Origin: Flavobacteriaceae bacterium | GTDB lineage: Bacteria > Bacteroidota > Bacteroidia > Flavobacteriales > Flavobacteriaceae | DNA: 39,654 nt | Reading direction: 5' to 3' | Assembly (NCBI GenBank): GCA_030626795.1 | Contig: DAOUTI010000003.1 | Location: 1-39,654 of the forward strand | In this document: piece after piece, positions 1 through 39,654 of the stretch | Position numbering within the stretch: the stretch's first letter is position 1 | Layout: the number at the start of each line of letters is the position of its first letter | Notes under the pieces: model-generated | Told to the model about the DNA's origin: nothing | Seen by the model: only the letters and a program-made list of their open reading frames with translations | Databases searched by the model: none | Position numbers and translations under genes: made by a program

Positions 1-810
1 ATTTATCGTTCATGTAATTCTTATTTCTCAAATGTTTATCGTAAAAGTATTGAAAAATATAGTAGCCCATCTGAAGGTATGGACGCTTGGAGCAAACATG
101 TAAAAAGCTTTGGTTTAGGAAATTATTTGGGTTATGATTTACCTTCTGGTCAAAAAGGACTTGTACCAGATTCTAACTTATATAAAAAAATGTACCCAAA
201 TGGAGGTTGGAGAGCAATTACAACCATTTCAAATGCAATTGGCCAAGGCGAGGTTTCAACTACTCCAATTCAATTGGCAAATATGACTGCAACTATTGCA
301 AACCGAGGTTTTTATTACACACCTCACATTATAAAAAAAATTGGAGATAGCACCATTATCAACAAAAATTATACTAAACCTCATTACACTACAGTTGACA
401 CAAAACATTTTGAGCCAGTAATAGAGGGAATGTATAATGTTTTTGAAATTGGTACTGCTCGGTTTTCAAAAGTTAATGGCATTGAAATTTGTGGTAAAAC
501 CGGAACTGCTGAGAATTTTAAGCGTATTAATGGAGAAAAAGTGCAATTTACAGATCATTCAATCTTTGTAGCTTTTGCTCCAAAAGATAACCCTAAAATA
601 GCTATTGCTATTTTTATTGAAAATGGATATTGGGGCTCAAGATGGGCGGCTCCTATAGCAAGTTTAATGATTGAAAAATATATTAATGGGAGTATTGGAG
701 AGTCTTATCAAAGACAAAATGCTGAAAAAAAAATGCTAACACAAGGTTTAGAAGAAGAATATAACAACCAACTCAATAAAGAAAATTACGTTGCGCAAAA
801 GGAGAAATAA
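1..810 (+). CDS. mrdA: Penicillin-binding protein 2 (peptidoglycan transpeptidase), 3' part
   Basis: This is the C-terminal 269 residues of a class B penicillin-binding protein. The reading frame is open from base 1, so the gene starts outside the window and the ATG at 79 in the ORF track is internal. The SxN active-site motif appears as SCN near the left edge, in the context RSCNSYF. The KTG triad is in GKTGTAEN at about residue 166 of the fragment. The catalytic SxxK serine lies upstream and is not visible. PBP2 cross-links lateral-wall peptidoglycan in the periplasm and works with the glycosyltransferase RodA, whose gene follows and overlaps this one by 20 bases. That pairing separates it from the divisome protein FtsI. 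The tail after the transpeptidase domain is charged and Glu/Gln/Asn-rich. Confidence 0.95.
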   Translation: MYRSCNSYFSNVYRKSIEKYSSPSEGMDAWSKHVKSFGLGNYLGYDLPSGQKGLVPDSNLYKKMYPNGGWRAITTISNAIGQGEVSTTPIQLANMTATIANRGFYYTPHIIKKIGDSTIINKNYTKPHYTTVDTKHFEPVIEGMYNVFEIGTARFSKVNGIEICGKTGTAENFKRINGEKVQFTDHSIFVAFAPKDNPKIAIAIFIENGYWGSRWAAPIASLMIEKYINGSIGESYQRQNAEKKMLTQGLEEEYNNQLNKENYVAQKEK

Positions 811-2068
811 CATATTTAAAGGTGTTGATTGGTTATTAATTATCATCTATTTAATCTTTTTATTTTTAGGTTGGGTAAGCATTTATGCTGCAACCTATTC
901 TGATACGCAATTTGAAATATTCGATTTTTCTACAAAATACGGAAAGCAATTTATTTGGATACTACTTAGTTTCATCTTGATTGTTATCATATTAGCCATT
1001 GATAAAAAGTTTTACGAGCAGTTTTCGGGTGTTTTTTATATGGTTTCCATACTATCACTAATCGGATTATTTATTTTAGGTAAAAATATAAATGGAGCAA
1101 CTTCCTGGTATAGTTTTGGATCATTCACCTTACAACCTGCTGAATTTGCCAAAACCGCCACTGCACTTGCTATTGCCAACTACCTCAATGAACGAAATCA
1201 AGACCTAAGAAAACTATCTAATCAGCTTAAAGCTTTTGGAATTATCTTTTTACCAGCGTTGTTAATTACTTTACAACCCGACCCTGGTTCTGCATTAGTA
1301 TATGGCTCATTAATTTTAGTTTTATATCGATTCGGATTACCAATGTACTATTTAATAATAGGGTTTTTAGCCCTAATCCTATTCATAGCAACATTATATT
1401 TTGGGTATGTTATAACATTACTAATAGCTGCTTTATTTATAAGCATATTTTTTATCTATTTAAGTTATAAAAACAAAAAATTTATAAGGCACAACTGGTT
1501 GAATTTTGTACTTGTGTACTTTTTTACTAGTCTATTTATATTTAGTGTTAATTTTGTGTTTAACAATGTATTTGAACAACGACACAGAGATAGATTTAAT
1601 ATTTTATTAGGAAAAAATATAGATACTAAAGGTATCGGTTATAATACGGCACAATCGGTTATTACGATAGGCTCTGGAGGTTTTAATGGCAAAGGTTTTT
1701 TACAAGGAGATAGAACACAAGGTGATTTTGTTCCAGAACAACAAACGGATTACATATTTAGTACAATTGGTGAAGAGTGGGGCTTTTTAGGCAGTACTTT
1801 TGTAATCTTATTATTTATTGCTTTTTTAATTAGATTACTTTATATAGCCGAAAGGCAAAAATCTACATTTAGCAAAGTATATGGTTATGCAACTGTTGCC
1901 ATTTTCTTTTTTCATTTTACTATTAATATAGGAATGGTTATTGGCCTACTACCAACTGTAGGAATCCCTCTATCATTTTTTAGCTACGGAGGCTCATCAC
2001 TTTGGGGTTTTACCGTTTTACTATTTATCTTGATAAGACTTGATGCTGATAGAGTTTATGAATGGTAA
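791..2068 (+). CDS. rodA: Rod-shape-determining protein RodA (SEDS glycosyltransferase)
   Basis: The product is a 425-residue polytopic SEDS-family protein that polymerises lipid II glycan strands for cell elongation. It carries the family signature near the C-terminus (GIPLSFFSYGGSS) and the periplasmic-loop pattern VPEQQTDYIFSTIGEEWGF, which includes the region of the catalytic Asp. The only plausible start is TTG at 791, inside the end of mrdA. No in-frame ATG occurs before the first membrane helix (WLLIIIYLIFLFLGW). The 20-base overlap implies translational coupling with PBP2, its functional partner. The 425-residue length is usual for Bacteroidota RodA. Confidence 0.95.
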   Translation: MRKRRNNIFKGVDWLLIIIYLIFLFLGWVSIYAATYSDTQFEIFDFSTKYGKQFIWILLSFILIVIILAIDKKFYEQFSGVFYMVSILSLIGLFILGKNINGATSWYSFGSFTLQPAEFAKTATALAIANYLNERNQDLRKLSNQLKAFGIIFLPALLITLQPDPGSALVYGSLILVLYRFGLPMYYLIIGFLALILFIATLYFGYVITLLIAALFISIFFIYLSYKNKKFIRHNWLNFVLVYFFTSLFIFSVNFVFNNVFEQRHRDRFNILLGKNIDTKGIGYNTAQSVITIGSGGFNGKGFLQGDRTQGDFVPEQQTDYIFSTIGEEWGFLGSTFVILLFIAFLIRLLYIAERQKSTFSKVYGYATVAIFFFHFTINIGMVIGLLPTVGIPLSFFSYGGSSLWGFTVLLFILIRLDADRVYEW

Positions 2069-2103
2069 TTTTTTTATCACCATCCCTTTTTCAGTTATTT
2101 CCA

Positions 2104-2136
2104 ACAAAAAAAGACAGCTCAAAAAGAACTGTCTTT
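2104..2136 (-). terminator. Intrinsic terminator downstream of rpsT
   Basis: Read on the minus strand, AGACAGTTC pairs with GAGCTGTCT (one G-T wobble) around a T-rich loop, and a run of seven T follows. It sits between the convergent rodA and rpsT. The stem could also act weakly on rodA transcripts, where it is followed by TTATTAAA. Confidence 0.8.
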
Positions 2137-2159
2137 ATTAAAAGTTATTAAATCTAAAT

Positions 2160-2411
2160 TTATAACGCAGCTACGTGCTTTGTTAAACTTGATTTTATGT
2201 TTGCTGCTTTATTATTATGAATAACATTATTCTTCGCTAATTTATCAACCATTGAAATTACATTGGATAAAATTGCTTCAGCATCTTTTTTCACTTCAAT
2301 TGCACGTAAACTTCTAATTGCATTACGCGTAGTTTTATGCTGATACTTATTTCTTAAATGTTTAGCTTCGTTACTTCTTATTCTCTTTAAAGCTGACTTA
2401 TGATTTGCCAT
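2160..2411 (-). CDS. rpsT: 30S ribosomal protein S20
   Basis: An 83-residue, highly basic protein beginning MANHKSALKRIRSNEAKHLR, the usual S20 N-terminus. S20 is a primary binder of 16S rRNA in the small subunit. The length matches the family, and Lys/Arg/Ala-rich helices run throughout. The gene lies 36 bases downstream of tRNA-Glu on the same strand and has a strong terminator after its stop. A promoter upstream of the tRNA (2558-2587) probably drives a tRNA-Glu/rpsT transcript. Confidence 0.97.
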   Translation of the reverse strand: MANHKSALKRIRSNEAKHLRNKYQHKTTRNAIRSLRAIEVKKDAEAILSNVISMVDKLAKNNVIHNNKAANIKSSLTKHVAAL

Positions 2412-2447
2412 AATTTTTTTAATTTAAATTGTTTTTAAAACAAATTG

Positions 2448-2519
2448 TAGCCCGTAGGGGAATCGAACCCCTCTTACCAGGATGAAAACCTGGCGTCCTA
2501 GCCGATAGACGAACGGGCC
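2448..2519 (-). tRNA. tRNA-Glu (anticodon TTC)
   Basis: On the minus strand the 5' acceptor arm GGCCCGT pairs with ACGGGCT (terminal G-T wobble), followed by discriminator A. The anticodon arm CCAGG-TTTTCAT-CCTGG places TTC in the loop. The T arm is GGGG-TTCGATT-CCCC. The length is 72 bases and CCA is not encoded. Confidence 0.96.
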
Positions 2520-2557
2520 TAAGATATACCCAACAAGCTTCCTTGTTAAAGCGAGTG

Positions 2558-2587
2558 CAAAAATAATACATTTTTTAAATTCTGCAA
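2558..2587 (-). promoter_or_regulatory. Bacteroidota-type promoter for tRNA-Glu/rpsT
   Basis: On the minus strand TTG (2587-2585), 19 bases, then TATTTTTG (2565-2558). This fits the Bacteroidota primary sigma consensus TTG-N17-20-TAnnTTTG. The expected start of transcription is about 30 bases before the mature tRNA. The same 19-base spacing recurs upstream of tRNA-Asn. Confidence 0.7.
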
Positions 2588-2614
2588 GTACTTTTTTGCT
2601 TTTTTTTATTTTTT

Positions 2615-4090
2615 TTAATACGCCTTAGCAAACAACACTCTTTTTAAAGATTTATTACCTGTTAGAACACAATTTCCTTTCTCTTCTTTTGCGTCATTAG
2701 CAATACACCTTATAGTTGCTTTAGTCCTATTTTTGATTTTCTCTTCAGTTTCTATAGTGCCATCCCAGTGGGCCGACACAAATCCGCCTTTATTATCTAA
2801 AACATCTTTAAACTCTTCAAAATTATCCACTTCAGTTATTAAACTATTTCTATAATTTAATGCTTTATCAAATAAATTATCTTGAATTTTATTTAGTAAA
2901 TTAAAAACTGTCTCTGCAATATTTTCTTGACTAATAGTTTCTTTAGTTAAAGTATCTCTTCTAGCCAATTCAACAGTACCGCTTTCTAAATCCCTTGGGC
3001 CAATAGCTATTCTTAGGGGCACGCCTTTTAATTCATACTCAGCAAATTTCCAACCTGGCTTGTACGTAGTACGTTTATCATATTTAACTGAAATACCTTT
3101 TGCTTTAAATGCAACTATCATTTCTTCCACTTTAGTGGAAATCTCATCTAATTGCTCATCGTTTCTATGGATAGGAATAATTACCAATTGAATTGGCGCT
3201 AATTTCGGTGGTAAAACCAATCCTTGATCATCACTATGTGTCATCACCAAAGCACCCATCAGTCTTGTTGAAACTCCCCAAGAAGTTGCCCAAACATAAT
3301 CTTGTTTACCTTCTTTAGTTGTGAATTTTACATCAAATGCTTTTGCAAAATTTTGACCTAAAAAATGTGAGGTACCTGCTTGTAAAGCTTTACCATCTTG
3401 CATTAAAGCTTCAATCGTATAGGTATCTAATGCTCCTGCAAAACGTTCACTTTCAGTTTTATATCCTTTTATTACTGGCATCGCCATAAAATTTTCAGCA
3501 AATTCTGCATAAACATCTTGCATTTTCTTAGCTTCAACTATTGCTTCTTGTTTGGTTTCATGGGCTGTATGACCTTCTTGCCATAAAAATTCGGCAGTAC
3601 GTAAAAACAAGCGGGTACGCATTTCCCATCGTACAACATTTGACCATTGATTAATTAATAATGGTAAATCTCTATAAGATTGAATCCATTTTCTATATGA
3701 ATCCCAAATTATTGTTTCCGAAGTTGGTCTAATAATTAATTCTTCTTCTAGTTTTGCATTCTCATCAACAACTATTTCTTTACCATCTTCAGAGGTTTTT
3801 AATCTATAATGAGTAACAACAGCACATTCCTTTGCAAAACCATCAACATGACTTGCTTCTTTACTAAAGTATGATTTTGGAATTAGTAATGGAAAGTAAG
3901 CATTTTCATGGCCTGTTTCTTTGAACATCCTATCTAATTCTGCTTGCATTTTTTCCCAAATAGCATAACCATAAGGTTTTATAACCATCATACCTCGTAC
4001 TCCAGAATTCTCTGCTAAATCAGCTTTTACCACCAATTCATTGTACCATTTTGAATAGTCTTCCTCTCTTTTTGTTAGCTTTTTACTCAT
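2615..4090 (-). CDS. proS: Prolyl-tRNA synthetase (archaeal/eukaryote-type)
   Basis: The enzyme charges tRNA-Pro with proline in the cytoplasm. It is a class II synthetase of the short form found in archaea, eukaryotes and many Bacteroidota: about 491 residues and no inserted editing domain. Visible features are RPTSE near residue 121, the motif-2 region [13 protein letters not shown] near 165-177, an anticodon-binding domain (residues about 300-400), and a C-terminal domain ending in Tyr. I chose the second Met of the track ORF ([12 protein letters not shown]) because MCM-SKK adds only two residues not expected in the family. The C-terminal domain keeps only two of the cysteines that bind zinc in some archaeal homologues. 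A promoter-like element lies upstream at 4148-4174. Confidence 0.96.
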
Positions 4091-4147
4091 ACACAATAAT
4101 TTTTGGCATAAAAATTGTAATCCTTATACTGAAATTTAAATAAGTTG

Positions 4148-4174
4148 CAAAGCTAACTTTTTTTTATCTTACAA
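4148..4174 (-). promoter_or_regulatory. Probable proS promoter
   Basis: On the minus strand TTG (4174-4172), 16 bases, then TAGCTTTG (4155-4148), an exact TAnnTTTG -7 element. The spacer is slightly short. It would give a leader of about 50 bases before proS. Confidence 0.5.
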
Positions 4175-4192
4175 CCATATAAATTAAACACT

Positions 4193-5458
4193 ATGAAAAA
4201 CTTTACTTCTATAAAAAAACACCTTATACCGATAACATTATTGGGTCTCTTTCTAATAACTTTAATATCCTGTAGTACGTCACAAAGTGCGTATAACAGT
4301 AATGATGGTATATATGGATCAACTAATAAGGAAGTTGTTCTAGTTAAAGATTCTAAATCTGATTACTATCAGACTTATTTTTCTGCAGAAAACGAGCGTT
4401 ATGAAATTAATGAAGAAGATATTGTTACTGACATAGATGATTATGGGTATGAAGATACCGACACCCTTTATGTAAGTGATCAATATAGCGATGGTGCTCC
4501 TCCATGGGAATACACAACTAGTGTTAGCATAAATTTTAATATGGGCTATGGCTATGGCGGTGGATATTATAACCCTTGGTATTGGGGCTACCCATATTAT
4601 GGTTATGGTGGCGGATACTGGGGCGGTTACTACCCTCCTTATTATGGTGGCGGTTATTGGGGTGGTTATTACCCTCCATATTATGGCGGTGGATACTGGG
4701 GATACAGACCTCCGTATTATGGTTCTCCATATTATGGACGCTCTACTTATGGAAAAAGAAATGCATATAACACAAGAGGAAATTATTCTAATAGTAGGTT
4801 TAATACTCGAAATGTTTACAATAAAAGAGCTGATTATGCCAGTAATTATAGAAAGTCTTCAAAAACATATAATAGAAGAGCAACCTCAAGCACAAGAAAT
4901 TATAGAACCAAGAATACTGAATTTGTAAAAAATAGTAAAAGTTCCCAAAAAAGATCTAATACTAGAAGTACAAACAACAATAGAAGCAATACGCGTAGTA
5001 ATAATTATAATAAAAGTAATACGCGTAGTAGTAATACACGTAGCAGTAATACTAGAAGCTATAACCGAAGCAGCTCATCACCAAGTAGAAGTAGTGGTTC
5101 AAGTAGCGTTAGAAGAAGTTCGGGAAGACAACAAGCATTCAATAATGAAAATTCAAGGGTTCGCTATACCAATGCTTCTACCCGTCAAAATACTTCAATT
5201 AAAAGTGCTAGAACAAAAAATAACGCTACTAATAACCCATCAAGAACTTATGCTAACACCAATAGAGTTGCCTCAAAAAACACAAAATCATCTTCTGTGA
5301 ATCGTAGCTCATCAAATAACAATCAAAAAAGAAATAGCTACAAAGCAGTAAGCAACTCAAACCGAAGTAGTAGATCAAGCGTTGCTAGTAATTCAAACCG
5401 CTCAACAACATCGTCAAGATCTTCATCAAGACCCACAAGTCAAAGATCTAATCGATAA
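4193..5458 (+). CDS. Gly/Tyr-rich then Ser/Arg/Asn-rich envelope lipoprotein
   Basis: A 421-residue protein with a lipoprotein signal (hydrophobic stretch, then LISC with the lipidated Cys near residue 27), so it is exported and anchored. Residues about 30-110 are acidic. Residues about 115-185 form a Gly/Tyr/Trp/Pro region with repeats of GGGYWGGYYPPYY. The rest, about 230 residues, is a very basic low-complexity tail built from SNTRS-like units. Similar proteins are common in Flavobacteriaceae beside a FadL/OmpP1-type porin, often under an uninformative 'vitellogenin' label. That label should not be read as function. No catalytic domain is recognisable. The next gene starts 15 bases downstream, so the two are probably co-transcribed. 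The opposite charges of the two halves suggest a structural or self-associating surface role, which is inference. Confidence 0.85.
   Translation: MKNFTSIKKHLIPITLLGLFLITLISCSTSQSAYNSNDGIYGSTNKEVVLVKDSKSDYYQTYFSAENERYEINEEDIVTDIDDYGYEDTDTLYVSDQYSDGAPPWEYTTSVSINFNMGYGYGGGYYNPWYWGYPYYGYGGGYWGGYYPPYYGGGYWGGYYPPYYGGGYWGYRPPYYGSPYYGRSTYGKRNAYNTRGNYSNSRFNTRNVYNKRADYASNYRKSSKTYNRRATSSTRNYRTKNTEFVKNSKSSQKRSNTRSTNNNRSNTRSNNYNKSNTRSSNTRSSNTRSYNRSSSSPSRSSGSSSVRRSSGRQQAFNNENSRVRYTNASTRQNTSIKSARTKNNATNNPSRTYANTNRVASKNTKSSSVNRSSSNNNQKRNSYKAVSNSNRSSRSSVASNSNRSTTSSRSSSRPTSQRSNR
4607..4720 (+). repeat. Three tandem 39/36-base coding repeats (GGGYWGGYYPPYY)
   Basis: Unit 1 is 4607-4645 and unit 2 is 4646-4684, each 39 bases. 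Unit 3 is 4685-4720, 36 bases and degenerate (GGGYWGYRPPYY). The units differ mostly at third codon positions, so the peptide repeat is more conserved than the DNA. Confidence 0.85.
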
Positions 5459-5473
5459 TTATAAAAAATCGCT

Positions 5474-6883
5474 ATGAAAAAATATTCACTATTCATTTTA
5501 TTAATATCTACACTTGTCTTAAAGGCACAATCTCTTAGTTATGTAGATCAAGCTGTACTTTTTTCATCAGATGACAATTATGGTACCGCAAGGTTTACTG
5601 CAATGGGTGGCGCTTTTGGAGCGTTAGGTGGAGATATGACAGCTGTTGATACCAACCCTGCAGGATTAGCAATTTTTAATAGCACTGGGTTTTCTAGTAC
5701 TATTAGTTATAGAGAAACCAACACAAAAAGCACTTTTTATGGCTCTTCAATAAACAATAGTGATGATGATTTTCGGTTTTCGCAAATAGGCGGAACTGTA
5801 GTTATCCCAAATCATGGAAATTCCGATTTTAAAAAAATAACACTTGGCTTTAATTATAATTTAATTAAAGATTATAACAATAGTTATGCTGTACAAGGCA
5901 ATAGCGGAATTGCAACCTTTATTGATGACCCAAATTTAAATTTTGACGATAACGAAACAAATGATGTGTTTTACAGAAATGCTGATGAACAATTTTTTAG
6001 TAACTACACCTCAGGTATTAATGATAGATTTAGCTTTAGTATAGCTACGCAATATAAAGATTTATTATTTTTAGGAGTTTCAATGTCATTCCAAAATATT
6101 GACTTTTTTCAAAATGCTTATTATGAAGAGTTAAATAATGATGGTAATGGTAATTTGTTAGATGCTTTTAACAACCAATTTCTAACTACTTATGGAAACG
6201 GATTTAATTTTGGATTTGGTGCCATATTAAAACCTTATCAAAATTTGAGAATTGGAATATCGTACCAATCTCCTATTTGGTATGATTTAACCGAAAGATT
6301 TATAATTACTGACCCTGACTCCATTTATACTGACACTCCTTACCCATGGATTGATGGAGAACTTGACGTTATTGTAAGCAATAATGAAAATGGTTTTTTT
6401 AATGAAACCATTCCTAATTTTTATGATTACAGTCTAAATACTCCAGGTAAATTAACTGGTAGTTTGGCTTATATTTTTGGTCAAAACGGATTGATTAGTT
6501 TTGATTATACTTATCGTGATTTCTCAAATACCAAACTAAAACCTTCAAGTTTTTTTATTGATGAAAATAATGATTTAAATAAAAATTTAAATGGCACTTC
6601 GTCTTTTAAAATTGGTACAGAATGGAGAGTAAAAAACTTTAGTTTAAGAGGCGGTTATCAATTCACTGAAAACCCGTACAAAAAAGCCAACTCTTCAAAT
6701 AATACAACAGGTTACTCCTTTGGATTAGGTGTCAAATTATCAAGAACCATTAATTTTGATTTCGCTTTTGATAACACAACATACGCTGACAGCTATGCAT
6801 TTGTTGACAACCAAAATGTTGCTCCTGCTAAATTAGACATAGATCTCAATCGTTTTACTTCAACCCTAGTAATTAGCTTTTAA
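5474..6883 (+). CDS. OmpP1/FadL-type outer-membrane beta-barrel transporter
   Basis: A 469-residue protein with a signal peptide (cleavage probably after LKAQ, about residue 19). It then has the family's N-terminal pattern YGTARFTAMGGAFGALGGDMTAVDTNPAG, typical of Bacteroidota FadL/OmpP1 ('hemin receptor'-labelled) porins. The remainder is a series of amphipathic strands with aromatic girdle residues and ends in a strand with terminal Phe (TLVISF), as expected for BAM-dependent barrels. FadL-family channels take up hydrophobic compounds. The actual substrate here cannot be read from sequence. It follows the Gly/Tyr-rich lipoprotein gene by 15 bases, and a clear terminator closes the unit. Confidence 0.88.
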   Translation: MKKYSLFILLISTLVLKAQSLSYVDQAVLFSSDDNYGTARFTAMGGAFGALGGDMTAVDTNPAGLAIFNSTGFSSTISYRETNTKSTFYGSSINNSDDDFRFSQIGGTVVIPNHGNSDFKKITLGFNYNLIKDYNNSYAVQGNSGIATFIDDPNLNFDDNETNDVFYRNADEQFFSNYTSGINDRFSFSIATQYKDLLFLGVSMSFQNIDFFQNAYYEELNNDGNGNLLDAFNNQFLTTYGNGFNFGFGAILKPYQNLRIGISYQSPIWYDLTERFIITDPDSIYTDTPYPWIDGELDVIVSNNENGFFNETIPNFYDYSLNTPGKLTGSLAYIFGQNGLISFDYTYRDFSNTKLKPSSFFIDENNDLNKNLNGTSSFKIGTEWRVKNFSLRGGYQFTENPYKKANSSNNTTGYSFGLGVKLSRTINFDFAFDNTTYADSYAFVDNQNVAPAKLDIDLNRFTSTLVISF

Positions 6884-6908
6884 TAAAGTTAATTTTAAAA
6901 CATTTTCA

Positions 6909-6939
6909 AACTGTTTCGATATATCGGAACAGTTTTTTT
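6909..6939 (+). terminator. Intrinsic terminator after the OmpP1/FadL gene
   Basis: AACTGTTTCGAT pairs with ATCGGAACAGTT (one T-G wobble) across a very small loop and is followed by seven T. It separates the porin pair from the OmpA/HhH pair. Confidence 0.88.
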
Positions 6940-6994
6940 ATTGAATTATTTTTCATACTTTTAACACAAATTAATTAACCTTAAAATCTTAAAA

Positions 6995-7762
6995 ATGAAA
7001 AAATTATTAGCATTTTTGACATTTCTATTGTTTCTACTATTGCTATGGTTTGCTTGGAACTGGTACAAAGATAATGTTGCCTGTTGCCCAGAAACTGTAG
7101 TAGAAATTAAACATGGCTCCCTTTATTTTGATTGTGATTCTGATTTACCAATTACAAGCGAAGCGTGGGCTCAAAAGAAATCCGAAATTTTATCCACAAA
7201 AGTGGAAGGAAAAAAATTACTTATCGCAGGTCCTTACTTCAAAGGCGAAAATGAAAACCTTGGCTTAACAAGAGCTAAAAATATTGCAAAACTATTTCTT
7301 AATGATTTAACAGATAGCGATATTGAATTTGGATCAAGATTAGCTAATAATTGTGAAGAAGCCCAAAAAGATGTTTTAGGAAAATCTCTTTTTAAATGGG
7401 TAACAAGAAATGAACATGTTGTTGAACATCACGACAAAACCTATATCTATTTTAAATACAATACTGATAACCCTATTGACTCCGAAAATGTAGTTATATA
7501 CCTAGATAATTTAGCTAAAGATTTGATGTCTTCAGGCAAATCAGTACAACTAACTGGTCATACTGATGCAGATGGTGATCAAGCCTCTAATGAACAATTA
7601 GGTTTAAAAAGAGCCAATCGAGGAAAAACATACTTGATGGAACGAGGTGTGCCAGAAGATAAAATTTCTGTCGCATCAAAAGGGAAACTGGAACCTTTGG
7701 CAGATAATTCGACTGAAGAAGGAAAACAAAAAAATAGAAGAGTAGAAATTGTAATAAAATAA
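6995..7762 (+). CDS. Membrane-anchored protein with two OmpA-like domains
   Basis: A 255-residue protein with one N-terminal membrane helix (residues about 4-24) and a periplasmic part. Residues about 150-255 form a canonical OmpA C-terminal peptidoglycan-binding domain: GHTDADG holds the diaminopimelate-contacting Asp, and NRRVEI holds the contacting Arg. Residues about 35-110 show the same layout in degraded form (LYFDCDSD..., LLIAGPYFKGENENLGLTRAKNIAKLFL), so this looks like a tandem OmpA protein whose first copy has lost its ligand residues. Two adjacent Cys follow the helix. The gene lies 27 bases before the HhH membrane protein and probably shares its transcript. Likely role: tethering an inner-membrane complex to peptidoglycan (inference). 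Confidence 0.85.
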   Translation: MKKLLAFLTFLLFLLLLWFAWNWYKDNVACCPETVVEIKHGSLYFDCDSDLPITSEAWAQKKSEILSTKVEGKKLLIAGPYFKGENENLGLTRAKNIAKLFLNDLTDSDIEFGSRLANNCEEAQKDVLGKSLFKWVTRNEHVVEHHDKTYIYFKYNTDNPIDSENVVIYLDNLAKDLMSSGKSVQLTGHTDADGDQASNEQLGLKRANRGKTYLMERGVPEDKISVASKGKLEPLADNSTEEGKQKNRRVEIVIK

Positions 7763-7789
7763 AACTAACCAAATAAAAAATTATAAATT

Positions 7790-8212
7790 ATGTTAAAATT
7801 AGCAATAAATACAACAGCATGTGATGGTTCGGATGTTTTTTGGCCGTGGTTAATGTGGCTTTTAGGAGCTTTCTTATTAGGATTATTATTAGGATGGCTA
7901 CTAAAACAACTTTTTGGTTGTGGCGAATCAGAAGCAGCTCCAATTGTAGCTTTAGATGCCGTAAAAGATGATCTTACAAAGGTTGAAGGAATAGGGCCTA
8001 AAATTAAAGGTTTATTAAACAATGATGGTATTTGGAGTTTTAATCAACTTTCATTATCACCATCATCAAGATTGCAAAGAATTTTAGATGATGCTGGCCC
8101 AGCTTATACGGTTCATAATCCTCGCACTTGGTCTGCACAAGCAAGATTAGCAGATGAAGGCCATTGGGAAGATTTAAAAATATGGCAAGACCATTTAAAA
8201 GGAGGTCTGTAA
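7790..8212 (+). CDS. Small membrane protein with helix-hairpin-helix domain
   Basis: A 140-residue protein with one Gly/Leu-rich membrane helix (residues about 18-42, WPWLMWLLGAFLLGLLLGWLL). A cytoplasmic or periplasmic domain follows that begins DDLTKVEGIGPKIKGLLNNDGI. The EGIGPKI pattern is the helix-hairpin-helix fold seen in DNA polymerase lambda-like and TfoX-C/DUF4332-type domains. In soluble proteins that fold contacts DNA backbone, but many membrane versions have no known DNA role. It is probably co-transcribed with the preceding OmpA-like gene, and a strong terminator follows. Function unknown. The pairing suggests the two act together. Confidence 0.8.
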   Translation: MLKLAINTTACDGSDVFWPWLMWLLGAFLLGLLLGWLLKQLFGCGESEAAPIVALDAVKDDLTKVEGIGPKIKGLLNNDGIWSFNQLSLSPSSRLQRILDDAGPAYTVHNPRTWSAQARLADEGHWEDLKIWQDHLKGGL

Positions 8213-8242
8213 CCTTAGTTTAAATTGCTTTAATTATCAAAC

Positions 8243-8275
8243 AATCCCATTCTAATCTAATTAGAATGGGATTTT
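8243..8275 (+). terminator. Intrinsic terminator after the HhH membrane protein
   Basis: A perfect 13-bp stem, AATCCCATTCTAA with TTAGAATGGGATT, has a 5-base loop and a short T tract. It isolates the following polysaccharide operon. Confidence 0.88.
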
Positions 8276-8300
8276 CATCTAAATAAGTTAAGCTTATTAT

Positions 8301-8331
8301 TTGTGATACTAATCAAACTTACTTAATTTTG
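8301..8331 (+). promoter_or_regulatory. Promoter of the polysaccharide operon
   Basis: TTG (8301-8303), 20 bases, then TAATTTTG (8324-8331), a good match to the Bacteroidota TTG/TAnnTTTG promoter. The predicted transcript start is about 20 bases before the ATG at 8357. No other strong promoter is evident before 18239. Confidence 0.65.
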
Positions 8332-8356
8332 CTCGTTTTTAAATTTAAAATGGATT

Positions 8357-9427
8357 ATGGAAAATAAAGGAAAAATACTAGAGAATTCTAACAGCCAAGT
8401 AACAGAAGAAGAAATTGATTTGGGCAATTTATTTAAAGTAATTGGTAAAGGTTTAAAAAACTTTTTCAACTTTATTGGAGATGTTTTACAAAATATTTTT
8501 CACTATTTTATTTTACTTTTAATTTTCCTAAAAAAACATGTAGTTAAATTAGGGATCGCAGTTGTATTAGGGTTTATTATTGGGCTTATATTACACAAAT
8601 TCGAGCCAAAAACATATGTTTCAAATATGATTATTGAAACGAATTATGGTAGCGGAATACAATTGTATAAACAAATAGATTATTTGAATGATTTGGTTAA
8701 GAAAAAAGACTCTATTTCATTAGCACAGATTTTAAATATAAACACTAAAGAAGCTAGCCAAATTAATAATATTGAAGTAAATCCAAATCAACCCGAAGTC
8801 AACTTGTACAAAGCCTATGATGAATATATACAAAAAACAGACACTATTTATACCAAAGGATATAAATTTGAAGATTTTAAAAAAAGAATAGATAAATATG
8901 ATCTTCGATATCATCAAATCAACATTAATTCTAAATCTAAAACAGTATTTAGTAATATTTCATCGTCAATAATAAAACTAGTAGAAAATGATTATTATAA
9001 AAAATTAAAAGATTTAAAAGTTAATGAGATAAAACAAAAGCTTCAGGTTTTAAATAAAAATTTGGCGCAAATTGATTCATTGCGATATTCCTACAAAGAA
9101 GTTGCTTTAAAACAGGCCGTAAATTCTTCAAATTCTTCTACCATAGAAATTTCAAAAAATGAAAATAAAAAAAATGAAAATGATATTGAACTTTTTAATA
9201 CTTCCTATGGTCTTCTTAAATCTATTTCTTGGACAAATGATGAATTAATAAGAAAAAATAATATTGTTAATATTATTTCTAATTTTGATAAAGTTGGTAT
9301 TCCTGATAAAAAAATTAGCCACAAAAAATATTTTCAGCTACCATTATTGTTTTTAGGGTTGATGTTGGGGTGGATATTGATAGTGCAATTGAATGAGTAT
9401 TTGAACAACTATAAATCTGACAGCTAA
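8357..9427 (+). CDS. Wzz-like polysaccharide chain-length/co-polymerase protein
   Basis: A 356-residue inner-membrane protein. It has a cytoplasmic N-terminus with an amphipathic, Phe-rich stretch (about 25-50) and hydrophobic segments at about 50-80. A long periplasmic part (about 85-325) contains coiled-coil-like stretches (KLQVLNKNLAQIDSLR). A second membrane helix lies close to the C-terminus (about 328-346). This is the topology of Wzz-type co-polymerases that set O-antigen or capsule length. Primary similarity to well-studied Wzz proteins is not obvious, so the call rests on topology and on its place at the head of a glycan operon. No C-terminal tyrosine kinase domain is present. Its stop codon is in frame with the flippase that follows. 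Confidence 0.7.
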   Translation: MENKGKILENSNSQVTEEEIDLGNLFKVIGKGLKNFFNFIGDVLQNIFHYFILLLIFLKKHVVKLGIAVVLGFIIGLILHKFEPKTYVSNMIIETNYGSGIQLYKQIDYLNDLVKKKDSISLAQILNINTKEASQINNIEVNPNQPEVNLYKAYDEYIQKTDTIYTKGYKFEDFKKRIDKYDLRYHQININSKSKTVFSNISSSIIKLVENDYYKKLKDLKVNEIKQKLQVLNKNLAQIDSLRYSYKEVALKQAVNSSNSSTIEISKNENKKNENDIELFNTSYGLLKSISWTNDELIRKNNIVNIISNFDKVGIPDKKISHKKYFQLPLLFLGLMLGWILIVQLNEYLNNYKSDS

Positions 9428-9433
9428 AAACGT

Positions 9434-10753
9434 ATTTCATCTTCAAAAAATTCAAAATTAAGTCCAATCAAAAGATTAAAACACTATATTAATTCTGATC
9501 TTAAAGAAATCCTCTTAAGTGGAGGTTTAACCTTTCTATTTAAAATTATTGGCTTAGTGTTAGCTTATATGGTAATGCTTTTAATAACTAGAACTTTTGG
9601 TTCTGCAGTCTTTGGAAGATATACTATTGCTCTTACTTTTTCACAGTTAATAGTTTTAATCTTTACTTTTGGATTTCCTAGTGGAGTTATAAGATTGCTG
9701 ACAGATCAAAGTCACTATGATGAAATTCCGAAGACAAATTTTCTTAAAAAAACGTTATGGATTACATTTGTTTCGTCTATAACTATTTCAATCCTGATTT
9801 ATTTTTTATCAGAACTAATAGCAATAAGCCTTTTTAAAGACAGATCATTAATTATATATTTAAAAGTCTTAAGTTTTTTCATTACTCCTCTTATGTTTCA
9901 TGAAGTTTTATTAAATATTTTTAGAGGTAAAAAAGAATACAAAAAATACAATCTCTTTTTATTTGTTTTACCTCCATTATTGTTTTTAATTATGTTTTAC
10001 ATAATATATAATTATTTCTATAATGAAATTTCGGTAATACTAAGTTTTGGATTAAGCATTTTAATCGTTTTTTTTATAGAAATAATATTCTTAAAGGGTG
10101 TTAAAAACTCTATAAAGAAAGATTATCCTACAAATCTATTATTTAAACTTTCATTACCAATGATGATAAGTGGAACAATTTTATTTTTATTAAGTTGGAC
10201 TGATATTTTTATGCTTGGAGCAATGGTATCATCAGAAGAGGTAGGGATTTATAATGTAGCCTTTAAAATATCTTCAATTGGGTTAATTATAATTTTAGTT
10301 TTTAACGTGGTTATTGGTCCAAAAATATCAGAATTATATAATAGGAATGAAATAAAAAAACTAAAAAAAACTATTATCAAAACAACTCAATTAATTACTA
10401 TAACTACAATTCCTATATTTTTAATACTTATTGTTTTTAGAAAGGATATCCTAAGTTTTTTTGGTTCTGAGTTTATATTAGGAGAAACAACTTTGGTTAT
10501 ACTTAGTTTTAGTGTTTTAATTAATGCTATTTCGGGTAATGTTGATCAGATCTTAAATATGACTAATCATCATCGGTTAATGAGGAATATAGCCCTTGTT
10601 TGTTTAACTGAAAATGTAATTCTTAATTTTATATTAATTCCAAAATATGGAATTAACGGTGCTGCTACCGCTAGTTTAATTACAAATATAAGCTTAAACC
10701 TAATTAGTATATATTATATAAAAAAGAAATTGGGTTTTTATACAATTCTATAA
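9434..10753 (+). CDS. Wzx-type oligosaccharide flippase (non-canonical start)
   Basis: A polytopic protein of the MATE/Wzx polysaccharide-flippase superfamily, expected to move undecaprenyl-linked repeat units across the inner membrane. The track starts at GTG 9557. However, the conserved first helix (LLSGGLTFLFKIIGLVLAYMVMLLITRTFG) begins about 15 codons earlier, and the frame is open back to the TAA of the preceding gene at 9425. There is no ATG, GTG or TTG between that stop and 9557. I have put the start at the ATT at 9434, which would give MSSSKNSKLSPIKRLKHYIN. Readthrough of the TAA is the alternative. At about 440 residues the extended protein is normal for the family. It has roughly 12 hydrophobic segments and no frameshift. 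Confidence 0.8.
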   Translation: MSSSKNSKLSPIKRLKHYINSDLKEILLSGGLTFLFKIIGLVLAYMVMLLITRTFGSAVFGRYTIALTFSQLIVLIFTFGFPSGVIRLLTDQSHYDEIPKTNFLKKTLWITFVSSITISILIYFLSELIAISLFKDRSLIIYLKVLSFFITPLMFHEVLLNIFRGKKEYKKYNLFLFVLPPLLFLIMFYIIYNYFYNEISVILSFGLSILIVFFIEIIFLKGVKNSIKKDYPTNLLFKLSLPMMISGTILFLLSWTDIFMLGAMVSSEEVGIYNVAFKISSIGLIIILVFNVVIGPKISELYNRNEIKKLKKTIIKTTQLITITTIPIFLILIVFRKDILSFFGSEFILGETTLVILSFSVLINAISGNVDQILNMTNHHRLMRNIALVCLTENVILNFILIPKYGINGAATASLITNISLNLISIYYIKKKLGFYTIL

Positions 10754-10756
10754 TAT

Positions 10757-11572
10757 ATGAGCAAATATAATTTATCAATTATAATTGTAACGTTTAATAG
10801 TGAAAAATATATTCAAAACTGTATTAATTCTATAGTTGAATATTGTTTAGATATTAATTATGAAATTGTCATTATTGATAATAATTCAATAGATAATACC
10901 GTAAAAATAATTAAAGAAGGTTTTAATGACATTGTATTAATTGAAAGTAAAAAGAATTTAGGTTTTGCTGGGGGAAATAATCTTGGGGCTAAATATTGTA
11001 GCGGAGAATATTTTTTATTATTAAATCATGATACTATTCTATTAGAAAAAATTTCAATAATATTAGATATCTTCAAGAAAAACACTGCTATTGGAGCTTT
11101 AGGTATAAAAATGTTGAATGAAAAGAAGAATTATATATGTTCTGCTGGCAATTTTCCAAAACCTTATCAATTATTGAAGTTGTCTCTTTTTGAAATAAAA
11201 TCTAAAGAATTTGTAAATGGTAATTTTGATGAACCTCATAAAATTAGAATTGTTGATTGGGTTTCAGGAGCATTTTTATTGACTAAAAAAAAATATTGGA
11301 ACAAGGTAGGTGGATTAGACGAGAAATATTTTATGTACGTTGAAGATGTTGATTTTTGTAAAAAACTTAGTCTAATAGGAAAAATAACTGTTTTTTTACC
11401 ATCTATCAACTATTTACATTTTGTTGGTTTTAATAAAAAAAGAGAAATCCAATTGATAAAAGGGTATAAAATATTTTCTAAAAAATTTTTCAATAAATAT
11501 GGAAGTAAACTTGCCAACATATGTTTAGATTTAAATTATGAATACAAAAAAGCTTATAAAAGTCTTTATTGA
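10757..11572 (+). CDS. Family 2 glycosyltransferase
   Basis: A 271-residue GT-A fold enzyme. The N-terminal LSIIIVTFNSEKYIQNCINSI and the nucleotide-binding IDNNSIDNT identify family GT2. LNHDT stands in the DxD position, ASP-containing VDWVSGAFLLTKK follows in the acceptor region, and EDVDFC is the ED(Y/F) catalytic-base motif. The layout is that of rhamnosyltransferase-like (WbbL) enzymes, but the donor sugar cannot be told. It is cytoplasmic or membrane-associated and adds one sugar to the lipid-linked repeat unit. It begins 3 bases after the flippase stop and overlaps the next gene by 35 bases, so translation is probably coupled. Confidence 0.9.
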   Translation: MSKYNLSIIIVTFNSEKYIQNCINSIVEYCLDINYEIVIIDNNSIDNTVKIIKEGFNDIVLIESKKNLGFAGGNNLGAKYCSGEYFLLLNHDTILLEKISIILDIFKKNTAIGALGIKMLNEKKNYICSAGNFPKPYQLLKLSLFEIKSKEFVNGNFDEPHKIRIVDWVSGAFLLTKKKYWNKVGGLDEKYFMYVEDVDFCKKLSLIGKITVFLPSINYLHFVGFNKKREIQLIKGYKIFSKKFFNKYGSKLANICLDLNYEYKKAYKSLY

Positions 11573-12686
11573 TGGATATTCATTAAATAAAGAACCTCAA
11601 GGGGTTACAACTTACATAAAAGAACTATATAAAGAAATTGCTATTCAAACATCAAATATTAAATTTTTTATTGGATGTTTTGAAGATGACAATATAAAGA
11701 AGGAATTTAAAGATCAAAAAAACATATCTTTTATTTTTTATAAACATAAATCACGAGTTTATAGAATGTTATTTGAAATTCCACACTGCATTAGAAAAGA
11801 AGAATTTGATTTTGCACACTTTCAATATGTAATTCCATTTAAAAGAAGTGAAAAATGTAAATACATAACTACTATTCATGATATTTTATTTAATGAATAT
11901 CCTGAATATTTTTCTAAAATGTATAGATATAAAAGAAATTTTTTATTTTACAGAAGCGCAAAAAATACAGATTTTCTATTAACCGTATCTAATTATTCAA
12001 GAGAGTCAATTAAAAAAAAATATCAACTTAAAAATAAAAATGTTTTCATAACTCCCAACGGGATCAATGAATCTTATTTTAAAGATTATAACAAAAAAAA
12101 ATCAAAAATAATAATCAAAGAAAAATATGGTTTTGATGATTATATTCTATATGTTAGTAGAATAGAACCTAGAAAAAATCAAGAATTACTTTTAAAAACT
12201 TATTTGGAAACTAAGATTTATAAAACATCTACTCATCTTGTTTTTATTGGGAAAAACTCCATTAAAAATATTAAACTAAATAAATTAGTAAATTGTTTGA
12301 GTTCAAACCAAAAACAAAAAATACATTTTTTTGAAAATGTAGAACAAACGCATTTAATTGAATTTTATAAAGCTGCAAAAATGTTTATTTACCCATCTAA
12401 AGCCGAAGGATTTGGCATACCTCCTTTAGAAGCAGGAGCACTCAAAATTCCAGTTTTATGTTCGAATGTAACTGCTATGGAATCGTTTATTTTTTTTAAT
12501 CCATATTTTTTTAACCCAAATGATGAAGATGGATTTAAAAGAAAGTTCCAAAATTTTTACACAAGTTACAAATCAATTGATTTGAATATCATCCAAGATG
12601 AAATAAAAACAAATTATTCTTGGGAAAAATCGGCTCAATTACTAACTTCAATTTTTAATCGTAATACTTCAAATTTTGAGAGTTAG
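11538..12686 (+). CDS. Family 4 glycosyltransferase
   Basis: A 382-residue GT-B enzyme. The N-terminal acceptor domain starts KVFIDGYSLNKEPQGVTTYIKEL, with the Gly-rich loop of GT4. The C-terminal donor domain has YVSRIEPRKNQELLLKTY and the EX7E motif in AEGFGIPPLEAGA. It probably transfers a hexose or deoxyhexose from a nucleotide sugar to the growing repeat unit. The start overlaps the end of the GT2 gene by 35 bases, and the 3' end overlaps the next gene by 11 bases. Confidence 0.9.
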   Translation: MNTKKLIKVFIDGYSLNKEPQGVTTYIKELYKEIAIQTSNIKFFIGCFEDDNIKKEFKDQKNISFIFYKHKSRVYRMLFEIPHCIRKEEFDFAHFQYVIPFKRSEKCKYITTIHDILFNEYPEYFSKMYRYKRNFLFYRSAKNTDFLLTVSNYSRESIKKKYQLKNKNVFITPNGINESYFKDYNKKKSKIIIKEKYGFDDYILYVSRIEPRKNQELLLKTYLETKIYKTSTHLVFIGKNSIKNIKLNKLVNCLSSNQKQKIHFFENVEQTHLIEFYKAAKMFIYPSKAEGFGIPPLEAGALKIPVLCSNVTAMESFIFFNPYFFNPNDEDGFKRKFQNFYTSYKSIDLNIIQDEIKTNYSWEKSAQLLTSIFNRNTSNFES

Positions 12687-13935
12687 TATTTATAAATCAA
12701 TATTTATTCTTTTACTGTTTATTTTAACAGCAATACCTTTATTTGAAATACACTTTTTATCATTTCTTATATTTCTATCCATTTTGTTATCTAGCACAAA
12801 TGATCATAGTATGTCTAGATTTTCATTTGGGTTGATATCCATTTTAATAATTGTACTAATAATTGGTATTATAAGTTCTTTTTTTTATCAAAAACATTTA
12901 TTTGATTGGTTTAAAGACCTTCTTTATTTTTCTAAACCTATACTTGGTATTTTACTCGGGTATTTTTTAATTAAGAAAATAAACAACAAAAACTTTTTTT
13001 TAAAGGCTTTAATATATGTATCTCTTCTATTTGCAATTTATCACATTTTTAATGTTTTTATAACCACTGATTTCTCAACGGATTCCATTAGCACAATAAG
13101 GAATGAAAATGGGTTATCAAATCCTTTAGAGTTATTGGCATTAATTATTTTAATATCTTCATACCGATTTGAATTTTTGGCTGTTATTAACAGAAGAAGA
13201 AAAACAATAATTTTTACGCTAGCATTATCTCTAATTCTATATTTTTCAAGGACCATGGTTGTTGCTTTTATTATTATGCTACTAGCTATAAATGGTTATA
13301 CAAAATTAACAACAAAAGGTTTTAAATATGGAGTAGGTATTATGCTTCTGGTTGGGTTGTTTTACTTGTATTTATTTTCAATAAACTTAAAAAGAAATCA
13401 ACCAGGTATTGAATCGTTTTTATATAAAATAAAAATTGCGCCATCCGAAATTTTTTCTCCTGCTAAAAGTATCGACATAAAAAATCATAAGAATTTATGG
13501 GATCATTGGAGGGCTTACGAAACAAATTTAGCATACATGCAAATGAAAAAACATCCAATTAGTTTTTTAAATGGATATGGTTTTGGATCTTTAGTCGACC
13601 TAAAATTTGTAGCCCCCTTGAATGAACAGGGAATGAGATTTATCCCAATATTACACAATGGATATACTAATATTCTCTTTAAAACAGGTTTTTTAGGATT
13701 ATTCTTTTATATTTCCTTCTTATTGTCACTTTATATACAGTCTTACAAAACTAAAAGCTATACAGGTGAAGAAATAATACGAAATATCATATCAGCAATA
13801 GGACTGTATTTTATTTTCACTTCTCTTATCATAACAGGTATTTATAATTTAGAAGAAAAATATTCTTTAATCCTTGGAGGTTTTTTATTTTTACTATCCA
13901 AAATAGATACTAACCAAATAAATGAGAATATTTGA
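12676..13935 (+). CDS. O-antigen/exopolysaccharide polymerase-like membrane protein
   Basis: A 419-residue protein with about ten hydrophobic segments and short loops. Near residues 325-350 it has LHNGYTNILFKTGFLGLFFYI, the His-containing loop followed by a Gly-rich helix that recurs in Wzy polymerases and O-antigen ligases. The start is TTG at 12676, inside the end of the preceding gene. No ATG fits before the first helix. It is one of two Wzy/WaaL-like proteins in the operon, and sequence alone does not say which one polymerises repeat units. It is followed by a 4-base TTGA overlap with the next gene. Confidence 0.75.
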   Translation: MRVSIYKSIFILLLFILTAIPLFEIHFLSFLIFLSILLSSTNDHSMSRFSFGLISILIIVLIIGIISSFFYQKHLFDWFKDLLYFSKPILGILLGYFLIKKINNKNFFLKALIYVSLLFAIYHIFNVFITTDFSTDSISTIRNENGLSNPLELLALIILISSYRFEFLAVINRRRKTIIFTLALSLILYFSRTMVVAFIIMLLAINGYTKLTTKGFKYGVGIMLLVGLFYLYLFSINLKRNQPGIESFLYKIKIAPSEIFSPAKSIDIKNHKNLWDHWRAYETNLAYMQMKKHPISFLNGYGFGSLVDLKFVAPLNEQGMRFIPILHNGYTNILFKTGFLGLFFYISFLLSLYIQSYKTKSYTGEEIIRNIISAIGLYFIFTSLIITGIYNLEEKYSLILGGFLFLLSKIDTNQINENI

Positions 13936-15002
13936 AAATAGCAATTTTAGGAACCAGAGGGATTCCAAATAATCATGGAGGCTACGAACAATTTGCCGAA
14001 TATTTTGCAAAGCATTTAGTTAAAAGTGGTTATGAAACCTACGTTTATAGCTCTTCTTTACATCCTTATAAAGAAAATACATGGAATGGTGTGCATATTA
14101 TTCATAAGTACGACCCTGAAAATTGGCTTGGCACTTCTGGCCAATTTATTTATGACCTGAATTGCATTTTAGATATTAGAAGAAAAAAAATGGATGTTGT
14201 TTTTCAATTGGGTTATACAAGTAGCTCTATTTGGAATTGGCTTATTCCAAAAAATATAAAATTAATCACTAATATGGATGGTTTAGAATGGAAACGCTCT
14301 AAATATTCAAAAAAAGTTCAAACCTTTTTAAAATATGCCGAAAAACTTGCAATTAAGCATAGTGATATTTTGATTGCTGATTCACCTGGAATTCAAGAAT
14401 ATTTAAAAAATAAGTACGCTGTTGAATCTGAATATATAGCCTATGGCGTTGAATCAGAAAATGAATATAATGATTCGGTTTTACAAGAATTAGATGTTAC
14501 CAAAAATAAATACAATATGCTAATCGCTAGAATTGAACCCGAAAATAATATAGAAGTTATTCTTAATGGTGTTGCAAATTCAAATTGTGAAAATTATTTT
14601 TTGGTCATTGGTAATGCAGATAATTCTTTTGGGAAGTATTTGGTTGATCGATTTAATAATAATAAAATAAGGTTTATTGGTTCTATTTATAATCTACCAA
14701 AATTAAATTCATTACGTAAATATTCAAATATCTATTTTCATGGCCATAGTGTTGGTGGCACAAATCCATCTTTATTAGAAGCGATGGCATCATATGCTTT
14801 TATTTGTGCTCACGATAATATTTTCAATAAATCAATTCTTAAAGATGATGCTTTTTACTTTTTAGATGAAAGCGATGTAACTAAAGTTTTAGAATCTAAA
14901 AACAAAAAAAATCATCAATCTTTTTTAGATCAAAATTATAAAAGAGTAGTTATGGATTTTAATTGGAAAAGCATTAACGAAAAATACGAAAGGTTAATAT
15001 GA
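13932..15002 (+). CDS. Family 4 glycosyltransferase with DUF1972 N-terminus
   Basis: A 356-residue GT-B enzyme starting KIAILGTRGIPNNHGGYEQFAEYFAKHL. This is the signature of the DUF1972 N-terminal domain found in rhamnosyl/galactosyltransferases of polysaccharide loci. The donor domain shows ARIEPENNIEVIL and a modified EX7E region GTNPSLLEAMAS. The TTG start (13932) overlaps the upstream TGA by four bases (TTGA), and the stop overlaps the next ATG by four (ATGA), so it is tightly coupled on both sides. The donor and acceptor are unknown. Confidence 0.88.
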   Translation: MKIAILGTRGIPNNHGGYEQFAEYFAKHLVKSGYETYVYSSSLHPYKENTWNGVHIIHKYDPENWLGTSGQFIYDLNCILDIRRKKMDVVFQLGYTSSSIWNWLIPKNIKLITNMDGLEWKRSKYSKKVQTFLKYAEKLAIKHSDILIADSPGIQEYLKNKYAVESEYIAYGVESENEYNDSVLQELDVTKNKYNMLIARIEPENNIEVILNGVANSNCENYFLVIGNADNSFGKYLVDRFNNNKIRFIGSIYNLPKLNSLRKYSNIYFHGHSVGGTNPSLLEAMASYAFICAHDNIFNKSILKDDAFYFLDESDVTKVLESKNKKNHQSFLDQNYKRVVMDFNWKSINEKYERLI

Positions 15003-16879
15003 ATTTGAAGAAAATAAAAATACTGGTTTTTATTGTTTCTTTTATTTTGATTAGTTTACTATTAAGTTTTATTGACTTTAGTAAAAAACTTAATTATTAC
15101 AATATCAATAAATCTTATAATGATTCATTGAAAGTGCAAATTGATTTTAAAAAAAAATTAGATTTAAATAAAAAAGAAATAAGACTATATTATACCAATT
15201 TTACAAACTCTCCGTATTCTGATGATCAAAGTGCAACGACCCAAATTGACAATCATAGTGCTAAACTAAATTTCTTTTCTAAATCTATACCATTATTGTT
15301 CAGGATAAATTTTGATGAACATATATTAGATACAATAAGGATTAAAAAGGTTACCATAAACTTGACGAATCAAAAAATTGATATAGATCTAACAAAGTTT
15401 ATTGCCCACCCTTCTATTCGACTCCTTAGAAAAAAATCAGACATTCTTACAGTCGACCTGTCGCATATAAATAATAGTAATTATGATCCTTATATATATT
15501 TAGAAAAACCAATTTATGTACATCGTTTAACAACTCTTGAAATTATTCTAATTATTATAGCGATAACAATTCTTTCGTTTCTAATCTCTGAATTATTTAT
15601 TTATCTTCTGTTTTTTAAATTAACTACAAATAATATTAATTCAACACTCTTATTTCTTTTAATTATATCCCTTTTATTTAAAGAACATTGGATTAGTAAA
15701 ACCATGATATTAATTGGAGTTTATACCGCATTTTTATTTATTAAAAATAAAATTAAATTAAAAAAAATAAATTTTTATGGCTATTCCCTCTTTTTCTTTT
15801 TTACTATTATTTCATTAATATGGTCTGTAAACATAGGAAGTTCCATGCCAAAATTAATCGGTTTCACACCTTTCATTATAATACCCATTTGGGCTTCTTT
15901 CTTGAATTTAAAAATCAATTATGAAATTATATTTAAATATGTAGGAATGTTTTTTATGCTAGTTGCAATTACTACCGTTTTACAAGCATTTTTTAGGTAC
16001 AATTCTACTTTTCAAATGTCAGAGTTTTATTATCATAACTTATCTTCTCCTTTATCTACAAATGCGATTTACATTTCTGTTCTATATTTAATTGTATTCC
16101 TCTTTAATCTTTCCTTTTTATTAAGAAAAAAAGGAAAAACACAAACCCTCGATTATTTAACCCTAATTGTGTTATTAGTCTATATATTACTCTTGAGTTC
16201 TAAGCTAATTGTTGTTTTGTTATTTTTAAGCACTTATTTTCTATTTTATTCATTTTTGAAATTACGATTTAAAAAAAGCATCTTAATTCTTGTAACATTA
16301 TTAACATTTGGACCCTTTACTTTATTGATATTTCTTTCTGAAAATAATATTTTTAAGAGGTTTGAAAAAATAACAAACATTGAAAAAATAAAAGAAGTTT
16401 ATTCGCAAGATGAATTTGGCGACAACTATTTATGGAATGGTTTAAACCTAAGATTACTTCAACTTAGAGCTTTTTATGATATAGAAAAAAATACTAATTT
16501 CAATTCCTTTTTAGGAGTTGGATTAAACAATGGGCAAGAGTTACTAAATGAACGATATAAATATTATAAAATGTATACTGGTAAAAAATGGGAAAATAAA
16601 GGCGGATATTTAAGCTATAATTTTCATAATCAATATGCACAAACTTTAATTGAATTAGGTGTGGTAGGTTTTATATTTTTGGTGTTAATCTTTTTTAGAC
16701 TTATTATAAATTCAAAAAATAATAATAACTTTCTTCTTTTCTCGATTGTTTTTATTTTTATACTTGTTATGTTTACTGAATCAATTTTAGTGCGTCAAAA
16801 AGGAATTATGTTATTTGTTTTATTTCCAATTATTGCTATTAAAGTAAATAACTCCAAACAAATAGGCCTTAATAATTAA
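14999..16879 (+). CDS. O-antigen ligase/polymerase-family membrane protein
   Basis: A 626-residue protein with one N-terminal membrane helix (about 8-26) and an extracytoplasmic region of about 150 residues. About ten further membrane segments follow. The late loop has GVGLNNGQELLNERY and FHNQYAQTLIELGVVGFIFL, matching the O-antigen ligase family (Wzy_C/WaaL) pattern of a loop His followed by a GxxG helix. It may polymerise the repeat unit or transfer the finished chain to lipid or protein. The extra N-terminal periplasmic domain is unusual compared with standard WaaL (about 400 residues) and distinguishes it from the other polymerase-like gene at 12676. Confidence 0.8.
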   Translation: MNLKKIKILVFIVSFILISLLLSFIDFSKKLNYYNINKSYNDSLKVQIDFKKKLDLNKKEIRLYYTNFTNSPYSDDQSATTQIDNHSAKLNFFSKSIPLLFRINFDEHILDTIRIKKVTINLTNQKIDIDLTKFIAHPSIRLLRKKSDILTVDLSHINNSNYDPYIYLEKPIYVHRLTTLEIILIIIAITILSFLISELFIYLLFFKLTTNNINSTLLFLLIISLLFKEHWISKTMILIGVYTAFLFIKNKIKLKKINFYGYSLFFFFTIISLIWSVNIGSSMPKLIGFTPFIIIPIWASFLNLKINYEIIFKYVGMFFMLVAITTVLQAFFRYNSTFQMSEFYYHNLSSPLSTNAIYISVLYLIVFLFNLSFLLRKKGKTQTLDYLTLIVLLVYILLLSSKLIVVLLFLSTYFLFYSFLKLRFKKSILILVTLLTFGPFTLLIFLSENNIFKRFEKITNIEKIKEVYSQDEFGDNYLWNGLNLRLLQLRAFYDIEKNTNFNSFLGVGLNNGQELLNERYKYYKMYTGKKWENKGGYLSYNFHNQYAQTLIELGVVGFIFLVLIFFRLIINSKNNNNFLLFSIVFIFILVMFTESILVRQKGIMLFVLFPIIAIKVNNSKQIGLNN

Positions 16880-16880
16880 T

Positions 16881-18239
16881 ATGCCAAATAAAAACAAACG
16901 CTACTCCATATATATCAAACCTATTTCCATAATAGCAAATCTTGTTATTATTAATCTTTTTCTAAGGTTTTTTCTACAGGAAGCTTATTCTGGTTTTTGG
17001 CATATTACCTTTATCAATCTAAGCTGGTTAATTATCTCATACCATTTAAATTTTTATAATATTAAAAGGTATCAAAAAAATGTTGATATGCTTTCCCGGT
17101 TATTTATGCAATTCCTCATATTTACCTTCGTGTATTTTGCATATTATAGCTTAACAAATAAAACTATCAATCCATTAGAACACATTAAAATTTTAGTTTA
17201 CATTTTTATATCTATCACCCTATTTAGGGGTTTCTATTTATTTGCTTTAAAAAGGTACCGGATAGAAGGAGGAAATTTTAGAAACATCATTTTTATTGGG
17301 TCTAACAAAAGCATGCAAAATGTGAGTGATTTTATTAAAGATCATCCTGAATTGGGGTATAATCTTTTGGGTTGTTTTTCAAACAATTCAAACACTAAAA
17401 CCTATTTGGGTGAAATTGAAAACAGTTTTGATTACTCTGCTAATAATACAATTGACGAAATATTTTGTTCTATCTCTGAGCTAACAAAAGAACAAATTCA
17501 AAAATTTATTAATTTTGCAGATAACAATCTTATTCAATTAAAATTAATTCCAGATTCAAAAGATGTTTATTCCACCAAAATGATTGTTGAATATTATGAT
17601 TACATTCCCATATTATCCCTAAGAAAAATTCCTTTTGACGAACCTGTTAATCAATTTTTAAAGCGTTTTTTTGACATCCTATATTCCTTGATTGTTATTT
17701 TGTTTGTTCTTTCATGGCTTACTCCTTTATTGTTTATTCTTATTAAATTAGAATCAAAAGGCCCTTTGTTTTTTAAACAGATTCGAGATGGTTTGAATGG
17801 CGAAACTTTTGAATGTTATAAATATCGGTCAATGTTTGTAAATAACCTTTCAGATGATATTCAAGCCACCAAACACGATTCAAGAACAACTAAAATTGGT
17901 CGTTTTATTCGTAAAACAAGCATAGATGAACTGCCACAATTTTTTAATGTTTTTATAGGTGATATGAGCGTTGTAGGTCCGAGACCACATATGCAAAGTC
18001 AGACTAAAAAATATGCCAAAATAGTGGATAAATTTATGGTCCGCCATTTTGTCAAACCTGGCATTACTGGATTAGCGCAGGTAAGAGGGTTTAGAGGTAA
18101 AGTCGAGAAAAATGAAGATATGGAAAATCGTGTAAGACTCGATATTTATTATATTGAAAACTGGTCTTTTTTACTGGATCTTAAAATTATTGGACTTACA
18201 ATAATCAATATATTTAAAGGTGAAGATAAAGCATATTAA
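16881..18239 (+). CDS. Polyprenyl-phosphate sugar-1-phosphate transferase (WbaP/WcaJ type)
   Basis: A 452-residue initiating phosphoglycosyltransferase that moves a sugar-1-phosphate from a nucleotide sugar to undecaprenyl phosphate, the first step of repeat-unit assembly. About four or five N-terminal membrane segments lead to a CoA-binding-like domain (about 130-215). A reentrant helix (KRFFDILYSLIVIL...) and the catalytic domain follow. The diagnostic stretches are FECYKYRSM, RKTSIDELPQFFNV, GDMSVVGPRPH and KPGITGLAQVRGFRG. The length agrees with the WcaJ group. Whether the sugar is glucose, galactose or another hexose cannot be decided. It is the last gene of the operon. Confidence 0.93.
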   Translation: MPNKNKRYSIYIKPISIIANLVIINLFLRFFLQEAYSGFWHITFINLSWLIISYHLNFYNIKRYQKNVDMLSRLFMQFLIFTFVYFAYYSLTNKTINPLEHIKILVYIFISITLFRGFYLFALKRYRIEGGNFRNIIFIGSNKSMQNVSDFIKDHPELGYNLLGCFSNNSNTKTYLGEIENSFDYSANNTIDEIFCSISELTKEQIQKFINFADNNLIQLKLIPDSKDVYSTKMIVEYYDYIPILSLRKIPFDEPVNQFLKRFFDILYSLIVILFVLSWLTPLLFILIKLESKGPLFFKQIRDGLNGETFECYKYRSMFVNNLSDDIQATKHDSRTTKIGRFIRKTSIDELPQFFNVFIGDMSVVGPRPHMQSQTKKYAKIVDKFMVRHFVKPGITGLAQVRGFRGKVEKNEDMENRVRLDIYYIENWSFLLDLKIIGLTIINIFKGEDKAY

Positions 18240-18385
18240 TTATGTTACTATACTCCCTCCCAAACACACCATTAATTCCTCAAAGTGAAACAAAATTAAT
18301 TGTTGGCACAAATTTTCAAAAGAGCAATCTTTCATATAATATGTTTTTTTTGTAAATTAGTACTTTCTATTTTTTCATATATAAA

Positions 18386-18583
18386 ATGACAAAACTTCAA
18401 ATCACAACAATTGCACTAATAATTGCTTATTTTATTTGGGAATTATTTGTCTGGTTTTGGGCTAAAGGACAACCCGAAAGTGGTGGCGCTATTATTCGAG
18501 TAGATCTTATTATTATTTATCCTATCCTGTTGATATTAATAATGATATCTCTTTATCAATATTTTAAAAAAGAAAACCATTAA
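18386..18583 (+). CDS. Small two-helix membrane protein, unknown function
   Basis: A 65-residue protein with two hydrophobic helices (about 6-25 and 41-60) joined by a polar loop, WAKGQPESGGAIIRVD, and a basic tail. I do not recognise the family. It lies 12 bases before the Ivy-like lipoprotein gene and probably shares its transcript. No strong TAnnTTTG promoter was found just upstream. Small membrane proteins of this type in Bacteroidota often remain uncharacterised. Confidence 0.6.
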   Translation: MTKLQITTIALIIAYFIWELFVWFWAKGQPESGGAIIRVDLIIIYPILLILIMISLYQYFKKENH

Positions 18584-18594
18584 AGATCAATCCA

Positions 18595-19176
18595 TTGAAG
18601 AAATTAAAACTTATACCTTTTATTCTGGTCATTTTACTTTTTAGTTGTAATAACATTAAAAATGAAAAACTAACCACACCAATAGAAACAAAACAAGAAA
18701 TAGAAAAAGAAAAAGAAATTCAATCTAAAACAAACCCACAAATGGAAACAAACAGCAAAGCAAAACCTGATTCACTTTTTTTTAATGAATTAATAGGGAA
18801 ATATCCTACTCAAGTAAATTTATTTCAAAATGAAATTTTAACAAGCAGACTAAAGAATATCAATAGGTTCGATTATGATGCATTGATTGCAAATTGGAAT
18901 ACCGAAACTCCTATTACAATAGAAAATCAAATCATTCATTCTAGTGGATGTAAAGCGCATAACTGCCCCAGCAGTGGTTACGAACTTTTTATCGACTTAA
19001 AAAATGACAACATCAATATATATCATTTTAGAGGAAATACTTTAAGAGTTTATACCGAAAAAGATTGGATTGATTTACCCGCAAATTTTAATAATGAAAT
19101 AGAAACAAAAAAGTCAAACGCAAAAATTGGGAATACATCTGACGATATGGAGTCTACTTATAATGTTACATTATAG
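18595..19176 (+). CDS. Lipoprotein with an Ivy-like lysozyme-inhibitor loop
   Basis: A 193-residue lipoprotein starting at TTG: MKKLKLIPF..., with lipobox LFSC and Cys18. A low-complexity Glu/Lys/Thr linker (about 20-60) is followed by a compact domain (about 62-165). At residues 119-124 it has CKAHNC, followed by a strand pair YELFIDLKNDNINIYHF. In Ivy, the inhibitor of C-type lysozyme, the inhibitory loop is CKPHDC, closed by a disulfide and placed between similar strands, with the His entering the lysozyme active site. The spacing C-K-x-H-x-C is identical here. The assignment is by motif and layout, not by a database hit. The next gene also looks like a lysozyme inhibitor, which strengthens it. 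Anchoring by a lipid at the end of a flexible linker fits action in the periplasm or at the surface. Confidence 0.6.
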   Translation: MKKLKLIPFILVILLFSCNNIKNEKLTTPIETKQEIEKEKEIQSKTNPQMETNSKAKPDSLFFNELIGKYPTQVNLFQNEILTSRLKNINRFDYDALIANWNTETPITIENQIIHSSGCKAHNCPSSGYELFIDLKNDNINIYHFRGNTLRVYTEKDWIDLPANFNNEIETKKSNAKIGNTSDDMESTYNVTL

Positions 19177-19189
19177 AAATATTAAATTT

Positions 19190-19816
19190 ATGAAAAAACT
19201 ATTTTTAACTTTAATCGCAATCGCATTATTAATTTCATGCAATCAAAAAAAAGTTTCTAAAAAACAAGAAAATACAAAAACAGAAATAAAAACCGCTAAA
19301 GCAACTCCAGAAAGTAAAACCCCAGAAAGAGAGTATAAAACCAAAACTGGTAAATCATTTATTATCTCTGAAGTAAAACAAAGTGCTAGTATTAGTAAAA
19401 TAACGATAACTCCAAAAGGTTTTACAGCGGTAAATAGACCACTTGAAATGGAAGAAAGTGATCTCTTTGATTATGCGTTGGTTGCAGATGTTAATAAGGA
19501 TGGTTTTGAAGAATTATATATTATCACAAGAGGTACTGGTTCTGGATCTTATGCCCAGGTTTACGGTTTTGCATCTAACAAAGATAAAAGTGTGACCCCA
19601 ATTTATATTCCCAAATTATCTGATGATGATTTTGTTGCTTTATTCCAAGGATATATGGGACATGATAAATTTTATACAGAAGACAATAAATTATTAAGAA
19701 AATACCCTATTTACAATAAAGAAGATTCAAATAACAATCCAACAGGTGGGGATAAAATAATAGAATATGAATTAAAAGTGGGTGAATCTTCATGGGTTTT
19801 AAATATTAAAAAATAA
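19190..19816 (+). CDS. Lipoprotein resembling the PliI-type lysozyme inhibitor
   Basis: I use the ATG at 19190 rather than the track start at 19127. It gives MKKLFLTLIAIALLISC, a lipoprotein signal with Cys17, whereas the longer form buries the signal. After a Lys/Thr-rich linker comes a domain of about 150 residues. It contains ADVNKDGFEELYI, TGSGSYAQVYGF and later GYMGHDKF and NPTGGDKIIEY. The SGSY at residues 118-121 matches the SGxY motif described for PliI, the periplasmic inhibitor of I-type (invertebrate) lysozymes, and the surrounding DxNxDGxxE and GYMGHD segments recur in that family as I remember it. Function is inferred from motif. It follows the Ivy-like gene by 13 bases. Confidence 0.55.
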   Translation: MKKLFLTLIAIALLISCNQKKVSKKQENTKTEIKTAKATPESKTPEREYKTKTGKSFIISEVKQSASISKITITPKGFTAVNRPLEMEESDLFDYALVADVNKDGFEELYIITRGTGSGSYAQVYGFASNKDKSVTPIYIPKLSDDDFVALFQGYMGHDKFYTEDNKLLRKYPIYNKEDSNNNPTGGDKIIEYELKVGESSWVLNIKK

Positions 19817-19868
19817 CTTTATTTACATCTTTTAGTTTAACTATTAACCTCAAAAAAAAAACAAATAA

Positions 19869-20459
19869 ATGAATCTTTTTTTTAGAAAAATTACTATTCT
19901 CTTTACATTATTACTTTCGGCCATCACTTTTGCTCAAGAAACAGTTGCCATATTACCGTTTACTTTTACTGATGATGGTCATTTATCTATCTCTAAAGGC
20001 AAAGAAGTACAACATTTTTTAATCGATTATATCCATAAAAAAGGTAAACATTTTAATGTCACTGTTTTAAACGGAAGGGATATTACAGTCGCTTTAAATA
20101 AAGCAGGTATTACACCAGATACAATTGATAATTTTACAACTAAAGAAATTGCTGATGCCATAGGTGGTGCCGATTATATTTTGATGGGAGAAGTGGAAAG
20201 GTCTTTTGAAGGCACTACAAATTTAGAAACAAATTTTTCCTCCATTAATGACAAAAACTGGAAAAAAACCAATATTTATGGAGGCTCAGCAGGCACAACC
20301 TCAAAAAAATACAATGCCAATGTATCTATAAGTATTTTTAGAGGCAACGGACAAGTAGTTTACGAAAAAAGTAAAGGAAATATTTTTATTGACATAACTA
20401 CTGATAGTTGGAAAAATACAGTGATTTGGCATGTGAGACACTTTCCTTTTTATGAGTAA
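19869..20459 (+). CDS. Secreted LpoB/CsgG/TolB-N-like protein
   Basis: A 196-residue exported protein with a Sec signal peptide (about residues 1-22, ending AITFAQ). The mature part shows VAILPFTF, a helix pair, LNGRDITVALNKAGITPDTID, then EIADAIGGADYILMGEVERS. This is the alpha/beta layout of the domain shared by CsgG, the penicillin-binding-protein activator LpoB and the TolB N-terminal region. There is no lipobox, so unlike LpoB it is probably soluble in the periplasm. The C-terminal third (VSISIFRGNGQVVYEKSKG) fits the same fold. A role in envelope assembly is likely but not specific. A strong palindromic terminator follows. Confidence 0.65.
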   Translation: MNLFFRKITILFTLLLSAITFAQETVAILPFTFTDDGHLSISKGKEVQHFLIDYIHKKGKHFNVTVLNGRDITVALNKAGITPDTIDNFTTKEIADAIGGADYILMGEVERSFEGTTNLETNFSSINDKNWKKTNIYGGSAGTTSKKYNANVSISIFRGNGQVVYEKSKGNIFIDITTDSWKNTVIWHVRHFPFYE

Positions 20460-20483
20460 CTTGTCAATCTAATAATAACTCTT

Positions 20484-20514
20484 AAACATCTTAAATATTT
20501 AAGATGTTTTTTTT
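20484..20514 (+). terminator. Palindromic intrinsic terminator
   Basis: AAACATCTTAAAT is followed immediately by its reverse complement ATTTAAGATGTTT, then a T run. It ends the transcript of the lysozyme-inhibitor/LpoB-like group. The symmetry lets it work only on the + strand here, because no T run follows on the other strand. Confidence 0.85.
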
Positions 20515-20542
20515 ATTTTTATAAATAATTTTTTTTCTTAAA

Positions 20543-20981
20543 ATGAATAGATTTTTTTATATTCTATAAATTGATATTTCCTTACTATTTTTTAACTTTT
20601 AAAGGTTCATTATTTTTACACTTAGTCTTAAGTGCAATATTTGTTGTTGTTGTATTAGAGTACACCATTTTGCTTGCCACATTTTTTAAAACAACCATTG
20701 GCTGGACAGAAATTATAGCATTTTCAACCTATCCATTGTTTTTAGTTACTGGATACTCTTGGCCTGTTGAGGCCATGCCCAAATTATTACAAGGATTTGC
20801 AAATATTTTACCTTCTACTCCTTTTTATCGTGTTTTTAGTAAATTATCTATTGAAGGTGCTGGATTTAACCAAATTAAAAGTGAGTTTATACATTTATTG
20901 ATTTTACTACTTTTCGGATATATATTACTTTATATCAGATATCATTTTTTACATTCTAACAAAGTAAAAATAAAAGGTTAG
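20543..20981 (+). pseudogene. ABC-2 transporter permease, 3' remnant
   Basis: The open frame from 20547 (TTG at 20571 in the track) encodes only about the last 135 residues of an ABC-2 type permease. It contains LLATFFKTTIGWTEIIAFSTYPLFLVTGYSWPVEAMPKLLQGFANILPSTPFY, the typical last-third segment of YhhJ/drug-export permeases, followed by one more membrane helix. Full-length members are about 370 residues, and no ATPase or membrane-fusion partner lies beside it. An ATG at 20543 opens MNRFFYIL and then stops, which could be what remains of the original start after an internal deletion plus frameshift. The fragment is unlikely to form a transporter. Confidence 0.75.
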
Positions 20982-21006
20982 ATCCGATTTTTATCAACTT
21001 GATTCA

Positions 21007-21639
21007 TTAACTTTTTTTAGCAATCATTAAAAAAAGAGGATATTTCTTTAATATACCCTTATCTTCCTTTTCAATTTCAAAAACGATTTTATAAAAAACG
21101 GTTTCAAAACCATTCTTCTTTAACACTAAACCAAGCTCTTCTTTATCAAAGCCATTATACCCATCAAAATCAGGATGATTGGAATGAAAAGTTCCATCTT
21201 CGGTTACAAGATCTGCAATACATAAGTAACCTCCCGTGTGTAAACTAGAATAAAACAGTTGCATTATTTTATTCAGATCGTGTATATGGTGTAGCGTCAT
21301 TAAAATATAGGTTACATCAAAATTATGTAAACCCACCTCTTCCTCCAGCGGGTCAACACAAAGTGGTTTAAAATTATGCAATCCGTTTTCTTCTATTTTT
21401 TCTTCCAATACATTGATCATTCCCTGTGAATTATCAATTAAGGTAATTGATTTAAAATGATCTCTTAATGCAACACTCAATAATCCCGTGCCACAACCAA
21501 ACTCCATCGCGGTCATTGATTTGTCAGGTTTGATAAAATTAATAATCTCACTAGTAAATATATTTGCTCTTTCTACCTTTTCAGGATCGTTATCCCAATT
21601 TTTAGCCACGTCATCAAACCGGTTGAAGTCCTTTTTCAT
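21007..21639 (-). CDS. Class I SAM-dependent methyltransferase
   Basis: A 210-residue Rossmann-fold methyltransferase. Motif I is EFGCGTGLLSVAL (about residues 46-58) and the acidic end of strand 2 is TLIDNSQGM. The motif-IV region is VTYILMTLHHI and the post-motif strand is LCIADLVTEDG. The layout resembles small-molecule C/N/O-methyltransferases of the UbiE group, and the substrate is unknown. I chose the internal Met (MKKDFNRFDDVAKNWD) over the track Met because homologues normally begin close to F-D-x-x-A-x-x-W-D. A TAATTTTG element at 21671-21664 would also start transcription inside the longer form. It is convergent with the permease remnant. Confidence 0.85.
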   Translation of the reverse strand: MKKDFNRFDDVAKNWDNDPEKVERANIFTSEIINFIKPDKSMTAMEFGCGTGLLSVALRDHFKSITLIDNSQGMINVLEEKIEENGLHNFKPLCVDPLEEEVGLHNFDVTYILMTLHHIHDLNKIMQLFYSSLHTGGYLCIADLVTEDGTFHSNHPDFDGYNGFDKEELGLVLKKNGFETVFYKIVFEIEKEDKGILKKYPLFLMIAKKS

Positions 21640-21663
21640 ATTTATAATTTTACTGATACATTT

Positions 21664-21671
21664 CAAAATTA
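21664..21671 (-). promoter_or_regulatory. Possible -7 element of the methyltransferase gene
   Basis: TAATTTTG on the minus strand matches TAnnTTTG and lies about 25 bases before the preferred start. No TTG is found at the expected -33 distance, so this is weak. I found no further clear element in the intergenic stretch 21672-21920. Confidence 0.3.
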
Positions 21672-21920
21672 AATGAAATTTTAATATTTACGACTGTTTA
21701 TCTAGACTTTAACCATTTTGTATATTTTTAGTACTTATATGTAGTATTTGTAGCACTGTCTAGGTTTTCTATATTTAAGCAGCTAATGATCAAATTATTT
21801 GCATTCATATATTCACAACTTTAATAATTGTTGGTGATTTTCCTAAAAATCTAAATAAAAGATAAATAAGTTGAATCAAATTTAAGTAAATTTACCCTAT
21901 AGATTTTAAGATCATTTTAT

Positions 21921-22694
21921 ATGCAAATAAAGAATAAATTTAATTTAGAAGGAAAAGTCGCTATTATCACAGGTTCTTCCAAAGGAATTGGAAAAGCCAT
22001 TGCTAAAGCTTTTGCCGAACAAGGAGCTATTGTTATAATTAGCAGTCGGAAACAAGATGCCTGTGAAGAAGTTGTCGCTTCTTTTAAAGAAGACGGATTA
22101 AAAGCCCATGCCATAGCATGTCATGTTGGTGATGAAAAAAGCAGAGCTTACCTAATTGAAAAAACCGTAGAGCTTTGTGGTGGTATTGATATTTTGGTGA
22201 ATAATGCAGCAACAAATCCGGTTTACGGACCAATTGAAGATGCGCCCCTAGATGCCTTTGATAAAATAATGAATGTTAATGTTAAAGCACCTTGGGATTT
22301 GTCAAATAAATGCTTATCATCTATGAAGTCAAGAAAAGGAGGAAGTATCATCAATATTAGTTCTATAGAAGGTGAGCACCCCGGTTATGGACTAGGCCTC
22401 TACTCTACCAGTAAAGCAGCCCTATCTATGCTTACTAAAAATCAAGCAAAAGAATGGGGTAAACACGGTATTCGGGTCAATGCTATCTGCCCCGGATTGA
22501 TACAAACCAAATTTAGTTCGGCACTTTGGAACAACGAAAAAATAATGCAACAAATCAATAAAAAATTACCTCTGGAAAGAATGGGGCAGTCCGAAGAAAT
22601 TGCGAGTGTAGCCTTAATGTTGGCCTCAGATGCTGGCAGCTATGTAACAGGTAGTTTACTAGTTGCCGATGGTGGTTTTTTAATATCAGGATAA
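21921..22694 (+). CDS. SDR-family NAD(P)-dependent oxidoreductase
   Basis: A 257-residue classical short-chain dehydrogenase. The cofactor-binding TGxxxGxG motif is TGSSKGIG (about 18-25). NNAATN follows strand 4. The catalytic Ser lies in NISSIEG, and Tyr161/Lys165 are in YSTSK. The C-terminal VTGSLLVADGGF is typical. The overall pattern is close to DHRS4/glucose-1-dehydrogenase-like enzymes, which reduce or oxidise carbonyl/hydroxyl groups on varied substrates. It is first in a group of catabolic genes that includes an ACAD10/11-type dehydrogenase and an APH-like kinase. In known 4-hydroxyacid pathways an SDR (for example LvaD) accompanies those two enzymes. Confidence 0.88.
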   Translation: MQIKNKFNLEGKVAIITGSSKGIGKAIAKAFAEQGAIVIISSRKQDACEEVVASFKEDGLKAHAIACHVGDEKSRAYLIEKTVELCGGIDILVNNAATNPVYGPIEDAPLDAFDKIMNVNVKAPWDLSNKCLSSMKSRKGGSIINISSIEGEHPGYGLGLYSTSKAALSMLTKNQAKEWGKHGIRVNAICPGLIQTKFSSALWNNEKIMQQINKKLPLERMGQSEEIASVALMLASDAGSYVTGSLLVADGGFLISG

Positions 22695-23026
22695 AGAAGT
22701 GGTTCTACATCAGAACTAATGGAATGTGGGAAATTTTAATTGTTATAATATTAGTATTTTCAATAATATTGAGAATTATAGTTTTTAAAACAAGTTTTGT
22801 TTTTAAGGTGCTAGCCGCCAGTGATAATGAATGTAGTAACGGAATTGCGTTTACCGTAATGAAATGAAGGTAAAAAGAGCATGAAGGCACGAGAATGAAT
22901 GGTGCAAAGCAATCACCTCGAGCAGTAAAGATTTTTTTGATTCTTTTTTTATCCAAAAAAAGATTAAGAAATCAAATTTGAATGTGTATCATTAAAATAA
23001 TAGTATATCTAAAATATTTTATTAAA
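22695..23026. other. 332-base intergenic stretch with decayed repeat-like sequence
   Basis: There is no convincing gene here. The track's minus-strand 83-residue ORF looks spurious. A short hairpin, GTTCT-acatc-AGAAC, follows the SDR stop. From about 22805 the base composition and wording change (less AT-rich, with many GAA/GTA trinucleotides), and the stretch ends in an imperfect inverted repeat, GATTCTTTTTTTATCC...AAAAAAAGATTAAG (22938-22971). It reads like the decayed end of a dispersed intergenic element, which is inference. The upstream 45 bases of the track ORF at 22982 belong to this stretch, not to the dehydrogenase. Confidence 0.5.
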
Positions 23027-24238
23027 ATGAATTTCGAACATACGGAGAAAGCAAAAGGACTGGTCAAAAAGTTACAGAATTTTATGAAGGTAAATATTTA
23101 TCCCATAGAAGAAGAAGTAAACGCTTATAACAGAGACCCTAAAAATCTATGGACCTCACACCCATCCATAGAAATATTAAAGATAAAAGCCAAAGAAGCA
23201 GGATTGTGGAACCTTTTCTTACCGAAAGGTTATGGTGATTTTAGTCCGGGATTGACCAACCTTGAATATGCCGTGATGGCAGAAGTTATGGGTAAAATTC
23301 CGTGGGCATCAGAGATATTTAATTGCTCTGCACCCGACACAGGTAATATGGAAGTGTTTGCAAAATACGGAACTCCAGAGCAACAAGACAAGTGGCTAAA
23401 ACCTTTGATGGAAGGAAGTATTCGCTCCGCTTTTTTAATGACCGAACCTCAGGTCGCTTCATCCGATGCGACTAACATCCAAACTTCTATTGTACGTGAT
23501 GGAAATGAATATGTAATTAATGGTAGAAAATGGTGGTCGTCGGGTGCTATGAATCCCAACTGCAAGGTTTGCATTGTTATGGGAAAAACAGACCCAAATA
23601 CAGGAAGATATGTACAACAAAGTATGATTATTGTACCCACGGACAGCAAAGGGTTAACTATAGTAAGGCCACTTTCGGTAATGGGTAATTTAGATTCTCC
23701 GGAAGGCCATGCAGAAATGCTTTTAGAAAATGTAAGAGTACCTATTACCAATATTTTACTTGGTGAAGGGAAAGGTTTTGAAATTGCTCAGGGCAGATTA
23801 GGTCCCGGAAGAATTCATCACTGTATGAGAATGATTGGCATGGCACAACGCGCTATGGAAATGATGTGTAAACGATCTACAGAAAGGCAAACTTTTGGCA
23901 AGAAACTGGAACAATACAGTAGTATTCGTCAGGATGTAGCGAAATCGAAATGCGAAATCGAACAAGCGAGATTACTAACTTTAAAAGCCGCCTACTTAAT
24001 GGATACAGTAGGTAATAAAAAAGCTACAGATATTATTGCCATGATAAAAATCGTAGCGCCAAATATGCTCTTAAAGGTAGTCGATCGGGCCATGCAGATT
24101 TTTGGAGCCATGGGTGTTTCACAAGACGTACCTTTATCCCAATTTTATTTGTATGCCCGTATGTTAAAATATGCAGACGGACCAGATGAGGTACATATGT
24201 ATCAACTCGGTAAAAGAACAATAAAGGAATTCTCTTAA
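23027..24238 (+). CDS. Acyl-CoA dehydrogenase, ACAD10/11 type
   Basis: A 403-residue flavoprotein. I start at ATG 23027 ([16 protein letters not shown]), since the upstream 15 residues of the track ORF are hydrophobic and foreign to the family. The N-terminal helical domain is followed by the beta domain ([15 protein letters not shown], flavin/acyl contact; [12 protein letters not shown]) and a C-terminal helical domain ([28 protein letters not shown]). The signature ADGPDEVH (383-390) occupies the place of the catalytic-Glu loop (YEGT) of ordinary acyl-CoA dehydrogenases. It marks the ACAD10/11 subgroup, whose members act on 4-phosphorylated acyl-CoAs made by an APH-like kinase. A separate APH-like gene lies two genes downstream. 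It is followed within 6 bases by the phosphatase-like gene. Confidence 0.9.
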
Positions 24239-24244
24239 GTAACA

Positions 24245-24961
24245 ATGAGTAAAATATTTTTAATTAGACACGGGCAAGCTTCTTTCTTAAAGGAGGATTA
24301 TGATAATTTATCTAATAAAGGCATAGAGCAATCAGAAGCATTAGGAACTTATTTTTTAAATAATGAGATTCATTTTGACAAGATATATATTGGTAACCTA
24401 AAAAGGCATCAGCAAACTTTTGATGCATATTCTAAAGCTTTTATTAATGATGGAATTGAATTAGCAAAACCCGTGTTTTTAAATGATTTAAATGAGCATC
24501 AGGCCTTGGAAGCCTTTAAATTTGCTTATGAAGAGTTTATTGAAGTTAATAGTAATGCCAAAACCTTATTTGAAGAAGTTAAAATAAAACCACATCTTCA
24601 ACAAAGCAATTATATTCAAATATTTGGTCTTTTTTTTAATGAATTTGTTTCAGGTAATTATCCATTAAATGACCATCCGGTTCAATCCTGGCGCGATTTT
24701 CGAATTCAGGCAAAAAAAGGAATAGCCACAATCTTGGAAAACACAAATCAAAATGAAACAATTGGTGTTTTTACTTCTGGTGGAACTAAAAGTTCAATCA
24801 TTGGTGATAGTTTAGACCTAAGAGAGCAAAAAATATTAGAATTGAATATGGCAATTAGAAACTCTTCATTTTCTCAATTGCATTTTTCAAACAATAAATT
24901 CAATATATTGAGTATTAATGAAATACCTCATTTAAGTAAAGAACTCATAACTTTTGTTTAG
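24245..24961 (+). CDS. Histidine phosphatase-superfamily protein lacking the second His
   Basis: A 238-residue protein. It starts MSKIFLIRHGQASF, with the RHG motif whose His8 would become phosphorylated, then LSNKGIEQSEALG and GNLKRHQQTFDAY as in the branch containing PhoE/SixA-like enzymes. The distal motif, usually SHGG, reads TSGG (177-180), so the usual second catalytic His is a Ser. That variant occurs in a subset of the superfamily, where activity is uncertain. A Glu proton donor may be in LNDLNEHQALEAF. It lies 6 bases after the dehydrogenase and 26 before the kinase, so it is probably part of the same pathway, perhaps dephosphorylating an intermediate (inference). Confidence 0.82.
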   Translation: MSKIFLIRHGQASFLKEDYDNLSNKGIEQSEALGTYFLNNEIHFDKIYIGNLKRHQQTFDAYSKAFINDGIELAKPVFLNDLNEHQALEAFKFAYEEFIEVNSNAKTLFEEVKIKPHLQQSNYIQIFGLFFNEFVSGNYPLNDHPVQSWRDFRIQAKKGIATILENTNQNETIGVFTSGGTKSSIIGDSLDLREQKILELNMAIRNSSFSQLHFSNNKFNILSINEIPHLSKELITFV

Positions 24962-24987
24962 TATTATAAACCTAATTAGTATATTTT

Positions 24988-26064
24988 ATGTCAAGCAATA
25001 ATCTTATAGAAGTAAATAAAGAAGAAGCCTTACCTCTTGACAGATTGATGCAGTATTTATATGAAAATGAATTGGTGTCAGACCTTAAAAGCAATTTAGA
25101 AGCCAAAAGATTTACAGGAGGTTTATCAAATCTAACTTATTTATTACAAGTTGAAAACAAAGAATATGTTTTGAGGCGCCCCCCTTTTGGAGCCGTTAAA
25201 AGAGGGCATGACATGAAACGTGAATTTAAAGTCCTGTCAAGTTTAAACAATGAATTTTCGAAGATTCCCAAAGTCCATGTCTATAATGATGATGATTCTG
25301 TAATTGGATCTTCTTTTTATATAATGGATAAATCCGATGGTATCATTTTAAATTTATCAGAAGCAAAAAATAGAAATATTAGTGAAAGTGAATTTAAGAT
25401 CATTTCCAATACCTGGTTAGATACTTTTGTCGAATTGCATCAGGTTAATTATAAGGCAGTAGGTTTAGAAAATTTGGGAAAACCTAAAGGCTATGTGGAA
25501 AGACAAATAACCAACTGGGCCAAACAATATTATCAAGCCAAAACCGAAGAAATATCAGAATCTGAAAAGGTAATACAATGGTTGCAAGCCAATAAACCCA
25601 TTGAATATAAATTCAGCCTCATACACAACGATTTTAAATATGACAACATGATGTTTAAAGACAATTCATGGACTGAGATCAATACGGTTTTAGATTGGGA
25701 AATGTGTACTTTGGGTGATCCGCTTATGGATTTGGGTACCTCTTTGTCTTATTGGGTAACAGAAGATGACCTAGATCCTTTGAAAAAAGGCCTTGCAAGC
25801 CCTACCATTTTAAAAGGCAACCCAAGTAGGCTTGAAATTGTTGAAATGTACAGTAAAAAAAGTGGTGAATCTATACATAATTTGGTCTTTTACTATGTTT
25901 ATGGTCTGTTTAAATTAGCGGTGATTGTTCAGCAAATTTATTTTCGGTACCACAAAGGATTTACAACAGACAAGAGATTTGCACATATGAATCAACATAC
26001 ACAATTACTATTCACTATTGCATGGCAAGCCATACAAAAAAATAAAATTGACAAACTTTTTTAA
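24988..26064 (+). CDS. APH/ACAD11-N-like phosphotransferase (putative 4-hydroxyacyl-CoA kinase)
   Basis: A 358-residue protein with the aminoglycoside-phosphotransferase/choline-kinase fold. The ATP-binding Lys is in VLRRPPFGA. The catalytic HNDFKYDN (213-220, Brenner motif HxDxxxxN) and metal-binding DWEMCTLGDPLMDLG (from 236) follow. The RFTGGLSNLTYLL and YVLRRPP patterns match the N-terminal kinase domain of ACAD10/11 and its stand-alone bacterial form (LvaA-like) rather than drug-resistance APH enzymes. It should not be read as antibiotic resistance. It is adjacent to an ACAD10/11-type dehydrogenase, the partner that processes the phosphorylated acyl-CoA. No LvaB-like small partner was found. 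Confidence 0.87.
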   Translation: MSSNNLIEVNKEEALPLDRLMQYLYENELVSDLKSNLEAKRFTGGLSNLTYLLQVENKEYVLRRPPFGAVKRGHDMKREFKVLSSLNNEFSKIPKVHVYNDDDSVIGSSFYIMDKSDGIILNLSEAKNRNISESEFKIISNTWLDTFVELHQVNYKAVGLENLGKPKGYVERQITNWAKQYYQAKTEEISESEKVIQWLQANKPIEYKFSLIHNDFKYDNMMFKDNSWTEINTVLDWEMCTLGDPLMDLGTSLSYWVTEDDLDPLKKGLASPTILKGNPSRLEIVEMYSKKSGESIHNLVFYYVYGLFKLAVIVQQIYFRYHKGFTTDKRFAHMNQHTQLLFTIAWQAIQKNKIDKLF

Positions 26065-26065
26065 C

Positions 26066-26155
26066 CTTTTGTTATTCCTGCGAAAGCAGCATCTAAAAAA
26101 GTGTTAAATAAACTCTCTAAATAATAGCGAACAGTCCCAGTGTTTATCGGGATTA
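26066..26155. repeat. Decayed palindromic intergenic repeats
   Basis: ATTCCTGCGAAAGCAGCATCT (26073-26093) is a damaged copy of the palindrome CATTCCTGCGAAAGCAGGAATC, familiar from intergenic regions of many bacteria. A second stretch, TCCCAGTGTTTATCGGGA (near 26136-26153), is a damaged inverted repeat around GTTTA. Both lie between the kinase and 3-hydroxyacyl-CoA dehydrogenase genes. Membership of a genome-wide family would need a genome search. Confidence 0.5.
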
Positions 26156-26180
26156 CCATTAAAAAATAAAATTTAAACAC

Positions 26181-27077
26181 ATGGAAATCAAAAATGTAAC
26201 TATCGCAGGAGCGGGAACTTTAGGATCACAAATTGCTTGGCAAACTGCCTTTATGGGCTTTGATGTTATGGTTTATGATGCCTTTGACAAGGGAATTGAA
26301 AAGAGTAAAAAATTTCATCAACAATTTGCCCATATCTTTAAGTCAAAAAGAGGTGCAACACAAGATCAAATTGATCAAACATTTGCTCGTTTGACCTATA
26401 CAACAAATTTAGCTGAGGCAATAAAGGGTGCCGATATTTTAAGCGAATCTATACCTGAAAATTTAAAAATTAAGAAAGAATTTTATACAAAGATTGCAAA
26501 ACTTGCTCCCGAAAAAACAATTTTCACAACAAACACTTCTACTTTGTTACCTCGTTATTTTGCTGAAGAAACTGGTCGACCAAGCAAATTTTTGGCCTTG
26601 CATTTTGCCAACTGGATTTGGGATGCCAATATTGGCGAAGTAATGGGGCATTCGGGAACAGATAAAAAGGTATTTAACCGGGTTATAGAATTTGCAAGAG
26701 AAATTGGTATGGTTTCAATCCCGATACACAAAGAGCAAAATGGTTATGTAATAAATACATTGTTAGGACCATTATTATCGGCAGCTGGTAATTTGTTAAT
26801 CAACGAAATTACCGATCATGAAACCATTGACAAAACTTGGATGATCACAACGGGAGTGAAAATGGGACCTTGTGCCATTATGGATATGATTGGCTTAGAG
26901 ACCATTTACAATGTTGAAAAGCATTGGGGTGAACAGCAGAATGATGAAACGACTTTAAAAAGAGCCGCCTATTTCAAAAAGAACTTTATTGATAAAGGAA
27001 AATTAGGAATGAAAACCAATGCGGGTTTTTATACTTACCCGAACCCAAAATATCAGGATCCTGATTTTTTGAAATAG
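26181..27077 (+). CDS. 3-hydroxyacyl-CoA dehydrogenase
   Basis: A 298-residue NAD-dependent enzyme of the 3-hydroxybutyryl-CoA dehydrogenase family. An N-terminal Rossmann domain has GAGTLGSQIAWQ (GxGxxG) and the Asp at the end of strand 2 (VYDAFDKG). SESIPENLKIKKEFY and TNTSTLLP match the family's substrate/cofactor loops. The catalytic His is in LHFANWIW and its partner Glu in GEVMGHSGT. The C-terminal helical domain ends NAGFYTYPNPKYQDPDF. It oxidises 3-hydroxyacyl-CoA to 3-ketoacyl-CoA. This fits downstream steps after an enoyl/3-hydroxy intermediate is formed by the neighbouring dehydrogenase system. Confidence 0.9.
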   Translation: MEIKNVTIAGAGTLGSQIAWQTAFMGFDVMVYDAFDKGIEKSKKFHQQFAHIFKSKRGATQDQIDQTFARLTYTTNLAEAIKGADILSESIPENLKIKKEFYTKIAKLAPEKTIFTTNTSTLLPRYFAEETGRPSKFLALHFANWIWDANIGEVMGHSGTDKKVFNRVIEFAREIGMVSIPIHKEQNGYVINTLLGPLLSAAGNLLINEITDHETIDKTWMITTGVKMGPCAIMDMIGLETIYNVEKHWGEQQNDETTLKRAAYFKKNFIDKGKLGMKTNAGFYTYPNPKYQDPDFLK

Positions 27078-27133
27078 GCTTAATATCCTTACAAATAGCT
27101 TATTGATGAATTTTTATATAATCTAATAAAAAA

Positions 27134-28342
27134 CTATAATTCCAATGCTTTTTTCTCGTTGTTATTCATCAAAAACTCTGTTGGGTTTTCTAATGCTTCT
27201 TTAACAGCAACTAAAAATCCTACGGATTCTTTACCATCAATAACGCGGTGATCATAAGACAATGCTACAAACATTATTGGTCTGACAACTACTTTACCAT
27301 TTAAAGCTACTGGTCGTTCAACAATATTATGCATACCTAAAATTGCACTTTGTGGTGGGTTTATTATTGGAGTTGATAACATAGACCCAAATACGCCACC
27401 ATTGGTAATGGTAAAAGTTCCTCCTGTCATTTCATCTACTGTAATTTGACCATCACGAGCACGAATAGCCAAACGTTTTACTTCAGTTTCAACACCTTTA
27501 AAAGTCAGACTATTTGCATTTCTAATTACTGGAACCATCAACCCTTTTGGTCCGGAAACGGCTATCGAAATATCGGCAAAATCGTAAGAAATTTTAAAGT
27601 CTCCATCTATCATTGAATTTACATCTGGGTACATTTCTAATGCTCTAACAACTGCCAAAGTAAAGAAACTCATAAAGCCCAAACCTACTTCATGCTTGGT
27701 TTTAAAATCTTCTTTATATTTTTTACGCAATTCAAAAATAGGCTGCATATCTACCTCGTTAAAGGTAGTAAGCATCGCTGTTTCATTTTTAACGGCAACC
27801 AAACGTTGGGCAACTTTTCTTCGTAACATCGAGAGTTTTTTTCGCTCGCTTTTACGATTTTCATCATTAATTGCTTCTCCCATTGCAGGCACAAATTTTA
27901 CTGCATCTTCTTTGGTAATCCGACCATCTTTACCTGTTCCTTTTACCTGTTTTGCATCAATTCCTTTCTCGTCTAATATTTTTTTAGCTGCAGGTGAAGG
28001 TGTGCCGCTGGCATAGGTTTTCTTCTCACCTGTAAGTTTTGTTACTTCAATCGGTTTTTCTTCTTTTATTTCTTCTGACTTCTGACTTCTAACTTCAGAC
28101 TTCTGAGCACTCATATCAATCAAACAAACTACAGCGCCAACAGCTACTGCATCGCCTTCTTCAGCTTTAAAAGTAATAATACCGCTTTCTTCTGCTGGTA
28201 ATTCTAGGGTTGCCTTATCGGAATCTACTTCGGCTATAGCCTGATCTTTTTCAACATAATCACCATCTTCAACTAACCAACTTGCAATTTCAACTTCGGT
28301 AATCGATTCCCCCGGAGAGGGAACTTTCATTTCTAAAATCAT
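27134..28342 (-). CDS. sucB: 2-oxoglutarate dehydrogenase E2 (dihydrolipoyl succinyltransferase)
   Basis: A 402-residue E2 subunit. A lipoyl domain (residues about 1-75, lipoylated Lys in [10 protein letters not shown]) is followed by a flexible linker. The peripheral-subunit-binding domain follows ([32 protein letters not shown]). The catalytic acyltransferase domain contains HRVIDGKES with the HxxxDG active site. It transfers succinyl from lipoamide to CoA in the TCA cycle. It lies 25 bases after sucA. The linker contains [12 protein letters not shown], encoded by a 7-base tandem repeat (28073-28107). E3 is not in the window. Confidence 0.95.
28073..28107 (-). repeat. Five tandem heptamers within the sucB linker
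   Basis: On the + strand: TTCTGAC, TTCTGAC, TTCTAAC, TTCAGAC, TTCTGAG, five units of 7 bases, with three one-base differences from the consensus. It encodes [11 protein letters not shown] between the lipoyl and subunit-binding domains. Because 7 is not a multiple of 3, loss or gain of a single unit would shift the sucB frame. Confidence 0.85.
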
Positions 28343-28367
28343 TTTTTATCTTTTTTAATGATAATTA

Positions 28368-31109
28368 TTATTCTTTAATGTAATCAAAAACACTTTCAAT
28401 TACTCTTTGATGTCTTCTTTTAAATCTTGTGGAAGATCCTGCTGCTGGTACAGAATAAAATTTACGTGAGCGAACTTTTAAATCTTTCAATTCAAAACGT
28501 TGTAACATATAACTCCATGCACCCATATTTCTTGGCTCTTCTTGTGCCCAGATATAATCTTGAGCATTTGTATATTTATCAATTATTTTTTGAATTTTAT
28601 CTTCATGCAATGGAAACAATTGCTCAATTCTAACCAATGCAATATCGTCTCTATCTAAGTTTTTACGCTCAGCCAACAAATCATAATAAAACTTACCTGT
28701 ACAAAAAACCAATCTTTTTACATTATTTGGTTCTATACTATCATCTATAACTTCTTGAAATTCCCCTTCAGTAAAATCAACCATTTTTGAAACTGCCAAC
28801 GGATGTCTTAACAAGCTTTTTGGTGTAAAAACAATTAAAGGTTTTCTAAAATTACGTTTCATTTGTCTACGTAATAAGTGGAAAAAATTTGCAGGAGTGG
28901 TACAGTTTGCAACCGTCATATTATCATTAGCACAAAGCTGTAAAAATCGCTCCATTCTTCCCGAAGAATGCTCTGCCCCTTGGCCTTCATAACCATGAGG
29001 TAATAAAATTACGATTCCATTTTGCTGTTTCCATTTATCTTCGGCAGCCGACATATATTGGTCAAATATTATTTGAGCACCATTATTAAAATCGCCAAAT
29101 TGCGCTTCCCAAATAGTTAAAGTATTAGGACTAGCCATGGCATAACCATAGTCAAAACCTAAGACACCATATTCTGACAAAGACGAATTATAAATAAACA
29201 TTTCGCCTTTATTTTTTTGATTGGTATTTAACAAGTTTATTTTTTTCTCTGATAATTCATCTCTTAAAATAGCATGACGGTGAGAAAAAGTACCTCTTTC
29301 AACATCTTGACCCGAAAACCTCACATTAAAACCTTCTTCCATCAAACTTCCAAAGGCAAAAATTTCGCCCATACTCCAATCTAATTTATCCGTTTCGAAA
29401 GTCATTTTTGCTCTATCACCTAAAATTCTCTCGGCTTTACGCAAAAATTTTACACCATCTGGCACTGTTGAAACTAGCTCTGCAATAGATTTTAAATTCT
29501 TTTCAGGATATTTTGTTCCAACACTAAGTAACATGCCTTCAACATCTTGCTGCATAAAACCATGCCAAACATTATCCATAAAAGGTACCACTTTTGCTGC
29601 TGTATCTTCTTTAGATTTGGCAAATTCTTCTTCAAGTAATGATTTATATTCAAGCTCTATTTTTTTTGCATAATCTTCATCAATTACTCCTTCAGCAATT
29701 AATTTGGCATTATAAATATCTCTAGGATTTGTATGTTTTGCTATTGCTTTATATAAATTTGGTTGTGTAAAACGAGGTTCATCACCTTCATTATGTCCAT
29801 ATTTTCTATATCCTAGCAAGTCAATAAAAATATCTCGTTTAAATTTCATTCTAAAATCTAGAGCCATTAAAGTTGCATGAGTTACCGCTTCAACATCATC
29901 TGCATTTACATGTAAAACTGGTGATAAAGTTACCTTAGCAACATCTGTACAATAAGTACTTGAGCGAGAGTCTAAGTAATTGGTAGTAAACCCAATTTGG
30001 TTATTTACAACAATATGAATTGTACCACCTGTTGAGTACCCTTTTAACTTACTCATCTGAATAAGTTCGTATACTATGCCTTGTCCTGCAATTGCAGCGT
30101 CGCCATGCACGATAATAGGTATTATTTTAGAAGAATCTCCATTGTACTCTTCTTCAATTTTGGCTTTTACAATTCCCTCTGTTACAGATGCTACCGTTTC
30201 TAAATGTGAAGGATTTGGCACCAAATTCATGGTGATTTTTTTATTGTTTTTTAAGGTTTTATTTAAAGTTGCTCCGAGATGGTATTTTACATCACCATCA
30301 AAATCATCTTCATTATAATCTTTTCCTTCAAACTCATTAAAAAGTTCTCGTATAGGTTTTCTAAAAATATTTACCAAAGTATTTAACCTGCCTCTATGTG
30401 CCATTCCTAAAACAAATTCTTCAGCATCATATTCTTCAGCACCAATTCTAACTATTGCACCCAAAGCTGGTATTAAAGTTTCTCCTCCTTCTAAAGAAAA
30501 CCTTTTTTGACCTACATATTTGGTTTGTAAAAATTGCTCAAAAGTAACTGCTTGATTTAATTTTGAAAGGACATACTTTTTTGTATCTGGTGTATAATTG
30601 GGGTGGTTATCATTTTCATTTAACTTGTCTTGCCACCATTTAATTTCTTCTGGTTTTCTAATGTACATGTACTCAACCCCAATAGAATCACAATAGGTTC
30701 TTTCTAAATGAGTGATAATCTCCTGTAAAGTTTTCGGTTCTAACCCAAGAATACTCCCTGCATTAAATTTGGTTTGTAAATCATTTTGGTTTAAACCAAA
30801 ATTTTCAATTGCTAAAGTAGGTGAATAAGATCTACGATTACGAACAGGATTTGTTTTGGTAAACAAATGTCCACGAGTTCGATAACCATTAATCAACTCA
30901 ATTACTTTAAATTCTTTATGAACTTGATGTGGAATTTCAACATCTATGCTTTCATCACCATCTAAGCTATAATCAGAATTTGCTAAATCATACCCTTGAA
31001 AAAAGCTTTTCCAACTAGGCTCTACTGTATCAGGATTTTCTTGATATTGCTCATATAAATCGGCAATAAATTCAGTATGTACAGTATTTAAAAAGGAAAA
31101 TCTATCCAT
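28368..31109 (-). CDS. sucA: 2-oxoglutarate dehydrogenase E1 component
   Basis: A 913-residue thiamin-diphosphate enzyme. The N-terminal E2-binding region (MDRFSFLNTVHTEFIADLYEQYQ) is followed by RTRGHLFTKTNP and GMAHRGRLNTLVN (ThDP site). GDAAIAGQGIVYELIQM lies in the cofactor-binding domain, with VVNNQIGFTT after it. The transketolase-like C-terminal domain has GQDVERGTFSHRHA and LLPHGYEGQGAEHSSGRMERFLQL. The length is close to E. coli SucA (933). It decarboxylates 2-oxoglutarate and passes succinyl to the E2 lipoate. A TATTTTTG element lies 38 bases upstream (31154-31147), without a -33 TTG. Gene order sucA-sucB matches the usual operon. Confidence 0.96.
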   Translation of the reverse strand: MDRFSFLNTVHTEFIADLYEQYQENPDTVEPSWKSFFQGYDLANSDYSLDGDESIDVEIPHQVHKEFKVIELINGYRTRGHLFTKTNPVRNRRSYSPTLAIENFGLNQNDLQTKFNAGSILGLEPKTLQEIITHLERTYCDSIGVEYMYIRKPEEIKWWQDKLNENDNHPNYTPDTKKYVLSKLNQAVTFEQFLQTKYVGQKRFSLEGGETLIPALGAIVRIGAEEYDAEEFVLGMAHRGRLNTLVNIFRKPIRELFNEFEGKDYNEDDFDGDVKYHLGATLNKTLKNNKKITMNLVPNPSHLETVASVTEGIVKAKIEEEYNGDSSKIIPIIVHGDAAIAGQGIVYELIQMSKLKGYSTGGTIHIVVNNQIGFTTNYLDSRSSTYCTDVAKVTLSPVLHVNADDVEAVTHATLMALDFRMKFKRDIFIDLLGYRKYGHNEGDEPRFTQPNLYKAIAKHTNPRDIYNAKLIAEGVIDEDYAKKIELEYKSLLEEEFAKSKEDTAAKVVPFMDNVWHGFMQQDVEGMLLSVGTKYPEKNLKSIAELVSTVPDGVKFLRKAERILGDRAKMTFETDKLDWSMGEIFAFGSLMEEGFNVRFSGQDVERGTFSHRHAILRDELSEKKINLLNTNQKNKGEMFIYNSSLSEYGVLGFDYGYAMASPNTLTIWEAQFGDFNNGAQIIFDQYMSAAEDKWKQQNGIVILLPHGYEGQGAEHSSGRMERFLQLCANDNMTVANCTTPANFFHLLRRQMKRNFRKPLIVFTPKSLLRHPLAVSKMVDFTEGEFQEVIDDSIEPNNVKRLVFCTGKFYYDLLAERKNLDRDDIALVRIEQLFPLHEDKIQKIIDKYTNAQDYIWAQEEPRNMGAWSYMLQRFELKDLKVRSRKFYSVPAAGSSTRFKRRHQRVIESVFDYIKE

Positions 31110-31415
31110 TTTTTTATATTATCTCTAATTTATTAGAAATCATTGACAAAAATAAGATGTTTTAATAATATAGCTATATAAAAAGTGATAAATATCATCT
31201 TTTATTTGAGAATTGTTTACTATAATTTATCCGTGAAATATACGATTGAAATACTTCCATTTAAATAAGATTGTTTTGAAGAAAAGAAAAGCTGTCAAAA
31301 GCTTTGTTAGTTGAGTACAAAATAGAAATATCAGAAAAACTCTAGGTTAACGGTAATGCTAGTGGTCTAAAGCAAGAAAGCCACTCAATTTCTTGAATGG
31401 CTTTCTGTAATAATG
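31110..31415. other. 306-base intergenic stretch upstream of sucA
   Basis: No gene is visible. It contains a possible sucA -7 element (TATTTTTG on the minus strand, 31154-31147) with no matching -33 TTG. It also contains the terminator hairpin of tRNA-Asn (31376-31405). The remainder (31160-31370) is AT-rich without repeats or open frames that I can support. Confidence 0.6.
31376..31405 (-). terminator. Terminator-like hairpin after tRNA-Asn
   Basis: On the minus strand GAAAGCCATTCAA pairs with TTGAGTGGCTTTC around GAAA, with one wobble, followed by the imperfect T tract TTGCTTT. It lies 11 bases downstream of the mature tRNA end. Confidence 0.65.
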
Positions 31416-31489
31416 CTCCTCCTCAAGGACTCGAACCTTGGACCCTCTGATTAACAGTCAGATGCTCTAACCAACTGAGCTAAGGAGGA
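31416..31489 (-). tRNA. tRNA-Asn (anticodon GTT)
   Basis: Read on the minus strand, acceptor TCCTCCT pairs with AGGAGGA and is followed by discriminator G, as usual for Asn. The D arm is TAGCTCAGTTGGTTAGAGCA. The anticodon arm TCTGA-CTGTTAA-TCAGA gives GTT. The T arm is CAAGG-TTCGAGT-CCTTG. The length is 74 bases without encoded CCA. Confidence 0.97.
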
Positions 31490-31512
31490 ATATATTTTCC
31501 GTTTTCGGTGTG

Positions 31513-31542
31513 CAAATATAGTCGTTTTTACTATTTCTGCAA
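31513..31542 (-). promoter_or_regulatory. Bacteroidota-type promoter of tRNA-Asn
   Basis: On the minus strand TTG (31542-31540), 19 bases, then TATATTTG (31520-31513). It is an exact TAnnTTTG with the same 19-base spacing as the tRNA-Glu promoter. It lies 23 bases before the tRNA 5' end. Confidence 0.75.
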
Positions 31543-31644
31543 ACGTTTTCTAAAATATTTTTAGTTTTTTTTTGGTCATTACTATTATATACAATTCTTT
31601 GTTTCTTACTTACACTTTAAAATCAATAAAAACCAACATACTTA

Positions 31645-32127
31645 CTATGATAACTTTCTTTTTTGTAAAAAATAATCCAAAAATAAAAGCGAACTTAATG
31701 CAAATATACTTAGAGCAAATAATGGTGAAGTAAAAAGGGGTGGTAAGTTAAAAGAGAATAAGTTTTCCCATTTTATCAAGTTATCGCTAACAAAATTTGA
31801 TTGCGATGAAGCGTCTCCAAAATAAAGGAAAACATAAAATATAAAGAGTGTTATTCCCGAGAAAATAAAATACCAAGCCTTGGCACCTATTACAGGCTGA
31901 TACACTGAAGTTTTTGAATTTAATTGAATCTTAGATAAAATGCTTGAAGTAAAATTTATCGATGGCTTTTCTAATGTATGTTTTTGCAATAAAGAAGTTA
32001 ATGCCTTTTCTTTTTCTATATCTAAAGCATGAATATGCTGCATAACATGATCAGAAAAATCCAAAGAAGTGTTTTCAACTTCTAAGCCTTCTTTTATAAA
32101 TTTATCTATATTTTTATCTTGCTTCAT
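31645..32127 (-). CDS. Putative anti-sigma membrane protein
   Basis: A 160-residue protein with a soluble N-terminal half and two membrane helices (about 83-102 and 131-152). Its start overlaps the stop of the ECF sigma gene by four bases, the usual arrangement for a cognate anti-sigma factor. The soluble half holds two copies of a short motif: ENTSLDFSDHVMQHIHAL (about 17-34) and EKPSINFTSSILSKIQL (about 52-68), each with the form E-x-x-S-x-x-F-(S/T)-x-x-(V/I)-x-x-x-I. There is no zinc HxxxCxxC motif. I do not recognise a named family, and the anti-sigma role is inferred from position and topology. Confidence 0.65.
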   Translation of the reverse strand: MKQDKNIDKFIKEGLEVENTSLDFSDHVMQHIHALDIEKEKALTSLLQKHTLEKPSINFTSSILSKIQLNSKTSVYQPVIGAKAWYFIFSGITLFIFYVFLYFGDASSQSNFVSDNLIKWENLFSFNLPPLFTSPLFALSIFALSSLLFLDYFLQKRKLS

Positions 32128-32699
32128 ATGAGTTCTTTTACCTCTTCTTTTAACAGTAAAGATAGTTCATTATACAGCTTTTTTCTTGCTCTAAAAATTT
32201 TTACTTTCACATTGGTTTTGGTTAAACCTGTAATTTGTTCGATTTCTTCTACCGAGTTTTCATTTAAATAAAATAATGTGATCAATAAAGCGTCTGTTTC
32301 TGATAAATTATCAATTGCCGCTGCAATATATTTCTTTTGCTCACCGTTTTTAATAGCTTCTATTTGCGGAAAATCAAAATCAGTAGTATAATTATCAACG
32401 ACATAAGAATCTATATCAGTCGTTATAATCTTTTTTTTACGGATTTTTGAAATCGAATTTCTATAAATAATGGTGTATAACCAAGTCGAAAATTTTGAAC
32501 TCCCTTTAAATGTATCTAACTTTTGATAAGCCTTTAAAAAGCTATCTTGAGCAACCTCTTCTGCATCTTCAGTATTCTTTACAATTTTGATAGCAATGGT
32601 ATATGCCATATTCTTATACTTATCAATTAAATAAGTATAGGCATTTGTATCTCCTTGTAAAACTTTATCTATATAGATTTGATCCGAAATTGTATCCAT
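32124..32699 (-). CDS. ECF-type RNA polymerase sigma factor
   Basis: A 191-residue sigma-70-family protein with only regions 2 and 4. Region 2 (about 25-90) contains NTEDAEEVAQDSFLKAYQKLDTFKGSSKFSTWLYTI. Region 4 (about 130-180) contains LSETDALLITLFYLNENSVEEIEQITGLTKTNVKVKIFRARKKL, with the helix-turn-helix that reads -35 elements. It is followed by the overlapping putative anti-sigma gene. The promoter directly upstream (32737-32711) is of ECF type and is mirrored by one for the divergent gene, so the factor probably activates its own operon. Confidence 0.93.
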   Translation of the reverse strand: MDTISDQIYIDKVLQGDTNAYTYLIDKYKNMAYTIAIKIVKNTEDAEEVAQDSFLKAYQKLDTFKGSSKFSTWLYTIIYRNSISKIRKKKIITTDIDSYVVDNYTTDFDFPQIEAIKNGEQKKYIAAAIDNLSETDALLITLFYLNENSVEEIEQITGLTKTNVKVKIFRARKKLYNELSLLLKEEVKELI

Positions 32700-32710
32700 T
32701 ATTAATATCA

Positions 32711-32737
32711 GACGCTTATAATTATATACTGGTTACA
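32711..32737 (-). promoter_or_regulatory. ECF-type promoter of the sigma-factor operon
   Basis: On the minus strand TGTAACC (32737-32731), with 17 bases between TGTAAC and CGTC (32714-32711). The layout AAC-N16/17-CGTC is that of ECF sigma promoters. The ATG follows CGTC by 11 bases, so the transcript would have a very short leader. Confidence 0.7.
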
Positions 32738-32781
32738 ATTTATAACAATATCTTTTTATTTATCAATTTTTACAAAAAAAG

Positions 32782-32808
32782 TGTAACCATAATTATCTCT
32801 ACATCGTC
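32782..32808 (+). promoter_or_regulatory. ECF-type promoter of the divergent membrane-protein gene
   Basis: TGTAACC (32782-32788), then CGTC (32805-32808), with exactly 17 bases between TGTAAC and CGTC. It is identical in both boxes and spacing to the promoter on the opposite strand. The expected leader before ATG 32849 is about 34 bases. Confidence 0.7.
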
Positions 32809-32848
32809 ATAATTACCAAACAAATTAAATAACTAAAAATTTTAAATT

Positions 32849-33181
32849 ATGAACGCAGAAGCAATTTTAATCCCTTTAATAGTATTTTCATCAGTATTCG
32901 GAATATTTTTTGTTTGGATAAGTACAAGAAACAAAGAGCGTATGGCTTTAATAGAAAAAGGAGCCGATGCATCTCTTTTTGCCACAAAAAAAAGAAACTT
33001 TACCAATATTACTTTAAAAATTGGCATGTTGGCTGTAGGTATTGGTACAGGAATATTAATCGGTTCTTTATTGTCAAACTATACAACCCTAGATGAAGAG
33101 GTTGCGTACCCTTCAATGATATTTTTATTTGCCGGTCTATTTTTAGTAGGGAATGCAATGCTAGAAAGAGAGAAAAATTAA
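32849..33181 (+). CDS. Small DUF6249-like membrane protein, probable ECF target
   Basis: A 110-residue inner-membrane protein with three hydrophobic segments (about 5-24, 55-75, 88-103). After the first it has the conserved-looking cytoplasmic stretch STRNKERMALIEKGADASLF. The NKERMALIEKG pattern is typical of the DUF6249 group, found beside ECF sigma genes in Bacteroidota. Molecular function is unknown. It diverges from the sigma-factor operon and has a matching ECF promoter, so it is probably a direct member of that regulon and may act in envelope stress sensing or response (inference). Confidence 0.78.
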   Translation: MNAEAILIPLIVFSSVFGIFFVWISTRNKERMALIEKGADASLFATKKRNFTNITLKIGMLAVGIGTGILIGSLLSNYTTLDEEVAYPSMIFLFAGLFLVGNAMLEREKN

Positions 33182-33209
33182 GAAGCCTAATAAATATTTT
33201 TAAAACATG

Positions 33210-33247
33210 AACTATGAGTTTTCAACGGAAGTAGAAAACTCATAGTT
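33210..33247 (+). terminator. Hairpin between convergent genes
   Basis: AACTATGAGTTTTC pairs perfectly with GAAAACTCATAGTT around a 10-base loop. The T tract is weak on both sides. It lies between the DUF6249-like gene and the GH31 gene, so it may serve both as a bidirectional terminator. Confidence 0.65.
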
Positions 33248-33255
33248 GTAATTAT

Positions 33256-35661
33256 TTAAGAGCTCCCAATAATATGTAATTCTGTAAACTCTTTAGAAAT
33301 AATTATGGTATTATCTCCATTTACTTTTACATCTTCAAAAGCAATCTCTTCATTATCTACTTGAATTTTCACAATGTTAAAAGGTAATCCGTGTAACTTT
33401 ATTTTAAATGTTTTATACGTCGTAATAAACTTACCCGATTTATGTTGTTGAATGATTAATTCATCCGATTTTCCTAACAAATTAAAATTACGCAAACTAT
33501 ATCTTCCTTTTTTATAATCATAGCCATCATCAGCATCATCATATAACTCACTTTTTTCTCTTCCTTTTTTATAATAAACATCTAATGTTAGCTCATCAAT
33601 TTGCTTTTCGCCAACATATTGTTGTATTGGATATTTAGGGATAATTGCTCCTTCTTTTATGAAAATTGGAAGGCTATCGATATCCGCATCTACCCAAGTT
33701 TCTTTACCTCCTTCAATAATTGAGTCATTCCAAAAATTAAACCATTTTCCTTTCGGAACATACATTCTTCTCCCTTTTGCATTAGGCTCAATTATTGGAC
33801 AAACTAAAATTTTCTCACCAAAAACAAATTCATCTGTTCTATTATGCGTTTGATTATCATCTTGATCAAATAAAACCAATGATTTTAAAATTGGAACTCC
33901 CTCATTAATATATCTCCAAAAAGCAGTGTATAAATAAGGTAGTAACTGGTAACGAATTTCAATAAACTTCTTAACTATACTTAAAACCTCCTCATCAAAA
34001 GACCATGGCTCTTGATCGCCGTGATCACCAGAAGAGTGAACCCTACAAAATGGATGAAAAACTCCTAATTGAATCCACCTTGTATATAATTCGCCCGTAG
34101 GCTGTTCGGCAAACCCACCAATATCTGATCCTGCAAAGGAAAAACCAGATAAACTCATTCGCTGTGCTTGAATATTTGCAATCCATAAATGCTCCCAAGT
34201 GGCAACATTATCACCTGTCCAAGTTGAAGTATATCTCTGGGTACCTGAATAAGCCGATCTTGTGATTACAAATGGTCGTTTAGGATATGCATACTTTTTC
34301 AGACCTTCATAAGTCGCTTTTGCCATTTGCATACCATAAATATTATGTGCTTTTCTATGACTACAAGGGTTTCCGTCATAATCATGGCGAACATCATTAG
34401 GAAAAGTTTTGTTTGGCACCTCCATCACAGCAGGTTCATTCATATCATTCCAAACTCCTTTTACCCCGATATCGTGAATCAATTCTTTAAATAAACCCGA
34501 CCACCATTTTCTAACTTCAGGATTTGTATAATCAGGAAAATAACATTCTCCGGGCCATACCTTACCTTTCATATAAGGGCCATCTGCTCTTTTACAGAAA
34601 TAATCATTTTTTATTCCTTCTTGATAAACACTATATTCTTCGTCAATTTTAATTCCCGGATCAATTATCACAACAGTTTTAAAACCATCATCGGATAATT
34701 CTTTTACCATTTTTTTAGGATTAGGAAAGTGTTCTTTACTCCAAGTAAAACATCTAAACCCTTCCATATAATCAATATCTAAATAAATCGCATCACATGG
34801 AATTTGTAATTCTCTAAACTTTTTTGCAACTTCTTTTACTTTTGATTCTGGATAATAACTCCATTTACATTGATGATATCCTAAAGCCCAAAGTGGTGGA
34901 AGTTCGGGTGTGCCAGTTAAATCAGAATAACTTGCCACAACATCATTCATTTTAGGACCGTAAATAAAATAGTAATTCATCTCACCACCTTGTGCCCAAA
35001 AACTGGAAACATGGCGACGCTCAGCACAAAAATCAAAAAATGACCTAAAAGTATTGTCAAAAAATATTCCGTACGATTTTTTATGATGCAACCCGATGTA
35101 AAAAGGAATCGTTTTGTAAATAGGATCTGTATTTTTACCAAAAGCATAAGAATCGGTTGCCCAATTTTCAAATCTTTTTCCTCTAAGGTTGGAATGAACA
35201 GGTTTATCTCCTAATCCATAAAAGCTTTCTCCATCTTGAGCTATTTTACTCATTTTAACTATGTCACCTCCATATTCGTAACTCTCTTCCCAATGAAAAC
35301 CTAATTCATCTTCACTAATTAGTGTGTTATCTTTTGCATCATAAATTGCAACACGTAAATCCGCTTTATGAATGTGGCAAATTAATTTTGAAGTTGTAAT
35401 TATATAATGCTCCTTATTTTCATCTGTACTTAAATAGTTATAACCTCTAGTCGCATTTTTATCTATTGCATAAGAAAAATCTGCATCAAAATTTGTGCTC
35501 GTTGCATATCTAAAGCGTAAAATACTATCTCTTAAAATGGTTAATTGTAGTACTACATTATTTTTAGTGGTAAAATATAATGTATCAACTTCTTTATTGC
35601 AGGATATTACTTTTGATGGGAATAGATTTCCTTTCTTTTCTAACTCGGTATTTATAATCAT
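33256..35661 (-). CDS. GH31 alpha-glucosidase
   Basis: An 801-residue glycoside hydrolase family 31 enzyme that releases alpha-linked glucose from the ends of glucans. An N-terminal beta-sandwich (about 1-230, with FYGLGDKPVHSNLRGKRFENW) precedes the (beta/alpha)8 barrel. The nucleophile Asp is in GVWNDMNEPAVM and the acid/base Asp in STWTGDNVATWEHL. GSDIGGF and GVFHPFCRVHSS line the -1 site. C-terminal beta domains follow. There is no signal peptide, so the enzyme is probably cytoplasmic. It lies 120 bases downstream of glgB on the same strand. This context suggests turnover of stored glycogen or maltodextrins. Confidence 0.94.
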   Translation of the reverse strand: MIINTELEKKGNLFPSKVISCNKEVDTLYFTTKNNVVLQLTILRDSILRFRYATSTNFDADFSYAIDKNATRGYNYLSTDENKEHYIITTSKLICHIHKADLRVAIYDAKDNTLISEDELGFHWEESYEYGGDIVKMSKIAQDGESFYGLGDKPVHSNLRGKRFENWATDSYAFGKNTDPIYKTIPFYIGLHHKKSYGIFFDNTFRSFFDFCAERRHVSSFWAQGGEMNYYFIYGPKMNDVVASYSDLTGTPELPPLWALGYHQCKWSYYPESKVKEVAKKFRELQIPCDAIYLDIDYMEGFRCFTWSKEHFPNPKKMVKELSDDGFKTVVIIDPGIKIDEEYSVYQEGIKNDYFCKRADGPYMKGKVWPGECYFPDYTNPEVRKWWSGLFKELIHDIGVKGVWNDMNEPAVMEVPNKTFPNDVRHDYDGNPCSHRKAHNIYGMQMAKATYEGLKKYAYPKRPFVITRSAYSGTQRYTSTWTGDNVATWEHLWIANIQAQRMSLSGFSFAGSDIGGFAEQPTGELYTRWIQLGVFHPFCRVHSSGDHGDQEPWSFDEEVLSIVKKFIEIRYQLLPYLYTAFWRYINEGVPILKSLVLFDQDDNQTHNRTDEFVFGEKILVCPIIEPNAKGRRMYVPKGKWFNFWNDSIIEGGKETWVDADIDSLPIFIKEGAIIPKYPIQQYVGEKQIDELTLDVYYKKGREKSELYDDADDGYDYKKGRYSLRNFNLLGKSDELIIQQHKSGKFITTYKTFKIKLHGLPFNIVKIQVDNEEIAFEDVKVNGDNTIIISKEFTELHIIGSS

Positions 35662-35734
35662 ATTATGTTGCTAAATAAGCATGCGAAATTAATACATTTC
35701 AATTGTATCTATTGCTTTTTTTTGATAAAAACAA

Positions 35735-35769
35735 CACCTTAAAATTGTGAATACATAAAATTTAAGGTG
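35735..35769 (-). terminator. Terminator-like hairpin after glgB
   Basis: On the minus strand CACCTTAAATTTT pairs with AATTTTAAGGTG (one bulge) around a central loop, and TTGTTTTTATC follows. It may end or attenuate the glg transcript before the GH31 gene. Confidence 0.6.
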
Positions 35770-35781
35770 CTATTTTTACTT

Positions 35782-37689
35782 TTACTTTATTTGAAAAGCA
35801 ACGATACCCAATGGTGGTAAAGTAATGGCGGCAGAAAAAGGCTTGTTATCTCTTGGTGTTTTTACTATTTTAATCTTTGCAGAATTACTTATTCCGCTTC
35901 CAAAATATTTTTTAGAATCACTATTTAGAATTTGCATCAAATTGCCTTTTCTTGGCAGTCCGATACTATAATTTTTTCTAACTTCTGATGTAAAATTACA
36001 TACAACGATGACGTCATTAGCCTCATCATGACCTTTACGGATAAAAGCAATTACTGAGTTTTCGTTATCTGAGTAATTTATCCATTCAAAACCTTCAGTA
36101 CTAAATGCTTTTTCATATAAAGCAGGAGTTTTTTTGTAAAGTAGGTTTAAATCTTTTACAAACATTTGCATTCCTTTATGAGGTTTATACTGTAATAAAT
36201 GCCAATCTAGGCTTTCTGAAAAGCTCCACTCTTCCGATTGTCCAAATTCACCTCCCATAAAAAGTAATTTCGTACCTGGATGCGTATACATAAATCCGTA
36301 AAGCAATCTTAAATTTGCAAACTTTTGCCACTCATCTCCTGGCATTCTATTTAAAAGTGATTTTTTTCCATAAACCACCTCATCATGAGATAATGGCAGC
36401 ATAAAGTTCTCGGTAAAAGCATAAGCCAAACTAAATGTTATTTCATTTTGGTGGTGTTTTCTATAAATTGGATCTTTAGAAAAATAATCCAATGTATCAT
36501 GCATCCAACCCATCATCCATTTCATACCAAAGCCTAAACCACCAATAGCAACTGGTTTGGTAACCATCGGAAAAGCTGTTGATTCTTCTGCAATGGTTTG
36601 AACTCCATCAAATGTTTTATAAACGGCTTCATTCATTTCTTTTAAAAATGAAATAGCTTCTAAATTTTCATTTCCACCAAATTCATTAGGCTCCCACTCT
36701 CCTTCTTCTCTCGAATAATCTAAATATGCCATTGAGGCTACTGCATCAACTCTTAGCCCATCTGTATGAAATTTATCAAACCAATAAAAAGCATTAGATA
36801 TTAAAAATGATTTCACCTCATTACGACCATAATTAAAAATCAAACTTTTCCAATCTGGGTGATATCCCTTTCGGGGATCTGGATGCTCGTATAAATGACT
36901 CCCATCAAAATACCCTAATCCATGATCATCTGACGGAAAGTGTGATGGCACCCAATCTAAAATAACACCAATATCATTTTGATGTAATTTATCAACCAAA
37001 TATTTAAAATCTTCTGGGCTTCCAAAACGGGAGGTTGGCGCAAAATAACCAACCAACTGATACCCCCACGAAGGGTCGTATGGATACTCCATAATTGGCA
37101 TAAACTCTACATGTGTAAAGTTCATTTTTTTAAGATAATCAACTAATTTTTTTGCTAATTCTTTATAGGTTAAAAACTGATTATCTTCTGTATTTCTCAT
37201 CCAAGAGCCCAAATGAACTTCGTAAACAGCATAAGGTTTATCTAATCCATTTTTCTCTTTTCTATAAGTCATCCAATCCTTATCTTTCCATTTATAAGAA
37301 TTTGGGGCTGTAATTACAGAAGCTGTGTTTGGTGGTTTTTCGCAAGAAAAAGCATAGGGATCTGCTTTTTCAATTACCATATTATTATTGGTTTTTATTT
37401 TAAACTTATAACGCATTCCAACTTCAACATTCGGAATAAACCCTTCCCAAATTCCAGATTTATCCCAACGAACATTCAATTTATGCTGTTTATCGTTCCA
37501 AAAATTAAAATCACCAATTACAGAAACCGATTTGGCCGATGGTGCCCAAACAGAAAAATATACTCCATTCTCACGCTCTAGTTCGATGATATGAGCTCCA
37601 AATTTCTCATATAGTCTATAATGTTTTCCTGCCTTAAAAAGGTCAATATCAAAATCTGTAAATAATGAATGTGCAATTACTTTTGCCAT
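35782..37689 (-). CDS. glgB: 1,4-alpha-glucan branching enzyme
   Basis: A 635-residue GH13 enzyme that makes alpha-1,6 branches in glycogen. The N-terminal CBM48 domain (about 30-120) contains FSVWAPSAKSVSVIGDFNFW. The barrel has EVHLGSWMR, the nucleophile in DGLRVDAVASMAYLDYSR, the acid/base Glu in TIAEESTAFP and the stabilising Asp in LPLSHDEVVYGK. GGEFGQSEEWSFSESLDWHLL follows in the barrel's last part, then a C-terminal beta domain. The length fits short branching enzymes with a single N-terminal domain. It lies 23 bases after glgC. Confidence 0.96.
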   Translation of the reverse strand: MAKVIAHSLFTDFDIDLFKAGKHYRLYEKFGAHIIELERENGVYFSVWAPSAKSVSVIGDFNFWNDKQHKLNVRWDKSGIWEGFIPNVEVGMRYKFKIKTNNNMVIEKADPYAFSCEKPPNTASVITAPNSYKWKDKDWMTYRKEKNGLDKPYAVYEVHLGSWMRNTEDNQFLTYKELAKKLVDYLKKMNFTHVEFMPIMEYPYDPSWGYQLVGYFAPTSRFGSPEDFKYLVDKLHQNDIGVILDWVPSHFPSDDHGLGYFDGSHLYEHPDPRKGYHPDWKSLIFNYGRNEVKSFLISNAFYWFDKFHTDGLRVDAVASMAYLDYSREEGEWEPNEFGGNENLEAISFLKEMNEAVYKTFDGVQTIAEESTAFPMVTKPVAIGGLGFGMKWMMGWMHDTLDYFSKDPIYRKHHQNEITFSLAYAFTENFMLPLSHDEVVYGKKSLLNRMPGDEWQKFANLRLLYGFMYTHPGTKLLFMGGEFGQSEEWSFSESLDWHLLQYKPHKGMQMFVKDLNLLYKKTPALYEKAFSTEGFEWINYSDNENSVIAFIRKGHDEANDVIVVCNFTSEVRKNYSIGLPRKGNLMQILNSDSKKYFGSGISNSAKIKIVKTPRDNKPFSAAITLPPLGIVAFQIK

Positions 37690-37712
37690 AAAAATAGTTT
37701 TAATTCAGAAGT

Positions 37713-38978
37713 TTATATTACAAATCCTTTAGGGATAACCGCACCCTTTTTAATTACTACAATTCCGTCTCTAACCACATAAGTTTCTGTTTCAGTATCT
37801 TTTAAATGCTTACCTCCATTGATTCTCACATCATCTCCAATACGGCAGTTTTTATCTATAATTGCATTTTTAATAAAACATCTTTCTCCGATACCTAATA
37901 AGATTTCAATATTGTTTTTCTCTATTTCTTCTAATGATTCGTAATAGTCGCTCCCCATCATATAAGTATTAATAACGGTAGATTCATTACCAATTCTAGA
38001 TCGAATACCTATTACTGAACGTTCTATTTTTGCGGCTTGAATGATACAACCTTCAGCTATAATTGTTTTGTTTTGAGTAGTCCCTGAAATTTTTGAAGTT
38101 GGCAACATTCTTGCTCTTGTGTAAACCCTCTTATTTTTATCGTAAAGATCAAATTTTGGCACATCATCGGTCAAGCCAATATTGGCTTCAAAAAAAGAAT
38201 CAATATTACCTATATCAGTCCAGTAGCCCTCATACTGGTAACTTAACACTTTGTGCTTATCAATAGCTTGAGGTATGATTTCTTTGCCAAAATCTACCGT
38301 GTCTGGATTTTCTAACAAATCAAATAATAACTTTTTATTGAAAATATAAATACCCATAGAGGCCAAATATTCTCTTCCTTCTGATTTCATTTCACCGCTT
38401 ACAGCTGATGTCCAATCTGGCAATAATTTCTTTTCAGGTTTTTCAATAAATGAGCTAATAAAACTATTTTTATCTGTTTTTAAAATCCCAAATCCTGTAG
38501 CATCTTTACCATCTACAGGCATTGTTGCAAGAGTAATATCTGCTTTTTTAGAGATATGTTCCTTTATCATCAAATTAAAGTCCATTTGATACAATTGATC
38601 TCCCGAAAGGATCAAACAATACTCAAATTCATGACTCTTTAAATGGTGTAAACTTTGGCGTACTGCATCGGCTGTACCTTGAAACCAACCTTCATTGTGA
38701 GGTGTTTGCTCAGCAGCTAAAACATCAACAAATGCTTTACTAAAAAAGCTAAAATGGTATGTGTTTTTGATATGTCTATTTAATGAAGCCGAATTAAACT
38801 GAGTCAATACATACATCCGTTTGATGTTAGAATTGATACAATTTGAGATGGGTATATCAACCAATCTATATTTTCCTGCAATTGGTACTGCAGGCTTTGA
38901 TCTACTTTCAGTTAGTGGGTACAGTCGTGAACCTTGGCCTCCTCCCAAAATAATAGCCAATACATTTTTTTCGAACAT
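37713..38978 (-). CDS. glgC: Glucose-1-phosphate adenylyltransferase
   Basis: A 421-residue ADP-glucose pyrophosphorylase, the committing and regulated step of glycogen synthesis. The N-terminal nucleotidyltransferase domain begins LAIILGGGQGSRLYPLTESRSKPAVPIAGKYR, with the signature loop and catalytic Lys. FQGTADAVRQ and the glucose-1-P contact region EKPEKK are present, and YWTDIGNIDSFFEAN follows. The C-terminal left-handed beta-helix (about 300-421) has hexapeptide-like repeats (IIDKNCRIGDDVRI). It lies 3 bases after glgA and 23 before glgB, so all three are probably one transcript. Confidence 0.96.
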   Translation of the reverse strand: MFEKNVLAIILGGGQGSRLYPLTESRSKPAVPIAGKYRLVDIPISNCINSNIKRMYVLTQFNSASLNRHIKNTYHFSFFSKAFVDVLAAEQTPHNEGWFQGTADAVRQSLHHLKSHEFEYCLILSGDQLYQMDFNLMIKEHISKKADITLATMPVDGKDATGFGILKTDKNSFISSFIEKPEKKLLPDWTSAVSGEMKSEGREYLASMGIYIFNKKLLFDLLENPDTVDFGKEIIPQAIDKHKVLSYQYEGYWTDIGNIDSFFEANIGLTDDVPKFDLYDKNKRVYTRARMLPTSKISGTTQNKTIIAEGCIIQAAKIERSVIGIRSRIGNESTVINTYMMGSDYYESLEEIEKNNIEILLGIGERCFIKNAIIDKNCRIGDDVRINGGKHLKDTETETYVVRDGIVVIKKGAVIPKGFVI

Positions 38979-38981
38979 AAG

Positions 38982-39654
38982 TTAGTTGATTAAAGATTTG
39001 TATAAAGATAAATATTCTTTTGCTGATTTATCCCATGAGTGGTCAATTTTCATACAGTTTTTGCATACTTTTTTAAATTCTTCTTGATTTTTATAAAATT
39101 CAACTGCCCTGCCTATTGAATAAACTATGTCTTCAACAGAAACTTGGTCGTGACAGATACCAAAACCTCCTTCATCACCAATATCAATAACGGTATCTTT
39201 CAATCCTCCAATTCTTCTTACAATAGGTATGGTTCCATAACGCAATGCATACATTTGATTTAAACCACAGGGTTCAACTCTTGATGGCATCAATAAAAAA
39301 TCTGAGCCAGCATAAATTTGATGCGCCAATACTTCATTATAACCAATATAAACATTGTATTTATCACTAAATGTTGTAGTTAATGTTTTTAACTGATTTT
39401 CCGTTTCTGTATTTCCGCTACCTAAAACTAAAATATTTATATCGTGTTTTAGTAGAGTTTTATAAAAAGCCTCTGGAAATAAATCGGCTCCTTTTTCATA
39501 AACTAGTCTCCCGATAAAAGAAAAAAGCGGCTTATTTGGATCTAAATCAAATTGCTTACACAGCAATTTTTTATTGATTTTTTTTCCAGAAACAACATTT
39601 GATAAAGCATAATTTTTTTCTAACATATTATCCGTTTCCGGATTCCATACTTTA
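38982..39654 (-). CDS. glgA: Glycogen synthase, C-terminal part
   Basis: The 5' end is beyond the right edge. The frame is open to the last base (VWNPETDNMLEKNYALS precedes and includes the track Met), so the ATG at 39626 is internal. The visible 224 residues are the donor-binding GT-B domain of a family GT5 synthase: FIGRLVYEKGADLFPEA, LVLGSGNTETENQL and PSRVEPCGLNQMYALRYGTIPIVRRIGGLKDTV, with the ADP-glucose-binding and catalytic Glu region. It elongates alpha-1,4-glucan from ADP-glucose made by glgC next door. Confidence 0.95.
   Translation of the reverse strand, partial: KVWNPETDNMLEKNYALSNVVSGKKINKKLLCKQFDLDPNKPLFSFIGRLVYEKGADLFPEAFYKTLLKHDINILVLGSGNTETENQLKTLTTTFSDKYNVYIGYNEVLAHQIYAGSDFLLMPSRVEPCGLNQMYALRYGTIPIVRRIGGLKDTVIDIGDEGGFGICHDQVSVEDIVYSIGRAVEFYKNQEEFKKVCKNCMKIDHSWDKSAKEYLSLYKSLIN

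Follow-up and report, generated by a model that had tools for sequence, protein, structure and literature searches.

The lysozyme inhibitors described in the literature we found were characterised in Proteobacteria. Ivy depends on its CKPHDC loop for inhibition (PMC4262234), and control of lytic transglycosylases of bacteria has been reported for it as well (PMC3660660). XAC2610, PliI and Tsi1 have a propeller-like fold in common, in which a topologically equivalent loop blocks the active site of the enzyme (PMC10933484). A Flavobacterium psychrophilum gene has been listed with a C-type lysozyme inhibitor family domain (PMC9723704), and no description of a pair of such inhibitors in Bacteroidota was found in our literature search, which covered few subscription journals. 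Here, we describe a flavobacterial locus in which a putative Ivy-like lipoprotein, P1, is encoded next to a lipoprotein with a predicted PliI-type fold, P2, and we propose, at a probability of roughly 55%, that the two form an envelope-protection cassette against exogenous peptidoglycan hydrolases.

The window, which is the whole stretch of DNA that was analysed (39,654 nucleotides), is contig C43 of genome G000, an assembly that is 84% complete in 240 contigs and has Flavobacteriaceae MAGs among its close relatives. The locus comprises the following features:

18386-18583, + strand: P0, an open reading frame of 65 aa with two apparent hydrophobic segments, which opens the gene run
18595-19176, + strand: P1, 193 aa with a TTG start, a putative Ivy-like lipoprotein with a CKAHNC loop
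19190-19816, + strand: P2, 208 aa, a lipoprotein of the predicted PliI/XAC2610 superfamily with an SGSY loop
19869-20459, + strand: P3, an open reading frame for a secreted protein without family assignment, which closes the gene run
20484-20514, + strand: predicted intrinsic terminator, an AT-rich hairpin of 11 bp with a T run on its 3′ side

The preliminary description of this DNA had reported two adjacent lipoproteins 13 bases apart, with CKAHNC in the first, SGSY in the second and charged linkers on both, and all of this is borne out. The lipoboxes are LLFSC in P1 and LLISC in P2, the stop codon of P1 and the ATG of P2 are separated by 13 nt, and both structure models contain low-confidence linkers. 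CKAHNC occupies residues 119-124 of P1 (18949-18966), whereas SGSY occupies residues 118-121 of P2, within TGSGSYAQVYGF (residues 116-127). The TTG start of P1 lines up with ATG or GTG start codons in its homologues. No hairpin is predicted in the gap between P2 and P3, and the hairpin 3′ of P3 has an MFE of -9.7 with a z-score of -5.9; it is not among the hits of a consensus terminator scan, which demands three G-C pairs. The run from P0 to P3 is a probable operon, presumably read as one transcript.

The flanking genes are less constant across relatives than P1 and P2. P0 agrees with the small two-helix membrane protein described upstream, as two apparent membrane segments can be read from its sequence; it has orthologues 5′ of P1 in L020 and L022, is missing from the open reading frame list of L019, and gave no family match in Pfam or NCBIfam. 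P3 has an apparent signal peptide and is kept behind P2 in L022 and in L023, the latter of which starts inside P2 and runs on to P3. The likeness of P3 to LpoB or CsgG that had been suggested gained no support: neither Pfam, NCBIfam nor a PDB profile search returned such similarity, or any other significant family or PDB match.

The pairing, which the preliminary description had singled out, recurs in distant relatives. Four further MAGs (L019, L020, L021 and L022) have the P1-P2 pair, as the window does, and by gene order and homology it is a real, conserved cassette that occurs in more than one genomic context: in the window and in L019 it is preceded by sugar-transferase genes, in L020 and L021 by a phosphoglycerate kinase gene. 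P1 and P2 are directly adjacent in the window and in L021. A third lipoprotein, M, lies between them in the remaining three MAGs:

L019:4328-4981: M, P2-related lipoprotein
L020:4331-4975: M, P2-related lipoprotein
L022:4335-4982: M, P2-related lipoprotein

M is related to P2 by hhalign (96%, partly via the signal peptide) and blastp (E 1.5e-6), and carries CGxGGC at about the position of SGSY, so that it may possibly be a third inhibitor; no copy of M was found elsewhere in the 84% complete window genome. The cassette genes are under purifying selection, as judged from comparisons of the window with its relatives, in which dS is at least 1 and dN/dS about 0.14-0.2. Downstream of P3, the window retains a fragment of an ABC-2 permease, its C-terminal 136 aa (20571-20978, + strand), and a similar fragment follows P2 in L021. 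At that spot L019 retains TolC-type OEP, HlyD-like and ABC-2 genes and L020 has a truncated OEP; from this gene content, the cassette seems to have once adjoined an export operon, which several lineages then lost in part.

How closely does P2 resemble known inhibitors? We compared it with PliI (Pfam PF16743; PliI-Ah, 3od9/4pj2), XAC2610 (X-Tfi, 4qtq; NF047539) and CarG (4o7j). The SGxY motif arises in 2,811 of 50,000 shuffles of mature P2, and C[KR]xHxC in 4 of 200,000 shuffles of mature P1 (about 2e-5), so only the P1 motif is striking by itself. GSGSY, however, is nearly invariant in 15 P2 homologues. The earlier assignment of P2 to PliI stands at the level of the superfamily and not of the Pfam family: the Pfam model matches P2 itself below the cut-off (E 2.5e-4, 21.1 versus 27 bits), matches 14 of 15 P2 relatives (best E 2.4e-5), and is passed by a 337-aa BLAST relative of P2, L009 (BLAST E 5e-25; 29.8 versus 27 bits). 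The P2 family profile aligns with the strand and loop DLNGDKQPELIVVVESAGSGSY of PliI-Ah 3od9 (E 0.13). The AF2 model of P2 has a pLDDT of 79, exceeding 90 across much of the domain, and Foldseek matches it to PliI-Ah 3od9 with a probability of 1.00, to XAC2610 with 0.96 and to CarG with 0.95 (E 0.02-0.15); against 3od9_C the TM score is 0.60 at E 0.15. Because the Pfam matches in relatives, the profile alignment, the fold matches and the conservation of GSGSY agree, membership of P2 in the PliI/XAC2610/CarG superfamily of hydrolase inhibitors is well supported by sequence and model. PliI-like domains are also seen at the C-terminus of proteins of about 280-420 aa in other genomes of the family (L009-L014, L016 and L017).

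P1 is a member of an unnamed lipoprotein family, found by profile mainly in Flavobacteriia. Homologues occur in 4 of 151 sampled genomes of the family and 21 of 348 of the order, chiefly in two genera besides the clade of the window; low-scoring matches of the P1 profile across the phylum, most of which span signal peptide and linker only, were discarded. The C, H and C positions of the C-x-x-H-x-C motif (C119, H122 and C124) are invariant in 25 members, among which GCKQHDC is the commonest loop, in place of the CKAHNC of the window copy. Members of the family also occur without a nearby P2, in L003 and two other genera. Direct HMM and PDB sequence matches of P1 (TRIM71 NHL repeats and signal-peptide matches) were rejected as weak or spurious, and PADLOC gave no match. 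A P1-like domain with CEQHNC forms the C-terminus of a 362-aa protein (L055:1408-2496, − strand) that has no Pfam match at E<=0.01. In the genus of L035-L038, a P1 homologue is divergently oriented from an adjoining D-Ala-D-Ala dipeptidase gene (Peptidase_M15, E 3e-33).

The comparison of P1 with Ivy relied on Pfam PF08816, E. coli ivy/ykfE (1gpq), P. aeruginosa PA3902 (4ps6), and Ivy sequences from plasmid records and E. coli. The Ivy HMM has no match in the window genome even at E<=10, and the families listed for the 25 members of the P1 family do not include Ivy. Profile comparisons were restricted to mature domains because signal peptides inflated the full-length hhalign, in which a P1 versus P2 control scored almost equally and which was discounted. 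In this comparison, the P1 family aligns with Ivy at 86.8% probability (E 4e-6). Against a set of 12 Ivy sequences the score is 38.7, which none of 150 full column shuffles reached (maximum 15.6); when the six motif columns were kept fixed and the rest shuffled, 1 of 150 reached the observed score, and 5 of 150 did so against three short Bacteroidota Ivys alone. The signal thus comes mostly from the motif, to which the flanks add a modest amount. In the AF2 model of P1 (pLDDT 64, better within the domain, from a six-sequence alignment) the loop sits between strands 113-117 and 128-134, and the flanking elements align in the order of Ivy. Foldseek places the Ivy structures 4ps6 and 1uuz at the top by target-normalised TM score (0.45) among the 50 matches listed, with alignments spanning 134-135 columns and an E value above 1 (1.4). 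True Ivys are present elsewhere in Bacteroidota, one of which (L069) has CKAHDC; most sub-threshold Ivy HMM matches in the phylum hold stop codons and were set aside. Taken together, the shared conserved loop, the order of elements and the profile and fold signals are suggestive, and P1 is probably a divergent Ivy-like protein; as the Ivy HMM does not match it and the motif is backed by only modest further evidence, P1 is not filed as a member of the Ivy family.

How might such a pair protect the envelope? As exported and lipid-anchored proteins, P1 and P2 would be presented by their charged linkers in the periplasm or at the cell surface. From there, each would block an incoming peptidoglycan hydrolase, inserting an exposed loop into the active-site cleft of the enzyme: P1 the disulphide-closed CKxHxC loop, as in Ivy, and P2 the SGSY loop, as in PliI. 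A shared transcript for two unrelated folds would extend the spectrum of enzymes that can be inhibited. Candidate targets include animal or protist lysozymes of the c-type and i-type, or the lytic enzymes of rivals. A c-type target would not follow automatically for P1 even if the fold is right, since Ivy also acts on lytic transglycosylases, and the superfamily of P2 is compatible with more than one target class, because its members include both inhibitors of animal lysozymes and proteins that inhibit bacterial effectors.

Other readings of the locus have to be weighed against protection from exogenous hydrolases. It is conceivable, though less likely than not, that only P2 is an inhibitor of known kind (PliI-like) and that P1 is an unrelated lipoprotein whose CxxHxC forms a structural disulphide or a ligand site. 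In favour of this, neither an HMM nor a statistically significant fold match connects P1 with Ivy, and the profile signal of P1 is centred on the motif; the rarity of that motif in shuffles, the Ivy order of the flanking elements and the single motif-keeping shuffle that reaches the score argue for a relationship nonetheless. That the lipoproteins act on endogenous enzymes instead of foreign ones, restraining lytic transglycosylases or muramidases of the cell itself, appears quite improbable. The reported action of Ivy on transglycosylases and the dipeptidase gene beside a P1 homologue are in line with such self-control of autolysis, but the patchy occurrence of P1 is unlike that of a housekeeping regulator.

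The cassette might instead be an orphan immunity locus, in which P2 and M neutralise peptidoglycan-cutting effectors injected by rivals, in the manner of XAC2610 and Tsi1, with P1 as a second immunity protein; we regard this as unlikely. The match of the P2 model to XAC2610 extends over 203 columns and that to the smaller PliI over about 103, although the loop, SGSY, is of the PliI type, and the fold and loop use common to XAC2610, Tsi1 and PliI would permit either role. The stacked related lipoproteins of L019, L020 and L022 resemble immunity arrays, yet the open reading frame lists of the window and these three loci show no recognisable gene for an effector or hydrolase next to the cassette. 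P1 does match Imm53 at E 7e-4, but under the cut-off (19.7 versus 25 bits), and this assignment was rejected. TssB (PF05591) was not found in G000, G148 or G025, a search that divergent Bacteroidota systems might escape.

Tentatively, and short of an even chance, protection of the envelope from foreign enzymes may extend to a fuller proposal: P1 would be the founding member of a new family of flavobacterial lysozyme inhibitors, with a distant relationship to Ivy, and its gene, transcribed together with those for one or two inhibitors of the PliI fold, would belong to a cassette directed against a broad spectrum of muramidases. If true, a multi-inhibitor cassette in Bacteroidota would mean that the stacking of inhibitor classes is used beyond the animal pathogens studied so far, and an unnamed lipoprotein family of several flavobacterial genera would gain a name and a testable function.

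In comparison with known systems, P1 differs from Ivy in being a lipoprotein with a long linker, in falling outside PF08816, in the loop of its window copy, where N replaces the D of Ivy, and in lacking the conserved C-terminal part of proteobacterial Ivys. It resembles Ivy in its C-K-x-H-x-C loop between two strands, in a helical N-terminal half, in domain length and in being exported, and one Ivy from Paracoccus carries CKQHDC, the commonest type among P1 family loops. P2 differs from XAC2610 in that no adjacent effector gene is recognised and NF047539 matches insignificantly (E 0.06), whereas the Foldseek matches link it to XAC2610 and CarG, and XAC2610 is of similar size. From PliI it differs in being a lipoprotein with a domain of about 160 aa versus about 120, under the family cut-off in the window copy. 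With PliI it has in common a D-x-N/D-x-D-G-x-x-E strand followed by the SGSY loop, the fold match at full probability, and a direct relative, L009, that lies over the family cut-off.

Follow-up and report, generated by a model that had tools for sequence, protein, structure and literature searches.

In the window, by which we mean the whole 39,654-nucleotide stretch of DNA that was analysed, an ECF sigma factor gene and a gene for a DUF6249 membrane protein diverge from a gap of 149 bp (32700-32848). This gap very probably holds two separate, opposed promoters, both read by the adjacent sigma factor, one serving its own operon and the other the divergent DUF6249 gene. Two TGTAACC-N16-CGTC sites pointing in opposite directions lie in the gap. 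The sigma-side site is TGTAACCAGTATATAATTATAAGCGTC (32737-32711, minus strand) and the DUF6249-side site TGTAACCATAATTATCTCTACATCGTC (32782-32808, plus strand); in both, 17 nt separate TGTAAC from CGTC. A preliminary description of this DNA had claimed mirror-image sites with 17-base spacing, and both are present in the sequence exactly as it put them. The features of the locus are as follows.

31645-32127, minus strand: operon partner of the sigma gene, which it overlaps by 4 nt; 160 aa; probable anti-sigma factor in the membrane.
32124-32699, minus strand: ECF sigma factor gene, 191 aa, ATG at 32699; Pfam Sigma70_r2 and Sigma70_r4_2.
32700-32710, minus strand: sigma-side interval between CGTC and ATG, 11 nt.
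32711-32737, minus strand: predicted promoter of the sigma operon, -35 TGTAACC at 32737-32731 and -10 CGTC at 32714-32711; kept in 94 of 102 family loci.
32738-32781, no strand: stretch between the -35 boxes, 44 bp, A+T-rich.
32782-32808, plus strand: predicted promoter of the DUF6249 gene, -35 TGTAACC at 32782-32788 and -10 CGTC at 32805-32808; kept in 94 of 102 family loci.
32809-32848, plus strand: DUF6249-side interval between CGTC and ATG (5' leader), 40 nt.
32849-33181, plus strand: DUF6249 membrane protein gene, 110 aa, PF19762; predicted target.

The sigma protein matches both Sigma70_r2 (PF04542, 60.5 bits) and Sigma70_r4_2 (PF08281, 41.1 bits) above the Pfam cut-offs and, with no further sigma domain in its 191 residues, belongs to the ECF (group IV) factors, in agreement with the preliminary description. 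Its best NCBIfam model is SigW (NF007223), but the score of 109.4 bits falls below the equivalog cut-off of 209, so that the protein does not qualify as SigW by this model. The closest solved structures are those of E. coli sigma-E (1or7) and SigW (5wuq), and the nearest named relatives come from uncultured Flavobacteriaceae. The 160-aa protein encoded by the second gene of the operon has orthologues at the same position within the genus. An AlphaFold2 model of low confidence (pLDDT 69, pTM 0.22) places three N-terminal helices ahead of helices at residues 82-102 and 135-157, and these last two are likely membrane helices. Profile searches returned no Pfam or other family match for this protein, and comparison with solved structures gave no fold match; position and topology make an anti-sigma factor its likeliest, and probable, identity. 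Just past the operon lies a tRNA-Asn gene (anticodon gtt; 31415-31489, minus strand), and the window also contains a tRNA-Glu gene at 2447-2519 on the minus strand. On the other side of the gap, the label "DUF6249-like" is borne out by a Pfam score of 60 bits to PF19762 against a gathering cut-off of 33. The AlphaFold2 model of the DUF6249 protein is all-helical, with four helices (pLDDT 75), and the chain probably crosses the membrane three times. Nothing below E 0.79 was found among solved structures, and a search of one literature collection for DUF6249 returned no relevant paper, with a text match in a plant paper only.

That the paired sites have a low probability of arising by chance, as had been proposed, agrees with both calculations carried out here. 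The loose pattern TGTAAC-N15-19-CGTC has 0.05 expected occurrences in the whole 39.7-kb window, and in a Markov simulation of the gap (n = 200,000) both sites arose in none of the simulated gaps and either site in 5. It has been established that ECF systems are characterised by AAC in the -35 box, CGT in the -10 box, a co-transcribed anti-sigma factor and positive autoregulation (PMC8103513), and motifs for whole ECF groups have been derived from upstream regions (PMC3817407). The site before the sigma gene follows this pattern of an autoregulated ECF promoter, having AAC in its -35 box, CGT in its -10 box and ECF spacing ahead of the sigma factor's own gene. On the DUF6249 side CGTC is followed by ATA, the consensus there being GTCwTA. 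Upstream of both -35 boxes, A- and T-tracts recur in the 94 family loci, and the 44-bp A+T-rich stretch at 32738-32781 is a possible UP-element region for both promoters. A literature search for such boxes in ECF systems retrieved RA0C_1534 of Riemerella, through a match in primer sequences that does not tie RA0C_1534 to the present sigma factor.

The two sites are conserved together with the two genes. Of the 22 genomes of the genus, 18 encode the sigma factor, and the four that do not are also devoid of DUF6249 and of the TGTAACC-N16 pair; the only other genus genome with no DUF6249 match has its sigma gene at a contig end. At the family level DUF6249 occurs in 88 of 201 genomes, and both TGTAAC-N17-NGTC sites accompany 94 of the 102 divergent sigma/DUF6249 loci. 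Conservation also extends to positions outside the letters used for searching, with C at base 7 in 187 of the 188 sites of these 94 loci. The base before GTC is mostly C (82/94 and 73/94 on the two sides), and GTC is followed by wTA, with A as its third base in 100% of DUF6249-side and 96% of sigma-side sites. Several variants of the layout were observed. In four loci the gap has grown to ~200-540 bp and both promoters are preserved, as though something had inserted between the two -35 boxes. In five loci the DUF6249 side of the gap carries two promoters of this type in tandem. Four others (L110, L124, L130 and L204) contain an extra gene between sigma and DUF6249, coding for small secreted-type, small multidrug-transporter-like or beta-barrel-like proteins. 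In three loci DUF6249 paralogues stand just upstream of a related sigma gene in the same orientation, without the divergent layout.

Evidence that a single factor reads both sites comes from the way in which they change. Across 181 divergent loci, comprising DUF6249 loci from across the phylum and sigma loci of named genomes, the two sides were searched for sites independently of each other. The -35 boxes were TGTAAC/TGTAAC in 154 loci, TGAAAC/TGAAAC in 10, GGAAAC/GGAAAC in 2 and CGAAAC/CGAAAC in 1; matching non-canonical pairs thus number 13, against at most 5 in 10,000 re-pairings, a control that ignores ancestry. Spacers were 17/17 in 155 loci, 16/16 in 10, 18/18 in 2 and mixed in 12, and the -10 boxes of the CAT type agree as well (CATC/CATC in 5 loci, CATA/CATA in 2). 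Out-of-class DUF6249 loci, which had seemed to be motif-less, turned out to carry changed promoter pairs. Since re-pairing ignores ancestry, the promoter states were also mapped on a tree of 161 sigma factors. On this tree the -10 box went from NGTC to CAT four times in sigma-side promoters, accompanied by a change of the DUF6249-side promoter in each of the independent pairs (4 of 4). L239 has an additional -10 change on the DUF6249 side that the sigma side does not share. The -35 change between T and A at position 3 is a single event, found on both sides, and spacer coupling is looser, with ~3.4 of 5 pairs changing the same way and 0.1 the opposite way. The coupling is therefore not strict, as the 12 loci with unequal spacers and the unequal -10 boxes of L239 make plain, and tree-based sign tests have too few independent pairs for significance alone, the exact matches carrying the weight. 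Paired co-variation of this kind is what is expected of two promoters read by one co-evolving sigma factor, and argues for that arrangement. Within the protein, residues 150 and 160 of region 4.2 separate the T3 from the A3 types of -35 box without exception. The general idea of a residue-base specificity code in ECF sigmas is known (PMC8103513); here the correlation is a lead rather than a proof, because it reflects a single evolutionary change that relatedness alone could yield.

The same comparison bears on another way of reading the gap, in which the inverted repeat GGTTACA-N44-TGTAACC would be the operator of a dimeric or looping regulator, CGTC being incidental. The -35 boxes do form such a repeat, but the stretch between them ranges from 16 to 433 bp across family loci, a whole gene lies between the copies in L110, L124 and L130 with each copy still followed by NGTC at 17 nt, and the -10 tetramers co-vary too. 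An operator is hardly credible in these circumstances, and it was dropped on account of the variable distance and the intervening genes. With two opposed promoters as the preferred reading, the conservation of both sites, their absence where the gene pair is absent and their usually matching departures from consensus strongly support three earlier proposals by comparison: that TGTAACC-N16-CGTC is the likely recognition sequence of this ECF factor, that the factor probably regulates its own operon, and that the DUF6249 gene is a likely direct target.

A further claim, that both start codons are at the right distances from the sites, is true of one side of the gap. On the DUF6249 side CGTC precedes ATG by 40 nt, within the 34-50 nt found in most of the 94 loci and an ordinary interval, but on the sigma side the distance is only 11 nt. 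This short spacing is a property of the family, as CGTC lies 6-14 nt from the expected sigma start in 92 of 94 loci, mostly 10-11 nt, nearly every genus having its sigma-side -10 box ~10 nt from the ATG. Placing the start of the sigma gene further downstream was ruled out, because both the ATG and its distance to CGTC are conserved. ECF transcripts usually begin some 5-8 nt past the -10 box. Combined with the short interval, such a start would leave a leader of a few bases at most, which implies a near-leaderless sigma mRNA, a point that goes beyond the preliminary description. A near-leaderless transcript would be workable because, according to PMC9976891, Shine-Dalgarno pairing is not used by Bacteroidia ribosomes.

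The genome scan proposed in the preliminary description was run, and TGTAACC-N16-NGTC has exactly 2 occurrences in the source genome (83.5% complete, 240 contigs), both in this gap. When the same pattern was counted in 46 family genomes, the 30 with the locus contained 138 sites, 60 at the locus and 78 elsewhere (2.6 per genome), and the 16 without it contained 41, again 2.6 per genome. The full consensus is thus essentially private to the locus, the background elsewhere being that of genomes lacking it. Exact and one-mismatch scans for a larger regulon in the source genome, the genus and the 46 family genomes gave no excess over control, and the direct targets look confined to this locus.

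The source genome also holds a look-alike promoter class, an addition to the preliminary description. TGTAACA-N15-CGTC stands before a TolC-like gene and before another ECF sigma gene, and TGTAACA-N16-CGTC is found 33-50 nt before an ABC permease-like gene and two small secreted-protein genes. In most genomes of the genus TGTAACA-type sites are more numerous than in controls, and they remain where the present sigma factor is missing, as in G010. There are ~10 ECF-like sequences per genome, and TGTAACA-N15-CGTC is apparently used by a second ECF factor of the source genome; the differences at base 7 and in spacer length probably keep the two systems apart. The similarity of the site before that second sigma gene might suggest that both promoters of the gap are read by another ECF factor of the same cell rather than by the adjacent one. 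This is very improbable, as the TGTAACC-N16 pair is absent in the four genus genomes without the adjacent sigma, where the TGTAACA sites are still found (in G010, for example), and as promoter variants track the lineage of the adjacent sigma. It could also be argued that the adjacent factor drives both genes and yet has a larger regulon through sites of weaker consensus, for which the three TGTAACA-N16-CGTC sites, one mismatch away and 33-50 nt ahead of genes, are candidates. One-mismatch sites are, however, rarer in the source genome than in a reversed-pattern control (11 versus 31), and similar TGTAACA sites occur in genomes without this sigma, which leaves a larger regulon a rather unlikely, if serious, alternative.

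In the model that best interconnects these observations, the sigma factor would be released, presumably by the membrane protein whose gene follows it in the operon, bind the two sites and transcribe its own operon in a positive autoregulatory loop; it would also transcribe the divergent DUF6249 membrane-protein gene. Because no further copies of TGTAACC-N16-CGTCwTA are detectable in the genome, the three genes look like a closed module in which DUF6249 would be a dedicated output or feedback part. The broader picture, that of an ECF sigma with a one-locus regulon, in which a phylum-wide module of sigma, membrane partner and DUF6249 has private promoters that repeatedly change specificity in step with the sigma factor, together with a near-leaderless sigma mRNA, is put forward tentatively.

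Like known autoregulated ECF modules, the locus combines a sigma2-sigma4 protein, an AAC -35 box, a CGT -10 box, a promoter before its own operon and a membrane gene directly downstream; unlike them, it has a second identical promoter for a divergent gene, a pair kept across the phylum and no further detectable consensus sites. SigW/RpoE-type ECF sigmas are the best sequence matches of this factor, but it reaches little more than half the score that the SigW equivalog model demands (109 of 209 bits), the T at position 3 of its -35 box would set it apart from the known SigW/RpoE boxes, and its recognition helix lacks the P-x-G-T-V motif that is present in TGAAAC members of the same sigma family. 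Todor et al. (2020; ref. 50 of PMC8103513) reportedly related residues of ECF sigmas to promoter bases through autoregulated promoters; here, by comparison, there are two promoters per sigma at each locus, which allows a double check of every change. Systems of this kind are known; what makes the present example unusually informative is how deeply it is conserved, how its two promoters co-vary and that its consensus is private to the locus.

For DUF6249, a widespread uncharacterised membrane protein family, the locus provides a candidate regulator, a predicted promoter and a testable context. As every genome offers two promoters per sigma factor, the locus amounts to a natural experiment on the change of promoter specificity, in which the -10 box has been swapped in four lineages and the -35 box in one, in both promoters. 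The locus further hints at a way for two ECF factors with near-identical boxes (TGTAACC-N16 and TGTAACA-N15) to stay separate in one cell.
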